From: Brevundimonas sp.
Lineage (GTDB): Bacteria; Pseudomonadota; Alphaproteobacteria; Caulobacterales; Caulobacteraceae
DNA length: 64,000 bases
NCBI RefSeq assembly: GCF_013912065.1
Contig: NZ_JACESA010000001.1
Span: forward strand, 248,001 to 312,000
Reading direction: 5' to 3'
The notes beneath the pieces are model-generated. The model was not told the DNA's origin. It ran no database searches and was given only the letters and a program-made list of their open reading frames with translations. Position numbers and translations under genes: made by a program. Positions within the stretch are counted from its first letter, which is position 1, and each line of letters starts with the position of its first letter. Below, piece after piece: positions 1-64,000 of this stretch.

Positions 1-337
1 CCCAGACCTGGACCTGAAGCCGGCCCTGGCGCGCCAGGCCCCAGCCGACGATCTCGCGCCACAGATGCTCGACCGCTTCGGCGTTCTCGGGCTGGGCCTT
101 CGACAGCATGCGCGACAGCACGGTCTGTTCGCGGTCCGGGCGCAACTTGGTGTGTGGACCGCTGGGCGCGTCCTTGGCGCGGCCGACGGTGGCGGCGACG
201 GCCAGCCGTTGTTCGAACAGGGCCAGGATCTGGTCGTCGATGGAGTCGATCTCGGCGCGCAGGGCGGCCAGGGCCTGTTGTTCGGGGGTCAAGGCGGCCA
301 CGTCAGGCCACACTTGCTGGATGCTGGAATTGGTCAT
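1..337 (-). CDS. Chorismate mutase, AroQ type (3' part outside window)
   Basis: Converts chorismate to prephenate, the branch step toward Phe and Tyr. About 112 codons are visible, starting at the ATG complementary to 335-337; the gene runs off the left edge. Residues around 24-45 read LRAEIDSIDDQILALFEQRL, the AroQ helix-1 pattern, followed by a conserved Lys/Arg stretch (GRAK) and LRPDREQTVLSRM, as in AroQ proteins. The next gene upstream on the same strand is prephenate dehydratase, which uses the product. There is no strong Shine-Dalgarno sequence: the bases just before the ATG belong to a segment that can pair with the upstream aromatic-rich leader ORF, so translation may be controlled by that structure. 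Family identity is clear; total length and any C-terminal fusion cannot be seen. Confidence 0.88.
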   Translation of the reverse strand, partial: MTNSSIQQVWPDVAALTPEQQALAALRAEIDSIDDQILALFEQRLAVAATVGRAKDAPSGPHTKLRPDREQTVLSRMLSKAQPENAEAVEHLWREIVGWGLARQGRLQVQVW

Positions 338-343
338 GGAGTT

Positions 344-467
344 CGGCTTTCGGCATGGGGGGATTTCGATATGCAGGGGCGGACAGCCGCTCTGATCCAG
401 AGCGGTCGCCGGCGAGACAGTCAGGGACGGAGTGCGCCCGACGCCTCAGCCGGCGTATCGAAAGCCG
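344..467 (-). promoter_or_regulatory. Candidate translational/transcriptional attenuator for chorismate mutase
   Basis: On the minus strand, the leader-ORF segment CGGCTTTCG (complement of 459-467) is perfectly complementary to CGAAAGCCG (complement of 344-352), which ends six bases before the chorismate mutase ATG. The overlapping leader segment TTTCGATA (456-463) can instead pair with TATCGAAA (364-371). A perfect 8-bp hairpin lies between (387-405). A ribosome stalled on the Tyr/Phe codons would cover the leader segment and free the initiation region. The complementarities are exact; the switch mechanism is inference. Confidence 0.5.
387..405 (-). terminator. Perfect 8-bp stem with 3-nt loop in the chorismate mutase leader
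   Basis: CCGCTCTG and CAGAGCGG flank the loop GAT. It lies 3' of the aromatic leader ORF and 5' of the chorismate mutase start. The sequence after the stem on the minus strand (CTGTCCGCC) is not T-rich, so this may be a pause or structural element rather than a true intrinsic terminator. Confidence 0.4.
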
Positions 468-547
468 TAGAAGCCATAGCCGAAATAGAGGCCGGACACC
501 GCGCGCGAACGGTCGAGAGAAACAGAAAGAACGCGCTGGCGGAACAT
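446..547 (-). CDS. Putative Tyr/Phe-rich leader peptide (33 aa) ahead of chorismate mutase
   Basis: ATG at 547, TGA at 446-448. The peptide is 33 residues and its C-terminal part reads LYFGYGFYGFRYAG: seven Tyr/Phe in the eleven residues YFGYGFYGFRY. It lies on the same strand between prephenate dehydratase and chorismate mutase, where a sensor of charged tRNA-Phe/tRNA-Tyr would be expected, as in the enterobacterial pheA leader. The aromatic codons overlap a segment (456-467) that can pair with two downstream segments, one ending six bases before the chorismate mutase ATG. The Shine-Dalgarno is weak (GGACCC). The reading frame, aromatic run and complementarities are seen directly; function as a leader is inference. 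The ORF could be chance, but this density of aromatic codons is hard to explain so. Confidence 0.6.
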   Translation of the reverse strand: MFRQRVLSVSLDRSRAVSGLYFGYGFYGFRYAG

Positions 548-566
548 GGGTCCGGGTCCGGTTATG

Positions 567-584
567 CGGATCGTTTGCGATCCG
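567..584. repeat. Perfect 7-bp inverted repeat after prephenate dehydratase
   Basis: CGGATCG and CGATCCG flank a 4-base loop (TTTG). It sits about 34 bases downstream of the prephenate dehydratase stop and 20 bases upstream of the leader ORF. It could end the upstream transcript weakly or be a protein-binding site. No T-tract follows on either strand. Confidence 0.4.
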
Positions 585-617
585 TGCGGCCTTAAAGCAC
601 GCAAAGACCGTGCGCCG

Positions 618-1205
618 TCAACCCTCGGCGGCGGCCAAAAGGACAAAACGGGTCCGGTTGTCGCTGGAATCCTGCAAATCGTTGCGCAGGATCGACAGGC
701 CATAGACCTCGGCCGCGCCAACCGGAGCGATGGCGGCTCGGCTGGGATCGCCCGCCTCCGCCACATCGCGCGCGGCGCCCGCCGTGTCGAAATGCTCGAT
801 GATCGTAAGATGCATGCTCTTCAGCGTGCCGGCGCACTGGGCCAGGGCGATCGGGTGGCTTTCGACCGTGCGGATATCCGCCATTCGGGCGCCCTCGATC
901 CCCATCAGGGCGTGGCGGATGGGCCGCCAGACATCGGCAAGGACCTTCAGCCCCGAATCGCGCACCAGGGTCGCCGCGGGCTCCACCACGCCGATGCTGG
1001 AGTTTTCCACAGGGATCAGAGCCATGTCGCACGCCCCGCTCGTCAGCGCGCCCAAGGCCTCGGCGAAGGTTTCGTACGGCACGGCCTGGTCCCAGGGACG
1101 CAGCGCCATGCAGGCTTCATGGCTGAATGCGCCCAACGCACCCTGAAACGCCACGCGGGAGTTGGCGGGCGTATCGTTCGGGCGGAGCATGTCGGTCTCG
1201 GTCAT
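618..1205 (-). CDS. pheA: Prephenate dehydratase, catalytic domain only (no ACT domain)
   Basis: Converts prephenate to phenylpyruvate in Phe synthesis. The 195-residue product starts MTETDMLRP; the ATG at 1205 has AGGA about six bases upstream, which favours it over a much longer in-frame extension. RVAFQGALGAFSHEAC near the N-terminus, LIPVENSSIGVV near residue 70 and DNRTRFVLL near the C-terminus are the PDT fold and its Thr-Arg-Phe catalytic signature. The chain stops five residues after that motif. Usual monofunctional enzymes (about 270-290 aa) carry a C-terminal ACT domain that binds Phe. No ACT-like sequence is visible in any frame downstream, so this is not an obvious frameshift. Feedback inhibition by Phe would therefore need another route, and the aromatic leader just downstream suggests one. 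Divergent from the oxidase gene at 1360. Confidence 0.85.
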   Translation of the reverse strand: MTETDMLRPNDTPANSRVAFQGALGAFSHEACMALRPWDQAVPYETFAEALGALTSGACDMALIPVENSSIGVVEPAATLVRDSGLKVLADVWRPIRHALMGIEGARMADIRTVESHPIALAQCAGTLKSMHLTIIEHFDTAGAARDVAEAGDPSRAAIAPVGAAEVYGLSILRNDLQDSSDNRTRFVLLAAAEG

Positions 1206-1359
1206 CGTCGATCCTGCTGGGCGTAGCCGGGGACTTGAGCCGGACGCCGTGGCCCCTTCGCGGCCATAAGTCATTGCCTTTGCGGCGCCCGCGCCCTCGG
1301 GACAAGCTCGGACGATCACTCTATCAAGGCCATGAGGCGCAACCGAGCGGAAATCGACC

Positions 1360-2565
1360 ATGACACACGCCATGCAGACCAGTCGCCGAACCATCCTGGC
1401 CGGCCTCGGAGGCCTCGGCGCCAGCAGTCTCGCCGGGTGCGTCACCGGCGCGGCCTCCCCAGTTCTTCCCGCGTCGCCGCGTTTCGTCGTTCCGCCCCTG
1501 GCGCCCCTCAGGATGCGAGCGGACCTGATCACCCGCATCACCGTCTGCCTGCGTCCCTTCCGTGCCGCTGGGCCGCGCATCGAGGTGGAGCGGATCGGCG
1601 ACAAGCGGGTGGTTCACAACTATGGCCACGGCGGCAGCGGCTGGTCCTTGTCCTGGGGTTCTGCCGAGATCGTCCGGGAGATGGCGATGCAGGGCGGCAC
1701 GGCCGAGGTCGCGGTGATCGGCTGCGGCGCCCTCGGCCTGACCTCCGCCACCCTGTTGCAGCGGGCCGGCGCCAAGGTGATCGTCTATGCCGCCGAACGC
1801 CTGCCCCAGACCCGCTCGGCCCGCGCCACCGGCCTGTGGACGCCGGATTCTCGCATCGCCGACGCCGACCGGATTGACGCCGCCTTTCCCGCCCTGTGGG
1901 AACGGATGGCCCGCGCGTCCTGGGCCATGCACCAGACCTATGTCGGACAGCCCGCTGAACCCGTGGCCTTCCTGGACCGATATATTATCAGCGACGGCGG
2001 ACCGAGACCGGCCCCAGCCGCTGCCGCTGCCTCGGCGCCGGCCGCCATCCGCTTCGCTGAATATGGCGACCGCCTGCACGACATCGTCCCCCGCTCTCAC
2101 GAACTCGCGCCGAGCCAACATCCCTTTGCGGGTCGCTTCGTGCGTCAGGGCGTGGCCATGCAGTTCAACATCGCCGAACTGGGCCACAGGCTGATGGCGG
2201 ACTTCATCGCGGAGGGCGGCCGGATCGAGACCCGCACCTTCAACACCCCGGCGGACCTGACGACCCTGTCCGAACCGGTGATCGTCAACTGTACGGGATA
2301 CGGCGCCCGCGCCCTGTTCGGCGACGAAACCATCGTTCCCGTGCGTGGCCAGATGACCTGGCTGCCGCCTCAGCCGGAGGTCCGCTACGGCCTCTATTAC
2401 AAGGGCATGGGCGTGGTCTCCCGACCGGACGGTGTGGGCGTCCAGAACATCGGCGGCGACATGTTCGGATATGGCGAGACCGACGAGACGCCCGACCGCC
2501 TGGAAGCGGAAAAGGCCATCGCCCGCATCGCCGCGCTTTACGAACGGGCCGAAACAGCCGCCTGA
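1360..2565 (+). CDS. FAD-dependent D-amino-acid-oxidase-like protein, Tat/lipoprotein signal, permuted domain order
   Basis: The 401-residue product begins with a twin-Arg signal (SRRTILAGLGG, Arg9-Arg10) ending in a lipobox-like SLAGC (Cys27), so it is probably exported folded with FAD and anchored to a membrane. The DAAO family signatures are all present: VCLRPFRAAGPRIEVE (62-77), HNYGHGGSGWSLSWGSA (86-102) and the FAD motif VAVIGCGALGLTSA (117-130). In ordinary DAAOs the FAD motif is at the N-terminus and the HNYGHGG block near the C-terminus; here they are reversed, as if the chain were circularly permuted. The product ends soon after the GGDMFGYGETDE segment, where the normal protein would continue into the block now at the front. 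Probable reaction: oxidative deamination of D-amino acids or a related imino acid. Substrate is unknown. Confidence 0.8.
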   Translation: MTHAMQTSRRTILAGLGGLGASSLAGCVTGAASPVLPASPRFVVPPLAPLRMRADLITRITVCLRPFRAAGPRIEVERIGDKRVVHNYGHGGSGWSLSWGSAEIVREMAMQGGTAEVAVIGCGALGLTSATLLQRAGAKVIVYAAERLPQTRSARATGLWTPDSRIADADRIDAAFPALWERMARASWAMHQTYVGQPAEPVAFLDRYIISDGGPRPAPAAAAASAPAAIRFAEYGDRLHDIVPRSHELAPSQHPFAGRFVRQGVAMQFNIAELGHRLMADFIAEGGRIETRTFNTPADLTTLSEPVIVNCTGYGARALFGDETIVPVRGQMTWLPPQPEVRYGLYYKGMGVVSRPDGVGVQNIGGDMFGYGETDETPDRLEAEKAIARIAALYERAETAA

Positions 2566-2582
2566 CGGAAGTCAGGCGGCTG
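2555..2582. terminator. Bidirectional terminator between oxidase and DAHP synthase
   Basis: A perfect 12-bp stem (CAGCCGCCTGAC / GTCAGGCGGCTG) with a GGAA loop overlaps the stop codon of the oxidase gene and lies nine bases from the stop of the convergent DAHP synthase gene. On the minus strand the stem is followed by TTTC, so it may chiefly end the DAHP synthase transcript. Confidence 0.7.
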
Positions 2583-2591
2583 TCGCTCGAT

Positions 2592-3962
2592 TCAGGCGGC
2601 CGCGGCCTGGGCCACGCGACCGGCCTTCAGCCGCTCGGCGACCAGGAAGGCCAGTTCCAGCGCCTGGTCGGCGTTCAGGCGCGGATCGCAGTGGGTGTGA
2701 TAGCGGTTGGACAGGTCGTCCTCGGTAACAGCCTGGGCGCCGCCGATGCATTCGGTGACGTTCTGGCCGGTCATCTCCAAGTGGACGCCGCCGGGGTGGA
2801 CCCCCTCGGCCTCCGCAACATCAATAAATGTCCGTACCTCGCCGAGGATCCGGTCGAACGGCCGGGTCTTGTAGCCGTTGCCAGCCTTCAGCGTGTTGCC
2901 GTGCATCGGGTCGATCGACCAGATGACCTTGCGGCCCGAGGCCTTCACTTCACGCATGAGCTTGGGCAGGCGCTCGCCGACCTTGTCGTGGCCGAAGCGG
3001 CCGATCAGGGTCAGCCGGCCCGAGACATTATCCGGGTTCAGGGCGTCGATCAGCGGCAGAAGGTCGTCCGCCGTCATCGTCGGTCCGCATTTCACGCCGA
3101 TAGGGTTCTTGATCCCCTTCATGAACTCGACGTGGGCGCCGTCCAGCTGACGGGTGCGCTCGCCGATCCACAGCATATGGGCCGAGGTGTCGAACCATTC
3201 GCCCGAACCGCCGTCCAGCCGCGTCAAGGCGCTCTCGACGTTCAACAGCAGGGCTTCGTGGCTGGTGAAGACCTCGACCCGGCTCAGGTCCGGATGGGTC
3301 TCGGGCGTGACGCCCACGGCCTCCATGAAGGCCAGGGCCTCGGTGATCTTGTCGGCCAGCTCGCGGTACTGGGCCCCGGCGGCGTTGTCGCCCGCGAAGC
3401 CCAGGGTCCAGCGGTGGATATTATAGAGGTCGGCATAGCCGCCGCCGGCGAAGGCGCGCAGCAGGTTCAGCGTCGAGGCCGACTGGTTATACGCCCGGAT
3501 CAGCCGCTGCGGATCGGGCACGCGCTCTTCGGGTGTGAACCCCATCCCGTTGATGATGTCGCCGCGATAGCTGGGCAGTTCGACTCCGCCGATCTCTTCC
3601 AGCGGCGACGAGCGCGGCTTGGCGAACTGGCCTGCGATCCGTCCCACCTTCACGACCGGCTTGCGCCCGGCGAAGGTCAAGACGACCGCCATCTGAAGGA
3701 TCAGGCGGAAGGTGTCGCGGATATTGTCGGTCGAGAACTCCTTAAAGCTCTCGGCGCAGTCGCCGCCCTGGAGCAGGAAGGCGTCGCCCCGCTCCACCAT
3801 CGACAGGCGGTCGGTCAGGCGCCGGGCCTCGCCCGCGAAAACGAGCGGCGGCAGGGCGCGAAGTTCGTCCTCGACGAGGGCGAGGGCCTTGGGATCCGGA
3901 TAGTCCGCCGGCATGTGCAGGGCGGTCTTGGTTCTCCAGCTTTCGGGGGTCCAGCGTGTCAT
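2592..3962 (-). CDS. 3-deoxy-7-phosphoheptulonate synthase, class II
   Basis: Condenses phosphoenolpyruvate and erythrose 4-phosphate, the first step of the shikimate pathway. The 456-residue product has the class II (plant/actinobacterial-type) signatures WTPESWR at the N-terminus, [15 protein letters not shown] around residue 62-76, [40 protein letters not shown] and DPMHGNT. Length is typical of class II. Together with chorismate mutase and prephenate dehydratase it makes an aromatic amino acid neighbourhood, although it is separated by the convergent oxidase gene. Class II enzymes are often inhibited by combinations of aromatic amino acids or by partner chorismate mutase; whether that happens here cannot be told. 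Starts at the ATG complementary to 3960-3962. Confidence 0.93.
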
Positions 3963-4028
3963 GGCGCAAGAATAGGACTTTGCGGCCGCTCAAACAACGA
4001 AAACACGAACGGATATTGCCGCAGAGGC

Positions 4029-4169
4029 TCAGTCCTCGGCGGGCGGCGCCTTTTCGGTCGCGGTGTCGGCCTTGCGCTCCGCCTTGGCGGCCGCCTTTTC
4101 CGCCGCCTTGATGGCCGCCGCGCGCTCGCGTTCCTGACGTTCAAAACTGTAGTTGGGCTTGCGGGCCAT
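4029..4169 (-). CDS. Small conserved-type Lys/Ala/Glu-rich protein (46 aa)
   Basis: The product starts MARKPNYSFERQERERAAA and continues as an Ala/Lys/Glu-rich amphipathic stretch, ending in KAPPAED. This resembles short alphaproteobacterial proteins with an N-terminal KPNYSFEK-type motif and a charged helix, whose function I do not know. A longer in-frame start exists upstream, but the NYSFE motif right after the ATG at 4169 and the family's usual shape support this start. The charged helix could bind nucleic acid or a partner protein; that is speculation. Same strand as DAHP synthase, 66 bases upstream of it. Confidence 0.6.
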   Translation of the reverse strand: MARKPNYSFERQERERAAAIKAAEKAAAKAERKADTATEKAPPAED

Positions 4170-4389
4170 GGGCGTCCTCGTCTGATAAGGGTTCGAGCCT
4201 GAAAGTGGCGATCCCTCGACGGCGACGCAATCGCCAAATCGTTCCGCGCGCGGAACGCTGGCGAAAAACCCCTGGGAGCACGGGTCGGCGTGAATTTTCG
4301 GCGACAGGGCTTTCGGGGCACTGGCGACGACTGTCCGCCTCCCCATCTCCTTGAGCGAGGGGGAGGACGCCACGAGCCGGAGGCACGAC

Positions 4390-4584
4390 ATGACGCCCTA
4401 TGATCTGACCCTGGACGAGATGCTGGCCGATCCCATGGTCCGCCAGCTGATGGATCGCGACGGCGTGATGGAAGATCAGATCCGTCGCCTGTCCGACCAT
4501 GTGCGGCGACGGCCTGGACCGGCGGCCGGCCCTCGCGGGTCCGACCTCATGGCCGCTCGCGAACCGCGATCCTTCGCGCCCTGA
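4390..4584 (+). CDS. Small hypothetical protein (64 aa)
   Basis: The product starts MTPYDLTLDEMLADPMVRQL and has a short acidic helical N-terminal half followed by an Arg/Pro/Gly-rich tail. GGAGG lies seven bases before the ATG at 4390, a strong ribosome site that decides this start over one 13 codons upstream. A 7-bp hairpin (4338-4344 with 4360-4366) lies in the presumed leader. The LADPMVRxLM-x-DGV pattern resembles short alphaproteobacterial proteins of unknown role. No domain or catalytic motif is visible. It is divergent from the 46-aa gene and followed by the aminotransferase on the same strand. Confidence 0.55.
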   Translation: MTPYDLTLDEMLADPMVRQLMDRDGVMEDQIRRLSDHVRRRPGPAAGPRGSDLMAAREPRSFAP

Positions 4585-4678
4585 GGCTTCCGGCAGCCTG
4601 ACCTGCCGACCGCACGGTTCATGCGCCATGAGCGGCGGCGGCGGCGGTCGCCCACATGTTTTTGGCGTGAGAAAGCCG

Positions 4679-4695
4679 GAAAGATACGATCTTTC
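4679..4695. repeat. Inverted repeat upstream of the aminotransferase
   Basis: GAAAGAT and ATCTTTC flank ACG, a perfect 7-bp palindrome, 72 bases before the aminotransferase ATG and 95 bases after the upstream small gene. In this GC-rich setting an AT-rich perfect palindrome could be an operator or a weak terminator. The rest of 4585-4766 shows nothing else I recognise. Confidence 0.35.
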
Positions 4696-4766
4696 TGTAT
4701 CGCGGCGCTTCTATCGGTGGCATCGCTGGCGGCCCCTGTCAGCCTCACTGCCCCGCGAAGTTCGAG

Positions 4767-5984
4767 ATGTCCGAAGAATTCTACCGCATGAAACGCCTGC
4801 CTCCGTATGTGATCGCGGAGACCAACGCCATGCGCGCCACCGCCCGCGCCGCCGGCGAGGACGTCATCGACCTGGGCATGGGCAATCCCGACCTTCCGCC
4901 GCCGCCGCACGTCATCGACAAGCTGTGCGAAGTGGCGCGCAAGCCCGACGCCCACGGCTATTCGGCGTCCAAGGGCATTCCCGGCCTGCGCCGCGCCCAG
5001 GCCAATTATTACGCTCGTCGTTTCGGCGTCGATCTGGACCCCGAGACCGAGGTGATCGTCACCATGGGCTCCAAGGAAGGCCTGGCCAGCCTGGCGACCG
5101 CCATCACCGAACCCGGCGACGTGGTCCTGGCGCCCAATCCCTCCTATCCGATCCATACCTTCGGCTTCATCATCGCCGGGGCCGCGATTCGCAGCGTGCC
5201 GACGACGCCGGACGAGCGCTATTTCGAGAGCCTCGACCGGGCCATGGCCTATACGGTGCCGCGCCCCAAGGTGCTGGTGATGAACTATCCGTCCAACCCG
5301 ACGGCGGAAACGGTGGACCTGGCCTTCTATGAACGGGTCGTCGCCTTCGCCAAGGCCAACGACCTGTGGATCATCAGCGACCTCGCCTATTCGGAACTCT
5401 ATTACGACGGTAAGCCGACGGTCTCGATCCTGCAGGTGCCGGGCGCCAAGGACGTGGCGGTCGAGTTCACCTCGCTGAGCAAGACCTACAGCATGGCCGG
5501 CTGGCGGATCGGCTTCGCCGTCGGCAATCCCAAGCTGATCGCGGCCATGGCGCGGGTGAAATCCTACCTCGACTACGGCGCCTATACGCCGATCCAGGCG
5601 GCGGCCGTCGCCGCCCTGAACGGACCGCAGGACATCGTCGACCAGAACCGGGCTCTGTATCACCGTCGGCGCGACGTCCTGGTCGACAGTTTCGGCCGCG
5701 CCGGCTGGGACATCCCCAAGCCCGCCGCCTCGATGTTCGCCTGGGCGCCCCTGCCCCCGGCCCTGGCCCATCTCGGCAGTCTGGAGTTCTCCAAGCAACT
5801 GTTGACCCATGCCAAGGTCGCTGTCGCGGCGGGCGTCGGCTACGGCGAGAACGGCGAAGGCTTCGTCCGCATCGCCCTGGTCGAGAACGAGCAGCGGATC
5901 CGTCAGGCGGCCCGCAACATCAAGACCTATCTGAAGTCCATGGGCGTCAATGTACCGCCCGGTCGCGACGTGCCCGACGTCTAA
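4767..5984 (+). CDS. alaC: Class I/II aminotransferase, AlaC-like (glutamate-pyruvate type)
   Basis: PLP-dependent aminotransferase of 405 residues. DLGMGNPDLPPPPHV near residue 35, VMNYPSNPTA, ISDLAYSELYYDG and SLSKTYSMAGWRIGF mark the fold; the Schiff-base lysine is Lys239. The family includes AlaC (alanine from pyruvate and glutamate) and LL-diaminopimelate aminotransferases, and the sequence resembles the AlaC branch most. The ATG at 4767 begins MSEEFYRMKRLPPYV, the expected N-terminus for this group. Substrate assignment is by resemblance only; methionine or aromatic substrates cannot be excluded. Confidence 0.85.
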   Translation: MSEEFYRMKRLPPYVIAETNAMRATARAAGEDVIDLGMGNPDLPPPPHVIDKLCEVARKPDAHGYSASKGIPGLRRAQANYYARRFGVDLDPETEVIVTMGSKEGLASLATAITEPGDVVLAPNPSYPIHTFGFIIAGAAIRSVPTTPDERYFESLDRAMAYTVPRPKVLVMNYPSNPTAETVDLAFYERVVAFAKANDLWIISDLAYSELYYDGKPTVSILQVPGAKDVAVEFTSLSKTYSMAGWRIGFAVGNPKLIAAMARVKSYLDYGAYTPIQAAAVAALNGPQDIVDQNRALYHRRRDVLVDSFGRAGWDIPKPAASMFAWAPLPPALAHLGSLEFSKQLLTHAKVAVAAGVGYGENGEGFVRIALVENEQRIRQAARNIKTYLKSMGVNVPPGRDVPDV

Positions 5985-5993
5985 GGCTGCAGC

Positions 5994-6206
5994 TCAGGGC
6001 CGGCCTCGGACTTCCCAATCCAGGGTCCAGCGGTTCGGCCCGGCGCGCTTCAGCTCCGTCACCGAGGCCGGAACCTGGCGATCCAGCCCGTCCAGCAGGG
6101 CCACACCCTGGCTGACCGAGGCCACGGTGGCGTTGGTCTGCCAGAAGGGTCCGCCCAGACCTCTCAGCGAGAAGCGGATATGGACCGTGTCATTGACCTG
6201 GGGCAT
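5994..6206 (-). CDS. Hypothetical protein (about 70 aa)
   Basis: Starting at MPQVNDTVHIRFSLRGLGG the product is 70 residues, mostly predicted beta: HIRFSLRGLGGPFWQ, NATVASVSQGVALLDGL, PASVTELKRAG, RWTLDWEVRG. In-frame ATGs also exist at 6218 and 6248; I prefer 6206 because GGAA precedes it at proper spacing, while the longer versions add an Arg/Pro stretch. The stop lies ten bases from the stop of the convergent aminotransferase, and the gene is just downstream of tRNA-Val on the same strand. I do not recognise a family. Confidence 0.5.
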   Translation of the reverse strand: MPQVNDTVHIRFSLRGLGGPFWQTNATVASVSQGVALLDGLDRQVPASVTELKRAGPNRWTLDWEVRGRP

Positions 6207-6261
6207 CGGCGTTTCCATCGGCGGCTGCGAGCGGCGACGCGGTCCCATGGGGACAGGAAGA

Positions 6262-6336
6262 TGGTGGATGCGACAGGGATTGAACCTGTGACCCCCTCGG
6301 TGTGAACGAGGTGCTCTCCCGCTGAGCTACGCATCC
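6262..6336 (-). tRNA. tRNA-Val (anticodon CAC)
   Basis: On the minus strand a full cloverleaf reads GGATGCG (acceptor), GCTC-AGCGGGA-GAGC (D arm), CCTCG-TTCACAC-CGAGG (anticodon arm, anticodon CAC) and CAGG-TTCAATC-CCTG (T arm), closed by CGCATCC and an encoded ACCA. All stems pair. It reads GTG valine codons. It is flanked by the 70-aa hypothetical gene and the symporter gene. I see no integrase or duplicated 3' end nearby that would mark an attachment site. Confidence 0.96.
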
Positions 6337-6392
6337 TTGCCTTGCGGAGGCGGCGACATAGCCCGCCCGTCCGCGACGCGCAAGCGTCCGTT

Positions 6393-7682
6393 TCAGATTC
6401 CGGCGGCCTGCACGGCGTCCGGCGTCTCCGCCTCCGGATCGCCGGGCAGCCAGGCGACGTGGCCGTCGTAGATGCCCTGGTCGAGGATCCCCTCCTCCCT
6501 GGCCACCAGCACCGGGACCAGCATCTGGCCGGTCACGTTTGTCGCGGTCCGCATCATGTCTATGACCCGGTCGATGGCGACGATATAGCCGATGCCTTCC
6601 AGCGGCAGACCCGCGGTGGACAGGGTCAGGGTCAACATGACGATCGACGTGCCGGGCACGCCTGCCGTCCCCAGCGAGCCCAGCACCGCCGTCAGGCCGA
6701 TCAGGATGTACTGGGTCAGGGTCAGGTCGATCTGGAAATACTGGGCGATGAAGATCGAGGCGATGGCCGGATAGATGGCGCCGCACCCGTCCATCTTCAC
6801 ATTGGCGCCCAGGGGCACGGCGAAGGCGGCGTAGGCCTGCGGCACGCCCAGCCGTTCAACCGTCTGGCGCAGGGTGATCGGCAGGGTGCCCAGCGAGGAC
6901 GAGGTGGCGAAGGCCGTCTGCTGGGCCGCGAAGGCGCCGCGGAAGAAGCTGGTCACCTTGAGGCCGTGCACCTTCAGCAGGCCTGAATAGACGATCAGAA
7001 TGTGGAACAGGCAGGCGGCGTAGATAGCGCCGATGAATTTCAGCAACGGCAACAGGGCTTCCCAGCCATAGCCGCCGACGACCGAGCCGATCAGGCCGAA
7101 CACGCCGAACGGCGTCAGCTGGATCACCCAGCGGGTGATGCGGAAGATGACCGAGGCCCCTTCGTCCACCAGTCGCCGCACCCCTTGCGCCCGGTCGCCC
7201 AGCGCCACCAGAGCCATGCCGATCAGGGCCGAAAAGAAGATGATCTGCAGCACCTTGCCCTCGGCGAGCGCGGCGAACGGATTGGTCGGGACGACGCCGA
7301 TCAGCACCTCCAGCGGGGTCGGAATGACCCGTTCCTTGACCTCGCCCAGCGGCAGGTTGGCCAGACCGACGCCCGGGTTGACGATGTGTCCGAAGGCGAA
7401 ACCGACCAGCACGGCCAGCAGCGACGTGATCGCGAACCAGACGATGGTCCGCACGCCCAGCCGCACGGCCCCTGCCCCCTCGCCCAGCTTGGCGATGGAG
7501 CTGGCGATGGTGAACAGCACCAGGGGCGCCACCACCATGCGGATCAGGTTCAGATAGACGTCGCCGATCGGCTGCAGCCAGACCTCGGCCCGCTCGCGCA
7601 GGATCAGCCCCGCGATGACCCCCAGCGCCAGACCGGCGAAGGTGCGTTTCCACAGGGGAATCTTGAAAAATCGCGCGACCAT
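6393..7682 (-). CDS. Dicarboxylate/amino acid:cation symporter (DAACS family)
   Basis: Inner-membrane secondary transporter of about 429 residues with repeated hydrophobic segments. Family signatures are present: a serine-rich hairpin with SSSLGTLPITL, the substrate/cation motif VPLGANVKMDGCGAI, GTAGVPGTSIVMLTL and DRVIDMMRTATNVTGQ. These match GltP/DctA-type carriers of glutamate, aspartate or C4-dicarboxylates driven by Na+ or H+. The ATG at 7682 (MVARFFKIPLWKR) gives the usual N-terminus; in-frame ATG and TTG codons further upstream would add an atypical leader. It stands alone between tRNA-Val and gph. Substrate cannot be fixed from the sequence. Confidence 0.88.
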   Translation of the reverse strand: MVARFFKIPLWKRTFAGLALGVIAGLILRERAEVWLQPIGDVYLNLIRMVVAPLVLFTIASSIAKLGEGAGAVRLGVRTIVWFAITSLLAVLVGFAFGHIVNPGVGLANLPLGEVKERVIPTPLEVLIGVVPTNPFAALAEGKVLQIIFFSALIGMALVALGDRAQGVRRLVDEGASVIFRITRWVIQLTPFGVFGLIGSVVGGYGWEALLPLLKFIGAIYAACLFHILIVYSGLLKVHGLKVTSFFRGAFAAQQTAFATSSSLGTLPITLRQTVERLGVPQAYAAFAVPLGANVKMDGCGAIYPAIASIFIAQYFQIDLTLTQYILIGLTAVLGSLGTAGVPGTSIVMLTLTLSTAGLPLEGIGYIVAIDRVIDMMRTATNVTGQMLVPVLVAREEGILDQGIYDGHVAWLPGDPEAETPDAVQAAGI

Positions 7683-7793
7683 TGAGGGACTTTCGACAGG
7701 GTGCGCCAATCTGTCCATCGCCGGCGCGATCCGCAACCGCGTCGGCGTTCGATCGCCGTCAGATCTCCTGTCAGCCGCTGTAAGCGCGACTGT

Positions 7794-8507
7794 TCAGACC
7801 TTCAGCGCCTTCATGACGTAGAAGTCGGACAGGATGCCGTCGATGGCTTCCTCGACGTCCTCGAAGGCGTCGATCAGCACGTCTCCACCCAGATCCTCGA
7901 CCGGCACGGGCGTGTAGCCGAAGGTGGCCAGTATGCAGGGCATGCCCGCATCCCTCGCCGCCCCCGCGTCCGGCGCCGCGTCTCCGACCATGATGGCGCG
8001 TCCGGGATCGCCGCCGCCCTTGATCACCGCCTCCGTCAGGTGCGCGCCCGAGGGCTTGCGCGCGCTGACCCGATCCGGCCCGACGATGGCGGCGAAATGA
8101 CGGGTCAGGTCCAGTTTTTCCAGCAGCAGTTCCGACAGGTCGGACCGCTTGTTGGTCGCCACCACCAGGATGGCCCCCCGCGCCGCCAGACGCTCCAGCG
8201 TCTCGACCACCCCGTCGAACGGCCGCGATCCGTCCGCGATATGGGCGGTGTAGTCCACGAGGAACCGCTCGAACAATTCCTCTGACTCGGCCCGTTCGAC
8301 CGATGCCCCCGCCGCCTCGAACCCGTGCACCAGCAGGGCGCGCGCGCCCGACCCGATCAGGGTCTGGGCCGAACTCATCGGCACGGGCGGCAGGCCTTCC
8401 TCGACCAGCAGCCGGTTCAGCGTCCCCACCAGATCCGGTGCGGAATCGACCAGGGTGCCGTCCAGGTCGAAGGCGATGGTCCAGCCTTCCAGGTCGCGAT
8501 CGGTCAT
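7794..8507 (-). CDS. gph: Phosphoglycolate phosphatase-like HAD hydrolase
   Basis: The 237-residue HAD-superfamily enzyme carries motif I FDLDGTLVDS (nucleophile Asp14, acid/base Asp16), motif II VVATNK, the lysine of motif III in ARKPSGAHL, and motif IV GDAAPDAGAARDAG. The cap domain is helical and of the Gph type. Likely removes phosphate from 2-phosphoglycolate, a by-product of oxidative DNA-end repair or oxygenase activity. Its 64-bp upstream gap is shared with the divergent glmU. HAD enzymes of this group can have other small sugar-phosphate substrates, so the name is by family. Confidence 0.85.
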   Translation of the reverse strand: MTDRDLEGWTIAFDLDGTLVDSAPDLVGTLNRLLVEEGLPPVPMSSAQTLIGSGARALLVHGFEAAGASVERAESEELFERFLVDYTAHIADGSRPFDGVVETLERLAARGAILVVATNKRSDLSELLLEKLDLTRHFAAIVGPDRVSARKPSGAHLTEAVIKGGGDPGRAIMVGDAAPDAGAARDAGMPCILATFGYTPVPVEDLGGDVLIDAFEDVEEAIDGILSDFYVMKALKV

Positions 8508-8571
8508 CCATGTCTCCCGCTGGCCCGCATGATGGGCTAGATCGCAGGACGACTAGACCGCGAGACGATTC

Positions 8572-9936
8572 ATGACCAGCCAGACGCGCGCCCGCGCCGC
8601 CATCATTCTCGCCGCCGGCCAGGGCACGCGGATGAAATCGCCCCTGCCCAAGGTGCTGCATCCGGTCGGCGGCCGCGCCATGCTGGATCACGCCATCGAC
8701 GCCGCCGAGGCCCTGGGCTGCCAGCGGATCGTCGTCGTGGTCGGAACCCATTCGCCCGAGGTCCGCGCCCATGTGGTCAGACGCCTGGGCGAAGACGCCG
8801 TCGCCATCCAGGACCCGCCGCTGGGCACCGGCCACGCCGTCCGCGCCGCGGAACAGGTCCTGGCCGGCTTCGACGGCGAAGTGATCGTCACCTATGGCGA
8901 CGTGCCGCTGCTGAAGGCCGCCGATATCGAGCCCGTCTTCAACACTGACGGCGTCACCGTCATCGGTTTCGAGGCCCGCGATCCCGGCGCCTATGGCCGG
9001 TTGATCCTCGAGGGCGAGACCCTGGTCGCCATAACCGAGGCCAAGGAGGCCTCTCCCGAGGTCCTGGCCGTCACGGCCTGCAACTCCGGCGTCATGGCCG
9101 CCCCGGCCGCCCTGCTCTTCTCCCTGCTGGCGGACGTGACGAACGACAACGCCAAGGGCGAATATTATCTGACCGACGTCGTCGAACTGGCGCGCAAGGC
9201 CGGCCATTCGACACGCGCCGTCTTCGCGGCCGAGGACTCGGTCATGGGCGTCAACGCCCAGGCCGAACTGGCCCAGGCCGAGGCCCTGTTCCAGAAGGTC
9301 CAGCGCGAGACCTTCATGGCCGCCGGCGTCACCATGGCCGCGCCCGACACCGTCCATTTCGCCTGGGACACCCAGGTCGGCGGCGGAACCGTCATCGAAC
9401 CCTACGTCGTCTTCGGTCCCGGCGCGGTGATCGAGGGCGGCGCCCGGATCCGCAGTTTCAGCCATGTGGAGGGCGCCCATGTCGCCGGCGGCGCCGAGGT
9501 CGGTCCCTACGCCCGGCTTCGCCCCGGCGCGGACCTGGCCAAGGGGGTCAAGATCGGCAATTTCGTCGAGGTAAAGAATGTGAAGATGGCCGAGGGCGCC
9601 AAGGCCAATCACCTGGCCTATCTGGGCGACGGCTCGGTGGGCGCGGGCGCCAATCTCGGCGCCGGGACCATCTTCTGCAACTACGACGGCTTCAACAAGG
9701 CCCGGACCGAGGTTGGGGCCGGCGCCTTCGTCGGTTCGAACAGCAGTCTGGTGGCGCCGGTCATGATCGGCGAAGGCGCCATCGTCGCCTCGGGCTCGGT
9801 GATCACCGAAGACGTGCCGGCCGACGCCCTGGCCTTCGGCCGCGCCCGCCAGACCACCAAGCCGAACGCCGGCGCCGCCTTCCGCGAGAAGGCCAAAACC
9901 CAGAAGGAAGCGGCCAAGGCCGCCAAGCTGAAATGA
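8572..9936 (+). CDS. glmU: Bifunctional UDP-GlcNAc pyrophosphorylase / glucosamine-1-phosphate acetyltransferase
   Basis: Makes UDP-N-acetylglucosamine for peptidoglycan and lipid A. In the 454-residue product the N-terminal nucleotidyltransferase has [17 protein letters not shown] near residue 15 and TYGDVPLL near residue 105; the C-terminal half is a left-handed beta-helix of hexapeptide repeats (for example [20 protein letters not shown]) with GNFVEVKN, the acetyltransferase histidine region and [12 protein letters not shown]. Length matches the family. Overlaps rpiA by four bases (ATGA), so the two are translationally coupled. The C-terminus is Lys/Ala-rich. Confidence 0.97.
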
Positions 9937-10616
9937 GCGATCTGCAGAAAAAGAACGCCGGCGAAGCCGCCGCCGCCTATGTCGAAGCCGGCATGGTCGT
10001 AGGCCTGGGCACTGGTTCGACCGCCGCCTGGTTCGTCAAGGCGCTGGCGGCGCGCGACCTGGCCGGCCTGCGCTGCGTCCCGACCTCGGAAAAGACCGCC
10101 GACCTGGCGCGCGAACTGGGCCTGACCCTGTCGACGCTTGAGGATACGCCCCGCATCGACCTGACGGTCGACGGCGCCGACGAGATCGGTCCCGGCCTGG
10201 CCCTGATCAAGGGCGGCGGCGCGGCTCTGTTGCGCGAGAAACTGGTGTGGGAGGCGTCCAGCCGCTGCATCGTCATCGCCGACGCGGCCAAGGTGGTGCC
10301 TGTCCTAGGGACCTTCCCCCTGCCGATCGAGGTGGTCGCCTTCGGTCACAAGACCACGGCCAACCGCGTCGCCGACGTCTTGATCGACCACGACATCAAC
10401 CAGCCGGCGCGCGTGCGCCAGGCGGATCGTGGCCTGGTCCGCACCGACGGCGGCAACCTGATCTACGACGCCGCCTGCAAGGCCATTCACGACCCCGTCC
10501 GGCTGGCCGACGATCTGAAACTGATCACCGGCGTGGTCGAACACGGCCTGTTCCTGGATCTGGCCGATCTGGCCATCATCGGTCAGGATTCCGGCGTTGA
10601 GACCCTGACGCCCTGA
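9933..10616 (+). CDS. rpiA: Ribose-5-phosphate isomerase A
   Basis: Interconverts ribose 5-phosphate and ribulose 5-phosphate in the pentose phosphate pathway. The 227-residue product has [15 protein letters not shown] near residue 25, [34 protein letters not shown] near residue 80-100 with the catalytic Asp/Glu pair, and [10 protein letters not shown]. Its ATG overlaps the glmU stop by four bases. Pairing with glmU supplies two sugar-phosphate functions from one transcript. No unusual residues seen. Confidence 0.96.
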
Positions 10617-10717
10617 TCGATCGCAGCGGCCCGCGTGGCCCAAGCGTGGCGGTCTCGCCTTGTACCGGTTGGACCCGGCGCCTAAGTCCCGGCCACGCCT
10701 CGGCCTGCCCGGGACGT

Positions 10718-10762
10718 ATTCAGACGATTCAGACTATTCAGACCCTGTTTTTTTAGGTCTGA
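10718..10762. repeat. Three 9-bp-spaced ATTCAGAC repeats plus an inverted copy before gor
   Basis: ATTCAGAC occurs at 10718-10725, 10727-10734 and 10736-10743, an exact 9-bp period. TCAGACC (10738-10744) also pairs with GGTCTGA (10756-10762) across a loop containing a run of seven T. The block ends 12 bases before the gor ATG. Tandem direct repeats at this place suggest an activator or repressor site, or an RNA hairpin over the gor leader. The rest of 10617-10717 holds nothing I recognise. Confidence 0.45.
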
Positions 10763-10774
10763 CCGGAGCACCAG

Positions 10775-12157
10775 ATGGCCGACTACGACTACGACCTCTT
10801 CGTCATCGGCGCCGGTTCCGGCGGGGTCCGCGCCGCCCGCCTGACGGCCCTGGGCGGCAAGAAGGTCGCTGTGGCCGAGGAATATCGCGTCGGCGGCACC
10901 TGCGTCATCCGGGGCTGCGTGCCCAAGAAGTTCATGGTCATGGCCTCCGAGGTCAGCCACGCTCTGGAGATCGCAGAGGGCTATGGCTGGTCCTTCGACA
11001 ACGCCCGGTTTGACTGGCCGACATTCCTGGAAGCCAAGGACGTCGAGATCGCGCGCCTGTCCGGCATCTACGCCGCCAACCTGGGCAAGGCCGGGGTCGA
11101 ACTGGTCCACGGTCGCGCCGTGCTGAAGGACGCCCATACGGTCGAGATCGTCGGCAAGAACCAGACCTTCACCGCCGAGAAGATACTGATCGCCACCGGC
11201 GGACGCCCGTGGAAGCCGGAAAGCCTGCCGGGCATCGAACACGCCATCACTTCGGAAGAAGCCTTCCACCTGCCCGAATTGCCCAAGCGTATCCTGATCG
11301 CGGGCGGCGGCTATATCGCGGTCGAGTTCGCCGGCATCTTCGCGGGGCTGGGCGTCGAGACCACCCTGATCTATCGCGGCCCCAACATCCTGCGCGGCTT
11401 CGACGACGACGTGCGCGCCCATTTGGCCGGCGAGATCGAAAAGCGGGGAATCAAGGTCGTTCTGGGCTGCCAGCACGAGAAGATCGAGAAGACCGCCAGC
11501 GGCCTGATCAACCACCTCGAGAACGGCATGAAGCTGGAGACCGACGTGGTGATGTTCGCGACCGGCCGCATCCCGCACGTCAAGGGGCTGGGGCTGGAGG
11601 CCGCCGGCGTCGAGCTGAACGACGAGGGCGCCATCAAGGTCGACCCGTATTCGAAGACCACGGCCGACAATATCTGGGCCATCGGCGATGTCACTGACCG
11701 GATGAATCTCACCCCGGTCGCCATCCGCGAGGCGGTCGCCTTCCACCAGACCGTCTATCGCGACAACCCCCAGCATTTCGACTACGAGGCCGTCGCCACC
11801 GCCGTCTTCAGCCAGCCGCCCGTCGGCGTGGTCGGTCTCACGGAATCCGAAGCGCGCCGCTCATGCTCGGCTGGAGTCGATGTCTATCTGACCCGTTTCC
11901 GGCCGATGAAATACGCCTTCACCGGGTCCGAGGAACGCGTCCTGATGAAACTGGTCGTCGACGCCGACAGCCAGCGCGTCGTCGGGGTTCACATCGTCGG
12001 CCCTGACAGTCCCGAGATGATCCAGCTCGCCGCCATCGCCGTGAAGGCCGGTCTGACCAAGGCCCAGTGGGACGCCACCTGCGCCGTTCACCCGACCATG
12101 GCCGAGGAACTGGTCACGCTGAAAGAGAAACAGTCGAGCGCCACCTTGGCCGGCTAG
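10775..12157 (+). CDS. gor: Glutathione-disulfide reductase
   Basis: Flavoprotein disulfide reductase of 460 residues that keeps glutathione reduced using NADPH. The FAD motif IGAGSGGVRAAR is near residue 11, the redox pair is GGTCVIRGCVPKKFM (Cys43, Cys48), an NAD(P) motif AGGGYIAVEFAG lies in the middle, a second FAD motif AIGDVTDR follows, and the C-terminal active-site His-Glu region is CAVHPTMAEELVTL. These favour glutathione reductase over lipoamide dehydrogenase (GGTCVIRGCVPKK rather than GGTCLNVGCIPSK). Preceded by the ATTCAGAC repeat block, which may control it, possibly in an oxidative response; that is inference. Confidence 0.93.
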   Translation: MADYDYDLFVIGAGSGGVRAARLTALGGKKVAVAEEYRVGGTCVIRGCVPKKFMVMASEVSHALEIAEGYGWSFDNARFDWPTFLEAKDVEIARLSGIYAANLGKAGVELVHGRAVLKDAHTVEIVGKNQTFTAEKILIATGGRPWKPESLPGIEHAITSEEAFHLPELPKRILIAGGGYIAVEFAGIFAGLGVETTLIYRGPNILRGFDDDVRAHLAGEIEKRGIKVVLGCQHEKIEKTASGLINHLENGMKLETDVVMFATGRIPHVKGLGLEAAGVELNDEGAIKVDPYSKTTADNIWAIGDVTDRMNLTPVAIREAVAFHQTVYRDNPQHFDYEAVATAVFSQPPVGVVGLTESEARRSCSAGVDVYLTRFRPMKYAFTGSEERVLMKLVVDADSQRVVGVHIVGPDSPEMIQLAAIAVKAGLTKAQWDATCAVHPTMAEELVTLKEKQSSATLAG

Positions 12158-12165
12158 ACCTGCGC

Positions 12166-13728
12166 TCAGTTCGACGTCCGAACGGCCTTGCTGACGATGT
12201 GAGGCCGCCCCCGGAACAGTTCGAGCAGGTCCAGCCGGGCCGACTCAGGCACGGGCGCGGCCTCCGGACCGTCGTTTCTGAACCACATCAGGCGCGTGTC
12301 CTCCCCCGAAATCCTGGGCCAGGCGGGCCGGCCCACGCCGTTCGGATCTCCCGACCGGGCGAAAGTGGTCCAGTAGCCCATCATCGCCGCCGAAGCCTCC
12401 CGGTCCGCGTCTCGCACCGGATAGGGCAGCAGCGGCAGGGTCCCGAACACATACGGACGCTCGATGGCATGGGTCGCTCCGCCGTGCGGCTCGGGATTGT
12501 CGGGCGAGGAAATGTCGAACCGGTAGAGATAGGCGTCATGCCCCGCAGCGGCATGGAGCCGCGCCAGCCGCCGCGCCGGTTCCGAGAAGACCGCATCGGT
12601 CATGAAGGCCCGATCAAAGTTCGCTTCCCCGCCATAGGCCGCCGTGATCATGGCCCGTTCCAGCCAGGTCATGTCGTCGTCGATCATGCCATAGCCGTTG
12701 CGGTCCGTCGGCTTCATCCACCAGAACTCGGCGCTGTTGGTGCCGATGATCAGCGGCGCGGGCGACTGTCGACCGGCGCGGAAGGCGGCTTCGATCGTGG
12801 TCGGCACGATCCGGCCGTCGATCAGGGTCAGGTCGCCGTTGGCGAAGACAGGCGCGGGGGTCAGCAACTGTTCGACAGGCGCGGCGCGCAGGTCCGCCGC
12901 CGTAACCAGATTATGGCCATGGGCCCAGACCTCGCCCCTCTCGCGCGCCGATGGCAGGTCATAGGCGCCGCGACGGTCCAGCGGGGTCTGAAGCTCCCGC
13001 CCCAGCCCCGACTGAACGATCGCCCGTTCGAACAGGCCGCGCGCTGGCGGCGAGATCATCAGCCGGGTCACGATGGCCCCGCCCGCCGATTCGCCGAAGA
13101 CGGTGACATTGGTCGGGTCGCCGCCGAAGGCCGATATGTTCGTCTTGACCCAGTTCAGCGCGGCGATGACGTCCATCAGCCCATAGTTGCCTGCCGGCTC
13201 ATCCGCGGGTCGCTCGGCCGCCAGGGCCGGGTGGTCGAAGAAGCCGAGCCGCCCCAGTCGATAGTTCAGCGTCACCACCACCATGCCCTGACGGGCCAGA
13301 GGCGCGCCGTCATAGAGGGCGGCCGTACCCGATCCGTTGACCAGTCCGCCGCCGTGGATCCAGACCATGACCGGGGCGGGCGCGCTGACGTCGGTCGGCC
13401 GCCAGACATTGAGGTTCAGGCAGTCCTCGCTCATCGGCAGGGGGCCGACGCCGGGATCCCCCTGCGGCGTCGCCTGGATACACAGCGGCCCATAGGTGGA
13501 GGCGTCCCTCTGTCCTTCCCAATGCGGGGCCGCGCCCGGCGGCCGCCAGCGCCGTTCCGCCACCGGGGGCGCCGCATAGGGGATGTTCTTGAACGAGGCC
13601 ACGGCCTCGTCGGCCTGCCCCGCCAGGACGCCCTGTTCGATCTGAAGAACGGGCTGTTCAGCCGGCGGCTGATCTGTCGGTTGAGCCATCATGAGCGAGA
13701 GGGTGGCCAAGGCGCCGGCAAAAGTCAT
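12166..13728 (-). CDS. Carboxylesterase, type B, secreted
   Basis: Alpha/beta hydrolase of 520 residues. The nucleophile is in FGESAGGAIVTRL (Ser214), the oxyanion hole in VMVWIHGGGLVNGSG, and SEDCLNLNVWRP is the classic type B signature. A short hydrophobic N-terminus (MTFAGALATLSLMMAQ) resembles a signal peptide but lacks the usual positive charge; an in-frame stop lies just upstream, so no longer start exists. Probably hydrolyses carboxylic esters in the periplasm. Divergent from the kinase gene across a 140-bp gap and convergent with gor. Confidence 0.88.
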   Translation of the reverse strand: MTFAGALATLSLMMAQPTDQPPAEQPVLQIEQGVLAGQADEAVASFKNIPYAAPPVAERRWRPPGAAPHWEGQRDASTYGPLCIQATPQGDPGVGPLPMSEDCLNLNVWRPTDVSAPAPVMVWIHGGGLVNGSGTAALYDGAPLARQGMVVVTLNYRLGRLGFFDHPALAAERPADEPAGNYGLMDVIAALNWVKTNISAFGGDPTNVTVFGESAGGAIVTRLMISPPARGLFERAIVQSGLGRELQTPLDRRGAYDLPSARERGEVWAHGHNLVTAADLRAAPVEQLLTPAPVFANGDLTLIDGRIVPTTIEAAFRAGRQSPAPLIIGTNSAEFWWMKPTDRNGYGMIDDDMTWLERAMITAAYGGEANFDRAFMTDAVFSEPARRLARLHAAAGHDAYLYRFDISSPDNPEPHGGATHAIERPYVFGTLPLLPYPVRDADREASAAMMGYWTTFARSGDPNGVGRPAWPRISGEDTRLMWFRNDGPEAAPVPESARLDLLELFRGRPHIVSKAVRTSN

Positions 13729-13868
13729 GCGCCGTGCTTAGCAAATTCTTCCGACACGCCAATGACGATGCTTTGAACATCGAATTTTGTGTACGGCGCC
13801 GAACCCTTTGGCCCGTGCTGCGTTTGGAACCGGGCGGGCTGGGGCGTAGATTGACTGTACTGACTAAA

Positions 13869-15359
13869 ATGGGCGTTTCGGCCGCCGACCTGGCGATCGC
13901 TTTCGAGGCTTCGCCGAACCCCTATTTGCTGCTGACCCCCGACCTGCGTATCGCTGACGTGAACCAGGCCTATGTCGATGCGCTCGGCGCACGACGGGCA
14001 GACATCCTTGGTCAGCCGCTGTTCACGACCTTTGATTCCGGGCCCGGCGAGAATGCGCCCGAAAATGTACGTCAGGTCCGGGCTTCTCTTGAAAAGGCGC
14101 GTGATACGCGCCAGCGCGATCACTTGGCCGTCGTTCGATATGCGGTCCCCCGCCCGCGCGCCGACGGCGGCGAGGAGTTCGAAGAACGGATCTGGAGCGC
14201 CACCCATACGCCGCTGCTGAACGCCGAGGGCGAAGTGGTGCTGCTGCTTCAGCACACGACCGACATCACCGACCTGTCACCCGCCGTCCGCGCCGACGAA
14301 CCTATTTCGGCGTTGGACGCCATCATAGGTGGTTCCGTTCTGCGGCGCGCGCAGTCGGTTCAGGAAGACAATCGGCGTCTCGAAACCGAACGCAATCGCC
14401 TGGTCGAGATGTTCATGCAGGCGCCCGGCTTCGTGGCCATATTGACCGGGCGCGACCACTGCTTCCAGATGCACAACCACGCCTATGCCCAGTTGATCGG
14501 CCATCGCGACATCGCCGGCAAACCTCTGCGAGAAGCCCTGCCGGAACTCGCGGGCCAAGGTTTTCACGAGTTCCTCGATACGGTCTTCGAGACGGGCGAA
14601 CCTTATGAGGGGCGAGAGAGCCGGGCGCTGCTCCAGCGCACCCAGGGCGGGCCGTTGGAGACACTCTACCTCAATTTCATCTACCAGCCGATCCGCGACG
14701 GAGACGGGACTGTCGTCGGCATCTTCGTCCAGGGCCACGACGTGACCGAGAACGTCCGGGCCACGCAGCGCCAGAAGCTGATGATCGACGAGTTGAACCA
14801 TCGGGTGAAGAACACCCTGGCCACGGTCCAATCGATCGCCATCCAGACCGCGCGGTCCCACCGCGACCCCGCCACCTTCGCCGAGACCTTTCAGTCTCGG
14901 ATCCTCGCCCTGTCCCATACTCACGATCTGCTGACGCGAACCCACTGGGAAGGCGCCGACCTCAGGGCCATGCTGGAACACGAGACGGAGGCTTTTGGGC
15001 CGTCCCGCATCAGCCTGAACGGACCGGCTATTCCCCTGTCGCCGGCTACGGCCCTCTCGCTGGGCATGATCATCCATGAGTTCGCCACCAACGCCGCCAA
15101 GTTCGGCGCCCTGTCGATCCCGGACGGTCGTGTATTGGTAGACTGGGGCCTGGCGGATCAGCGCGATCGCAAGCTCAAGCTGAGCTGGCGTGAAATGGAC
15201 GGGCCAGAAGTTACGCTACCGGACAGAAGAGGCTTCGGTAGCCGATTGATTGAACGAAACATTCGCCATGATCTGGCGGGAGAGATCGATCTAGTCTACG
15301 CCAACGATGGATTGATTGCGGAACTGACGGTTCCACTCGACAGGACACCCGCCCAATGA
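13869..15359 (+). CDS. PAS-PAS HWE-family sensor histidine kinase
   Basis: The 496-residue product from ATG 13869 has no membrane segment. Residues about 5-130 form a PAS domain (AFEASPNPYLLLTPDLRIADVN), about 170-295 a second (VEMFMQAPGFVAIL), followed by an HWE/HisKA_2 phosphoacceptor region with DELNHRVKNTLATVQSIA (His311) and an HATPase domain with MIIHEFATNAAKFGAL and GFGSRLIERNI. HWE kinases are common in alphaproteobacteria and often sense light, redox or stress through PAS. An ATG at 13734 is in frame but would code for an atypical stretch across what looks like the promoter. Overlaps the response regulator by four bases, so the two act together. The signal and output are unknown. Confidence 0.87.
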   Translation: MGVSAADLAIAFEASPNPYLLLTPDLRIADVNQAYVDALGARRADILGQPLFTTFDSGPGENAPENVRQVRASLEKARDTRQRDHLAVVRYAVPRPRADGGEEFEERIWSATHTPLLNAEGEVVLLLQHTTDITDLSPAVRADEPISALDAIIGGSVLRRAQSVQEDNRRLETERNRLVEMFMQAPGFVAILTGRDHCFQMHNHAYAQLIGHRDIAGKPLREALPELAGQGFHEFLDTVFETGEPYEGRESRALLQRTQGGPLETLYLNFIYQPIRDGDGTVVGIFVQGHDVTENVRATQRQKLMIDELNHRVKNTLATVQSIAIQTARSHRDPATFAETFQSRILALSHTHDLLTRTHWEGADLRAMLEHETEAFGPSRISLNGPAIPLSPATALSLGMIIHEFATNAAKFGALSIPDGRVLVDWGLADQRDRKLKLSWREMDGPEVTLPDRRGFGSRLIERNIRHDLAGEIDLVYANDGLIAELTVPLDRTPAQ

Positions 15360-15733
15360 CCCAGCCTCTGAACGGCCGCCGTGTGCTTGTTGTGGAAGAC
15401 GAGTCGCTCGTCGCCATGCTGCTCGAGACCATCCTCGAGGACATGGAGTGTATTCCCGTCGGTCCCGTCTCCAATATCGACGACGGCGAGGCGATGGCCC
15501 GCGACACGGTGGATCTGGACGCCGCCCTGCTGGACGTGAACGTCGCCGGCAGGCAGGTTTTCCCGGTCGCCGAGGCGCTGAGGGCGCGGGGCGTGCCTTT
15601 CGTCTTCTCGACCGGCTATGGCGAAGGCGGCCTGCCGGAAGAATGGCGCGGCGCGGCGACCATCCAGAAACCCTTCACCGAGGCCGCTGTCCGCGACGCC
15701 CTGATGAAGGCCATGGGCGTCGCCCAGGTCTAG
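15356..15733 (+). CDS. Single-domain response regulator
   Basis: A 125-residue receiver with no output domain. VLVVEDESLVAMLLETIL supplies the acidic pocket (Glu14, Asp15), the phosphoacceptor is Asp60 in AALLDVNVAG, and the switch residues are Ser85-Thr86 in VFSTGYGEGG and Lys105 in IQKPFTE. The FATGUY-like STGYGE and the pairing with an HWE kinase are typical of alphaproteobacterial FAT GUY-type receivers. The ATG overlaps the kinase stop by four bases. Its own stop overlaps the stop of the convergent oxidoreductase. Likely a phosphotransfer or protein-protein signalling module rather than a DNA-binding regulator. Confidence 0.9.
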   Translation: MTQPLNGRRVLVVEDESLVAMLLETILEDMECIPVGPVSNIDDGEAMARDTVDLDAALLDVNVAGRQVFPVAEALRARGVPFVFSTGYGEGGLPEEWRGAATIQKPFTEAAVRDALMKAMGVAQV

Positions 15734-17313
15734 GATTTCAGGTCCCGCAGGACCGTTCTCGCCGCATTGTGACCCGGCGCCCCCGTGACCCCTCCGCCGG
15801 GGTGGGCGCCGGACCCGCAGAGGTACAGACCTGATACGGGCATCCGGTAGTCCGCATGGCCCAACACCGGCCGGGCGCTGAACAACTGGTCGAGGCTGAG
15901 CCGGCCGTGGAAGATGTCGCCTCCCACCAGGCCGAAACGCCGCTCCAGATCGCGCGGACCCAGCGCCAGCCGCCCCAGTACCGAAGCCTTGAAGCCCGGC
16001 GCATGGGCGTCGATCGTCTCGATCATCAGGTCGGCGACCGTGTCGCGATGCTCGTCCGCGAGATCGGGCGATACATGCTGGCAGAACAGGCTGGCGACAT
16101 GGGCGCCGTCGGGCGCGAGACTATCGTCCAGGGTCGAGGGGATAAGCATCTCGACAATCGGCTTCGACGACCAGCCGCTCAGGCGCGCCTCTGCATGGGC
16201 TCGATCCATGTAGGCCAGACTGGGCGCGATGATGATGCCCGCCGTCAGATGATCCCCGGCTTCGGGCAGGGCGGTAAAGCGCGGCAGTTCCGACAGGGCG
16301 ACATTCATTCGGAATGTGCCCGAACCGGACGCGTATCGTCCCATCCGCTCGGCGAAGTCCGGGGGCACGACAGCCGGATCGACGAGGGTCTCGAACAGTA
16401 ACCGGGGATGCAGGTTGGACACCACGGCCCGAGCCCGCACGACCTCGCCCGATGCGGTCACGGCCCCGACCGCCCGTCCCTTCTCGGTCAGGATTTCGGC
16501 GACCGGCGAATCCAGCCGCATATCGACCTGGTGTTCCGCGCACGCCTTGGCCATGGCCTGGGTGATCGCGCCCATCCCGCCCAGGGCGTGCCCCCAGGCT
16601 CCCTTCTTGCCGTTCACTTCGCCGAAGACGTGGTGGAGCAGCACATAGGCCGATCCGGGCGTATAGGGGCTGGCGTAGTTGCCGACGATGCTGTCGAACC
16701 CGAACAGGGCCTTGATCGGATCGCTCTCGAACCAGCCGTCCAGCCAGTCGCCCGCCGACTTGGCGAACAGGTCCAGCAGGTCGCGCCGCCCGGTCTGATC
16801 CAGCCCCGCCAGACGCCGTCCGACCATGCCGGCTTTCCACATCTGGGGCAGGGCTGTCGCCCAGCCGCCTTCAACCATGTTCGGCGGCGACTGCAGGGTC
16901 AGGTCCCGCAACATGGCCGCCACGGTTTCCAGTCGGGCCTCATAGGCGTCCAGCCTGTCGGCGTCGCGTTGCGAGAACTTCGCCACCTCGGCGCGGGTTC
17001 GCCCCTCCCCCGCCGCCAGGTATCGGCCGTCTTCGAGCGGCAGGAAGTTCGACATTCTCCGCTCGACCAGCCGCAGGCCGTGCCGAGCCAGATCCATCTC
17101 GGCGATGATCCGGGGATTGAGCAGACTGACGGTGTAGCTGGCGGTCGAGTTTCGGAAGCCCGGGTGGAATTCCTCGGTCACGGCCGCCCCGCCGATCACT
17201 GAACGCCGCTCCAGCAGCGTCACCTTCAGCCCGGCCCGAGCCAGATAGAAGGCGCACACCAGCCCGTTGTGGCCGCCGCCCACGATGACGACATCAGTCT
17301 CGGTTTTCGCCAT
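15730..17313 (-). CDS. Phytoene-dehydrogenase-like FAD oxidoreductase (PYROXD2/CrtI-related)
   Basis: The 527-residue product starts MAKTETDVVIVGGGHNGL; GGAGGG lies five bases before this ATG. It has the FAD-binding GGGHNGLVCAFYLARAGLKV, LLERRSVIGGAAVTEEFHPGF and the C-terminal GLYLCGSGAHPGGGVTGAPGHN. This is the pyridine nucleotide-disulfide oxidoreductase domain-containing protein 2 branch of the CrtI superfamily, which is widespread and mostly uncharacterised. No crt gene adjoins it, so a role in carotenoid synthesis is not supported by context. Its stop overlaps that of the response regulator on the other strand. Confidence 0.82.
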   Translation of the reverse strand: MAKTETDVVIVGGGHNGLVCAFYLARAGLKVTLLERRSVIGGAAVTEEFHPGFRNSTASYTVSLLNPRIIAEMDLARHGLRLVERRMSNFLPLEDGRYLAAGEGRTRAEVAKFSQRDADRLDAYEARLETVAAMLRDLTLQSPPNMVEGGWATALPQMWKAGMVGRRLAGLDQTGRRDLLDLFAKSAGDWLDGWFESDPIKALFGFDSIVGNYASPYTPGSAYVLLHHVFGEVNGKKGAWGHALGGMGAITQAMAKACAEHQVDMRLDSPVAEILTEKGRAVGAVTASGEVVRARAVVSNLHPRLLFETLVDPAVVPPDFAERMGRYASGSGTFRMNVALSELPRFTALPEAGDHLTAGIIIAPSLAYMDRAHAEARLSGWSSKPIVEMLIPSTLDDSLAPDGAHVASLFCQHVSPDLADEHRDTVADLMIETIDAHAPGFKASVLGRLALGPRDLERRFGLVGGDIFHGRLSLDQLFSARPVLGHADYRMPVSGLYLCGSGAHPGGGVTGAPGHNAARTVLRDLKS

Positions 17314-17352
17314 AGAGCCCTCCAGCTTCAAGGCTTAGCACCGTTCGCGGGA

Positions 17353-20300
17353 TCAGCGAGCGCCCGCACGTCTCGGCGCGAACCAGCCGCCTTCGGACCG
17401 CTGTACGGCGCCCGAAACGGCCAGAACCGCCAGCGTATGCTCGATCGTCCGTGTCTTGCGCAGGCCGCCGCCGTCGAAGAACGCCGCCAGAGCGTCCGGC
17501 CGCATCGGTACGCCCGAACGACGCAGGCTAGACAGCAGGGCCGAGGCCAGAGGACCGGGCTCAACCGGCAGACGAGGCCTGGTCGTCGGCGCGACCAGAA
17601 CGGCTTCGGTCTGCACCGGCCCCCGCTCGACCTGCACCCGACCGGCTTGGAAATCGGGCCTGACGAACCGTACGACGCCCTGGGCCTCCTCCCCGACCCT
17701 GTCCCGGTTCAGCCGCGCCAGCCGCGCCGCCATCTCCGCGTCCGTCAGGTCCCCGGACCAGCCATAGGCCTGGGCCGTCACGCCATCGATGCGTCTATGC
17801 AGATGATCGAGAATGCCGATGCGGCCGATGTCGTGCAGGTGTCTTTCGGCTTCGGAAAGCGGCGTAGGCTCGCCCAGACGCGCCCGCGCATTATAGAGGC
17901 CCGTCATCGTCAGGGCCGGATGGTCCGTCATCACCCGCGCCCGGGTGGCGTCCAGTTCCTCTCCCAGCGCCGCCAGCTCCGCCGCCTGATCCGACGTCAG
18001 GTCGGGGAAGGGAAACCGGTCGAAACAGACCCCCTTCACATAGACCGCCTCGCGTTGATATTCGCCGATCCGCCCGGCGTTTGCGGCGAACCAGGCCCGG
18101 TGCGGCCGCGACGACAGCACGGCCAGAACTGTCGGATCGTCGCTGGCGATCACCACCAGCTTGTTATCGGGCAGAACCGACGCGTCCAGAAAGCGGAACC
18201 AGCGGTGCTTGGCCGTCTCGACCGTGACGATATAGCGACCCAGCCCTTCCAGCGCCGTCCTCAACTCGCGCCGAGGCTCGCCGAATATCCACCAGTTGTC
18301 GCGATAGGCGGCGCGGTTATTGCGATCCCGCTCCGGCTTCACCGTCTCCAACAGGTGTTGGTAGATCAGCGGGTGCCGGCGACGCACCTCCGCCTCGTCC
18401 CAGCCGAACAGGTCGATCGCCTCCACGCCTCGCGCCCGGTCCGCCAGATCACGTCCGTTCCGATAGGGTTTGAGCGGCGACGGCGCCCCCAGGTCGGACC
18501 CGCTCAACAAGCTCTGACTCCGTCCCGGCGAGACCATGAAACCCGCGCCCATCAACTGGACGCCGCGATAGGCCAGCCCCGCATTGGCCTTCAGGTCGGC
18601 CGCCCGCGTCAGGCCGTTGTCGATCATCAGGTCCGCGCCGATGACGCCCTGTCGCTCGACGAAGCTCAACCGGGGCAGATCCGTGTCCAGGTCCGCCTCC
18701 TCCACCACGCCCAACCAGCGCCCCTGTCCGTCGGGCTCCCCGCGTTCGGCCACCGACATGGCGATGCGCACATCGGCCCGGCCGGCGCCCGTGATCCACG
18801 GATGATCCGGTATAGCGAACACAAGCCGTATCGGCGGTCGCGCGGCCAGATGATGTTCGATGACGCGGCGTGAAAAGGTCTGGGTCACGGAATTGGTGGT
18901 GATAAAACCGAACCGACGCAGGATCGAACCCTCGCGAGTCAGGATCTCGGCCGCCCGATCCCACCAGGCCGTCACCAGATCGGCGGATCGGAAACGTCCG
19001 CCGCGCACGACGTCCAGCGCCTCGACATAGCCGTCGCCCAGTTCCGCCCTCAGATCCTTGCCGGCGATGAAGGGCGGATTCCCGACGATGAAATGGACCT
19101 CCGGCCAGGGCGTCGGCCGTGGATCGACATAGTGTTCGATCTCGCGGTCGACCGGTTCGTCGAACAACCGGCCGGCGGGCCGCGTCATCACCCGCCCGGC
19201 CGCGTCGCGCGCCAGTTCCACCCGCGAACAGCTGACCAGGGCGTCGGTGCGGATGACCCTGCGGAAATCCTTCAGGATCGGCTCGGACGGCTGGGCGTCG
19301 CCGAACAGGCGGAAATGCCATTGCAGATAGCCGATCCACATCACCATCTCGGCGATCCAGGCGGCGTAGGCGTTCTTCTCCAGCCCATGGAACTGTTCGG
19401 GGCTGACCACATGGCCCTCCAGTCCCAACAGCCCCTGCGCCTCGCCCATTTCGGCGAGGGCGCCCAGCACCTCCCCTTCCAGCTCCTTCATCATCCGCAT
19501 GGCGACATAGAGGAAATTGCCGGTCCCGCAGGCGGGGTCGAGCACGCGGATGCGGCAGAGCTGGTCGTGGAAATCGCGGACCATGCGTCTCGCGTCGCGG
19601 ACCTCGCCCTTGACATAGAGGCCGATGGCCTGGGCCTCGACCGCTTCCCATTCGGCGCGCAACGGCTCCATGATCGTCGGTTCGATCAACCGTTCGACAT
19701 AGGCCCGCGGCGTATAGTGGGCGCCCAGTTCGGCGCGTTCCGCCGGATCGAGCGCCTGTTCCAGCAGGGCGCCGAATATGGCCGGCTCGACCATGGCCCA
19801 GTCGCAATTGGCGGCCGCGATCAGGGCTTCCAGCTCCTGTTCGGTCACGGGCATGGGATCGACGGTGCTGAACAGGCCGCCATTGAACTGGCGAATACGC
19901 TGCTGGGTCGCCAGGCAATGACCGCCGCGATCCATGGTCCCGAAGAAGACCCGCGCCGCCTCGTGGAATCGGTCGGCCTTGCCGCGATAGCGCTCAAGGA
20001 AGCCCAGAAAGCCGCGATTTTCGATCAGGCCGACGCTGTCCGCGAACATGGCGAAGATGCACTGCATGACGAACAGGGCTGTGCGGCTGGCCAGCGCGGC
20101 GCGCACGACGCGATCATCCGTCGGCTGCGATTGCCGCTGGCGCATGGATCGTACCAGCCAGGCCAGACGCGCGGCTATATCGGTCGTGACCTCGGCGACC
20201 TGGGCGGCGGGGTCCAGGGACATGGGGTCGGTCCAGACCCGTCTCAGCCGCTCGCGCACCTCCGGCGCCCGCAGTTGATCAAGACCGATCCGGTAGTTGG

Positions 20301-20823
20301 CCCGATCCGGGAAGGGCGCATAGGCCTTGCCCTGCCGCGCGAAATCCGACCACAGCTCGATCGACCGCCCGACATCGACGATGACCAGGAAGGGCGGCCA
20401 TTCGTCCAGCGCCTTGGCGTAGTTCTCGGCCTGGCGCTTCGCGATCCGCATCAGCCGGTCCACCGCATCGGGCGACGGCGTCCGCCCTTGTCGCGTCGGC
20501 TGGGCGAAAAGCGCCAGTTGCACGGCGGGGTCCAACGGGCCGCCGTTGCGTCGTTTCAACGACTGTTTGGCCTCCAGCACGAAACAGCCGCGCTTGGCGC
20601 AGTCGATACATCCGGGGTGGCCGGCGCCGTCCTCATGCTGGAACCGGACGGGCCGTTCGAAACAATAGTCGAGGTCGCCCATTCGTTCGTCGTCCGGCGC
20701 CGGGGCGTCGATGAGCCGGCACAGCTGGATGATGAAGGTCTGGTACTGCGCCCGTTCGCTGATCGGCACGTCGGCCCAGTGGGCGATAAAGCCATCAACA
20801 TCCTTTGGTTGCTTCCAGATCAT
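17353..20823 (-). CDS. Single-chain restriction-modification enzyme, MmeI-like (type IIL/IIG)
   Basis: One 1156-residue chain appears to hold cleavage, methylation and recognition. N-terminus: a PD-(D/E)xK nuclease with Asp74-x9-Glu84-Ala-Lys86 (CIDCAKRGCFVLEAKQ), the same spacing known for MmeI. A helical region follows (about 190-380), ending in HYTPRAYVERLI. The SAM motif LDPACGTGNF is at 428-437 and the amino-methyltransferase motif NPPF at 582-585, which indicates N6-adenine methylation. About 600-1000 is the likely target-recognition region, and the last ~130 residues resemble a winged helix (TIEHTLAVLAVSGAVQRSEGGWF). No separate endonuclease, specificity, drm or brx gene adjoins it. 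It sits downstream of hutI on the same strand. Recognition site cannot be predicted. Longer than typical MmeI (about 920 aa). Confidence 0.85.
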   Translation of the reverse strand: MIWKQPKDVDGFIAHWADVPISERAQYQTFIIQLCRLIDAPAPDDERMGDLDYCFERPVRFQHEDGAGHPGCIDCAKRGCFVLEAKQSLKRRNGGPLDPAVQLALFAQPTRQGRTPSPDAVDRLMRIAKRQAENYAKALDEWPPFLVIVDVGRSIELWSDFARQGKAYAPFPDRANYRIGLDQLRAPEVRERLRRVWTDPMSLDPAAQVAEVTTDIAARLAWLVRSMRQRQSQPTDDRVVRAALASRTALFVMQCIFAMFADSVGLIENRGFLGFLERYRGKADRFHEAARVFFGTMDRGGHCLATQQRIRQFNGGLFSTVDPMPVTEQELEALIAAANCDWAMVEPAIFGALLEQALDPAERAELGAHYTPRAYVERLIEPTIMEPLRAEWEAVEAQAIGLYVKGEVRDARRMVRDFHDQLCRIRVLDPACGTGNFLYVAMRMMKELEGEVLGALAEMGEAQGLLGLEGHVVSPEQFHGLEKNAYAAWIAEMVMWIGYLQWHFRLFGDAQPSEPILKDFRRVIRTDALVSCSRVELARDAAGRVMTRPAGRLFDEPVDREIEHYVDPRPTPWPEVHFIVGNPPFIAGKDLRAELGDGYVEALDVVRGGRFRSADLVTAWWDRAAEILTREGSILRRFGFITTNSVTQTFSRRVIEHHLAARPPIRLVFAIPDHPWITGAGRADVRIAMSVAERGEPDGQGRWLGVVEEADLDTDLPRLSFVERQGVIGADLMIDNGLTRAADLKANAGLAYRGVQLMGAGFMVSPGRSQSLLSGSDLGAPSPLKPYRNGRDLADRARGVEAIDLFGWDEAEVRRRHPLIYQHLLETVKPERDRNNRAAYRDNWWIFGEPRRELRTALEGLGRYIVTVETAKHRWFRFLDASVLPDNKLVVIASDDPTVLAVLSSRPHRAWFAANAGRIGEYQREAVYVKGVCFDRFPFPDLTSDQAAELAALGEELDATRARVMTDHPALTMTGLYNARARLGEPTPLSEAERHLHDIGRIGILDHLHRRIDGVTAQAYGWSGDLTDAEMAARLARLNRDRVGEEAQGVVRFVRPDFQAGRVQVERGPVQTEAVLVAPTTRPRLPVEPGPLASALLSSLRRSGVPMRPDALAAFFDGGGLRKTRTIEHTLAVLAVSGAVQRSEGGWFAPRRAGAR

Positions 20824-20838
20824 GAAAGCAACCTAAAG
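20803..20838 (-). promoter_or_regulatory. Inverted repeat enclosing the start codon of the restriction-modification gene
   Basis: GGTTGCTT (20807-20814) and AAGCAACC (20826-20833) are perfectly complementary; with one bulged T the stem extends through CTTT/AAAG (20803-20806, 20835-20838). The start codon (20821-20823) lies in the 11-base loop. It could be an operator for autoregulation or an RNA hairpin that limits translation. The surrounding 20824-20860 is AT-rich for this genome. Confidence 0.5.
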
Positions 20839-20860
20839 TTAGTTCATATCGAAATGCAAT

Positions 20861-22072
20861 CTAAGATCGTCGTCCGTCGATCCAGCGCGCGTGCAGCAGC
20901 GGCTTGCCCAGCCAGTAGGCCAGTTCGGCGGGCCGCGCGATGTCCCAGGCGGCAAGATCCGCCGCCTTGCCGACTTCCAGCGTCCCGCATCGATCCTGCA
21001 GACCCAGGGCCCGCGCCGCTTCGCGCGTCGCCCCGGCCAGCGCCTCCTCCGGGGTCAGGCGGAACTGGACGCAGGCCAGGTTCAGGGCGGCCGTCATGGA
21101 GGCGAGCGGCGAGGTGCCGGGATTGCAATCCGTCGCCACCGCCATCCGCACCCCGTGGGCGCGCAGTCGATCCACCGGCGGCGCCTGGGTTTCGCGCAGC
21201 ATCAGAAAGGCGCCGGGCAGCAGGACCGCCACCACTCCGGCCTGCCCCATGGCCGCGACGCCGTCGTCGTCGGCATGTTCGATATGGTCGGCCGACAGGG
21301 CTCGATAACGCGCCGCCAGGGCCGCCCCGCCGCCGTTCGACAACTGGTCGGCGTGCAGCTTGACCGGCAGACCCAGCGACCGGGCCTTTTCGAACAGGCG
21401 CGACACCTCCGCCGTCGAGAAGGCGATGGGTTCGCAATAGGCGTCCACCGCATCGACCAGTCCCTCGGCATGGGCGGCCGGCAGGATTTCATCCACAGCC
21501 TTGTCCACATAGGTCTCGCGATCGGCGCGGTGCTCGGGCGGCACGGCGTGGAGGCCCAGATAGGAGGTGCGGACATGGACCCCGCCCTCGCGACCGATGC
21601 GGCGGGCGACACGCAACATCTTCAGTTCGCTGTCCAGGTCCAGTCCATAGCCGGACTTGATCTCGACGGTCGTGACCCCGGTCGCTTTCAGCCCCTCCAG
21701 TCGCGTCTTGGCCGAGGCGAACAGCGCCTCTTCCGACGCCGCCCGCGTCGCCTGGACCGACGAGACGATGCCGCCGCCGGCGCGGGCGATCTCTTCGTAG
21801 GTCGCACCCCCCAGCCGCTGATCGAACTCGCCCGATCGGTCGCCGCCGAAGACCAGATGGGTATGGCAGTCGATCAGGCCGGGCGTCAGCCAGCGGCCGT
21901 TCAGATATTCGGTCTCGACCGCTTCCACCTGCGGCAGTTCGGCGCGCGGTCCTATCCAGGCGATCCGCCCGTCGGCGATGACGACGGCGGCATCCTCGAT
22001 CGCGCCATAGGCGGTCCCGCCCTCGACCATGGTGGCGGCGTGACAGTCGATCAGCAGTCGGTCGGCCTTCAT
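20861..22072 (-). CDS. hutI: Imidazolonepropionase
   Basis: Third step of histidine degradation: hydrolyses imidazolone-5-propionate to N-formimino-glutamate. The 403-residue amidohydrolase has [18 protein letters not shown] (metal HxH) near residue 80, [28 protein letters not shown] and [10 protein letters not shown]. Its ATG overlaps the hutC stop by four bases, so hutF-hutC-hutI are translated as one coupled operon. Followed downstream by the restriction-modification gene, 37 bases away, which may receive read-through. Confidence 0.96.
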
Positions 22073-22791
22073 CGCGGCTGGTCCTTCGTATGGGCGGACG
22101 AGAACAGGGCCACCAAATCATAACGGTCGCCGGGAAACACCTGGCGAACCCGCGTCACCCCCTGGCCGTCGCGCCAGGTTCTGCGTTCGACGCAAAGACA
22201 GGCGGCGCCCGGCTTCATCTTCAGCAACCTCGCGGAGCGAACATCAGCCTCGACGGCTCCGATCCTGTTTTCCGCCTGGGTCCAGGGTTCGTAGTCGAGA
22301 AGCCAGCTTCCAGGCGGAACGGACTGAAAATCCACAGTCTTGGCCTGAGGCGTCGCCGCCAGAGCGATCAATCTGTGTTCGAGCGCCAAAGGAATCGTGT
22401 CCGCGCTGTGCAGGCAAGTAAGCTCCAGCAACCGACCGCCACAGGCCAGTTCAGCCTCGGTGCCATCGGTTGGATCTCGTTCGACCCGTTCCAGCAGAAC
22501 ATAATCATAGACTTGTCCACGCTCCTGCACCTCGGCCCTCAGGTCAGGAATGGCCAGAAAGGCGGCGTGGGCCTTGGGCTGGGCGACGAAACTGCCCGCT
22601 CGCCGCCGACGCGTCACCAAGCCCCGACCCGCCAGTTCGGACAGGGCCTTGGACACCGTCATCCGCGAACAGCCGTAGCGGGCGGTCAGCTCGTGTTCGA
22701 ACGGAATACGCTCGCCGGGCGCCAGCTCGCCCGACAGAATACGCCCCTCCAGTTCGGCGTAGATCCGGCGATGCAGCGGGTCGGCCCTCAT
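22069..22791 (-). CDS. hutC: Histidine utilisation repressor, GntR/HutC family
   Basis: The 240-residue product has an N-terminal GntR winged helix ([20 protein letters not shown], then [19 protein letters not shown]) and a C-terminal UTRA effector domain ([40 protein letters not shown]). HutC repressors are known to respond to urocanate. The start at 22791 overlaps the hutF stop by four bases, and its stop overlaps hutI. The palindrome at 24192-24205 between the two hut arms is its probable operator. A longer frame extends upstream but has no sensible start or homology. Confidence 0.93.
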
Positions 22792-24164
22792 CCCAGCACC
22801 GTCGCAAGGGCCTTGCGATAGCGAGCCTCGATGGCGTCCCGCGCCACATGCCGGCCGTCGCGCACCACCTCTTTTCCCGCGCGCCAGACCGAACCTATCG
22901 ATCCCGTAGACGCGCCGAAGATCCAGCTGTCCAGGATCGCATCCCCCGACCGACCCGCGAAGGCGATCCGGCGCGTATCCAGCGACACGATATCGGCCGG
23001 CCCGCCGACGAATAGGCCGCTTAGCGCGCCGCTCGCCTGCTCCCCGCCGGACAAGGCGCGCACGAACAAGGCGCGGCCTGTGGAACGTCCCGGATCGGCC
23101 ATCACCGCCCGCCCGCGCAAGGCCAGCCTCTGGCTGTACTCCAGCATCCGCAGTTCTTCGGCCACGCCGATCTGAACGTTGGAGTCCGTGCCCACGCCGA
23201 ACCGCCCGCCCGCCCGCGCGAACGCCGCCGCCGGAAAGACGCCGTCGCCCAGGTTGGCCTCGGTGATCGGACACAGGCCGACGACCGCACCGCGCGCGAC
23301 CACGCCCCGCCATTCGGTCTCGGTCACATGGGTCGCGTGGATCAGGCACCAGCGCGGATCGACCGGGGCGTTGGCCAGCAGCCATTCGATCGGACGTGCG
23401 CCGGACCAGGCCAGGCAGTCGTCGACCTCCTTGGTCTGTTCGGCGACATGGATGTGGATCGGCCCGCCACCGGCCATGTCGGGCAGGCGCGCCAGCTCGT
23501 CCGCGCTGACGGCCCGCAGACTGTGCGGCGCGACGCCAACGACCGCGTCAGGCATGTCCGCGCTCAGGCTTCGGCACCGCCCGACCAGGTCGGCGAAACC
23601 GTCCAGATCATTGATGAACCGCCTCTGGCCATGGGCCGGCGGCTGACCGCCAAACCCGGCATGGGCGTAAAAGACCGGCAGCAGGGTCAGGGCGACGCCC
23701 GTGGCCTGTGCCGCAGTCACGATCCGCGCGGCGATCTCGCCCCTGTCCGCATAGGCGGCGCCAGTCGGGTCGTTGTGCAGATAGTGGAACTCGGTGACGC
23801 GGGTGAAACCGCCCTCCAGCATTTCGGCGAAGGCCAGGGCGGTGATGGCCTCGATCTCTTCCGGTCCGCCCCGGTCCAGGAAGCGATACATCAGTTCGCG
23901 CCAGGTCCAGAAGTCGTCGTCAGAAGGCCCCCGAGCCTCGGTCAGACCGGCCATCGCGCGTTGGAAGGCATGGCTGTGGACATTGGCCACGCCTGGCAGG
24001 GCCACGCCGCCACCCTCGTCCGTGGGGCCGCGGGCGACCCCCGTTTCGACGTTCACGATCCTGCCGCCCATTACGCCGATGCGGACATCCCGCGCCCAGC
24101 CCTCCGGCAGCAAGGCCGCCTCGAACCAGAGGGTGCGATCCACAGGCTGCGGCTCAAGGCTCAC
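22788..24164 (-). CDS. hutF: Formimidoylglutamate deiminase
   Basis: Amidohydrolase of 458 residues that turns N-formimino-L-glutamate into N-formyl-L-glutamate and ammonia, feeding HutG. It has VALPGVANVHSHAFQRAMAG (metal ligands), FHYLHNDPTG, VAPHSLRAVS, IHIHVAEQTKEVDD, CPITEANLGDGVFPA and GVGTDSNVQI. I place the start at the GTG at 24164 (VSLEPQPVDRTLWFEAALL). A GTG further upstream would put the start codon inside the HutC operator. Presence of hutF plus hutG shows the five-step route through formylglutamate rather than the four-step HutG formiminoglutamase route. Confidence 0.93.
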   Translation of the reverse strand: MSLEPQPVDRTLWFEAALLPEGWARDVRIGVMGGRIVNVETGVARGPTDEGGGVALPGVANVHSHAFQRAMAGLTEARGPSDDDFWTWRELMYRFLDRGGPEEIEAITALAFAEMLEGGFTRVTEFHYLHNDPTGAAYADRGEIAARIVTAAQATGVALTLLPVFYAHAGFGGQPPAHGQRRFINDLDGFADLVGRCRSLSADMPDAVVGVAPHSLRAVSADELARLPDMAGGGPIHIHVAEQTKEVDDCLAWSGARPIEWLLANAPVDPRWCLIHATHVTETEWRGVVARGAVVGLCPITEANLGDGVFPAAAFARAGGRFGVGTDSNVQIGVAEELRMLEYSQRLALRGRAVMADPGRSTGRALFVRALSGGEQASGALSGLFVGGPADIVSLDTRRIAFAGRSGDAILDSWIFGASTGSIGSVWRAGKEVVRDGRHVARDAIEARYRKALATVLG

Positions 24165-24191
24165 TGGACAGGTCCGTCTCGTTGCGATCAA

Positions 24192-24205
24192 TATGTCTAG
24201 ACATA
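24192..24205. promoter_or_regulatory. Probable HutC operator (14-bp perfect palindrome)
   Basis: TATGTCTAGACATA lies in the 74-bp gap between hutF and hutG and is a perfect palindrome. Known HutC sites in other proteobacteria are also short AT-rich palindromes with TGT..ACA cores. Its position would let one repressor dimer control both arms. Confidence 0.7.
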
Positions 24206-24238
24206 CCACGACAGATCCATTTGGCGAGGGAGGTTGAG

Positions 24239-25060
24239 ATGTCGCGCGACTGGCTGACCATCCACGAAGGTTCGGCGCCGCTGGTGATCGGCCTGCCGCA
24301 TACCGGGACCGATATCCCCGACGCCGTCGAGGCGCGGATGACCTCGCCCTGGCTGGCGCGCAAGGACGCCGACTGGTGGGTGGACCGGCTATATGATTTC
24401 GCCGTCGAGATGGGCGCCACGACCGTGCGCACCGCCATGTCGCGCAGCCTGATCGACGTGAACCGCGATCCGTCCGGCGCCTCCCTCTATCCCGGCATGA
24501 CGACCACGGGCCTGTGTCCGACCGAGACCTTCGACGGCGAGCCCCTGTATCGTCCGGGACAGGAACCCGACGAAGCCGAGATCGCCGAACGGCGCGCGAC
24601 CTGGTTCGATCCCTATCACGCAGCCCTTCAGGCCCAGATCGAACGGTTGCGGATCGACGGCCCGGTCGTCCTCTATGACGCCCATTCGATCCGGTCGGTC
24701 GTGCCGCGCCTGTTCGACGGCGAACTGCCCCAGTTCAATATCGGCGACAACGACGGCGCGACCTGCGCGCCCGAACTGACCCAGGCCGTCGAGGCCGCCT
24801 GCGCCGTCAGCGGCTCCAGCCTGGTCGTCAACGGCCGGTTCAAGGGCGGCTGGACCACCCGCCGCTATGGCCGGCCCGAGAACGGGGTCCACGCCATCCA
24901 GATGGAGTTGGCGGACCGGGGCTATATCCTCGATCCCGCCGGACCCGTGTCGCCCGACAACTGGCCCAGCCCCTACGAACCGGCCCGGGCCGAAGAGATG
25001 CGCCAGCATCTGCGCCGCGTCCTGACCGCCTGCATCGCCTTCGCCGAGACAGCCCGATGA
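24239..25060 (+). CDS. hutG: N-formylglutamate amidohydrolase (deformylase)
   Basis: Last step of this hut route: N-formyl-L-glutamate to glutamate and formate. The 273-residue product has [16 protein letters not shown] near residue 13, [66 protein letters not shown] and [13 protein letters not shown], all typical of FGase. GGGAGG lies upstream of the ATG at 24239. An upstream in-frame ATG would overlap the operator and is unlikely. The stop overlaps hutU by four bases. Confidence 0.95.
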
Positions 25061-26721
25061 ACACCCCGAACACCCGTATCGTCCGCAGCCCGCGCGGGCC
25101 GGACAAGACCGCCAAGACCTGGGTCGCCGAGGCGGCCATGCGGATGCTGATGAACAACCTCGATCCCGAGGTGGCCGAACGCCCGCAGGATCTCGTGGTC
25201 TATGGCGGCATCGGCAAGGCGGCGCGCGACTGGGCCGCCTTCGACAAGATCGTCGAGACCCTGCAGGCCCTCGAGGCGGACGAGACCCTGCTTGTCCAGT
25301 CCGGCAAGCCGGTCGGCGTCTTCCGCACCCATGCGGACGCGCCCCGCGTCCTGATCGCCAATTCCAATCTGGTGCCCAAATGGGCGACCTGGGACCATTT
25401 CTCAGAACTCGACCGCAAGGGATTGATGATGTATGGACAAATGACCGCAGGGTCATGGATCTACATCGGCACCCAGGGCATCGTCCAAGGCACCTACGAG
25501 ACCTTCATGGAGGCGGGGCGCCAGCACCACGGCGGCGACTGGTCGGGCAAATGGATACTGACCGCGGGCCTGGGCGGCATGGGCGGGGCCCAGACCCTGG
25601 CCGCGACCATGGCGGGGGCCTCCTGTCTGGCGATCGAATGCCAGCGCAGCCGGATCGAGATGCGGCTCAAGACTCGCTATCTCGACGTCATGGCCGAAAC
25701 CCTGGACGAGGCCCTGGCCTTGATCGAGGAAGCCGGACGGACAGAAAGGCCTATTTCAATCGGCCTGTTAGGCAATGCGGCGGACGTCCTGCCTGAAATG
25801 ATCCGGCGCGGCGTGCGGCCCGATCTGGTCACTGACCAGACCAGCGCCCACGACCTGGTCAACGGCTATCTGCCCTCGGGCTGGACCGTCGCGGAGTGGG
25901 AGAACAAGCGGGTCAGCGACCCCGGCGCGGTCGCCGTCGCCGCGCGGACCTCGATCGTCGCCCATGTGAAGGCCATGCTCGACTTCCAGTCGGCGGGGAT
26001 TCCCGTCGTCGACTATGGCAACAACATCCGTCAGGTCGCCTTCGACGAGGGGGTGACGAACGCCTTCGACTTCCCCGGTTTCGTGCCTGCCTATATCCGT
26101 CCGCTGTTCTGCCGGGGCATCGGGCCGTTCCGCTGGGCCGCCCTGACCGGCGATCCCGAGGACATCCGCAAGACCGACGCGGCGATGAAGCGGCTGTTTC
26201 CCGACAATCCCGGCTTGCACCGCTGGCTCGACATGGCGGGCGAACGTATTGCATTCCAGGGGCTTCCAGCCCGTATCTGCTGGATCGGTTTGGGCGACCG
26301 CCACCGTGCGGGCCTTATGTTCAACGACATGGTGGCGTCGGGCGAACTGTCCGGTCCCATCGTCATCGGCCGCGACCACCTCGACTCCGGCTCGGTCGCC
26401 AGCCCCAACCGCGAGACCGAGGCCATGATGGACGGATCGGACGCCGTGTCCGACTGGCCCCTGTTGAACGCCCTTCTGAACACAGCCTCTGGCGCCAGTT
26501 GGGTGTCGCTGCACCACGGCGGCGGCGTCGGCATGGGCTATTCCCAGCATTCGGGCGTGGTCATCGTCGCCGACGGCACGGCCGAGGCCGCGACGCGTCT
26601 GGAGCGGGTGCTGTGGAACGACCCCGCGACCGGCGTCATGCGCCACGCCGACGCTGGCTACGAGATCGCCCGCGCCGCCGCGCGCGAGCACGGTCTGAAC
26701 CTTCCCAGCCTCAAGGCCTGA
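25057..26721 (+). CDS. hutU: Urocanate hydratase
   Basis: Second step of histidine degradation, urocanate to imidazolone propionate, using tightly bound NAD+. The 554-residue length is typical. Signatures include [49 protein letters not shown] (NAD binding), [14 protein letters not shown] and [20 protein letters not shown] with the conserved cysteine, and [16 protein letters not shown]. Translationally coupled to hutG by a four-base overlap; hutH begins three bases after its stop. Confidence 0.97.
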
Positions 26722-26724
26722 TTG

Positions 26725-28254
26725 ATGACCACCCTGACCATCGGCGAACAGCCTCTGACCCTGGCCCAACTTCGCGCCGTACTGGACGGCCCGACGACTG
26801 TCTCGATCACGCCCGCCGCCTGGGCCGATGTCGACAGGGGCGCGGCTGTGATCGCCGCCATCGTGGCCGAGGGCCGCACCGTTTACGGGGTCAACACCGG
26901 TTTCGGCCTCCTGGCCAACACCTCCATCGCGCCCGGCGATCTGGAGACCCTGCAGCGCAATCTGGTGCTCAGCCACGCCTGTGGCGTCGGCCCCCTGCTG
27001 CCGGACGCCGTGACCCGCCTGATGATGGTGCTGAAGATCGCCTCCCTGTCGCGCGGCGCCTCGGGCGTCCGGCGCGAGACGCTGGAGGCCCTGATCGCCC
27101 TGGTCAACGCCGATGTCCTGCCTTGTATCCCGTCCAAGGGGTCGGTCGGCGCCTCGGGCGACCTGGCGCCCCTCGCCCATATGAGTTGCGTCCTGATCGG
27201 CGTCGGCGAAGCGCGTCTGGACGGTCGGACCTTGGAGGCCGAGGCGGCGCTGGCCCAGGTCGGCCTGACGCCCCTGACCCTGGGTCCCAAGGAAGGTCTG
27301 GCCCTGCTGAACGGCACCCAGTGCTCGACCGCCCTGGCCCTCGCCGGCCTTTTCGCGGCGGAGGCCGTCTTCGCCGCCGGGATCGCGGCCGGCGCCCTTT
27401 CGGTCGACGCCCTGAAGGGATCGGACGCGCCGTTCGACCCGCGCATCCACGCCCTGCGCGGCCAGCCCGGTCAGATCGCCGTGGCGGCGCGGCTGCGTGA
27501 ACTGATGGCGGGGTCCGCCATCCGCGACAGCCACCGTGACGACTGCGCCAAGGTGCAGGACCCCTATTCCCTGCGCTGCCAGCCTCAGGTCATGGGCGCC
27601 GTGCTGGATGTTCTGAACACCGCCGCCGCCACGCTGGAGCGCGAGGCCAACGCCGTGACGGACAATCCGCTGGTCTTCATCGAGGACGGCGACGTCGTCT
27701 CGGGCGGCAACTTCCATGCGGAACCCGTTGCTTTCGCAGCCGATCAGATCGCCATGGCTCTGTGCGAAATCGGCAATATCTCCGAGCGTCGCACCTCGAT
27801 TCTGGTCGATCCCAAGATGAGCGAACTGCCCGCCTTCCTGGTCAAGGAAAGCGGTCTCAACTCCGGCTTCATGATCGCCCAGGTCACGGCGGCGGCCCTG
27901 GTCGCCGAAAACCGGATGGTGGCCCATCCGTGCAGCGTCGACACCGTACCGACCAGCGCCAATCAGGAAGACCACGTCTCCATGGCCACCCATGGCGCGC
28001 GCCGCCTGCTCGACATGGCCGAGAACACGGCCGCCGTGGTCGGGATAGAACTTCTGGCGGCGGCCCAGGGACTGGAATTCCACCGCCCGCTGACCAGCTC
28101 CCCGGCGCTGGAACAGGTCTTCACCCTCGTTCGCGAAGCTGCGGCGCCCTATGCCAGCGACCACTATTTCGCGCCCGACATCGCCCGGGCGACGGACGGC
28201 GTCCGGGCTGGACGCTATCGGGTCTTCGCGGACGGTCTGCTGCCGTCCGCCTGA
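26725..28254 (+). CDS. hutH: Histidine ammonia-lyase
   Basis: First step of histidine degradation, L-histidine to urocanate and ammonia. The 509-residue product has the MIO-forming Ala-Ser-Gly in [30 protein letters not shown] near residue 50, [31 protein letters not shown] and [14 protein letters not shown] 26725 follows the hutU stop directly; a TTG one codon earlier is less likely. Completes the plus-strand hutGUH arm, presumably under the shared HutC operator. Confidence 0.97.
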
Positions 28255-28273
28255 TCTGCTCAGCCGGAGGCCC

Positions 28274-29305
28274 TCAGTCGAACGGTTGAAGCGGCGCGCG
28301 ACGAAGCGCCGCCAGGTTTCCGGAATTCGTACAGAAGCAGGTCGTTCTCAGTTGCCGGATAAGGCCCTGGAAATGGGCCACAACCGCCTCCGTGGACAGG
28401 GTCGCCGCCTGAAGGGCCCCGGCAGCCTGGCCGACGATATCGGCCCCCAGGCGAATGGCGCGGGCGACGTCCAGCCCGTCACGGATCCCGCCTGACCCGA
28501 TCACCACGGCATCCGGGCAGGCGCGCCGGACATCGACGATGGCGCGCGGGGTCGGTATCCCCCAGTCCGCGAAGGCCAGGGCGTGCGCCTTGTCGGCCGG
28601 ATCGGCGGCGCGTTCGCCTTCGATCAAGGCCCAGTTGGAGCCGCCGGCGCCCGCGACGTCCACGGCCGCCGCCCCCATGTCGATCAGACGTCGCGCCGTC
28701 CGGCCCGACAGACCGGCGCCGGTCTCCTTGACCACCACGGGAACCTCGATCTTGCGGATCAGCGCCTCCAGCGCCGCCCCGACGCCCCACCAGTCGCGGT
28801 CGCCCTCGGGCTGGCAGGCTTCCTGAAGCGGGTTCAGATGGACGATCAGGGCGTCCGCCCCGATCATCTCGATCACCCGGCGCGCCTCGTCCAGACCAAA
28901 GCCGCGCGTCAGCTGGGCCGCGCCGATGTTCGACAGGATGGGCGTGTCCGGCGCCCGGCGACGCAAACTCAGATCAAGCCCGGCTGCGGCGGAGTCCTGA
29001 AGGGCTGTGCGTTGCGATCCCACGGCCAGGGCGATGCCCAGATGCTGGGCGGCCTCCGCCAGACGCGCATTGACCGCCTCGGCGCGCGCCGGTCCGCCCG
29101 TCATCGAACTGATCAGCAGGGGCGCTTTCAGCCGTCGTCCCAGGAAGTCGGCGCCCAGGTCGATCTTGTCATGATCGAGGTCCGGCAGGGCCTCATGCAC
29201 GAAGCGGATCGAGTCGAAACCGGCGTCACGCGCGTGACGCCCGCGCCCGGACAGCACCACGTCCAGGTGCTGGTCCTTGCGGTCGGTCGGAGGGGCGTCG
29301 CTCAT
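28274..29305 (-). CDS. fni: Isopentenyl-diphosphate delta-isomerase, type 2 (FMN)
   Basis: Interconverts IPP and DMAPP with FMN and NAD(P)H. The 343-residue TIM barrel begins [12 protein letters not shown], then [10 protein letters not shown] near residue 63, [30 protein letters not shown] (catalytic Gln region), [25 protein letters not shown] and [16 protein letters not shown] for FMN phosphate. This type is often found with carotenoid genes in Caulobacterales, but here it stands alone, convergent with hutH and downstream of the PPC-domain protein gene on the same strand. Confidence 0.95.
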
Positions 29306-29345
29306 CCGGCCCGCCTAAGGCCGGATCGTGGCTCCGGTGGGGCGA

Positions 29346-31172
29346 TCAGGGCTGGCGTTCGACGGTCAGGGCGTAGGCGCCTGTCTCGTTGGGACCATAG
29401 GCGCGGGCGCGCACCACGTACCAGCCGTCGTCCGGCGCGGTCCAGTCCAGCTTGGCGTGGGTGTCCGACAGGCTGTCGTCGTCGCTGGCGAGACTGTCGA
29501 AGTCCTCGCCGTCCTCGCCCAGGTCGATGAAGGCGTCGAAGGCGTTGGACACCAGGGTGATCCGCAGCTTCTCGTCCTTCTTGGCCTGGAACCTATAGGC
29601 GTCGAAATAGGCCCCCTCGTCGGTCATGGCGTCGGTCACGCCCAACGTCCCGCGCGCTGTGGCGCCGACCAGGATACTGCCCGGCTTGGGCTCCGGGCCG
29701 CGTTCGATCAGTTCCAGCGCGTAAAGCCCCTTCTCCTCCGCCGACAGCGGCGAGGCGCGCAGGATGTAGTCGCCCGAGGCCGGCAGGGTGAAGTTCAGGC
29801 GCGAGTCCGTGCCTTCCGCCAGGCCGTCGTCATCGCTGGCCAAGGCTTCGTATTCGCCGTCGGCGGATCCGACCTCCAGATAGGCGTCGAAATCGCCCGA
29901 GCGAAGAATGGCCTGGATGCGCTGACCCTCCACGCCGGTGAAGACATAGGCGTCATAATATTTGCCGTCGTCGGCCTGGGGATCCTCGGTCGTGATCTCG
30001 CCCTCGACCGTCTGGCCAAAGGTCGCGACGATCGGCGGCGGCGGCGGAGCGACTTCGGTCAGTTTCAGAACGAACCGCCCCTCGCCGTCGCCGCTAAGGG
30101 CGCGGGCTTCGATGACATAGTCGCCGGCTGCTTCGAGCGTCTGGGCGATCCGCGAGTCGGTGCCCGAGCCGGCGCCGTCGTCGTCCTGGGCCAAGACGCT
30201 GTTGTCCGACGCCCTGCGCAGGGTCAGATAGGTGTCGAAGTCCTTCGACGACAGTTCCACCGCCACACGCTGTCCGGCCTCGGCGGTGAACCGATAGAAT
30301 TCAGCACGCTGGCCGTCGTCATTGATCCCGGTGTCGTCGCCCAATGCGCCGGTAAGGCTGTCGCCGATGACGATGGGCTTGGCCGGCGGCGCGGGCGGAG
30401 CCTCGGCGAGACCGAGGGTATAGCGCCCTTCCCCGTCCTCCAGCGCCGTGGCCCGGATCACATACTCTCCAGCCTCAGGGACCGTGAACACAAGACGGGA
30501 GTTCAAGCCATCATCGGGACCGTCGTCATTCTGGGCCAGTTCGACGAAGTCGGGGCCGTTCATCCGGCCTATCCGCACCAAGGGGTCGAAGGCCTCGGAC
30601 TCAAGGGTGACGACCACCCTCTGACCGGCGGCGGCGCGGAAACCATAGGCGTCGTAGTGACCGCCGTCCTCCTGCTCCGGGTCGCGGTCGGTCAGTTCAC
30701 CGGTCAGTTCCGAACCCAGGCGGATGGCGGACGGACGCGGCGCGCGCGGCGGCGCCGGTCGTTCGCTTAAGGACAAGCTGTAGTCTCCACCGTCCTGCCC
30801 TGACAGGGTGCGGGCGCGCAGGATATAGGTTCCTCTGGTTTCGGGCGTGAACTGCAGGCGGGCGTCCGTGCCTTCACCCAGACCGTCATCGTCCTCCGCC
30901 AGCGGATCGTCCGACCCCACGGCATAGAGCGCCAGATAGGCGTCGAAGTCGCTGGAGCGCAGAACGGCTTCCAGCCTCTGGCCCGCCCGCGCCTCGAACC
31001 GGTAGTCGTCATAGCGATAATCCTCGTCTCCCGTCGCCGCGGCGTCGCCGTCCGTCAGGGCCCCGTTCACCGAAGCGCCGATCCTCAGGGCTTGCGCGTC
31101 CTGAGCCAGGACCGGCGAGGCCGCCCACAGCAGAGCGACGGCGCTGGCGGCGGCGAGGAACGAGGTTTTCAT
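29346..31172 (-). CDS. Secreted protein of five tandem PPC (pre-peptidase C-terminal) domains
   Basis: The 608-residue product has a Sec signal (MKTSFLAAASAVALLW, then ASPVLAQ) and five repeats of about 105-115 residues, each of the form GxxxxGxLt...YDxYxFxAxxGQRvxvxLxSxxFDxYLxl....LAxDDDGxxxGTDSRL.ft....GxYxIRAxxLs....GxYxLxL. Repeats begin near residues 28, 147, 262, 375 and 488. The DDD/DDG loops suggest calcium binding, as in known PPC folds. PPC domains normally hang at the C-terminus of secreted peptidases, but no catalytic domain is present. Possible roles are adhesion or a chaperone/binding role in the periplasm or outside. Aspartate-rich and acidic, unlike its neighbours. Confidence 0.82.
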   Translation of the reverse strand: MKTSFLAAASAVALLWAASPVLAQDAQALRIGASVNGALTDGDAAATGDEDYRYDDYRFEARAGQRLEAVLRSSDFDAYLALYAVGSDDPLAEDDDGLGEGTDARLQFTPETRGTYILRARTLSGQDGGDYSLSLSERPAPPRAPRPSAIRLGSELTGELTDRDPEQEDGGHYDAYGFRAAAGQRVVVTLESEAFDPLVRIGRMNGPDFVELAQNDDGPDDGLNSRLVFTVPEAGEYVIRATALEDGEGRYTLGLAEAPPAPPAKPIVIGDSLTGALGDDTGINDDGQRAEFYRFTAEAGQRVAVELSSKDFDTYLTLRRASDNSVLAQDDDGAGSGTDSRIAQTLEAAGDYVIEARALSGDGEGRFVLKLTEVAPPPPPIVATFGQTVEGEITTEDPQADDGKYYDAYVFTGVEGQRIQAILRSGDFDAYLEVGSADGEYEALASDDDGLAEGTDSRLNFTLPASGDYILRASPLSAEEKGLYALELIERGPEPKPGSILVGATARGTLGVTDAMTDEGAYFDAYRFQAKKDEKLRITLVSNAFDAFIDLGEDGEDFDSLASDDDSLSDTHAKLDWTAPDDGWYVVRARAYGPNETGAYALTVERQP

Positions 31173-31265
31173 GGAGGATCTCCGGGAGTCTGCAGCGGAT
31201 CATAGACGCCGAACCGCGACGGCTGTAAATCGCGCCATCCCCATTTCCCCGCCCCGGAGTCCTCC

Positions 31266-32189
31266 ATGTCAGCCGAGCCCCCACGCGCGACCCCGATCGA
31301 CGGCAAGGCCTTTTCGGTCGCCCTGGTGGACCGCGTCGCCGCCGCGGCCGCGCGTCTGGAGGCCAGCCAGGGCGTGAAGCCGGGCCTGGCCGTGGTCATC
31401 GTCGGCGAGGACCCGGCCAGCCAGATCTATGTCCGCAACAAGGGCGAGACGACGCTGCGGGCGGGCATGCGATCCGACACCCATCGTCTGGCCGAGACGA
31501 CCTCCCAGGACGAACTGCTGGCCATGATCGCCCAGTTGAACGACGACCCCGGCATTCACGGCATCCTGGTGCAATTGCCCCTGCCGAAACACATCGATTC
31601 GTCGGTGGTGCTGGACGCCATCGATCCGGACAAGGACGTCGACGGCTTCCATGTCGTCAACGCCGGACGGCTGGCCGTCGGCCTGCCAGGCCTGGTCCCC
31701 TGCACGCCCCTGGGTAGTCTGATGCTGCTGAAGGATCAGTTGGGCGATCTGACGGGACTGAACGCAGTCATCGTCGGTCGGTCCAATATCGTCGGCAAGC
31801 CCATGGCCCAACTTCTGCTGGGCGAGAGCTGCACGGTCACCATCGCCCATTCGAAGACCCGCGACCTTCCCGCCCTGTGCCGCACCGCCGACATCCTGGT
31901 CGCCGCCGTCGGTCGGCCCGAGATGATCAAGGGCGACTGGATCAAGCCGGGCGCCACCGTGATCGACGTCGGCATCAACCGCGTCCCCTCGGCCGATCCC
32001 GTCAAGGCTGCCGAGGGCAAGACCCGTGTCGTCGGCGATGTGGCATTCAAGGAGGCCGTCGAGGTCGCCGGTCGGATCACGCCTGTGCCGGGCGGGGTCG
32101 GCCCCATGACCATCGCCTGCCTGCTGGCCAACACCTATTCGGCGGCCTGTCGGTCGATCGGAATCGAACCGGAGCCATTGGATGCTTGA
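31266..32189 (+). CDS. folD: Methylenetetrahydrofolate dehydrogenase / methenyltetrahydrofolate cyclohydrolase
   Basis: Bifunctional enzyme of one-carbon metabolism. The 307-residue product has [20 protein letters not shown] with the catalytic lysine at the next positions (KGETT), [59 protein letters not shown] (NADP loop) and [20 protein letters not shown] followed by GVGPMT. GGAG precedes the ATG. Divergent from the PPC-protein gene across a 93-bp gap. Confidence 0.97.
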
Positions 32190-32250
32190 AGCGTTGCCGT
32201 CCTGAGACGATAGTCGTCGCAACGGCGCAATCGCCGACAGGGGAAAATCC

Positions 32251-32928
32251 ATGGCTCGCTTCAACGCTCGCGCTCTGGCTCTGACCGCCGCCCTCGCCAT
32301 CACCCCGGCCGTGGCCGGATGCGGCTACAATACCATCCCGACCAAACAGGAACGGGCCGAAGCCGCCTGGGCCGATGTGCAGAGCCAGTATCAGCGCCGC
32401 GCCGACCTGATCCCGAATCTGGTCGCCACGGTGCAGGGGGCGGCGATCCAGGAGCGCACGACCCTGACGGACGTGATCAACGCCCGCGCCCGCGCCACTT
32501 CGGTCAATGTCTCGGCCGACGATCTGGATAACCCGCAGGCCTTCCAACAGTATCAGGAGGCTCAGGGTCAGCTGTCCGGCGCCCTGTCGCGCCTGCTGGT
32601 CACGGTCGAGGCCTATCCGCAGCTTCAGGCCAATCAGAACTTCCTCACCCTCCAGTCGCAACTGGAAGGCACAGAAAACCGGATCACCATCGCCCGCCGC
32701 GACTATAACGAAGCCGTGCGCGACTATAACACCACCCTGCGCACCTTCCCGAACGTGATCTGGGCCAAGACGGTGCATGGCGGCTCGCAGCCGATGCAGT
32801 TGTTCACCGCCACCGCCGAGGCCCAGAGCGCGCCCCAGGTGAACTTCAACCTGAACGGCGCCCCCGCCGCCGCGCCGGGCGGAAACGCCGCAGCCGTGGC
32901 GCCGGGCTCGACCCCGCCCGCCCAGTGA
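32251..32928 (+). CDS. LemA family lipoprotein
   Basis: The 225-residue product has an N-terminal signal with lipobox VAGC (Cys near residue 24), then the LemA core: QERAEAAWADVQSQYQRRAD, LIPNLVATVQGAA, an alpha-helical bundle, and SQLEGTENRITIARRDYNEAV, DYNTTLRTFPNVIWA. The tail is Ala/Pro/Gly-rich. LemA proteins are helical membrane-associated proteins of unclear role, often next to TPM-domain genes, as here. GGGGA precedes the ATG. The stop overlaps the GTG start of the next gene. Confidence 0.92.
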   Translation: MARFNARALALTAALAITPAVAGCGYNTIPTKQERAEAAWADVQSQYQRRADLIPNLVATVQGAAIQERTTLTDVINARARATSVNVSADDLDNPQAFQQYQEAQGQLSGALSRLLVTVEAYPQLQANQNFLTLQSQLEGTENRITIARRDYNEAVRDYNTTLRTFPNVIWAKTVHGGSQPMQLFTATAEAQSAPQVNFNLNGAPAAAPGGNAAAVAPGSTPPAQ

Positions 32929-33758
32929 CCCTCCTCCCCGCTCGGACGCGGCGTCCGTCGGGCGTCTTCGCAATCGTCATCGGGCTGATGGCCGTGGCGC
33001 TGCTCGTCCTGCCGGCGGCGGCGCAGTCGAAGCTGGACTTTCCGGCCTTGACCGGCCGGGTGGTGGATCAGGCCGATCTGCTCGACCCGGCGACCGAACA
33101 GGCGCTGACGGCCAAGCTGGCGGCGCTCGAGGCGACATCCAGCGATCAGCTGGTGGTGGTCACCGTCTCCAGCCTGCAGGATCAGGAGATCGAGGACTAT
33201 GGCTATCAGCTGGGTCGCGCCTGGGGCATCGGCCAGAAGGAAGGCGACAACGGCGTCCTGCTGATCGTCGCCCCGACCGAACGCAAGGTGCGGATCGAGG
33301 TCGGCTATGGGCTGGAGCCGATCCTTACCGACGCCTTCTCGTCCCAGGTCATCCGCAACGACATCCTGCCGGCGTTCCGTGAAGGCGACTATCAGGCCGG
33401 GGTCGTCCGAGGCGTGGACGCCCTGATCACCCAGCTGGAGCTCGATCCGGCGGAAGCCCAGGCACGCGCCGCGGCCGCCGCGACCGAACAGGAGGACGCT
33501 GGCGCCGCGCCGATCCTGCCGATCATCATCATCGGCGTCATCTTCTTCATCCTGTTCATGACGGCGGTCGGGTCGGCGGGGCGGGGCCGGCGCCATCGTC
33601 GCGACGGCGTAACCCCGATCCTGATCTGGGCCGCGTCGGAGGCCCTGCGCAACTCCAGCCGAGGCGGCGGCTTCAAGGGCGGCGGCGGATTTGGAGGGGG
33701 CGGTTTCGGTGGCGGCGGCGGCGGTTTCGGCGGCGGCGGAGCATCGGGGGGATGGTGA
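32925..33758 (+). CDS. TPM-domain (YgcG-type) membrane protein
   Basis: A GTG start overlaps the lemA stop (GTGA). The 277-residue product has a signal/TM segment near residues 12-32, a TPM domain (LTGRVVDQADLLDPATEQAL ... NGVLLIVAPTERKVRIEVGY, GLEPILTDAFSS), a second TM near residues 192-210 (ILPIIIIGVIFFILFM) and a tail of Gly/Phe repeats (GGGFGGGGFGGGG). This is the YgcG family layout; the TPM domain has been linked to acid phosphatase activity in plant thylakoids and to photosystem repair, but the bacterial role is unsettled. Likely works with LemA and the next TPM protein at the membrane. Confidence 0.9.
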   Translation: MTLLPARTRRPSGVFAIVIGLMAVALLVLPAAAQSKLDFPALTGRVVDQADLLDPATEQALTAKLAALEATSSDQLVVVTVSSLQDQEIEDYGYQLGRAWGIGQKEGDNGVLLIVAPTERKVRIEVGYGLEPILTDAFSSQVIRNDILPAFREGDYQAGVVRGVDALITQLELDPAEAQARAAAAATEQEDAGAAPILPIIIIGVIFFILFMTAVGSAGRGRRHRRDGVTPILIWAASEALRNSSRGGGFKGGGGFGGGGFGGGGGGFGGGGASGGW

Positions 33759-34438
33759 TGCGGTTCACCGACGAAGATCGGGCGCGGGTCGCCCAGGCCA
33801 TCGCGACGGCCGAGCGCCAGACCTCGGGCGAAATCTTCTGCGTCCTGTCGCGCGGCGTCTCCTCCTATGTCGATGTCAGCCTGGCCTGGGCGGCGGCGGC
33901 GGCTCTTCTTCTGCCTGCGGCGCTGATCCCGCTGGGCCTGGACCTTGCCTGGATTGGCGGCGACGGCTGGGAGGCCGCCCACGCCTCGGCCCAGGCGGTG
34001 GGCGTCGGTCAGGCGCTCGGACTCTACGCCCTGCTTCAGGCGGGGCTTTTCGTCGGCGTGTTTCTGTTGACCCGAATTCCGCCCATCCTGCGCTGGGCGA
34101 CGCCGCGAGGTCTGCGCCGGGCCAGGGTCCGCAAGGCCGCGTTGCAACAGTTTCTGGCGCATGGCGTCCATGTCACCCGCGAACGGACGGGCGTGCTGAT
34201 CTTCGCCGCCCTGGCCGAGCATCAGGTCGAACTGATCGCCGACGAATCCATTCACGCGCAGGTGGAGGAAGCGGTCTGGGCCGACGCGGTTGCGGCCCTG
34301 ACGCGGGGCTTGAAGTCGGGACGGCCGGTCGCCGGCTTCGAAGCCGCGATCGAACACTGCGGCCGCGTCCTGGCGGCGCACTTCCCGCCCCGATCCGACA
34401 ACCCCAATGAACTGCCGGATCATCTGATCCTGCTGTGA
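33752..34438 (+). CDS. Second TPM/DUF477-type membrane protein
   Basis: The 228-residue product starts at one of the overlapping ATG/GTG/ATG codons at 33752-33760 and so overlaps the previous gene. It has a truncated TPM-like N-terminus (TDEDRARVAQAIATAERQTS then GEIFCVLSRGVSSYVDV), two membrane segments near residues 45-70 and 85-108, and a C-terminal TPM-type half (RERTGVLIFAALAEHQVELIADESIHAQV, WADAVAALTRGLKSGR). The TPM fold seems split by the membrane hairpin. Third gene of a lemA-TPM-TPM operon. Function unknown. Confidence 0.82.
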   Translation: MVMRFTDEDRARVAQAIATAERQTSGEIFCVLSRGVSSYVDVSLAWAAAAALLLPAALIPLGLDLAWIGGDGWEAAHASAQAVGVGQALGLYALLQAGLFVGVFLLTRIPPILRWATPRGLRRARVRKAALQQFLAHGVHVTRERTGVLIFAALAEHQVELIADESIHAQVEEAVWADAVAALTRGLKSGRPVAGFEAAIEHCGRVLAAHFPPRSDNPNELPDHLILL

Positions 34439-34513
34439 CCGTCGCAAGGGGGTCGCAATCGACGCCCAAAAGGCCTAGCCCTCCGCTCACGTCCGTCCCT
34501 GCTTCGGGAAGCC

Positions 34514-35254
34514 ATGCCCCGCCTACTGACCTATAACGTCCATCGCTGCGTCGGCACGGACAAGCGACTGGATGTGGATCGCATCGTGGCCGTGATCGGC
34601 GAGCACGAGCCGGACATCGTCTGCCTGCAGGAACTGGACGTCGGTCGGGCCCGCACCGGCAAGGTCGATCAGGCCGAAGCCATTGCGGAAGGCCTGTCGA
34701 TGACATCCCGCTTTCACCCCGCCATGCGGGTGGAGGCCGAACTGTACGGCGACGCCATCCTGACCCCGCACCCCGAAAAACTGATCCGCGCCGACGCCCT
34801 GCCGACCGTGCGGGGCATACCGGGCCTGGAGCCGCGCGGCGCCATCTGGTCAGAGGTCCAGATCGACGGCGTCGCCGTCAATGTGCTGAACACCCACCTG
34901 GGCCTGGTGCCGCGCGAACAGCGGCTTCAGGCGGCGGCCCTGGCCGGGACCGGCTGGCTGGGCGGCTGCAGCGGACCCACGTTGCTGGCCGGCGACTTCA
35001 ACGCCACCTCGATCACCCGTCCCTATCAGACCCTGGCGCGCAAGCTGGACGACTGCCAACGACGGCTGAAGCTGAAGCCGTCGGTAAAGACCTTCCCCTC
35101 GGCCTTTCCGGCGATCCGGATCGACCATTGTTTCGTCAGCCCTGAGGTTCGCGTCACCGCAGTCAGGTCGGTCTTCTCGCCCCTGGCGCGCGTAGCCTCG
35201 GACCACCTGCCCCTGATCATCGATTTCGATCTGGTTCAGCCGAGCGCCGTCTAA
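34514..35254 (+). CDS. Endonuclease/exonuclease/phosphatase (EEP) family protein
   Basis: The 246-residue EEP domain has LLTYNVHRCVGTDKRLD at the start (Asn8), IVCLQELDVGR with the metal-binding Glu near residue 42, VLNTHLGLVPREQRLQAAAL, LLAGDFNAT, IRIDHCFVS and ASDHLPLIIDF. All catalytic elements are present. No signal peptide, so cytoplasmic. Members act on DNA ends, phosphoinositides, sphingomyelin or other phosphodiesters; the substrate is not clear. Its stop overlaps that of the convergent phospholipase D gene by four bases. The pairing of EEP and PLD genes hints at membrane phospholipid handling, which is inference. Confidence 0.85.
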   Translation: MPRLLTYNVHRCVGTDKRLDVDRIVAVIGEHEPDIVCLQELDVGRARTGKVDQAEAIAEGLSMTSRFHPAMRVEAELYGDAILTPHPEKLIRADALPTVRGIPGLEPRGAIWSEVQIDGVAVNVLNTHLGLVPREQRLQAAALAGTGWLGGCSGPTLLAGDFNATSITRPYQTLARKLDDCQRRLKLKPSVKTFPSAFPAIRIDHCFVSPEVRVTAVRSVFSPLARVASDHLPLIIDFDLVQPSAV

Positions 35255-36729
35255 CCCGGCGCCTGCCCACCCTCCGAGGCGGGTCGCGTGCGGTGCGATC
35301 GGTTCAGCCGCTTCCACGGCCGCCAGGCGTCTGACGAGGAGGTGGGGTCTCCCAATTGCAACTCGGCGAACAGGCGTTGGATTCGCGTCGGCGGTTCGGA
35401 CCCCAGGGGTTTCAGCCGATCGCTGTCGAAGCTGCAGATCGCGGCGCCCGTCGATCCCAGAACGGCCTCGATCGCCGCGAACTCCTCGGCGGCGACCCCG
35501 ATCCAGTGGCCGATGGTGCGATGGCGGTGATTGACGATCACCGCCCGGCCAGCGTCGTCGGTCGGCTCAGCAGCGATGTCGCATTCGGTGTCCAGCCCCA
35601 TGGACCGGTTGTTCAGGTTCGAGGAGCCGATCCTCAGCAGCCTGTCGTCAATGATGGACACCTTGGCGTGGACAATGACCCGGTCGCCTTCCTTCGTCAG
35701 CGGGGCGAAGGCGAAGAAGCGATTGTATTTGTCCGCCTGCTCCAACCGATAAAGGACCTCGGCGCGGGCCGTGTCCATGGTCATGCTGTCGAACCAACTG
35801 GGGCTCTGGCCCGTGGAGACCACCACGACCTCCGGCCCGTCGACCTCAGCCAGGCGCGCCGCCAGAGCCGCCGCTATGACAGGCGAGGTGAAATACTGGT
35901 TCTCGAAATAGATTAGCTTTTTCGCTCGCCTGATCGCTTCCAGATGCAGGGCCTCGTTCTCGCGCACCTCGTGGCGACCACCCCATTTCGGCTCTGTTCG
36001 GGCGATCCCCACGGGAACATCGGTCATCTGCACCGGCGTTCCGTCCGGCCAGGGATCGCTTGCGACCTCGTCCGGCACTGTCCGTTCCCAGGTCGCCTTG
36101 AACCAGCGCTCGCGCGCCAGATCCCCCAGCGCGCGCGCCGCAGGCCCGTCCATCACGCACATTACCTCGTGCCGCGCCTTGCAGATGGCGCCGCTGGGCA
36201 GGGCCCGACGCGGATCGCCGTCCAGGTGTTCGTCGGAATCCCACCGGTCGGTCGATATGTCGCCGCCGCCGCAGAAGGCGACCCGATCATCGATTACAAT
36301 GACCTTCTGATGGTGGCAGGCGCCGATCGGTCCCGGGGAATCCATGCGGAACTCGACCATCCGCTTGCGGAACCAGCGCTGCGCCCTGTGGGGATAGAAG
36401 CCCTGTGACGCCGCGATCAGCAGCGGCGATTTCCAGATCAGCAGACGTATGTCGAGGTCCGGCTTTCGCTTCACCAGCATGCGCAACTGGTGGCCGATCT
36501 CGTGCTGGCGGTCGCCCGGCCGGGTCTCAGGGTCCAGGTGGGTGCGGGGATCGAACTGCCAGCCCAGAATGACGATCGACCGTTCGGCCTTGTGCAGGGC
36601 CGAGGACAGGGCGTCGAAATAGGCCTCGTTTTCCATCAGGATCGAGAAACGGTGCGCGATTTCGCTGCGCCAGACACCCGCGCCGGGGGTCAGCAGACTG
36701 CCGTCATAGCTGTCGCCGTCTTGGGTCAT
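35251..36729 (-). CDS. Phospholipase D / cardiolipin synthase-like protein
   Basis: The 492-residue product has two HxK(x)4D motifs: GACHHQKVIVIDDRVAFCGG near residue 150 and IVHAKVSIIDDRLLRIGSSN near residue 362, the paired active sites of the PLD superfamily. No N-terminal transmembrane segments are visible, unlike classic cardiolipin synthase ClsA, so it fits cytoplasmic PLD-like enzymes that hydrolyse or transfer phosphatidyl groups. NQYFTSPVIAAALAARLAEV is the conserved segment between the motifs. Convergent with the EEP gene and sharing stop codon bases. Confidence 0.9.
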   Translation of the reverse strand: MTQDGDSYDGSLLTPGAGVWRSEIAHRFSILMENEAYFDALSSALHKAERSIVILGWQFDPRTHLDPETRPGDRQHEIGHQLRMLVKRKPDLDIRLLIWKSPLLIAASQGFYPHRAQRWFRKRMVEFRMDSPGPIGACHHQKVIVIDDRVAFCGGGDISTDRWDSDEHLDGDPRRALPSGAICKARHEVMCVMDGPAARALGDLARERWFKATWERTVPDEVASDPWPDGTPVQMTDVPVGIARTEPKWGGRHEVRENEALHLEAIRRAKKLIYFENQYFTSPVIAAALAARLAEVDGPEVVVVSTGQSPSWFDSMTMDTARAEVLYRLEQADKYNRFFAFAPLTKEGDRVIVHAKVSIIDDRLLRIGSSNLNNRSMGLDTECDIAAEPTDDAGRAVIVNHRHRTIGHWIGVAAEEFAAIEAVLGSTGAAICSFDSDRLKPLGSEPPTRIQRLFAELQLGDPTSSSDAWRPWKRLNRSHRTRPASEGGQAPG

Positions 36730-36891
36730 TCAGCCTGCCTGCCCGATTCGCATGACACCGCGATGGGGAGCCCTCGTCCACCTCCGTTCCATGCGCGCCA
36801 CGCCCGGTCAATCTTTAGACTTCGGGATTGTGACGTTCGCCAAACAGGCGCATAAAGTGCGCGGCCATGGGGGCTGTGGGAGACGCTGTCG

Positions 36892-37071
36892 ATGCAGGCG
36901 CTGGTCGAATTGATCGCTGGCTTCATCGCATTGCTGGCCGCCGCCGTTCTGTCTCAGTTCGGCGTCGACATACATTCTCCGCCCACCCCCGAACGCGAAG
37001 TCCACCGCGTGACCGATTGCAGCCCGGAAAAGGCCGCGCCCCTCGCCGCCGAAACCAAGCGCGACTGCTGA
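36892..37071 (+). CDS. Small single-span membrane protein (59 aa)
   Basis: ATG 36892 to TGA 37071 encodes MQALVELIAGFIALLAAAVL, then SQFGVDIHSPP and a polar tail TPEREVHRVTDCSPEKAAP ending LAAETKRDC. Residues 5-24 form one hydrophobic helix and the rest is hydrophilic with two cysteines. GGGAGA lies about seven bases upstream of the ATG. Codon third positions are GC-rich, as for neighbours. It lies between the PLD and tipN genes and is transcribed toward tipN. No family is recognised. I judge it a real small gene on composition, ribosome site and helix, not on homology. The gap 36730-36891 would hold divergent promoters. Confidence 0.55.
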   Translation: MQALVELIAGFIALLAAAVLSQFGVDIHSPPTPEREVHRVTDCSPEKAAPLAAETKRDC

Positions 37072-37165
37072 TCGCGAACAGTCCACGCCTGTCGGGCCTG
37101 TACGACTTGGACCTTGGGTTTCAACCCGCTAGGGTCGAATCGGCGCGTTCTCGCGCGCCGCGCGC

Positions 37166-39862
37166 ATGAATCGAGCTCGACGCCTGATGAAATCCCGTAA
37201 CCGGCCGCCGCTTAAGTTGACGAACGACGAGGCCGTCCCGCCCGCTGAGACGCCTGACGAGACCACGCCCGAAGTCGAAGCCGAGACGCCGGCCGAGGCA
37301 GAGGCGGACGCCCGGAGTTTCGGCGAAACGGAGGTTAAGGCCGAGCCTCAGACCGAACTCGAACCCCTGCCCGCGCCGCCGCCGGAACGGCCGATATCGG
37401 AACGCCGCCGTCGCAGGCTGGCTGAAGAGGCGCGTCAGGCCGAGCAGCGCGCCGCCGCGCCGCCGCCGCCGAGACCTCGGCCCGTCGCGCCGCCTCCGGA
37501 GGTCGTCGAGCCTGTGGAGGCCGTCGCGCCCGATGTGACCGCGGAACCGACACCCGAATCCTCGGCCTCGGTCGAAATGGCCGTCGCCGCGGGCCAGCCT
37601 CCGGCGGCGTTCGAAGCCGTCTGGCCGCCGATGCTGCGTTCCACCGTCTCCGCGCGCGCCTCGGCCGCGGCCGGGGGGCGGACCGCCTATCTGATCGCCG
37701 CCCTGGCCTCGACCCTGTGGATCGGCGGCGTCGCCTCCTGGGCCGCCTATGAGCTGGGTTCCGGCGGCGCGGAACTGGATCCGCTTCGCCTTGCGATCTA
37801 CGGCTTGATCGCCCTGGCGCCGGCGGGTCTGGCCGTGATGCTGGCCCACGCCGTGCGACAAGGCGCCGGCCTGGCCTTTGAGACGAGACGCGCCCGCGAT
37901 CTCGCGGAGGCCCTGGTCGCCCCCACGGCCCTGGCCGCCCAACAGACCGGCGAGGTTCTGAATTCCCTGCGCGCCGACATCGATCACGCCGCCCTGGCGA
38001 CCGAACGCGCCCGCAACGACATGGCCCTGTTGCGTCAGGCCCTGACGGAAGAAACCAATCGTCTGAACGAGGCGGCCGAGAACGCCGGCCGCACCGCCCG
38101 CCGTCTGACTGAAAATCTCGCCCGCGAACGCGACCAGATGCAGACCCTCGGCGTGCATCTGGACAGCCAGGCGATCGGCGTCATCGACGCGGTCGAACGC
38201 CAGTCCCGCATGGTGGCCGACGCCTCGGATCTGGCCCAGGCCCAGCTCCGCGAAGCCGAGGCCGCGCTCGCGGCCCGCGCCGCCGATCTCGCCGCCGCTG
38301 CGGGCGAGGCCCAGGACGCCGCCCGCGTCGCCGCCGACGACCTGGCCCGCCAGACCATTCGTCTGGAAAACGCCGGGTCCGGCGTCGCCGAACAGATCCA
38401 GTCGGTCGAGGAAGGCCTCAGCCAGCAGCGTGCCGCCCTGGTCACCGCCGCCTACGCCCTGCGCACGGATCAGGAAGACTTTTCCGCCCAGGTCGAAAGC
38501 CAGCGCGCCCAGTTCCTCGAAAACCTGTCGGCGACCCGCACCGCTCACGACGACATGGGGCGGACGTCCCAGGCCTCGATCGAGAGCCTGCGCGAAATCC
38601 TCGAGGCGGCCGGCGATCAGTTCCGCGCCCTGGTCGACATGTCCCAACGCGAAGCCGACGGTTTCGACGCCGCCACCAAGGTTTCGCTGGACCGGTTCGA
38701 GGCCCTGGCCGCCGACGCCCGCGACACCCTGATGGAGGAAACCCGCCGCGCCCTGGAGCAGATGCGCGCCACGGCCGAGGATTCCCGCGCCGCCGCCGCC
38801 GACGCCGCCGAACAGGCGCGTCTGCGCGCCGACCGACTGGGCGAGGCCCTGTTCGAGGCCGCACAGAAAGCCGATCAGGCGGCGGACGCGCGGATCGACG
38901 ACGCTCGCCGCATCGTGGGCGAGACCTCGGGACTGGTGGACCAGGCCGGCGACCGGATGGTTCAGCGGCTGGAAAGCCTGGTCGATCGTCTGAACTCCGC
39001 CTTGTCCGAGATCGACACCGCCGTCATGGACATCGACGAACGCGCGGCCCGCCTGCCGGACGAGGCCCGAACCCGCGTCGAGGCCGTCCGCGCCAGCGTC
39101 GAGGAAGGCCTGGCCTCGCTCGCCGCCGCGTCCCGCAAGGCCGCCGAGGACACCGAGGCCCTGGACGTCGGCTTCCAGGAACGGGTGCGCCGCAACTACG
39201 ACATGCTGACCGAGGCCGTGCGCCTGATGGGGGTCGTGTCCGGAGACGCGCCCGCCGGCCGTCGTCGCGACCCTGCTCCGGAACCGGAACGTCCCCGATC
39301 GTCGCGCGGCGCGACCGCCGACGAGCCGCAGGACAAGGGCGTGGACAGGAGTTTCGGTCTGAGAGGCCGGCTCCGTCTGGCGCCGACCGAGCCCCCGCGC
39401 GCCGCCTCCGCCGCCGACACCGGCCTGGACTGGAACGATCTGGTGTCGGACGCCCAGGACGAACAGCCGCTGGACCTGGATCGGCCGGCGACCGACGAGG
39501 CCGACACCGCCGCCCTGTCGGATCGGGTCGCCGCCGCCATCCGCCGCATGGGGGTCGATCCCAATGCGCTTCTGCCCCGATCCCGCGTCGAGGAGGCCGC
39601 CCGCCTGCTCGGCAACGGCGACCCGGACGGTGCTCGCCGCATCGTTCGTCGCGTGGCCCCGGCTGCGGTTCGCAGCGTCTCGCGCCGGGTGCTAAGCGAT
39701 CCCGAACTCCGCGCCGACGCCGAACGCTATGTAGTCGTTTTCGGACAGGACCTGGCCGCCTATGCACGGGCCGGCGACGCCCTGGCCGTTCAGAATCGTC
39801 TCGCCTCCGACGGCGGTCGCGCCTTCATGCTCCTCGATGCGGCGGTTGGCGATCTCGGTTGA
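37166..39862 (+). CDS. tipN: TipN-like polarity (birth-scar) coiled-coil membrane protein
   Basis: The 898-residue product has an acidic, Pro/Glu-rich N-terminal region (about 20-150), two membrane spans (174-196, 208-230), a long coiled-coil region (about 240-690) rich in Ala, Glu, Arg and Gln, a disordered linker (about 705-790) and a conserved C-terminal helical segment (ALSDRVAAAIRRMGVDPNAL ... RRVLSDPELRADAERYVVVF). This is the layout and size of Caulobacter TipN (882 aa), which marks the new cell pole after division and places the flagellum. An alternative start at 37187 (MKSRNRPPLKL) is equally plausible. Assignment rests on architecture and C-terminal resemblance recalled from memory. 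Confidence 0.75.
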   Translation: MNRARRLMKSRNRPPLKLTNDEAVPPAETPDETTPEVEAETPAEAEADARSFGETEVKAEPQTELEPLPAPPPERPISERRRRRLAEEARQAEQRAAAPPPPRPRPVAPPPEVVEPVEAVAPDVTAEPTPESSASVEMAVAAGQPPAAFEAVWPPMLRSTVSARASAAAGGRTAYLIAALASTLWIGGVASWAAYELGSGGAELDPLRLAIYGLIALAPAGLAVMLAHAVRQGAGLAFETRRARDLAEALVAPTALAAQQTGEVLNSLRADIDHAALATERARNDMALLRQALTEETNRLNEAAENAGRTARRLTENLARERDQMQTLGVHLDSQAIGVIDAVERQSRMVADASDLAQAQLREAEAALAARAADLAAAAGEAQDAARVAADDLARQTIRLENAGSGVAEQIQSVEEGLSQQRAALVTAAYALRTDQEDFSAQVESQRAQFLENLSATRTAHDDMGRTSQASIESLREILEAAGDQFRALVDMSQREADGFDAATKVSLDRFEALAADARDTLMEETRRALEQMRATAEDSRAAAADAAEQARLRADRLGEALFEAAQKADQAADARIDDARRIVGETSGLVDQAGDRMVQRLESLVDRLNSALSEIDTAVMDIDERAARLPDEARTRVEAVRASVEEGLASLAAASRKAAEDTEALDVGFQERVRRNYDMLTEAVRLMGVVSGDAPAGRRRDPAPEPERPRSSRGATADEPQDKGVDRSFGLRGRLRLAPTEPPRAASAADTGLDWNDLVSDAQDEQPLDLDRPATDEADTAALSDRVAAAIRRMGVDPNALLPRSRVEEAARLLGNGDPDGARRIVRRVAPAAVRSVSRRVLSDPELRADAERYVVVFGQDLAAYARAGDALAVQNRLASDGGRAFMLLDAAVGDLG

Positions 39863-39938
39863 GGCTTGACGGCGACCCCAAGTTCGAGCCACCTGCGTCG
39901 GTCACGAAAACGTCACGTGCTGGGTGGGGTGGGCCTGA

Positions 39939-40529
39939 ATGACGAGCGAGACCGAGGCCTCACAGCGCCCGGACCTACGTCCCGGCATCGCCATCTGCAT
40001 GTACGACGCGGATCCCGCATGGGATATGGTCGAGAACCTTTCGGGCGACGTCTGGAGCCCGGCCGGCGCACGCACGGTGCCCGTATCCGCAACGGATCCG
40101 GACCTTCTGGTCGAGATATTGGGCGACTATCTCAGGAACGGCGACTGTCGCGCCGTGCTGCTGGTGGGACGCACGCAAAAGTGCGACGGATTCCGCCTGC
40201 AGATGAGAGCCGAGAACCGCGCCCTAGACCGCAAGGATCGTCTGTCGCTGACAGGCCCGGGGATCGCCCGGACGACCGCCCCGGTCGCCGATATACTCCG
40301 CGCCCTCGCGGAAGCGGGCATCGCCGCCAAAGCCTCGTCCGAAGCGGAAGACGATGTCGGCTCGTATCTGCTCTATCGAATCCTCGTCGATCTCGTCGAC
40401 GGACCGCACACGCCGGCGGTGGGACTGTTGCGTGTTCCGGCGCCCGCCGACGAAAACACGGTGAAAAAGGGCGTCAAGGCCGCGGCCTCCGTCATGGCGG
40501 GCCAAATGGCCTTGCTGCCCAGGGTCTGA
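39939..40529 (+). CDS. Peptidase C15 (pyroglutamyl peptidase)-like protein lacking the catalytic residues
   Basis: The 196-residue product follows the C15 plan. RAVLLVGRTQKCDGFRLQM then RAENRA aligns with the family's GxAgGRxxIxxERVAIN block; VADILRALAEAGIAAKASSE aligns with the helix before the active site; DDVGSYLLYRILVDLV stands where the family has AGTYVCNHLMYxLL; and PAVGLLRVPAP stands for xxGFIHIPYxP. Thus the usual Cys is Leu, the His is Arg, and the Glu is not conserved. It is probably a non-enzymatic, possibly binding, member. It follows tipN by 76 bases on the same strand. C15 assignment is by pattern alignment by eye; no function is known to me. Confidence 0.55.
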   Translation: MTSETEASQRPDLRPGIAICMYDADPAWDMVENLSGDVWSPAGARTVPVSATDPDLLVEILGDYLRNGDCRAVLLVGRTQKCDGFRLQMRAENRALDRKDRLSLTGPGIARTTAPVADILRALAEAGIAAKASSEAEDDVGSYLLYRILVDLVDGPHTPAVGLLRVPAPADENTVKKGVKAAASVMAGQMALLPRV

Positions 40530-40541
40530 TCCAGAGAGAGC

Positions 40542-41720
40542 CTAGGCCAAAGCCCGGCCCGCACCCAGCATCGGCCTCAAGGCCAGATTGGCGATCAGCC
40601 CGAGGCCGGCCAGCCCCGCCATGGCCAGATAGCCGCCGGCGCCGAAGGCGTCGTACAACGGCCCGCTCGCCAGCGTCGCGCCGCCGATCAACACTCCCGA
40701 CGACAGGGTCGAGCTCAAGGTCTGGGCGGCCGTCTGGCTTTCGCGCGGCGCGAGCCGCTCGATCAGTTCGATCCCGGCCAGATAGTTGGCGGCGAAACTC
40801 AAGGCGTGGAGGGCCTGCAGCGGCCACAGGACCCACAGCGGCGGTGTCGCGGCCATCAGCCCCCAGCGCAGCACCGCCGCCGCCGCTGCGATCATCAGAA
40901 TGGGCCACGGCCCTATCCCCCGACGTCGCCGCCAGGGATCGAAGACCCACATCAGGCCGATTTCCACCACCACGGCGAAAGCCCACAACATCCCCGTCAG
41001 ATGCGGCTCTATTCCCTGTTCCCGCCACAGGATGGCGGAAAAGCCGTAATAGAAGGCATGGGCCGCCTGAACCGTGCCGATGGCCAGGAGAGCCGCCATC
41101 AGGACCGGATCCCTCAGCAGCCGCCCCATCCCCTGAAATCGCGCCCAGCCGGCCAGGGGCGGACCCTCGTGGACCGGCTCGCCGGGCAGCACGCGCCAGG
41201 CCACGAATGCTATGCAGATGCAGGCCAGGGTCACGCCGACGATGACCGCCTCCGCCCCCGCAGCCCGCAGAATGAAGCCCATGCCGATGTTTGCGCCGAC
41301 GAAGGCCGCGGAGCCGAAGCCGCGCGGAACGGCGAAGGTGAACCCTTCCCTCCGCGCCAGTCTCAGGGTCAGAACATCGGTCAGGGGAATGATCGCGGCC
41401 GCGCCGGTCGCGGCGATGAACCAGCAGATCGCCCAGGCGAAAAATCCTTCCACCAGGCCGGCCGTCCCGTAAGCCAGGGCGGCCAGGGCGGCGAGAAGCG
41501 CGATCGGCGTCCGCCGATACCGGAAGCCGTCGGCCCAGATGGCGATGGCCGGCCCTGTGATCAGCCGTCCCAGCATGGGAGCGGCCAGCAGAACGCCGAT
41601 TTCGGCCCCGCTGAGCCCCTGGGCCTTCATCCAGAGACCAGCGTAGGGCAGGCTCACGCCCGTTCCGGCGAACATCAGGGCGTAGTGCAACCCTGTCCGC
41701 GATTTCGAGCCGAATCCCAT
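40542..41720 (-). CDS. MFS transporter (PPP/HcaT-like)
   Basis: The 392-residue product has 12 predicted membrane spans. LHYALMFAGTGVSLPYAGLW, the loop GLSGAEIGVLLAAPMLGRLI, and the second half beginning near RDPVLMAALLAIGTVQAAHA, with FYYGFSAILWREQGI, fit the MFS_1-like group that includes phenylpropionate permease HcaT. Substrate unknown. Its stop is 12 bases from the stop of the convergent C15-like gene. Confidence 0.85.
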   Translation of the reverse strand: MGFGSKSRTGLHYALMFAGTGVSLPYAGLWMKAQGLSGAEIGVLLAAPMLGRLITGPAIAIWADGFRYRRTPIALLAALAALAYGTAGLVEGFFAWAICWFIAATGAAAIIPLTDVLTLRLARREGFTFAVPRGFGSAAFVGANIGMGFILRAAGAEAVIVGVTLACICIAFVAWRVLPGEPVHEGPPLAGWARFQGMGRLLRDPVLMAALLAIGTVQAAHAFYYGFSAILWREQGIEPHLTGMLWAFAVVVEIGLMWVFDPWRRRRGIGPWPILMIAAAAAVLRWGLMAATPPLWVLWPLQALHALSFAANYLAGIELIERLAPRESQTAAQTLSSTLSSGVLIGGATLASGPLYDAFGAGGYLAMAGLAGLGLIANLALRPMLGAGRALA

Positions 41721-41834
41721 GCGCCGCCATAGCAGACTTCCGGGATGCTCGACCTTGCATTTGACCGCAGATTTACACCTCTCCTCGGCCGGAAGCGCTT
41801 TTCCGCATCGCGCGTCTAGGGTTAGGCTGTCTCA

Positions 41835-42191
41835 ATGACAGCGAGTCGCAACCTGATCCTTTTCGCCGCGCTGAACGGCGCCCTGGCCATCGCCCTCGGC
41901 GCCTTCGCGGCCCACGGCGCGGGGCCTCAGGTCAAGACATTGCTTTCGACCGGCGCCCATTATCAGCTGGCTCACGCCGTCTTCGCCCTCGCCTGCGCCC
42001 TCTGGACCGGCGGCGGCGGGCTGGCGCGCTTCGCCGGCTGGCTGGCGGCGGCGGGCGGCCTGGTCTTCAGTCTCGCTCTGGCTCTGGTCGCCCTTCTCGG
42101 CCTTTCCGTCATGGGCGCCGTGGCCCCCATAGGCGGACTGCTTATGATCGCCGGTTGGCTTTGCCTGGGCTTTGCGGCATTGCGTTTGTGA
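41835..42191 (+). CDS. DUF423 membrane protein
   Basis: The 118-residue product has four hydrophobic segments and the family pattern NLILFAALNGALAIALGAFA, AAHGAG, STGAHYQLAHAVFALA and GLSVMGAVAPIGGLLMIAGW. DUF423 (YgdD-like) proteins are small inner-membrane proteins of unknown function. GC-rich and typical of the neighbourhood. It precedes the prolyl iminopeptidase gene by 47 bases, likely in one transcript. Confidence 0.88.
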   Translation: MTASRNLILFAALNGALAIALGAFAAHGAGPQVKTLLSTGAHYQLAHAVFALACALWTGGGGLARFAGWLAAAGGLVFSLALALVALLGLSVMGAVAPIGGLLMIAGWLCLGFAALRL

Positions 42192-42238
42192 TTTTGTTCA
42201 GTACGGCCAGCCTAGGCCTTGTAGAAAGACCTTGAAGC

Positions 42239-43213
42239 ATGGCCTTCCCCGCGCCCGTCGAGCCGCGTCGCGAACTGTATCCTGAAATCGAGCCGTTCGC
42301 CTCCGGCTGGATGACGACCGACGACATCCACGAGATCTACTACGAGGAAAGCGGCAATCCTCAGGGCCGCCCCGTTCTGGTCCTGCACGGCGGCCCCGGC
42401 GGCGCGGTGAATCCCGGGATGCGTCGCTATTTCGATCCGGCCCAATACCGCATCATCATGTTCGACCAGCGCGGCTGCGGCAAATCCCGGCCCAATGCGT
42501 CGCTGGAGAACAACACCACCTGGACCCTGATCGAGGACATCGAACGGCTGCGTGAACGCTGCGGCGTCGACAAATGGGTCGTGTTCGGCGGCTCCTGGGG
42601 CTCGACCCTGTCGATGGCCTACGCCGTCACCCATCCGGAGCGGGTTCTGGCCCTGGTCCTGCGCGGTATCTTCCTGCTGACGAAGAAGGAGCTGCACTGG
42701 TTCTACCAGGACGGCGCCTCGATGATCTTCCCCGACGCCTGGGAACGGTTCGTGGCGCCGATACCTGAGGCCGAGCGCGGTGATCTGATGGGGGCCTATT
42801 ACAAGCGTCTGATCGGCGACAATGTCGCCGAACGCGAAGCCTGCGCCGTGGCCTGGTCCAGCTGGGAAGGCGAGACGGTCAGCGTCGAAGGCCCCAACGC
42901 CAAGCCGGACAAGTTCGCCGAACCGGAGTTCGCCCTCGCCTTCGCGCGGATCGAGAACTGGTTCTTCACCAACGCCGGCTTCTTCCCCGAGGACGGCTGG
43001 CTGCTGAAGAATGTCGATCGGATGCGTCACATCCCCTGCTGGATCGCCCAGGGTCGTTTCGACGTGGTGACGCCGATCGCAAGCGCCTGGGCCCTGCATC
43101 GCGCCTGGCCGGAAGCCCGGCTGGATATCGTCGGGGACGCCGGCCACGCCTCCTCGGAACCGGGCATCATCGACAGCCTGGTCCGCGCCACCGACTGGGC
43201 GGCCGGGCTCTGA
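42239..43213 (+). CDS. pip: Prolyl aminopeptidase (iminopeptidase)
   Basis: Alpha/beta hydrolase of 324 residues that removes N-terminal proline from peptides. VLHGGPGGAVNPGMRRYFDP gives the oxyanion hole, FDQRGCGKSRPNASLENNTT is the family signature, and the nucleophile is Ser119 in VFGGSWGSTLSMAYA. The catalytic His lies near the end in GDAGHASSEPG. Length is standard for the pip group. Followed by a stacked inverted-repeat region. Confidence 0.95.
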   Translation: MAFPAPVEPRRELYPEIEPFASGWMTTDDIHEIYYEESGNPQGRPVLVLHGGPGGAVNPGMRRYFDPAQYRIIMFDQRGCGKSRPNASLENNTTWTLIEDIERLRERCGVDKWVVFGGSWGSTLSMAYAVTHPERVLALVLRGIFLLTKKELHWFYQDGASMIFPDAWERFVAPIPEAERGDLMGAYYKRLIGDNVAEREACAVAWSSWEGETVSVEGPNAKPDKFAEPEFALAFARIENWFFTNAGFFPEDGWLLKNVDRMRHIPCWIAQGRFDVVTPIASAWALHRAWPEARLDIVGDAGHASSEPGIIDSLVRATDWAAGL

Positions 43214-43263
43214 TCGGCCAGCGAGCCTCAAGCGGTGGCCGGCCCTCCTAATTTTGAAACTTC

Positions 43264-43288
43264 TTCCAGGTCTTTCAAAGACCTGGAA
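43264..43288. terminator. Perfect 12-bp inverted repeat after pip
   Basis: TTCCAGGTCTTT and AAAGACCTGGAA are separated by one base. The hairpin would have a strong GC/AT stem with a small loop. It lies 50 bases after the pip stop and 114 bases before the stop of the convergent DoxX gene, so it fits a bidirectional terminator, though no clear T-tract follows. Confidence 0.55.
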
Positions 43289-43301
43289 ATAAATTCGACC
43301 G

Positions 43302-43407
43302 CCAACCCGCACCAGGTTCACGCTAACCTATGATGCGGGTTGGTCTTTAACATCGTCGGAAGTTGGACTCGTTAGACTGTTTTTCGAGTCCGACGCGCCG
43401 TCTAACG
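43302..43407. repeat. Stack of nested inverted repeats between pip and DoxX gene
   Basis: CCAACCCGCA (43302-43311) pairs with TGCGGGTTGG (43334-43343) and encloses AGGTT/AACCT (43314-43318, 43325-43329). Then GGACTCG (43365-43371) pairs with CGAGTCC (43385-43391), while overlapping CGTTAGAC (43370-43377) can pair instead with GTCTAACG (43400-43407), the latter overlapping the DoxX gene stop. Could be terminators in series, a small RNA or mRNA stability elements. No protein-coding frame is convincing here. Confidence 0.45.
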
Positions 43408-43800
43408 TTTTCCGGCCAGCCTGCCGTCCACGCTCCACGCGCCGGGACCGGCCGCGAGCAGGTACAGGAAGATGAAGCAGAACAGGATGGCCGCGTCCCC
43501 GCCGTTCACCGCCGGATAGGGGCTGGATGGGGCGTGAAACATCCAGTAGGCGACCGCCATCTCGCCGGCCAGGATGAAGGCGACAGGCCGGGTGAAGGCG
43601 CCGAGCACCAGCAACGCACCCCCGACCAGCTCGATGATCGCGCCGATCCCGAACAGGGACATGATCTCGACCTGTCCCGGCTGCGCGCCTTCCGGGAAGC
43701 CGAACAGTTTCACTACGCCGTGCGCCAGGAACAGCACGCCGGCGACGATACGCAGCGTCGCGCGGAAATGCGGCGACGAGGCTTCAAGTTTGTCGAACAT
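43402..43800 (-). CDS. DoxX family membrane protein
   Basis: The 132-residue product has four hydrophobic segments and the DoxX pattern ATLRIVAGVLFLAHGVVKLF, GFPEG, GIGAIIELVGGALLVLGAFT, RPVAFILAGEMAVAYWMFHA. DoxX-like proteins are small inner-membrane proteins linked to quinone or thiosulfate handling and redox stress in some species. Same strand and downstream of the pirin gene (103-bp gap), a pairing that fits oxidative-stress function, by inference. Confidence 0.88.
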   Translation of the reverse strand: MFDKLEASSPHFRATLRIVAGVLFLAHGVVKLFGFPEGAQPGQVEIMSLFGIGAIIELVGGALLVLGAFTRPVAFILAGEMAVAYWMFHAPSSPYPAVNGGDAAILFCFIFLYLLAAGPGAWSVDGRLAGKR

Positions 43801-43903
43801 CTGATGGTCTCCTCCCCATGACGGGGCTGCCCGCGTCAGGCGGGTCGTCCGACCGAACTCTGTTCGGCCGGACAGATTGATCCGATAATTTGGGTCTCGT
43901 CTA

Positions 43904-44602
43904 CTAGGCCGCGTCCACCAGGACGATCTCGGCGTCCGAGAGCGCCTTGACGGTGACGACGTCTTCCTGGGCGATGGCGGCGCCGTCGCGGGCGTTCAGT
44001 CGAACGCCGTTGACCTCGACCTCTCCCTTGGCGGGCACCAGATAGGCCCGGCGGGTCGACCCCAGCGCATATTCGGCGCTTTCGCCGGCGTTCAGCGTCG
44101 CCGCCACGATCCGCGCATCGGTGCGGATCGGCAAGGCGTCCTCATCACCGTCGAAGCCCGAGGCCAGGACCACGAACTGGCCCGAACGCTCGCCCTTGGG
44201 GAAGGGCTTGGAGCCCCAGCTGGGCGCCTCGCCGCGCTTGGTCGGCTCGATCCAGATCTGGAAGATCCGGGTCAGGTCCGGCTCGGCGTTGTATTCGGCA
44301 TGGCGGATGCCGGTGCCCGCGCTCATCACCTGGACGTCGCCGGCCACGGTGCGGCCCTTGTTGCCCAGGCTGTCTTCGTGGGTGATGGCCCCGTCGCGGA
44401 CATAGGTGATGATTTCCATGTCCGAGTGCGGATGCGGTGGGAAGCCGGTACCGGCGGCGATCTCGTCGTCGTTCCAGACCCGCAGATTGCCCCAGCTCAT
44501 CCGCTTGGGATCATAATAGTTGGCGAAGGAGAAGTGATGCTTGGCGTTCAACCAACCGTGGTTGTCCCCGCCCAGCGATTCGAACGGTCTGCGCTCGATC
44601 AT
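43904..44602 (-). CDS. Pirin family protein
   Basis: Bicupin of 232 residues. From MIERRPFESLGG the N-terminal cupin has FPPHPHSDMEIITYVRDGAI and SAGTGIRHAEYNAEPDL, which carry the three His and one Glu of the pirin metal site. The C-terminal cupin starts near residue 150. Pirins bind iron and may be quercetinases or redox sensors. GAGGA lies nine bases before ATG 44602; the longer in-frame start is unlikely. Divergent from a LysR regulator that probably controls it. Confidence 0.92.
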   Translation of the reverse strand: MIERRPFESLGGDNHGWLNAKHHFSFANYYDPKRMSWGNLRVWNDDEIAAGTGFPPHPHSDMEIITYVRDGAITHEDSLGNKGRTVAGDVQVMSAGTGIRHAEYNAEPDLTRIFQIWIEPTKRGEAPSWGSKPFPKGERSGQFVVLASGFDGDEDALPIRTDARIVAATLNAGESAEYALGSTRRAYLVPAKGEVEVNGVRLNARDGAAIAQEDVVTVKALSDAEIVLVDAA

Positions 44603-44688
44603 CGGTCTATCCTCTAGCCGGGCCGTCCCGGCGTCATTTGCTTGACGCCAAGATAGAGATCGGCGACCGAACAGAAATAGAAACACCT

Positions 44689-44703
44689 GAAACTCATCGT
44701 TTC
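44689..44703. promoter_or_regulatory. Candidate LysR operator
   Basis: GAAAC-TCATC-GTTTC, an interrupted dyad, lies 18 bases before the LysR ATG and 86 bases before the pirin start. LysR regulators usually bind interrupted AT-rich dyads (T-N11-A type) in such divergent gaps. Confidence 0.4.
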
Positions 44704-44721
44704 CAGACTGCAGAGATCGCC

Positions 44722-45648
44722 ATGACGCGTTTGCCCGACCTCGAGGCCATGGCCATCTTCGCCAAGGTCGCGGAGAACCAGTCCTTTTCCGCCGCCGCCG
44801 ATGGGCTCGGCCTGTCGAAGGCGACCGTGTCCAAGGCCGTGACCCGGCTGGAACAGCAGTTGAAGACCACCCTGCTCCACCGAACCTCGCGCCGGTTCGC
44901 CCTGACCGACGCCGGCCGCACCCTGGCGGCCCGCGCAGGCCAGATGCTAGCCGAGGCCGAAGGGGCGGTGTCCGAAGCCCTGGACATGTCGGTGACGCCG
45001 CGCGGTCTGGTGCGGCTGGCCGCCCCCATGTCCTTCGGCATGGCCTATGTGGCCCCCGCCCTGCCCGAGTTCCTGGCGCGGCACCCCGACGTGTCGATCG
45101 ACCTGCACCTGTCGGACGAGGTCATCGATCTGGTGGGGGGCGGGTTCGACTGCGCCCTACGCATCGCCGCCCTGCCCGACTCCTCCCTGACCGCGCGTCG
45201 CCTGCGCACGGTCGAACGGTTCCTGGTCGCCTCGCCCGACTACCTGGCCCAGCGAGGCCGTCCCACCCACCCGGACGACCTGGAGCGACACGCCTGCCTC
45301 AGCTACGCCTATATGCCGACGCCCGACGCCTGGCGGTTCGTCAACGATGCAGGCGAGGAGGTGGTGGTGCGGCCGCGCGGACCCCTGCGCGCCAACAACT
45401 CCGACGCCCTGACTGCTTCGCTGTGCGCCGGCCTGGGCGTCTTTCCCCAGCCGGACTTCATCTACTGGAAGGACGTCGCCGAGGGGAAGCTGGAGACGGT
45501 GATGACCGACTGGCGCCTGCCGCCCATCGCCCTGCATCTGGTCGCGCCCAACAGCGGACCGCGCCCCGCGCGGGTCACGGCCCTGATGGACTATCTGGCG
45601 AAACGGTTCAGCCAGCCGTTATGGCCCGGCGACACGGTCGGACGTTGA
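44722..45648 (+). CDS. LysR family transcriptional regulator
   Basis: The 308-residue product from ATG 44722 (MTRLPDLEAMAIFAKVAENQ) has the LysR winged helix (SFSAAADGLGLSKATVSKAV, TRLEQQLKTTLLHRTSRRFA) and a periplasmic-binding-protein-like effector domain (GLVRLAAPMSFGMAYVAPAL, RAPLRANN-like RGPLRANNSDALTASLCAGL). It belongs to the CrgA/DmlR-like group common beside pirin and quinone reductase genes. Probably regulates the divergent pirin-DoxX unit. An upstream in-frame start is unlikely. Confidence 0.9.
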   Translation: MTRLPDLEAMAIFAKVAENQSFSAAADGLGLSKATVSKAVTRLEQQLKTTLLHRTSRRFALTDAGRTLAARAGQMLAEAEGAVSEALDMSVTPRGLVRLAAPMSFGMAYVAPALPEFLARHPDVSIDLHLSDEVIDLVGGGFDCALRIAALPDSSLTARRLRTVERFLVASPDYLAQRGRPTHPDDLERHACLSYAYMPTPDAWRFVNDAGEEVVVRPRGPLRANNSDALTASLCAGLGVFPQPDFIYWKDVAEGKLETVMTDWRLPPIALHLVAPNSGPRPARVTALMDYLAKRFSQPLWPGDTVGR

Positions 45649-45651
45649 GCC

Positions 45652-45957
45652 TCAGCCGCACTTGACCTGCTGGATCACGCCGGTCGCCTCGTCATAGACG
45701 AAGTTCACCCGGTTCTCGCGATAGTCCATCGTCGCGGCGCAGGTGGTGCACAAGACGCGGAAGCTCTGTCCCTCCGGCGCGGTCGGGATAGTCGAGCGGT
45801 TGCGGCCGACATAGCTCTGGTAATCCTCGACCTTGCAGGCCTTGAAGGCGGCGTCGCCGCCCGGCATCGGGCCCGTGCCGGGCGTCTCCGTCGGGGCGCA
45901 GGCCGACAGCGCCAGGCCGGCGGCCATCAGGGACGTCAGGATGAATGCGGTCTTCAT
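45652..45957 (-). CDS. I78-type peptidase inhibitor-like lipoprotein
   Basis: The 101-residue product has a lipoprotein signal (MKTAFILTSLMAAGLALSAC, Cys20), then the I78 pattern ACKVEDYQSYVGRN, a central Arg, T-MDYRENRVNFVYDEATGVI and the terminal VKCG. I78 proteins inhibit subtilisin-like and other serine proteases. A CTTC motif precedes the TMDYR segment and is shared with the next gene, giving extra cysteines beside the usual pair. Tandem with a second copy on the same strand. Confidence 0.8.
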   Translation of the reverse strand: MKTAFILTSLMAAGLALSACAPTETPGTGPMPGGDAAFKACKVEDYQSYVGRNRSTIPTAPEGQSFRVLCTTCAATMDYRENRVNFVYDEATGVIQQVKCG

Positions 45958-45983
45958 GGTCGTCTCTCCTTGTCGGTCGCCGC

Positions 45984-46379
45984 TCAGCCGCAGCGGACCT
46001 GTTCGATGACGCCGCTATCGGCATTGTAGAAGATGTTCAGCCTGTAGGCCGAGAATTCCTCGGTCACAGGGCAGGTGGTGCAGGTCACGCGACGATTGAC
46101 CACGTCCACAGGCACCGGGATCTCCGTCCGAGGCCTGCCGACCAGATATTGAAGTTCACCGGCCTTGCAGACGTCGGTCGTCTGGGCGGACGGCATGCGG
46201 CTGCCGATCGGCGGATTCAGCTGGGCGCGTTCGACGGTGCGCGGCGCGGCCTGGTCGGGGACAGGCGTCGAACACCCGGCCAGCAGGGCGAAAGCGATCA
46301 GGCCGCCTTTTCCCAGCGCCCTTCGTCCGTCTGACGCCAGTAGGCCAGGTTCGCGCCCTGTTCCTTCAGCGCCTTCCAC
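45984..46379 (-). CDS. Second I78-type lipoprotein, non-standard start
   Basis: C-terminal part matches its neighbour: TDVCKAGELQYLVGRP, CTTCPVTEEFSAYRLNIFYN, ADSGVIEQVRCG. A lipobox (LIAFALLAGC) lies in frame just upstream, so the true product should include it, yet no ATG fits. The nearest ATG before it (46436) and a GTG (46379, used here) overlap holC by 139 and 82 bases; the next ATG after it would remove the signal peptide. In-frame CTG codons exist at 46316, giving (start)GKGGLIAFALLAGC, and at 46301, forming CTGA with the holC stop. The start is therefore unsure. Likely the holC-distal gene of a pepA-divergent minus-strand group. Confidence 0.7.
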   Translation of the reverse strand: MEGAEGTGREPGLLASDGRRALGKGGLIAFALLAGCSTPVPDQAAPRTVERAQLNPPIGSRMPSAQTTDVCKAGELQYLVGRPRTEIPVPVDVVNRRVTCTTCPVTEEFSAYRLNIFYNADSGVIEQVRCG

Positions 46380-46756
46380 CGACCCCGCGCATTCTGAAGC
46401 GCCGGTTCGTCCTGGCCGTCGAAAATGATGAAACATCGTTCGAACCCTTCCGTCCCGCCCAGTTCTGCGTCGTCGACGATGAACAGCGCCTGAGCGCCGT
46501 TCAGGTTCTCTCCCGATTCGCTCAGCAGCACAGGCTGGCGATCCGCATGGGGCTGATCCGCCCGACCGTGGGGTAGAAAGCTATCGTCCCGAAAGCTCCA
46601 CAGCCGTTCATCGACATCGTCCAGCCGATGCGCATGCGAAGACTTGATCAGGGCGCGCCAGCCCCGCTCGAGCGTCTTCTCGAGCAGGGTCGGCAGGACC
46701 TGATCCAGAGTGGACCGTTCCAGGTGGTAGAACCAGATTTCGGGCTTGTCGCTCAC
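46298..46756 (-). CDS. holC: DNA polymerase III chi subunit
   Basis: The 152-residue product is a HolC-type protein: MSDKPEIWFYHLERSTLDQV, LPTLLEKTLERGWRALI, DERLWSFRDDSFLPHG, PVLLSESGENLNGAQALFIV and the C-terminal RWKALKEQGANLAYWRQTD. Chi links the clamp loader to single-strand-binding protein. It is 17 bases downstream of pepA on the same strand, the usual pepA-holC order. The 3' end overlaps the in-frame lipobox coding region of the I78-type gene. Confidence 0.9.
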   Translation of the reverse strand: MSDKPEIWFYHLERSTLDQVLPTLLEKTLERGWRALIKSSHAHRLDDVDERLWSFRDDSFLPHGRADQPHADRQPVLLSESGENLNGAQALFIVDDAELGGTEGFERCFIIFDGQDEPALQNARGRWKALKEQGANLAYWRQTDEGRWEKAA

Positions 46757-46773
46757 CCGGCCCTACCCCGGAC

Positions 46774-48249
46774 TCAGGCTTCGTAGCTGTCGGCCACCAT
46801 GCGATCCAGCGTGCGCACGGCGAAGCCGACGCCGCCTTCCGGCACGGTGGGGCTGGGGCTCTTGTTGGCCCAGGCGGTGGGGGCGATGTCCAGGTGCGCC
46901 CACGGCACGCCGTTGGTGAACCGCTGCAGGAACAGGGCGGCGGTGATCGAGCCGCCGGCGCGGCCGTTGCCGGTGTTCTTCACGTCGGCGATCTTCGAAT
47001 CGATATGCTGTTCGTAGATGTCCGGGATCGGCATGCGCCAGAAATTCTCGCCCACCTTCTTCGAGGCCGCCAGGATCGGATCGGCGACCGCGTCCGAGTT
47101 GGAGAAGACGCCGGCGTAGTCCAGGCCCAGGGCCACGATCATGGCGCCCGTCAGGGTGGCCAGGTCGATCATGAATTTCGGCTTGAACCGCTCCTGCGTG
47201 TACCAGAGGGCGTCGGCCAGAACGAGGCGTCCCTCGGCGTCGGTGTTGATGACCTCGACCGTCTGGCCCGACATCGACACAACCACGTCGCCCGGACGCT
47301 GGGCGTCGCCGTCAGGCATGTTTTCGACCAGGCCCAGCACGCCGATTGCGTTGACCTTGGCCTTGCGACCGGCCAGCGCCATCATGGTCCCGGCCACGGC
47401 GGCCGCGCCGCCCATGTCCCACTTCATGTCTTCCATGCCCTCGGCCGGCTTGATCGAGATGCCGCCGGTGTCGAAGCAGACGCCCTTGCCGACGAAGGCG
47501 ATCGGCTGACCGCCCGCCTCGCCGCCCTTCCACTGGATCACGGCCAGCTGGCTTTCGCGGCGGCTGCCCTGGCCCACGCCTAGAAGCGTGCGCATGCCCA
47601 GCTTCTCCATCTCGGCCTCGCCGAGGATCTCGACTTCCAGTCCCAGGCTCTCCAGCGCCTTCACGCGCTTGGCGAACTCGGCCGGGTACAGGACGTTGGC
47701 GGGCTCGGACACGAGGTCGCGGGCGAAGATGACGCCGTCCGCCACGGCCGACAGCGGCTCCAGCGCGGCGTCCGCGGCGCGCAGGTCCGACGTCACGACG
47801 CGGATCGTGGTGATCGACGGGATCTTGTCCGCCTTCTGGGTGGTCCGGTACTTGTCGAAACGATAGGCGGCCAGGCGCGCGGCGAACCCGGCGCGCGCGG
47901 CCTGTTCCGGCGTCAGGTGCGAGGCGTCGATGGTCAGGGTTTCCGCGCCCGACAGTTTCACGGCCGCATAGGCGTTTCCACCGAAGGCCTCGATCGCCAG
48001 ATCGTCGATCTTGTCCGACGCTCCGGCGCCGACCAGCAGCACTGCATCGGCGTTCACGCCCGATTGTGCGGCGAGGCTCAGCGTCTGACCGGCCTTGCCC
48101 GTAAACCGGCTCCTGGCCATCGCCTTGGTCAGGGCGCCGCCCGCCTTGGCGTCCAGATCGGACCCCAGGCCCGCAAAGACACGCTCTTCATGAACAGGCA
48201 CGGCGAGGATTTCGGCGGCGTCTACGGCGGCGACGAACTCGATCTTCAT
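46774..48249 (-). CDS. pepA: Leucyl aminopeptidase (M17)
   Basis: The 491-residue product from ATG 48249 (MKIEFVAAVDAAEILAVPV) has an N-terminal macro-like domain and a C-terminal M17 catalytic domain with AFVGKGVCFDTGGISIKPAE (metal/Lys), GGAAAVAGTMMALA and VINTDAEGRLVLADALWYTQ, the family signature. It removes N-terminal residues from peptides in the cytoplasm and can have DNA-binding roles in some bacteria. The longer upstream frame has no supporting ribosome site. Divergent from lptF. Confidence 0.95.
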   Translation of the reverse strand: MKIEFVAAVDAAEILAVPVHEERVFAGLGSDLDAKAGGALTKAMARSRFTGKAGQTLSLAAQSGVNADAVLLVGAGASDKIDDLAIEAFGGNAYAAVKLSGAETLTIDASHLTPEQAARAGFAARLAAYRFDKYRTTQKADKIPSITTIRVVTSDLRAADAALEPLSAVADGVIFARDLVSEPANVLYPAEFAKRVKALESLGLEVEILGEAEMEKLGMRTLLGVGQGSRRESQLAVIQWKGGEAGGQPIAFVGKGVCFDTGGISIKPAEGMEDMKWDMGGAAAVAGTMMALAGRKAKVNAIGVLGLVENMPDGDAQRPGDVVVSMSGQTVEVINTDAEGRLVLADALWYTQERFKPKFMIDLATLTGAMIVALGLDYAGVFSNSDAVADPILAASKKVGENFWRMPIPDIYEQHIDSKIADVKNTGNGRAGGSITAALFLQRFTNGVPWAHLDIAPTAWANKSPSPTVPEGGVGFAVRTLDRMVADSYEA

Positions 48250-48313
48250 ACAACGACTCCAGCCAGGCCCCACCCGGCGTCTACAAGGAAAGAAATGACA
48301 ACGGCGCGTCTGC

Positions 48314-48342
48314 TTGTCGCCGACGCGCCCCCATGTGCTACT
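48314..48342 (+). promoter_or_regulatory. Possible housekeeping promoter for lptF
   Basis: TTGTCG (48314-48319) and GCTACT (48337-48342) resemble the Caulobacter housekeeping pattern (TTGACG and GCTANA), spaced 17 bases, about 50 bases before the lptF ATG. Weak by eye; the pepA promoter would face the other way in the same 142-bp gap. Confidence 0.3.
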
Positions 48343-48391
48343 AGATGCGCCTCATTACCGCCGCCTGCAACCGGGCGAACTCGACCCGCCC

Positions 48392-49534
48392 ATGACCCTG
48401 ATTCAAAAATATCTTTTCCGCCAGATCTCGCTGCCTGTCGTCGCGGCCTGCGGCTCCCTGGCGGGAATCGGGATTCTGAGCCAGAGCCTCGATCAACTGG
48501 AAGTCATCGTCGAGCGTGGCCAGAGCGTGTGGGTCATGGTCAAATTGACCCTGCTCGCCCTGCCCCAGCTTCTGGCGGTCATCCTGCCCATCGGCCTGTT
48601 CGTGGGGGCCTTGATCGCTCTCACCCGGATGCAGCGCGAACAGGAACTGACCGCCGCCTTCGCCGGAGGCATGACCCGCTGGCAGGTGATTTCCCCCCTT
48701 GCCCGGCTGACCTTCCTGGTCTTGATCCTGAACCTGATCATGACCCTGTTCGCCCAGCCCTGGGGCCAGCGCGAGGCGCGAAACCAGGCCTTCGCCATCC
48801 GCACCGACCTCGCCGCCCTGCTGGTCGAAGAAGGCCAGTTCGTCCAGGGGCCGGACGGCCTCACCGTCTATGTCCAGCAGATCGAGCAGAACGGACTGCT
48901 GAAAAATCTGTTCGTGTATCTCGAGGACGGTAAATCCACTCAGAACTGGAGCGCCGCCGAGGCCCGTTTCGGTCGCGACGCGGCGAACGAACCCGTCCTG
49001 ACCATGATCGACGGCTCCTGGCAGAAATACTCGTCTCGCGGCGTGCTGGAGACCCTGTCCTTCGACCGCTACGACTTTCCGCTCGGCCAGTTCGCCAATG
49101 TGACGGAACAGGTTCGCTACAAGCCCGCCGACCTCTATCTGCGCCAGCTGCTCAATCCTTCACCGCGCGTTTTGGAGACCGCAGGCTCTCGAAATGAACT
49201 ATTGGCCGAGGCCCACGCCCGCATCTCGGCTCCGCTCTACGCACTTGTCGCCATGGCCCTGGCTCTGGCGGCGATCATGGGCGGCGCCTTCAGCCGAACC
49301 GGCTATTCGCTGCGCATCGCCAAGGCGGCGGGCGTCTTCCTGCTGGTGCGGGTGACAGGCTACGGCCTGGTCGCCGCCAGCGCCTGGAATCCCTGGATGA
49401 ATATCCTGCAGTATCTGGCGCCCCTGATCGCGGTCGCCCTGGCCATGCGGCTGCTGTTCAGCGCCCTGAAGCCAAGGCGGGCGCGCCATTGGCCGATCGT
49501 CGGCCGGCTGCAGATCCCTGCAAGGATCGCGTAG
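48392..49534 (+). CDS. lptF: LPS export permease LptF
   Basis: The 380-residue product starts MTLIQKYLFRQISLPVVAAC and has the LptF/LptG fold: six membrane spans (three N-terminal, three C-terminal) around a periplasmic beta-jellyroll domain (about 105-260). With LptG and the LptB ATPase it extracts LPS from the inner membrane. The typical GGAFSRTGYSLRIAKA segment is near residue 290. It precedes lptG with a two-base gap. ATG 48392 fits the family; a longer frame upstream is not supported. Confidence 0.93.
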   Translation: MTLIQKYLFRQISLPVVAACGSLAGIGILSQSLDQLEVIVERGQSVWVMVKLTLLALPQLLAVILPIGLFVGALIALTRMQREQELTAAFAGGMTRWQVISPLARLTFLVLILNLIMTLFAQPWGQREARNQAFAIRTDLAALLVEEGQFVQGPDGLTVYVQQIEQNGLLKNLFVYLEDGKSTQNWSAAEARFGRDAANEPVLTMIDGSWQKYSSRGVLETLSFDRYDFPLGQFANVTEQVRYKPADLYLRQLLNPSPRVLETAGSRNELLAEAHARISAPLYALVAMALALAAIMGGAFSRTGYSLRIAKAAGVFLLVRVTGYGLVAASAWNPWMNILQYLAPLIAVALAMRLLFSALKPRRARHWPIVGRLQIPARIA

Positions 49535-49536
49535 AC

Positions 49537-50706
49537 ATGTCCGTGACCTCCCGCCGCGCCCCGTCCTCCCCGCGCCTACCTCGCCTGGACCTGTCTCGAC
49601 TGGGCCTGCCTCGGTTGGGCCGCATCGAAACCTATGTGCTGATCCAGCAGCTTCGCTCCCTCGGCGTGGCTCTGGCTGTCATTGCGGCCCTGGTGATGCT
49701 GATCGACTTCGTCGAGGTGTCTCGCGGCGTCGGATCGGACCAGGATCTGTCGGCCCTGCGCATAATGGGGCTGGTGGCCTTGAAGTCGCCGTCCGTGATC
49801 GTGCAGCTCCTGCCCTTCGTCTTTCTGTTCGGTACGCTCGCGGCCTATATCGGCCTGAACCGGCGCAGCGAGCTCATCGCCATGCGCGCGGCGGGGGTGT
49901 CGGCCTGGCGGTTCGTTCTGCCCGCCGCCGGAATGGCCTTTGTCCTGGGCGTGCTGACCGTGACCGTTCTGGGCCCTCTGGCCTCGGCCGGAGACGGCCT
50001 GTGGCAGCGCGAACGCGCGCGCATCTCCGGTTCCGCGCCCGGCGCCGGGAGCGACCGCGCCATCTGGCTTCGCGAGGGCGACGATCAAAGACAGATGATC
50101 ATCCGCGCCGGCCGCCAGGATCGCGCCAATGCGCGTCTGCTGGACGTGACCTTCTTCATCTACACGACCGATGCGGCGGGCAGTCGGGACTTCTCGGAGC
50201 GGATCGACGCCCGGTCCGCGGCGCTCAGCGCTGGCCGCTGGCGCCTGACCGACGCCGTCGGGGCCAGCGTCGGTCAGCGCGCCGTCACCTATTCCAGCCT
50301 CGACCTGCTCTCCAGCCTGGCCGACGAAGAGGCGTTCGAACGCTTCGCCCGTCCCCAATCGACGCCTTTCTGGTCGCTGCCGAATCAGATTCAGCGCATC
50401 GAGAACGCCGGCTTCGCCTCCACCGCCTACCGGCTTCGATTCCAGCAGCTTTTGGTCACCCCTCTGGTCTTCGCGGCCATGTCGATTCTGGCCGCCGCCT
50501 TCTCGTTGCGCCTGATGCGGCTGGGCGATCTGGCGAAGATGAGCGTCGCTGCCGTGGTGCTGGGCTTCGCCTTCTTCTTCCTGAACCAGTTCTCGGCCGC
50601 CATGGGCTCGGCCGAGGTCGTCCCGCCCTTCGTCTCGGCCTGGCTGCCGCCGATATTGACGGCGCTCGCCGCCTTCACCTTGCTGTTCTATACCGAAGAC
50701 GGCTAA
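49537..50706 (+). CDS. lptG: LPS export permease LptG
   Basis: The 389-residue product has a short Arg/Leu/Pro-rich N-terminal extension (about 30 residues), then GRIETYVLIQQLRSLGVALA and the same six-span plus jellyroll layout as LptF. SPSVIVQLLPFVFLFGTLAA and LNRRSELIAMRAAGVSAWRF are the coupling region. The C-terminal half (FRFQQLLVTPLVF-like LRFQQLLVTPLVFAAMSIL) holds the last three spans. Partner of LptF in the LptB2FG transporter. Followed 32 bases later by lptD. Confidence 0.93.
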   Translation: MSVTSRRAPSSPRLPRLDLSRLGLPRLGRIETYVLIQQLRSLGVALAVIAALVMLIDFVEVSRGVGSDQDLSALRIMGLVALKSPSVIVQLLPFVFLFGTLAAYIGLNRRSELIAMRAAGVSAWRFVLPAAGMAFVLGVLTVTVLGPLASAGDGLWQRERARISGSAPGAGSDRAIWLREGDDQRQMIIRAGRQDRANARLLDVTFFIYTTDAAGSRDFSERIDARSAALSAGRWRLTDAVGASVGQRAVTYSSLDLLSSLADEEAFERFARPQSTPFWSLPNQIQRIENAGFASTAYRLRFQQLLVTPLVFAAMSILAAAFSLRLMRLGDLAKMSVAAVVLGFAFFFLNQFSAAMGSAEVVPPFVSAWLPPILTALAAFTLLFYTEDG

Positions 50707-50738
50707 GCGAACGCTCGCTCAAGACAGACGGATGGTTC

Positions 50739-53198
50739 ATGCAGGGTGATCGCGATCGGCGTTCCAAGGCCTTCCGGGCGCGGCTTCTGGCCGGCGCGGC
50801 CCTTTTCGTCTGCGTCCCTTTCGCCGGCGAGGCCCTGGCCCAGGCTGAACCACAGTCCGCTCCCTCCGCCACGCCGCCCGTCTCGGACGGGCTGTCCAAG
50901 GGCGCCGTCTATGTCGACGCCGGCAGCGCGACACGCACCGGCGACGTGATCACGGCGGACAGCAACGGCGGCGACAGGGTCTATCTGCGCGCCGACGGCA
51001 ATGTCCTGCGCGGCGACAACCTGGCCTATGATCTGTCCAACGGCGCCGCCACGGTCAGCGGCCAGGTCGAGGCGATTTCGTCGGACGGCACGGTCGTCTA
51101 CGCCAGTCATCTGGAAACGGACCGCGAGATGAAGGCGGCCATCGCCGTCGATTTCGCCACCCGTTTCGAGAACGGCGCCAGCCTGATGGCGGCGACGGCG
51201 GTGCGACGCAGTCAGAACGTCAACGAACTGAACTACGCGATCTTCACCCCCTGTCCGATCTGTGACGCCAATGGGCCCAAGACGCCCAGCATCTCGATCC
51301 AGGCGGAAAAGGTCGTGCAGGACGAAGCCCTGCACGCCGTCATCTATCGCAACGCCGTCTTCAGGATCGGCGGGTTTCCGATCTTCTATACGCCGATCTT
51401 CGCCCACCCCGATCCCACGGTCGAACGGGCGTCCGGCCTGCTGGTGCCGATCATCAACTATGACGAGGGACGCGGCGTTTCGGTCGAGCTTCCCTATCTA
51501 CACGTCGTCTCGCCGTCGGAAGACTGGCTGATCAGTCCGCAGATCAATTCCGAGGTCGCCCCGCTCCTGAACCTGCAATGGCGTCGGCGCTTCGCCAACG
51601 GGTCGATCATCGCGCGCGGCGGCTACACCTACGAGCGCAATTTCGGCGATTTCGATCTGGACGGCGACGGCGATTACGAAAGCAACGTCCGATACGGCGA
51701 CAAGGAACACCGCAGCTATCTGTTGTCCCACGGCGAGTTCGATCCCGACGGCCCCTGGCGGTTCGGCTTCACGGCGGAACGCACCTCGGACAAGACCCTG
51801 TTCGACCGCTATGACGTGCGCGATCCCTATCAGGACAACGGCCTTTACTACGGCGACCGTCGCCGGCTGATCAGCCAGATCTACGCCGAGCGCCAGACTG
51901 ATCGTTCCTATGTCTCGGTCGCGGCCTTCTCGATCCAGAGCCTGCGGCTGGACAACGACTTCGCGGATACGGATTTCCGCGATGCGGACGGTTTCAAGGT
52001 GTTCGAGGACGACGACACCCTGCCCCTGGTCGCGCCGCTGATCGACGCGCGCTGGGAGCCGGCCGGTTCCGTCTTTGGCGGACGGTTGCGCGTGAAGGGC
52101 TCGGCGGTCTCGCTGTATCGCGACAGCTTCATCGGCGCCCCGATCCTGAACCCCGACATAGTGCCTGAGGTGACGACCGGACTTTCCGGCGTGGACAGCC
52201 GCCGGATCACGGGCCAGGTCGAATGGCGCCGAGTCTTCATCACCCCGAACGGCCTGCGGATCGAGCCCTTCGTCGACACCCGGGTCGATCTGTATTCCCT
52301 GTCCGACCTGCCGCCGATGATGGGGGTCGAGAGCGACGAGACCCTGAGCCGGACACGGGCCAGCGGCGGCGTCGATCTCAGCTATCCGCTGATCAAACGC
52401 ACCCAGCGCGCGGACCTCATCCTGGAGCCGGTGGTTCAGCTCTCGATCTCCAACAAGGCGGACATCGATCCCCGAATTCCCAACGAGGATTCCCAGGCCA
52501 TCGAACTGGACGAGTCGTCGCTGTTCCGTATGGACCGCTTCTCCGGCTACGACCTGGTCGAGGGCGGGGCGCGGGTGACGGCGGGCGGTCGGGCGACGAT
52601 TCGCTGGTCCGAGGGCCGCAGCGCCAGCCTGTTCGTCGGTCGCAGCTATCGCGCCGACGACGAGGACGCCTTCCGCACCACCATCCCGGACAGCACGACG
52701 GGCCAGTTGTACGATCCGACCGGCCTGGCCTCCTCCGCTTCGGACTGGGTGGTTCAGGGCAGTTTCTCCCCCTCGGACCGGATTCGCAGCTGGGTCCACG
52801 CCACGGTGGATGGTTCCGGCGACGTGCGTCGCGCCGAGGCTGCGGTCGACGGACGCTGGGGACGTCGCAACCTGGCCAGCGTCAGCTACATCGTGGACCG
52901 GTCGAACCCGCTGGAGGGCGACCAGAACCGGAACTACGAGTTCGTGCAGCTGTCGGGGCAGCAGTTCGTCTATGGCGACTGGGGCGTCTCCGTGTCGGGC
53001 ATCGCCGACCTGGAACGCGACGTCATCACACGCCAGGAAGTCGGCCTGCTGTTCGACGACGACTGCTTGCGGGTCGAAGTCGGCTATCGCCGCGACAATA
53101 CGCGCGTTCGGGCCAGCGGTCCCTCGGACGGCGTCTATGTGCGCCTAAACCTCGCCACTTTCGGAGGTTCAGGTTATGGACAGGGCGAGATGCGTTGA
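50739..53198 (+). CDS. lptD: LPS-assembly outer membrane protein LptD
   Basis: The 819-residue product has a Sec signal (about 1-36, ending GEALAQ), an OstA/LptA-like N-terminal beta domain (about 55-190: VYLRADGNVLRGDNLAYDLS), a CPIC motif near residue 180 and a large C-terminal beta-barrel with many alternating aromatic strands (YLHVVSPSEDWLISPQI ... FEFVQLSGQQF-like YEFVQLSGQQFVYGDWGVSV). Another Cys near the C-terminus (DDDCLRVEVGY) could pair with the CPIC cysteines. It receives LPS from LptA and inserts it in the outer leaflet. Precedes surA, which folds it. Confidence 0.95.
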   Translation: MQGDRDRRSKAFRARLLAGAALFVCVPFAGEALAQAEPQSAPSATPPVSDGLSKGAVYVDAGSATRTGDVITADSNGGDRVYLRADGNVLRGDNLAYDLSNGAATVSGQVEAISSDGTVVYASHLETDREMKAAIAVDFATRFENGASLMAATAVRRSQNVNELNYAIFTPCPICDANGPKTPSISIQAEKVVQDEALHAVIYRNAVFRIGGFPIFYTPIFAHPDPTVERASGLLVPIINYDEGRGVSVELPYLHVVSPSEDWLISPQINSEVAPLLNLQWRRRFANGSIIARGGYTYERNFGDFDLDGDGDYESNVRYGDKEHRSYLLSHGEFDPDGPWRFGFTAERTSDKTLFDRYDVRDPYQDNGLYYGDRRRLISQIYAERQTDRSYVSVAAFSIQSLRLDNDFADTDFRDADGFKVFEDDDTLPLVAPLIDARWEPAGSVFGGRLRVKGSAVSLYRDSFIGAPILNPDIVPEVTTGLSGVDSRRITGQVEWRRVFITPNGLRIEPFVDTRVDLYSLSDLPPMMGVESDETLSRTRASGGVDLSYPLIKRTQRADLILEPVVQLSISNKADIDPRIPNEDSQAIELDESSLFRMDRFSGYDLVEGGARVTAGGRATIRWSEGRSASLFVGRSYRADDEDAFRTTIPDSTTGQLYDPTGLASSASDWVVQGSFSPSDRIRSWVHATVDGSGDVRRAEAAVDGRWGRRNLASVSYIVDRSNPLEGDQNRNYEFVQLSGQQFVYGDWGVSVSGIADLERDVITRQEVGLLFDDDCLRVEVGYRRDNTRVRASGPSDGVYVRLNLATFGGSGYGQGEMR

Positions 53199-53268
53199 GC
53201 ATGACGCTTAGGGGGCGCGACCGCTGCCGGCCCGGCAGATGGACCGCTGTGAGAAATCAGGACGACCA

Positions 53269-54624
53269 ATGGGTTTGATGCGTTTTTCGACGGGGGCCGC
53301 ACTCGCGGCGGTCTTCCTCGCCGGTTCGGCCTATGGTCAGACGGCGCCCGCTCCGGCCGCCCCTCAGACGACCGTCGCCGGCGCGCCCAATCCCGCCGCG
53401 GGCGACGGCCCTTCCGCGGCGCGTCCCGCGCCCCAGTTCGAGATGGCTGACGGCATCGTCGCCACGGTGAATGACAAGATCATCACCGGCTTCGACCTGC
53501 GTCAGCAGATGCTGATGCTGATCGCCTCGTCCCAGGTCCAGCCCACCGAGCAGAACCTGCCGGCCATCCAGCAGGCGGCGCTGAACCGTCTGATCGAAGA
53601 ACGTCTGAAGGCCGCCGAGATCGCCAAATTCGAGTCGCTCAGGATCAGCGACCAGGAAATCGACGAAGAGATCGCCCAGATGGCGCGTCAGGCCGGCGTG
53701 ACGCCGGCCGCCTATATGGAGTTCCTCCAGCAGGGCGGCATCCAGCCCAACGCCTTCCGCGAGAACCTGCGCACCGAGATCGCCTGGCAACAGCTGGTTC
53801 CCGGCCGCTTCGGCAGCCGCTCGCGGCCCAGCACCCTACAGGTCGACCAGGAAGTCCGTCGCCTCAACGAGGCCGCGGCTCAGCCCCAGTATCTGATCGG
53901 TGAGATCTACATCGAGGCCGCCCGCGTCGGCGGCCAGGAGGCCGCCATGAACGGCGCCCGTCAACTGGTGCAACAGATCATCCAGGGCGCCCCCTTCCAG
54001 GCCGTGGCCCAGCAGTTTTCCTCAGCCCCTTCGGCCTCGGCCCGCGTCCCCGGCGACGCCGGCTGGGTGGTCAAGGGCACGGTCCAGCCCGCCTTGCAGG
54101 CCATCTTCGACCAGCTCCAGCCGGGTCAGTTGTCCAACCCCGTTCCCGTCGATGGCGGCGTCTACATCATCTACATGCGTGACAAGCGCGACGGCGCGGC
54201 GACCAGTCTCGTGTCGCTGAAACAGGTGATGGTCGAACTGCCGGAAACGGCGTCAGAGGCCGATATCGCCGCCGCCACCCGCACTCTGGAAGGCCTGAGC
54301 CAGGGTCTGAACTGCGACAACATCCTGTCCCAGGCTCGCGCGACCCAGGGCGTGATCGGCGCCGACCTCGGCGAATCCGACGTCGCCAATCTGGCGCCCC
54401 AGTTCCAACAGTTCGCTCGCACCGGACAGATCGGTTCGGTCTCGACGCCGATCCGCACCCCCCTGGGCCTGCACCTGGTCGCCGTCTGCGGCCGTCGCGT
54501 CGGCGGTCCCGAGGCGCCGAACCGCCAACAGGTCGAGAATCGCCTGCGCTCGCAGAACCTCGCCGTGCTGGAACGTCGCTACCTGCGCGACCTCCGCAAC
54601 GACGCCCTGATCGAGTTCAAATGA
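53269..54624 (+). CDS. surA: Periplasmic peptidyl-prolyl isomerase/chaperone SurA
   Basis: The 451-residue product from ATG 53269 (MGLMRFSTGAALAAVFLAGS, then AYGQ) has AGGA six bases upstream and a Sec signal. A SurA N-domain (DGIVATVNDKIITGFDLRQQ, then EERLKAAEIAKFESLRISDQ) precedes one parvulin-type domain near residue 215-320 (IGEIYIEAARVGGQEAAMNG, DAGWVVKGTVQPAL, PVDGGVYIIYMRDKRDG) and a C-terminal helical part. It delivers outer-membrane proteins such as LptD to the BAM machine. The stop overlaps pdxA by four bases. Confidence 0.93.
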   Translation: MGLMRFSTGAALAAVFLAGSAYGQTAPAPAAPQTTVAGAPNPAAGDGPSAARPAPQFEMADGIVATVNDKIITGFDLRQQMLMLIASSQVQPTEQNLPAIQQAALNRLIEERLKAAEIAKFESLRISDQEIDEEIAQMARQAGVTPAAYMEFLQQGGIQPNAFRENLRTEIAWQQLVPGRFGSRSRPSTLQVDQEVRRLNEAAAQPQYLIGEIYIEAARVGGQEAAMNGARQLVQQIIQGAPFQAVAQQFSSAPSASARVPGDAGWVVKGTVQPALQAIFDQLQPGQLSNPVPVDGGVYIIYMRDKRDGAATSLVSLKQVMVELPETASEADIAAATRTLEGLSQGLNCDNILSQARATQGVIGADLGESDVANLAPQFQQFARTGQIGSVSTPIRTPLGLHLVAVCGRRVGGPEAPNRQQVENRLRSQNLAVLERRYLRDLRNDALIEFK

Positions 54625-55616
54625 CCCGGCCTCTGGTCCTGACGCTGGGCGAACCCGCCGGCGTCGGGCCGGAGATCGTGGCCGCCGCCTGGACCGCGCT
54701 GCGCGGCGAACCCCACCCGTTCGCCGTCATCGGCGACGCCGGCCTGCTGCGCGCCCAAAGCGTGTCCGTGGTCGAGGTCGCAACCCCGGCTGACGCCGCC
54801 GACGTTTTCGTACGCGCCCTGCCCGTCATCCATCGCCCCCTGCCGGCCCGGGTGGTCGTCGGACGGCCCGATCCCGCCAACGCCGTCGCCGTCGCTGACG
54901 GCATCGAGGAGGCCGTCGGTTTCGCCCTGTCCGGCGAGGCGTCGGGGGTCGTCACCGCCCCGATCGCCAAGGCCCCGATGTATGAATCGGGCTTCCGCTT
55001 TCCGGGCCACACCGAATTCATCGCCGAACTGACCGCCGACGCTCCCTATGTCGGCACGCGGGGTCCGGTGATGATGCTGACGGCGCGCGACCTGCGCGCC
55101 TGTCTGGTGACGATCCATGTCGCCCTGGACCAGGTCGCGGGCCTGATCACGGCGGACGATGTCGCCCGGACCGCGCGGGTGGTTCACGAAAGCCTGAAAC
55201 GCGACTTCGCCATCGCCCGCCCGCGCCTGGCCATGGCCGCCCTGAACCCGCATGCGGGCGAAGGCGGCGCCCTGGGCCGTCAGGAGATCGAAATTTTGCG
55301 CCCGGTCGCGGAACGTCTGCGGGCCGAGGGGATCGACATCACCGACCCCAAACCCGCCGACACCCTGTTCCATGACGAGGCGCGGGCGACCTATGACGCC
55401 GCCATCTGCATGTATCACGACCAGGCCCTGATCCCGGTCAAGACCCTGGACTTCTGGGGCGGGGTCAATGTCTCCCTGGGCCTGCCCGTCATCCGCACCT
55501 CTCCCGACCACGGCACCGGTTTCGACATCGCCGGTCAAGGGATCGCGCGTCCCGACAGCCTGATCGCCGCCGTTCGTCTGGCTTCTGAGATGGCGGAGGC
55601 TCGCGCCGCGCGCTAA
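54621..55616 (+). CDS. pdxA: 4-hydroxythreonine-4-phosphate dehydrogenase
   Basis: NAD-dependent enzyme of pyridoxal phosphate synthesis. The 331-residue product starts MTRPLVLTLGEPAGVGPEIV, with TAPIAKAPMYESGFRFPGHT, FIAEL, the metal-binding His near residue 207-215 (ALNPHAGEGGALGRQE), and YHDQALIPVKTLDFWGGVNV, SLGLPVIRTSPDHGTGFDIA. Coupled to surA by ATGA overlap. Order surA-pdxA-ksgA is conserved in many proteobacteria. Confidence 0.96.
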   Translation: MTRPLVLTLGEPAGVGPEIVAAAWTALRGEPHPFAVIGDAGLLRAQSVSVVEVATPADAADVFVRALPVIHRPLPARVVVGRPDPANAVAVADGIEEAVGFALSGEASGVVTAPIAKAPMYESGFRFPGHTEFIAELTADAPYVGTRGPVMMLTARDLRACLVTIHVALDQVAGLITADDVARTARVVHESLKRDFAIARPRLAMAALNPHAGEGGALGRQEIEILRPVAERLRAEGIDITDPKPADTLFHDEARATYDAAICMYHDQALIPVKTLDFWGGVNVSLGLPVIRTSPDHGTGFDIAGQGIARPDSLIAAVRLASEMAEARAAR

Positions 55617-55624
55617 CAGGGCGT

Positions 55625-56446
55625 GTGACCGACCTTCCCTCCCTCCGCGAAACGCTCGACGCCCACGGCCTTTCGGCCAAGAAGAGCTTCGGCCAGCATT
55701 TCCTGCTGGACCTCAATGTAACGCGCAAGATCGTGCGCCTCGCCGGCCCCTTCGACGGCCGCGCCGTGATCGAGGTTGGCCCCGGCCCCGGCGGCCTGAC
55801 CCGCGCCCTGCTGGAATCCGACGCCGGGCCCGTGGTCCTGGTCGAAAAGGATCCGCGCTTCATCCCCCTGCTGGCCGAACTGGACGACGGCGCCGGTCGC
55901 CTGACCATCGTCGAGGCCGACGCCCTGAAGGTGAAGGAGGCGGATCTGGTCTCGGGCCCCGCCCACCTGGTCTCCAACCTGCCCTACAACGTCGGCACCG
56001 CCCTTCTGATCAAATGGCTGACCGGCCCGTGGCTGCCCTACAGCCTGACCCTGATGTTCCAGAAGGAAGTCGCCGAACGGGTCGCCGCAGGCCCGGGCGA
56101 GGACGCCTACGGCCGTCTGGCGGTCATCTCCCAGGCCGTCTGCACCGCCCGCATCGTCATGCACCTGCCCGCCGCCGCCTTCACCCCGCCGCCCAAGGTG
56201 GCCTCCGCCGTGGTGCACCTGATCCCACTGGACGAGCGCCCGTCGCCCGAGCGTCTGAAGAAGCTGGAACGCGTCACCGCCGCCGCCTTCGGCCAACGCC
56301 GCAAGATGCTGCGCTCCAGCCTGAAGCAGCTGGGCGGCGCGACCCTGTGCGAGGCCGCCGGCATCGAACCCGACGCCCGCGCCGAGACCATCGACGTCGC
56401 GGGCTTCCTTCGTCTGGCGGATGCGCTCCCCAAGGCTCAGGCATGA
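55625..56446 (+). CDS. rsmA: 16S rRNA dimethyladenosine transferase
   Basis: Methylates the two adjacent adenosines in the 3' hairpin of 16S rRNA. The 273-residue product uses a GTG start (55625) eight bases after the pdxA stop. KKSFGQHFLLDLNVTRKIV near residue 18, VIEVGPGPGGLTRALLES (SAM motif), VEADALKVKEADL, VSNLPYNVGTALLIKWL with the catalytic NLPY, and MFQKEVAERV are present. Its stop overlaps the next gene's ATG by four bases. Confidence 0.97.
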   Translation: MTDLPSLRETLDAHGLSAKKSFGQHFLLDLNVTRKIVRLAGPFDGRAVIEVGPGPGGLTRALLESDAGPVVLVEKDPRFIPLLAELDDGAGRLTIVEADALKVKEADLVSGPAHLVSNLPYNVGTALLIKWLTGPWLPYSLTLMFQKEVAERVAAGPGEDAYGRLAVISQAVCTARIVMHLPAAAFTPPPKVASAVVHLIPLDERPSPERLKKLERVTAAAFGQRRKMLRSSLKQLGGATLCEAAGIEPDARAETIDVAGFLRLADALPKAQA

Positions 56447-57573
56447 CCGTCGAACCCTTCCGCGCCATCACCGTCAGCCGCCTGGCGCACCGGCTGAAAT
56501 CCGAAGGCCGGTCGATCATCCATATGGAGTTCGGTCAGCCCTCGACCGGCGCGCCCGCCGCCGCCATCGCCCGCGCCCATCAGGTGCTGGATCAGGACGG
56601 CATGGGCTATTGGGAAAGCCCCGACCTGCGCGCCCGCATCGCCCGCCTGTATGACGACCGCTACGGCGTCACGGTCGATCCAGACCGTATCCTGCTGACC
56701 TGCGGCGCCTCGCCGGCCCTGGTTCTGGCGCTCAGCACGCGGTTCAAGCCTGGCGACCGCATCGCCCTGGCCCGGCCTGGCTATGTCGCCTATCGCAACA
56801 CCCTGCGCGCCCTGCATCTGGAGCCGGTCGAGATCGCCTGCGGTCCGGAAACCCGGTTCCAGCTGACTGCCGACCAGATCCAGGCGCTGGATCCCGCTCC
56901 GGCCGGCCTCATCATCGCCAGCCCCGCCAACCCGACCGGCACGATTATCCCGGAGGCCGAACTGGGCGCCATCGCCCAGGTCTGCCGCGCCCGCGACATC
57001 GCCATCGTCTCGGACGAGATCTATCACGGCCTGTCCTATGTCGGCCCCACGCCGTCCATGCTGCAGTTCGCGCCCGACGCCATGGTGATCAACAGCTTCT
57101 CCAAATACTGGAGCATGGCCGGCTGGCGCCTGGGCTGGCTGCTGGTGCCACAGACCCGGATCGACGCCGCCCGCGCCTATATCGGCAACATGTTCCTGAC
57201 CCCGCCCAGTCTCAGCCAGCACGCCGGACTGGTGGCGATGGACGCCGTGGACGAGCTGGAAGCCCATATCGACACCTACCGCCGCAATCGACAGCTGATG
57301 CTGGAAGCCCTGCCCGCCATGGGTCTGAGAAAGATCGCGCCGCCTGACGGCGCCTTTTACATATGGGCCGATATCGGACACCTGACCGAAGACAGCGCGG
57401 CCTTCTGCGAACAACTCTTGCGCGACACCGGCGTGGCGACGGCTCCGGGCGTCGATTTCGACCCGGTGGATGGCGGACGCTTTATCCGGCTAAGCTTCGC
57501 CTTGTCCACGCCCGAAATCGAGGAGGCTTTGACGCGACTCAAACCCTGGTTCGCGGCCCAGCCGCCGCTCTGA
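56443..57573 (+). CDS. Class I/II pyridoxal-phosphate aminotransferase
   Basis: The 376-residue product from ATG 56443 (MTVEPFRAITVSRLAHRLKS) has MEFGQPSTGAPAAAI, IIASPANPTGTIIPE, IVSDEIYHGLSYVGP and SFSKYWSMAGWRLGW with the Schiff-base Lys221. It overlaps rsmA by four bases at the end of the lpt-surA-pdxA operon. Substrate is not clear; aspartate/aromatic-type specificity is possible, and its PLP need fits the neighbouring pdxA only loosely. The longer upstream frame lies inside rsmA and is a shadow. Confidence 0.9.
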   Translation: MTVEPFRAITVSRLAHRLKSEGRSIIHMEFGQPSTGAPAAAIARAHQVLDQDGMGYWESPDLRARIARLYDDRYGVTVDPDRILLTCGASPALVLALSTRFKPGDRIALARPGYVAYRNTLRALHLEPVEIACGPETRFQLTADQIQALDPAPAGLIIASPANPTGTIIPEAELGAIAQVCRARDIAIVSDEIYHGLSYVGPTPSMLQFAPDAMVINSFSKYWSMAGWRLGWLLVPQTRIDAARAYIGNMFLTPPSLSQHAGLVAMDAVDELEAHIDTYRRNRQLMLEALPAMGLRKIAPPDGAFYIWADIGHLTEDSAAFCEQLLRDTGVATAPGVDFDPVDGGRFIRLSFALSTPEIEEALTRLKPWFAAQPPL

Positions 57574-57674
57574 GCGACGACACGGACCATCCCCTAAGCA
57601 ATCATCCATAGGTTGAAATTTACCCTCTGGAATCTGCACCGCGCTATAAACCGGTTAGTTGCGTAGGGCCGAAG

Positions 57675-57716
57675 ACGACATCGCGATTAGGATACCCCCG
57701 CCGGTCGCGGTGTCGT
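57675..57716. terminator. Inverted repeat between convergent aminotransferase and gmk
   Basis: ACGACATCGCGA (57675-57686) and TCGCGGTGTCGT (57705-57716) pair along 12 positions with one G-U wobble in the plus-strand transcript, with an 18-base loop. It sits in the 150-bp gap between two convergent genes and likely stops the plus-strand operon. The remainder of the gap shows no coding frame. Confidence 0.45.
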
Positions 57717-57723
57717 TGCTCTA

Positions 57724-58365
57724 TCACACAGGTTCCCGCAGCAGGGCGGCCTTGTAATCTCCCACCCACAGGTTGCGGAATCGGCGTGATCGTTCCGCAT
57801 GATAGATGTGGGCCAGTTCGGCGTAGGACCGGTCGAAATCCTCGTTGACGATCACATAATCGAAGGCGTCGCAGTGTTCGATCTCGCCCTTGGCGTTGGA
57901 CACGCGGCGTTCGATGACGTCGTCGGAATCCTGCGACCGGGTCACCAGTCGGCGGCGCAGTTCTTCCAGACTGGGCGGCAGGATGAAGACGCGCACCGCG
58001 TCTTCCGGGCATTTCTCGGCCACGTCGCGGGCGCCCTGCCAGTCGATGTCGAACAGGACGTCCCGGCCCTCGGCCAGGGCGCGATCCACCGGGCCGCGCG
58101 GACTGCCGTACAGATTGCCGTGCACATCGGCCCATTCGAGGAAGGCGTCGGCCTCGACCAGTCGCTGGAAACGATCGCGATCGACGAAATTATAGTCCCG
58201 CCCGTCGACCTCGCCCGGCCGAATGCCGCGCGTCGTCATGGAGACGGACAGCTCCAGTCCGCCGTGATCGGCCATCAGCCGGCGACACAGCGACGTCTTG
58301 CCGGCGCCCGAAGGGCTGGCGACGATCAGGAGGACGCCCCGGCGGGGCGTGCGTTCATTCGACAT
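57724..58365 (-). CDS. gmk: Guanylate kinase
   Basis: Phosphorylates GMP to GDP. The 213-residue product from ATG 58365 (MSNERTPRRGVLLIVASPSG) has the P-loop SPSGAGKTSL, SVSMTTRGIRPGEVDGRDYN, FVDRDRF, FLEWADVHGNLYGSP and VLFDIDWQGARDV. Its start lies 11 bases inside the 3' end of yicC, so the two are coupled. The long in-frame extension upstream is a shadow of yicC. Confidence 0.97.
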   Translation of the reverse strand: MSNERTPRRGVLLIVASPSGAGKTSLCRRLMADHGGLELSVSMTTRGIRPGEVDGRDYNFVDRDRFQRLVEADAFLEWADVHGNLYGSPRGPVDRALAEGRDVLFDIDWQGARDVAEKCPEDAVRVFILPPSLEELRRRLVTRSQDSDDVIERRVSNAKGEIEHCDAFDYVIVNEDFDRSYAELAHIYHAERSRRFRNLWVGDYKAALLREPV

Positions 58366-59239
58366 TCTGGACCTGCTCACGCAACTGTTCGATGACGGCC
58401 TTGAGCTCCAGGCCGATTCCGGTGAGCGCGGTCGTAGCCGATTTCGAGCACAGGGTGTTGGCTTCCCGCATGAATTCCTGCAGCAGGAAGTCAAGTTTTC
58501 GTCCGGCAGGCGCGGAAACGACCAACTGGCGGGCCGAGGACACATGAGCCGCGAGCCGATCCAGCTCCTCGCGCACGTCCGCCTTGGTCGCCAGCGCCGC
58601 GGCTTCCAGGAAGATGCGGTCTTCCAGACCCGGCGCATCGGGCGCCAGTTCGGTGATCCGGCGCGTGAAACGATCGCGGATGGCCTCGACCTGGGCGGCG
58701 GCCTCGCTTTCGGCCTGGGCGACCAGCGCCTCGATCCGGGCGATGAAATCCTCGATCACCGGCGTCAGCTGCGCGCCTTCGTTCAGACGCGAGACCTTCA
58801 GCGCGTCCAGCGCCCGCTCGACCGTCCCGAGCATGGCCGCCTCAAGCGCCGCACGGGCCTCGGGATCGTCCACCTCCTCGGGCGCCTCGATCACGCCGCG
58901 CAGAGCCAGCAGACCGTCGGCGGACGGGGGCGTGGCTCCATCCTCGGCCAGTTCGTTGGCCAGGGTCAGATAGCGGGCCAGGACGGGGGCGTTGATCGTG
59001 ACCGCCGCCTCGCCCGCCGCGTCCCGTTTGGCCTGGACGCCGACGCTGATCTGACCGCGAGCGAACCGCGCCTGCCCCGCCGTCTTGGTCGAGCGCTCCA
59101 GGGCGTCGAAGCCGTTCGGCCCCCGGAACCGGATTTCCAGATTGCGTCCATTGACCGACCGCGCCTCGACGGACCAGGTCCAGCCCTCACCGGCGCCGTC
59201 CGCCCGGCCGAAGCCGGTCATGCCTGAAAGAGCGCTCAT
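58355..59239 (-). CDS. yicC: YicC family endoribonuclease
   Basis: The 294-residue product starts MSALSGMTGFGRADGAGEGW, the family signature, with WSVEARSVNGRNLEIRFRGP, a central helical region and the C-terminal DUF1732 block (LEDRIFLEAAALATKADVRE, then RLAAHVSS, LDFLLQEFMREANTLCSKSA). YicC in other bacteria is an RNase that degrades small RNAs. It overlaps mltG by four bases at its start and gmk at its end; yicC-gmk linkage is common. Confidence 0.93.
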   Translation of the reverse strand: MSALSGMTGFGRADGAGEGWTWSVEARSVNGRNLEIRFRGPNGFDALERSTKTAGQARFARGQISVGVQAKRDAAGEAAVTINAPVLARYLTLANELAEDGATPPSADGLLALRGVIEAPEEVDDPEARAALEAAMLGTVERALDALKVSRLNEGAQLTPVIEDFIARIEALVAQAESEAAAQVEAIRDRFTRRITELAPDAPGLEDRIFLEAAALATKADVREELDRLAAHVSSARQLVVSAPAGRKLDFLLQEFMREANTLCSKSATTALTGIGLELKAVIEQLREQVQNVE

Positions 59240-60399
59240 CTCTGGGCCTGCGTCGCACCGGCCGGAAGAGTGATCGTCGCCTGTCCCTCGGGAGCGGCGG
59301 CGGTCTGGTCGGTCGGGGTCGTCATGGGGGCGGCGCTGGCGCCCGGCGCCAGCGGGACCGGCGCTTCCGGCGGCAGCCCGGCCTTCTGGCGCTCGATCTG
59401 ACGCCAGCGCGCCACGTTCTGCAGATGCTCGTCATAGGTGGCGGCGAAGGCGTGTCCGCCCGTCCCGTCCGCGACGAAGAAGATCGCCCGGTCCGCCGGC
59501 GGATTCAGCACCGCCTGCAGCGCCTCCTTGCCTGGATTGGCGATGGGCGTCGGCGGCAGGCCGTCGATCTGATAGGTGTTCCAGGGCGTCTGGCGCTGCA
59601 GTTCCGAGCGCCGAATGCCCCGCCCCAACGGACGTCCCTGGGTCAGGCCGTAAACGATGGTCGGATCGCTCTCCAGCCGCATCCCCTGACGCAGCCGGTT
59701 GGAAAAGACCGCCGCCACGCGCGGACGTTCGGCCGCCAGCCCGGTTTCCTTCTCGACGATCGAAGCCAGGATCACGGCCTCCTCAGGATTGCGCACGACG
59801 GTTCCCGGCCCACGCTGGGTCCACAGCAGGCGCAGATTCTCGTCGGCGGCCCGCTGCATGCGGTCGATCACCGACTGGCGGGTGTCGCCGCGCGATACTT
59901 CATAGGTGTCCGGCCACAGACTGCCTTCCTCGGGCGTCGTCTCGACCGCGCCGGTCAGCACCGGCTCCTTCATCAGGATGTCGACCGCCTGGGCCGACGA
60001 CCAGCCTTCCGGCAGGGTCACGAAATGGCGCACCACCCGGCCCTCGACCAACAGCTTCAGCACCCCGCCCAGCGACGCGCCGGACGGCACCTCGTATTCG
60101 CCGGCCCTCAGCCTACGATCGGCGCCGGTGAAGGTCGCGGCCGCCTTGAACAGATCGGTCGAACGGATCACCCCTGCGGCCTTCAGCTGGGCGGCGATGG
60201 CAGAGACGCCCGACCCGCTGGCCAGGGTCACCACGGTCTTGTCGCCCTGGCGCGCGCCGGGTCCGGGGCCGTAATAGACGCCCCAGACGATGGCCAGGGC
60301 GGCGATCAGGAACAGGCTGAAGGTCGCCGAGGCGGTCAGCAAGGTCACCGTCAGACCCGACCGCCCCTGCACGCTCTTCCCCCGCCCCCGTCCGAACAT
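59236..60399 (-). CDS. mltG: Endolytic murein transglycosylase MltG
   Basis: The 387-residue product has one N-terminal membrane span (about 17-42), a LysM-like region, and the YceG domain with EGSLWPDTYEVSRGDTRQSV, ILASIVEKETGLAAERPRVA (catalytic Glu), AVFSNRLRQGMRLESDPTIV and TYQIDGLPPTPIANPGKEAL. It cleaves nascent peptidoglycan strands and sets glycan length. The C-terminal tail is Pro/Ala-rich. It starts one base after the fabF stop on the same strand, a common alphaproteobacterial fabF-mltG order. Confidence 0.95.
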   Translation of the reverse strand: MFGRGRGKSVQGRSGLTVTLLTASATFSLFLIAALAIVWGVYYGPGPGARQGDKTVVTLASGSGVSAIAAQLKAAGVIRSTDLFKAAATFTGADRRLRAGEYEVPSGASLGGVLKLLVEGRVVRHFVTLPEGWSSAQAVDILMKEPVLTGAVETTPEEGSLWPDTYEVSRGDTRQSVIDRMQRAADENLRLLWTQRGPGTVVRNPEEAVILASIVEKETGLAAERPRVAAVFSNRLRQGMRLESDPTIVYGLTQGRPLGRGIRRSELQRQTPWNTYQIDGLPPTPIANPGKEALQAVLNPPADRAIFFVADGTGGHAFAATYDEHLQNVARWRQIERQKAGLPPEAPVPLAPGASAAPMTTPTDQTAAAPEGQATITLPAGATQAQR

Positions 60400-60400
60400 G

Positions 60401-61672
<1,272 letters not shown>

Positions 61673-61742
61673 GGTGCGTGCTCCTTCAACTCCAGTCCGA
61701 TCCCAAGGAATCACATGGGGATTCGCGGGGGTCAGAAACAGT

Positions 61743-61782
61743 AAAGGCCGCCGGGCGTCTCCGCTAGGAGCGCCGGGCGGCC
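61743..61782 (-). terminator. Strong hairpin with T-tract between acpP and fabF
   Basis: On the minus strand a stem built from GGCCGCCCGGCGCTCC and its near-complement (one mismatch, one bulge, loop TAGC) is followed directly by TTTACTGTTTC. It lies 43 bases past the acpP stop and 71 bases before fabF. Works as a terminator or partial attenuator, which would let acpP be made in excess over fabF. Confidence 0.7.
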
Positions 61783-61824
61783 CTATGAACCGTCAGCCTG
61801 TTCGGCTGCCAGCCGGGGCTGAAA

Positions 61825-62064
61825 TCAGCCCGCCGACTTTTCGTCGATGAACTTGACCGCATCGCCGACCGTCTGGATGTGCTCGGCGGCGTCATCCGGG
61901 ATCTCGATGTCGAATTCTTCTTCGAAGGCCATCACCAGCTCGACGTTGTCGAGCGAGTCGGCGCCCAGGTCGTCGATGAAGCTGGCCTTTTCCGTGACCT
62001 TGTCCGGATCGGCGTCCAGGTGGTCGATGACGATCTTGCGAACGCGCTCGAGGGTGTCGGACAT
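61825..62064 (-). CDS. acpP: Acyl carrier protein
   Basis: The 79-residue acidic four-helix protein has the phosphopantetheine site Ser37 in [20 protein letters not shown]. It starts [16 protein letters not shown]. Carries growing acyl chains for FabD, FabG and FabF, whose genes surround it. Set off from both neighbours by hairpins, which fits its need for much higher expression. Confidence 0.98.
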
Positions 62065-62149
62065 GAGTGTCTCTCTGCCTGTTTAAAATCGCCGTAGAGG
62101 CGGGGGTAGCTTCAAAAATCGCCGTCTCACGGCAGCGGCGGCGATGCAA

Positions 62150-62204
62150 GCCCGAAAGCCTGAAACGCCGATGCGTTCCTGCCCTTTAGCACAGGCTTTC
62201 GGGC
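62150..62204. repeat. Perfect 13-bp inverted repeat between fabG and acpP
   Basis: GCCCGAAAGCCTG (62150-62162) and CAGGCTTTCGGGC (62192-62204) enclose a 29-base loop. On the minus strand it follows fabG by about 33 bases and precedes acpP by about 86. No T-tract follows, so it may be a processing or stabilising hairpin, or a weak terminator for fabG ahead of an acpP promoter. Confidence 0.5.
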
Positions 62205-62236
62205 GGGAAATAGTCTGTTGCGTGTCGTGATCGCGA

Positions 62237-62977
62237 TCAGATCATCGCCATGCCGCCGTTCACATGCAGGGTCTGGCCCGTCACATAGGCGGCTTCGTTC
62301 GACGAAAGATAGACGGCGGCGGCGGCGATCTCGTCGCCCGTGCCCAGCCGACCGGCCGGAATCCGACCCAGAATCGCCTCGCGCTGCTGGTCGTTCAGCA
62401 CATCAGTCATCGGCGAGGCGATGAAGCCCGGCGCGATACAGTTGACCGTGATCCCGCGCGACCCGACCTCCTGCGCCAGCGACTTGGAAAAGCCGATCAT
62501 CCCCGCCTTGGACGCCGAATAATTGGTCTGACCGGGGTTGCCGGTCACGCCCACGACCGAGGTCACGCCGATGATTCGCCCCGAACGCCGCTTCATCATC
62601 CCCTTCACCGCCGCGCGGGTCAGGCGGAAATAGCTTTCCAGATTGACGGTCAGGACGGACTGGAAGTCCTCGTCCTTCATCCGCATCAGCAGGCCGTCCT
62701 TGGTGATGCCCGCGTTGGCCACCAGAATATCCAGCGGCGCCCCCGCCGCCGCCTCGGCCGCAGCGACCAGATTATCGACCGACTCGGGGTCCGACAGGTT
62801 CGCCGTGGCGAAATACGCCCGCTCCCCCAGTTCCTTGGCCAGATCCGCCAGCACCGCCTCGCGCGTGCCCGACAGCACCACGGTCGCGCCTTGGGCGTGC
62901 AGCGCCCGCGCCACCGCCCCGCCGATCCCGCCCGTCGCGCCGGTCACCAGCGCGGTCTTGCCTGCAAGATTGAACAT
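62237..62977 (-). CDS. fabG: 3-oxoacyl-[acyl-carrier-protein] reductase
   Basis: NADPH-dependent short-chain reductase of 246 residues. It has KTALVTGATGGIGGAVARAL at the N-terminus (cofactor loop), NAGITKDGLLMRMKDEDF, VTSVVGVTGNPGQTNYSASK (catalytic Ser, Tyr-x3-Lys) and INVNGGMAMI-like LHVNGGMAMI at the end. Standard length. Lies downstream of fabD across a 170-bp gap that is mostly a large inverted repeat. Confidence 0.96.
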   Translation of the reverse strand: MFNLAGKTALVTGATGGIGGAVARALHAQGATVVLSGTREAVLADLAKELGERAYFATANLSDPESVDNLVAAAEAAAGAPLDILVANAGITKDGLLMRMKDEDFQSVLTVNLESYFRLTRAAVKGMMKRRSGRIIGVTSVVGVTGNPGQTNYSASKAGMIGFSKSLAQEVGSRGITVNCIAPGFIASPMTDVLNDQQREAILGRIPAGRLGTGDEIAAAAVYLSSNEAAYVTGQTLHVNGGMAMI

Positions 62978-62992
62978 CTGTTCCCTCTCCTA

Positions 62993-63147
62993 TCCTTCTC
63001 CCCTTGCGGGAGAAGGTGGCCCGTAGGGCCGGATGAGGGGTCATGCGGACCCCTCCGGTTAATGGTTATAGGGTCATCCGGCTCCACCGGCGAAACCCCT
63101 CATCCGTCACGCTTCGCGCGCCACCTTCTCCCGCAAGGGGAGAAGGA
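62993..63147. repeat. REP-like composite inverted repeat between fabD and fabG
   Basis: The arms at 62993-63020 and 63120-63147 are perfectly complementary over 28 bases (outer CCTTCTCCCC, inner GAAGGTGGC); a second pair, GGATGAGGGG and CCCCTCATCC, lies inside. Each outer arm is itself an imperfect palindrome (CTCCC...GGGAG). The right arm abuts the fabD stop. This is the shape of dispersed intergenic REP/BIME elements found in Caulobacterales. No other full copy is seen in the window. Confidence 0.7.
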
Positions 63148-64000
63148 TCAAAGGCTCTTCGCGAAGGCTTCCAGTTCTTCCGGCGTATTCAGCGGCAGGC
63201 TCTCGGCCTCCGGCGCGATCCGCTTGGCCATGCCGGTCAGGACCTTGCCCGAGCCGATCTCGACGAAGCGGGTCGCCCCACCTTCAGTCGCCATCCACTC
63301 CATGCTCTCGCGCCAGCGCACCCGGCCGGTCACCTGTTCGACCAGCAAACGACGAATGACCTCGGGATCGCTCTCGGGCCGCGCCAACACATTGGCCACC
63401 ACGGGCACAGCGGGCGCCAGGATCGTCGCCGCCGCCAGGGCCGCCGCCATCTCGTCCGCCGCCGGCTGCATCAGCGGGCAGTGGAAGGGCGCCGAGACGT
63501 TCAGCGGGATGGCCCGCGCGCCCAGTTCCTTGGCCTTCTCGATGGCCCGGTCCACAGCCGCCTTCTCGCCGGAGATGACGATATTGCCGGCGTTGTTGTC
63601 ATTGGCGACCACGCAGACGCCCACTTCAGCGCCCGCCGCCGCCGCGGCCTCGGCCAGGGCTAGGTCGGTCTTGGGACCGATCAGCGAGGCCATCGCCCCC
63701 TGCCCCACCGGCACGGCGCGCTGCATCGCCTGTCCGCGCAGCTTCAGCAGTCGCGCCGTGTCGGACAGCGAGATCGCGCCCGCCGCCGCCAGGGCCGAAT
63801 ATTCGCCCAGCGAGTGACCGGCCACATAGGCCGCCGTCGTCACATCGAAACCGAACTCGACCTTCAACGCCCGGATCGCCGCCATCGACACCGCCATCAG
63901 GGCGGGTTGGGCGTTCTCGGTCAGGGTCAGCTGATCCTCTGGCCCTTCGCGCATCAGCACCGACAGTTTCTGGCCCAGGGCCTCGTCCACCTCGGCGAAG
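63148..64000 (-). CDS. fabD: Malonyl-CoA:ACP transacylase (5' part outside window)
   Basis: Loads malonyl groups onto ACP. About 284 codons are visible; the start is beyond the right edge. The nucleophile elbow GHSLGEYSALAAAGAI carries the catalytic Ser, with QPALMAVSMAAIRAL upstream, VGQGAMASLIG, NVSAPFHCPLMQPAADEMAA (catalytic His region) and VTGRVRWRESMEWMATEG downstream. First of the minus-strand fabD-fabG-acpP-fabF series. Confidence 0.95.
   Translation of the reverse strand, partial: FAEVDEALGQKLSVLMREGPEDQLTLTENAQPALMAVSMAAIRALKVEFGFDVTTAAYVAGHSLGEYSALAAAGAISLSDTARLLKLRGQAMQRAVPVGQGAMASLIGPKTDLALAEAAAAAGAEVGVCVVANDNNAGNIVISGEKAAVDRAIEKAKELGARAIPLNVSAPFHCPLMQPAADEMAAALAAATILAPAVPVVANVLARPESDPEVIRRLLVEQVTGRVRWRESMEWMATEGGATRFVEIGSGKVLTGMAKRIAPEAESLPLNTPEELEAFAKSL

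Follow-up and report, generated by a model that had tools for sequence, protein, structure and literature searches.

The short region between the prephenate dehydratase and chorismate mutase (CM) genes of this Brevundimonas genome contains what, judging by its conservation in related sequences, is a real and conserved leader-peptide element. We consider it probable (roughly 0.7) that it is a cis-acting, ribosome-mediated system of translational attenuation that senses Tyr and Phe: the Tyr/Phe-rich codons of the leader can fold onto the start signal of CM, so that the leader is probably a gauge of the supply of these amino acids. The analysis was centered on a stretch of 64 kb (the window), on whose minus strand DAHP synthase, prephenate dehydratase, the leader ORF and CM follow each other in this order. 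The features of the locus are the following:

3962-2592, minus strand: DAHP synthase
618-1202, minus strand: prephenate dehydratase of 194 aa, without the C-terminal (ACT) regulatory part (Pfam PDT 1-178 of 181; NCBIfam PRK11899 5-183 of 283)
617-621, minus strand: TTGAC box, which shares bases with the stop codon of prephenate dehydratase and is probably the -35 element of the leader's own promoter (82 of 82 loci)
567-584, minus strand: hairpin of the leader 5' UTR, CGGATCG-CAAA-CGATCCG (stem of at least 5 in 49 of 54 loci)
446-547, stop included, minus strand: leader ORF of 33 codons (33 aa), MFRQRVLSVSLDRSRAVSGLYFGYGFYGFRYAG (aromatic leader in 67 of 67 loci)
455-487, minus strand: aromatic codon run YFGYGFYGFRY, by predicted pairing also the mask (anti-Shine-Dalgarno) of the CM start region
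456-466, minus strand: mask core GGCUUUCGAUA (UUU and CGA kept in 82 of 82 loci)
407-455, minus strand: hairpin 1, formed by the ORF end with its stop codon (CGCCGGCuGAGGCGUC...) and ...GACuGUCUCGCCGGCG (90.1% of cells paired)
387-405, minus strand: hairpin 2, CCGCUCUG-GAU-CAGAGCGG (88.1% of cells paired)
364-371, minus strand: UAUCGAAA, complement of the leader segment UUUCGAUA (7-pair helix, 87.6% paired in 64 sequences)
344-352, minus strand: CGAAAGCCG, which includes GAAAG (351-347), the Shine-Dalgarno-like box of CM (GAAAG in 72 of 82 loci)
1-337, minus strand: CM (CM_2; Pfam 1e-17), start codon 337-335, extending past the window

The leader ORF and its conservation

As the original prediction had claimed, a 33-codon ORF with seven Tyr/Phe in a run of eleven codons lies between prephenate dehydratase and CM, and we confirmed it at 547-446 of the minus strand. 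This richness in aromatic residues is exceptional in the window, since at least seven Tyr/Phe were found in one of the 107,255 stop-free stretches of 11 codons read in six frames, that of the leader ORF itself, and in none of the 15,738 stretches that lie inside the 33 gene-like ORFs. The leader peptide matched no Pfam or NCBIfam family at E up to 1, and the search of window positions 1-3000 with the Rfam covariance models (E up to 10) gave five weak matches, none of them in 335-625. The CM that follows has a total length of 252 aa (complete ORF at L002 6337-5579). The source genome has further CM_2 matches at G000:C12:251582-251812 and G000:C34:91296-91529.

The CM protein search gave 78 loci, of which 69 were scanned for a leader and 67 were of the Brevundimonas type; L100 and L102 were scanned and are of another type, and the scan did not include L098, whose sequence begins almost at the CM gene, nor the eight distant loci L101 and L103-L109. 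An ORF with at least four Tyr/Phe per 11 codons near its end was present in all 67 Brevundimonas-type loci, and the ending YGFRYAG, read by eye, in 61 of them (the exceptions being L066, L079, L082, L095, L096 and L097). A leader was also recognized in 15 of 60 further upstream regions drawn from Caulobacteraceae. Nine of these belong to the same genus (L150-L158; L151 and L152 carry a shorter run, LYLGFRYAG and LYSGFRYAG), and those of other genera come from g10 (L110, L111), g9 (L113), g3 (L112, L114, whose peptides extend six residues past FRYAG) and, in diverged form, g17 (L121). The remaining 45 regions, all from other genera, showed no comparable leader, and aromatic runs of four in three of them were taken as chance. 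Two additional leaders were seen in G040 (g10) and G031 (g17). The conservation in close relatives on which the original prediction depended was therefore found, in 67 of 67 loci and three further genera, with a diverged form in a fourth.

Two observations from other contigs should be mentioned. L054, on a contig labelled as a Bordetella MAG, carries a CM and a leader of the Brevundimonas type and is probably a mis-binned contig. A Sphingosinicella MAG (L100:2273-2390) has, ahead of CM, a TTGACA box and a leader-like ORF that contains Phe, Tyr and Trp codons and ends in SAFFYRSFISWFSGRYA.

For the analysis at the codon level we used a set of 82 loci, that is, the window and 81 others (the 67 mentioned above plus 14 chosen for showing the leader or element, L110-L114 and L150-L158); the g17 loci L121 and L376, as well as L100, have a diverged core and do not belong to the set. 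Near the ORF end the codon UUU followed by CGA is invariant in all 82 loci, and both are rare, since in the window's 33 gene-like ORFs UUU accounts for 8.6% of the Phe codons and CGA for 8.9% of the Arg codons. CGA is followed by UAC in 77 loci, by CGC in four and by CAC in one. Upstream of this core the codons vary and Tyr and Phe replace each other, and the aromatic character is kept in the reading frame (4.7 Tyr/Phe per 8 codons, whereas the other two frames give 0.7 and 1.0; the 82 loci contain 51 distinct 24-mers). Aromatic codons are commonest at -3, -2, 0 and +2 (90, 94, 100 and 94%), and no Trp codon occurs at codons -14 to +5 in any of the 82 loci.

The leader and CM seem to form a transcription unit of their own. 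The strict sigma-70 scan of 300-700 detected no promoter; the TTGAC box is present upstream of the leader in all 82 loci. Where the 5' UTR has room for it (54 loci), a hairpin stem of at least 5 is seen in 49, compared with 15% in shuffled sequences, and the sequence of the hairpin varies between loci. The 5' UTR is short in 27 further loci, and in 15 of them 34-36 nt separate TTGAC from the ATG, a spacing that suggests an mRNA beginning at the start codon; in the subgroup of L068, L071, L076 and their kin, about 35 nt lie between TTGAC and the likely leader ATG. In genomes G010 and G009 prephenate dehydratase is located elsewhere, so the leader and CM stand apart from it there.

Distribution of the element and the ACT part of prephenate dehydratase

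The covariance model of the element (R1) found one place in the source genome, the present locus. With an E value no higher than 6e-9, it recognized a single place in each of 45 genomes out of the 199 searched in the family. These genomes are 39 of the 40 of the genus and six from three other genera (three of g10, one of g9 and two of g3). By coordinates, 44 of the 45 places lie just ahead of a CM match; in G040 the contig ends there. The genus member G092 has neither the element nor a CM match. Accepting any match at E up to 0.1, the number rises to 84 of 199 genomes, the weaker matches starting at 3.5e-5. Six weak places (G177, G047, G104, G039, G579 and G547), five from this search and one from that of the class, showed no comparable leader on inspection, and in one of them, L373, a run of four aromatics including Trp was taken as chance. 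In 385 genomes of the class, a draw that held few family members, nothing outside the genus scored better than 9e-5.

The prephenate dehydratase of the window ends where a regulatory ACT part would be expected, and we compared it across the family. A full-length homologue of 287 residues served as reference, together with the coverage of NCBIfam PRK11899, because Pfam showed no ACT domain even in control proteins. In 19 genomes from 15 genera without the element (g2, g4-g8, g11-g15, g19-g22) prephenate dehydratase matches the reference up to 284-286, whereas in seven genomes of leader genera (G087, G092, G003, G009, G010, G017 and G031) it ends at 184-190. The coverage of PRK11899 reaches 180-185 of 283 in the window, G010, G025, G017 and G092, versus 280-281 in two controls. 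It should be noted that against the full-length homologue the window, G025 and G192 gave a stray fragment, so that the first two are judged by NCBIfam and the end in G192 was taken from a reading of its sequence; the comparison was made without g16, which gave no match, and g18, where the gene is split. Genus by genus, the leader is present where the ACT part is lost, with the leader-less G092 as exception. As an association by genus it could be explained by a single shared ancestor, and the control proposed for the leader may replace the feedback that disappeared together with the ACT part.

Some upstream regions of CM in other alphaproteobacteria also contain short aromatic ORFs. An ORF with 4-5 Tyr/Phe in 11 was present in 13 of 60 regions and, besides the Brevundimonas locus L349, in three of a further 29 loci. 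Scattered chance was dropped as their source, since several share the reading VNVFF(D/A)F; a loose form of this pattern occurs in 38 of the 179 regions scanned, a number that includes repeats. The sequence TTTTCTTTG is present in 31 of 150 regions (21 of 60 in the alphaproteobacterial set and none of 60 in Caulobacteraceae), and the motif TGTCAAYGTTTTCTTTG stands ahead of CM in L265, L281, L294, L316, L342, L370 and others. In the VNVFF frame this motif has no constant start codon, and the residue before Asn is mostly encoded by GTC. Its opposite strand reads AAAGAAAAC-TTGACA, with TAGCTA about 18 bases on, and beyond these boxes there is a divergent ORF in all 10 of the 10 loci whose sequence extends far enough, an alpha/beta hydrolase in the three of three scanned. 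Given the lack of a constant start codon and the position of TTGACA/TAGCTA ahead of the divergent ORF, we read the motif as the promoter of the divergent gene and set it aside as a leader, although it may still be one. These regions gave no tRNA and no Rfam match at the gathering score. The A-rich stretch AAAGAAAAC is more conserved than a promoter would need.

Pairing of the leader with the CM start region

Both complementarities described in the original prediction are exact: nine bases between CGGCUUUCG (467-459) and CGAAAGCCG (352-344), the latter separated by six bases from the start codon of CM (ATG, 337), and eight bases between UUUCGAUA (463-456) and UAUCGAAA (371-364). The RNA from 493 to 335 folds at -72 kcal/mol (z -5.0); its 200 dinucleotide shuffles average -52.0 (sd 4.0), and not one of them reaches the native value. 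The claim that the two pairings would be alternatives needs a qualification: in the predicted fold of the window, UUUCGAUA pairs with 371-364 while an earlier UUCGGCU of the leader covers part of the CM start region simultaneously, so that the model places them as nested rather than as strict alternatives.

Conserved stems are present in relatives; hairpins 1 and 2, like the 5' UTR hairpin and the TTGAC box, come in addition to what the original prediction had described. In the covariation alignment A1 (64 of the 82 loci, with statistics that ignore relatedness), 90% of cells are paired in hairpin 1, and 88% both in hairpin 2 and in the helix formed with 371-364; for the whole structure the value is 87.2%, and it falls to 36-51% if the partner columns are shifted by 1 to 3 positions. 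Changes on both sides affect 5 of 18 pairs (7 cells) in hairpin 1 and 4 of 8 pairs (49 cells) in hairpin 2, in such a way that the covariation appears above all in hairpin 2, as far as the alignment indicates. The outer helix UUUCGAU/AUCGAAA, paired in 87.6% in the 64 sequences, has no both-side changes; the helices of the mask lack them because their leader side is invariant. For the whole structure, the covariation score and the number of both-side-changed cells lie above all 500 shuffles, the number of both-side-changed pairs lies mildly above them (23 of 500 as high, kinship ignored), and further pair types show no excess (355 of 500 as high).

The conserved box next to CM resembles a ribosome-binding site. 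GAAAG stands 7-10 nt before the CM start, exact in 72 of the 82 loci and without an exact match in ten, and precedes at that spacing 6 of the 2877 ATG/GTG triplets of any kind in the window, be they true starts or not. In two relatives of the genus, the final part of the 16S gene contains GGATCACCTCCTTTCTAAGG (the gene of the source genome is incomplete), and we take the mature 16S to end in CCUCCUUUCU. GAAAG can pair with the CUUUC near this 3' end and so has the appearance of a Shine-Dalgarno box. When the RNA is folded with no ribosome on it, GAAAG is predicted to be paired with a probability of 0.81, and with the leader ORF of 0.78 (means of the 72 loci with exact GAAAG). Its predicted partners are leader codons -7 to +1, and the copy of the Phe/Gly codons that is used differs between loci; in L087, L090, L092 and L151 the box is predicted to pair little with the leader. 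Folding thus predicts that the CM start signal is masked by the leader RNA when this is free of ribosomes.

To model the position of the ribosome, the nucleotides it covers were forced to be unpaired, and the unpaired probability of CM positions -16 to -6 was read in 80 of the 82 loci (L112 and L114 lack a stop codon at that place). On average this probability was 0.28 with no ribosome and 0.27-0.31 with the ribosome at codons -11 to -6; it rose to 0.37 at -5 and to 0.50-0.54 for codons -4 to 0, and was 0.43-0.46 for the positions between +1 and the stop. The window alone gained less, with 0.12 in the free RNA, 0.31-0.41 at codons -4 to 0 and 0.10-0.12 from +1 on. With the mask at codon -3, 22 loci went from 0.28 to 0.59. 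Shuffling abolished this gain of 0.30: it was -0.01 after shuffling of the last 45 nt and +0.03 after shuffling of the leader segment, with 44 shuffles each. In silico, then, the RNA structure depends on the position of the ribosome in the leader, and the box is predicted to be opened only from codons about -4 to 0, around the invariant UUU, or up to the stop in sequences other than that of the window. Codons -3, -2 and 0 are mostly where the model wants aromatic residues, and +2 fits less well. The claim that stalling would release the initiation region is borne out by these predictions and their controls for the late codons; for a ribosome held at the first aromatic codons, the model predicts no effect on the box. 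Moreover, a ribosome at the stop codon gives some exposure (0.43 in the 80 loci), so that the contrast between waiting and ending is modest.

Proposed mechanism, alternatives and known systems

What the sequences themselves show is the ORF, the conservation of its codons and of the RNA, the covariation, the GAAAG and TTGAC boxes and the lack of a recognizable terminator. From these data we infer a transcription start, translation of the leader, sensing of Tyr and Phe and an effect on CM, which would be connected as follows. A promoter of its own would give an mRNA with the leader ORF and then CM. When charged Tyr-tRNA and Phe-tRNA are ample, ribosomes would complete the leader and depart, and the freed Phe/Gly codons (UUUCGG, GGCUUU and GGCUUUCGAUA) would pair with UAUCGAAA and with the GAAAG of CM. 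The two hairpins would keep the ends close, and CM would be poorly translated. When Tyr or Phe is scarce, a ribosome stuck on the last aromatic codons would cover the mask and leave GAAAG free for initiation.

A broader reading, which we offer tentatively, is possible. The Phe/Gly codons would do double duty, gauging the charging of Phe-tRNA and Tyr-tRNA and providing interchangeable masks for GAAAG, as repeats that resemble the CCUUUCU tail of the 16S; and since this mRNA brake on CM occurs where prephenate dehydratase has lost ACT, feedback control would have moved from protein to mRNA within one family. The element would be a compact, genus-wide case in which the sensing codons themselves mask the start signal of the next gene, and in which two amino acids are joined at their branch-point enzyme, coinciding with the loss of an allosteric domain. 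It lets the replacement of enzyme feedback by RNA control be asked within one family, and it adds a conserved RNA with no Rfam match.

Among the alternatives, classical transcription attenuation, in which translation of the leader decides whether RNA polymerase stops (at an intrinsic or Rho-dependent site) before CM, as in the enterobacterial pheA, has the most to recommend it, and we regard it as unlikely. The layout of TTGAC box, short control peptide and hairpins is shared with such systems, hairpin 2 is a short G+C-rich stem, and the ilvBN leader of Caulobacter is described as a transcription attenuator (PMC4117421). Against it, there is no U-run, no terminator-like site was found in 300-700, a 4-T run within about 45 nt of hairpin 2 occurs in only 3 of 82 loci, and the conserved feature proximal to the gene is a start-signal box. 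That the conserved RNA serves mRNA stability, or a plain coupling of leader and CM translation, with no sensing of amino acids, would agree with the fact that the most invariant part is at the RNA level and that, in the model, the box is likewise opened by a ribosome standing on the stop codon (mean of 80 loci). We find this improbable, because the stretch before the invariant core stays aromatic despite varying codons and Tyr/Phe swaps, and because its aromatic residues correspond to the pathway in which CM, encoded downstream, takes part. An action of the peptide in trans, as outlined for peTrpL of Sinorhizobium (PMC7298713), is suggested by the nearly invariant C-terminal GFRYAG; it appears very improbable, since the invariance reaches synonymous positions, which pairing explains, and the N-terminal half of the leader varies. 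Finally, a chance ORF with chance complementarity, for which a G+C-rich genome with plentiful open frames gives some occasion, can practically be dismissed in view of the 67 of 67 loci, the single stretch in 107,255 and the fold z of -5.0.

Translational attenuation by the Tyr/Phe leader can be compared with several known systems. In enterobacteria, the leaders of pheA and pheST act on the termination of transcription and end in an intrinsic terminator. With them the present element shares a short Phe-rich peptide ahead of a phenylalanine-related gene and the choice of the RNA fold by the position of the ribosome; it differs in its mixed Tyr and Phe codons, in CM as target and in that no terminator is seen. 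The logic of pheA and pheST, which the original prediction had invoked, is accordingly retained for the Tyr/Phe leader and the position-dependent fold and given up for termination. In leaders of the ermC type the waiting of the ribosome is caused by a macrolide and not by shortage of an amino acid. What they have in common with our case is that a ribosome waiting in the leader ORF frees the masked start signal of the next gene; the ermC leader, according to PMC2965389, controls translation.

The literature search, which covered titles and the beginnings of abstracts and did not extend to the survey of attenuators in proteobacteria from 2004 that PMC1273637 cites, returned no Tyr/Phe leader ahead of CM or in Caulobacterales, the latter in agreement with the original prediction. 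In the same bacterial family, leader ORFs ahead of the amino-acid genes ilvBN, trpS and ileS of Caulobacter crescentus are described in PMC4117421, whose excerpt deals with other amino acids and names no Phe/Tyr leader. The uORFC-8-2 cysS motif of Rhodobacterales and the uORFC-13-1 aroF motif, as summarized in PMC8632094, combine a leader ORF, control codons and a conserved RNA. They were likewise found by comparison, one being alphaproteobacterial and one of the aromatic pathway, and they differ in genes and lineages, uORFC-13-1 being located at a terminator. The LEU element of actinobacterial leuA, proposed computationally, has a base stem in which a run of leucine codons pairs with the Shine-Dalgarno box (PMC1262725, as outlined there). 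Compared by description, it differs from the present element, which is not a member of it, in its amino acid (leucine), gene (leuA), phylum (Actinobacteria) and pseudoknot; in both, as described there and as predicted here, codons for the amino acid pair with the Shine-Dalgarno box, and the two would work alike.
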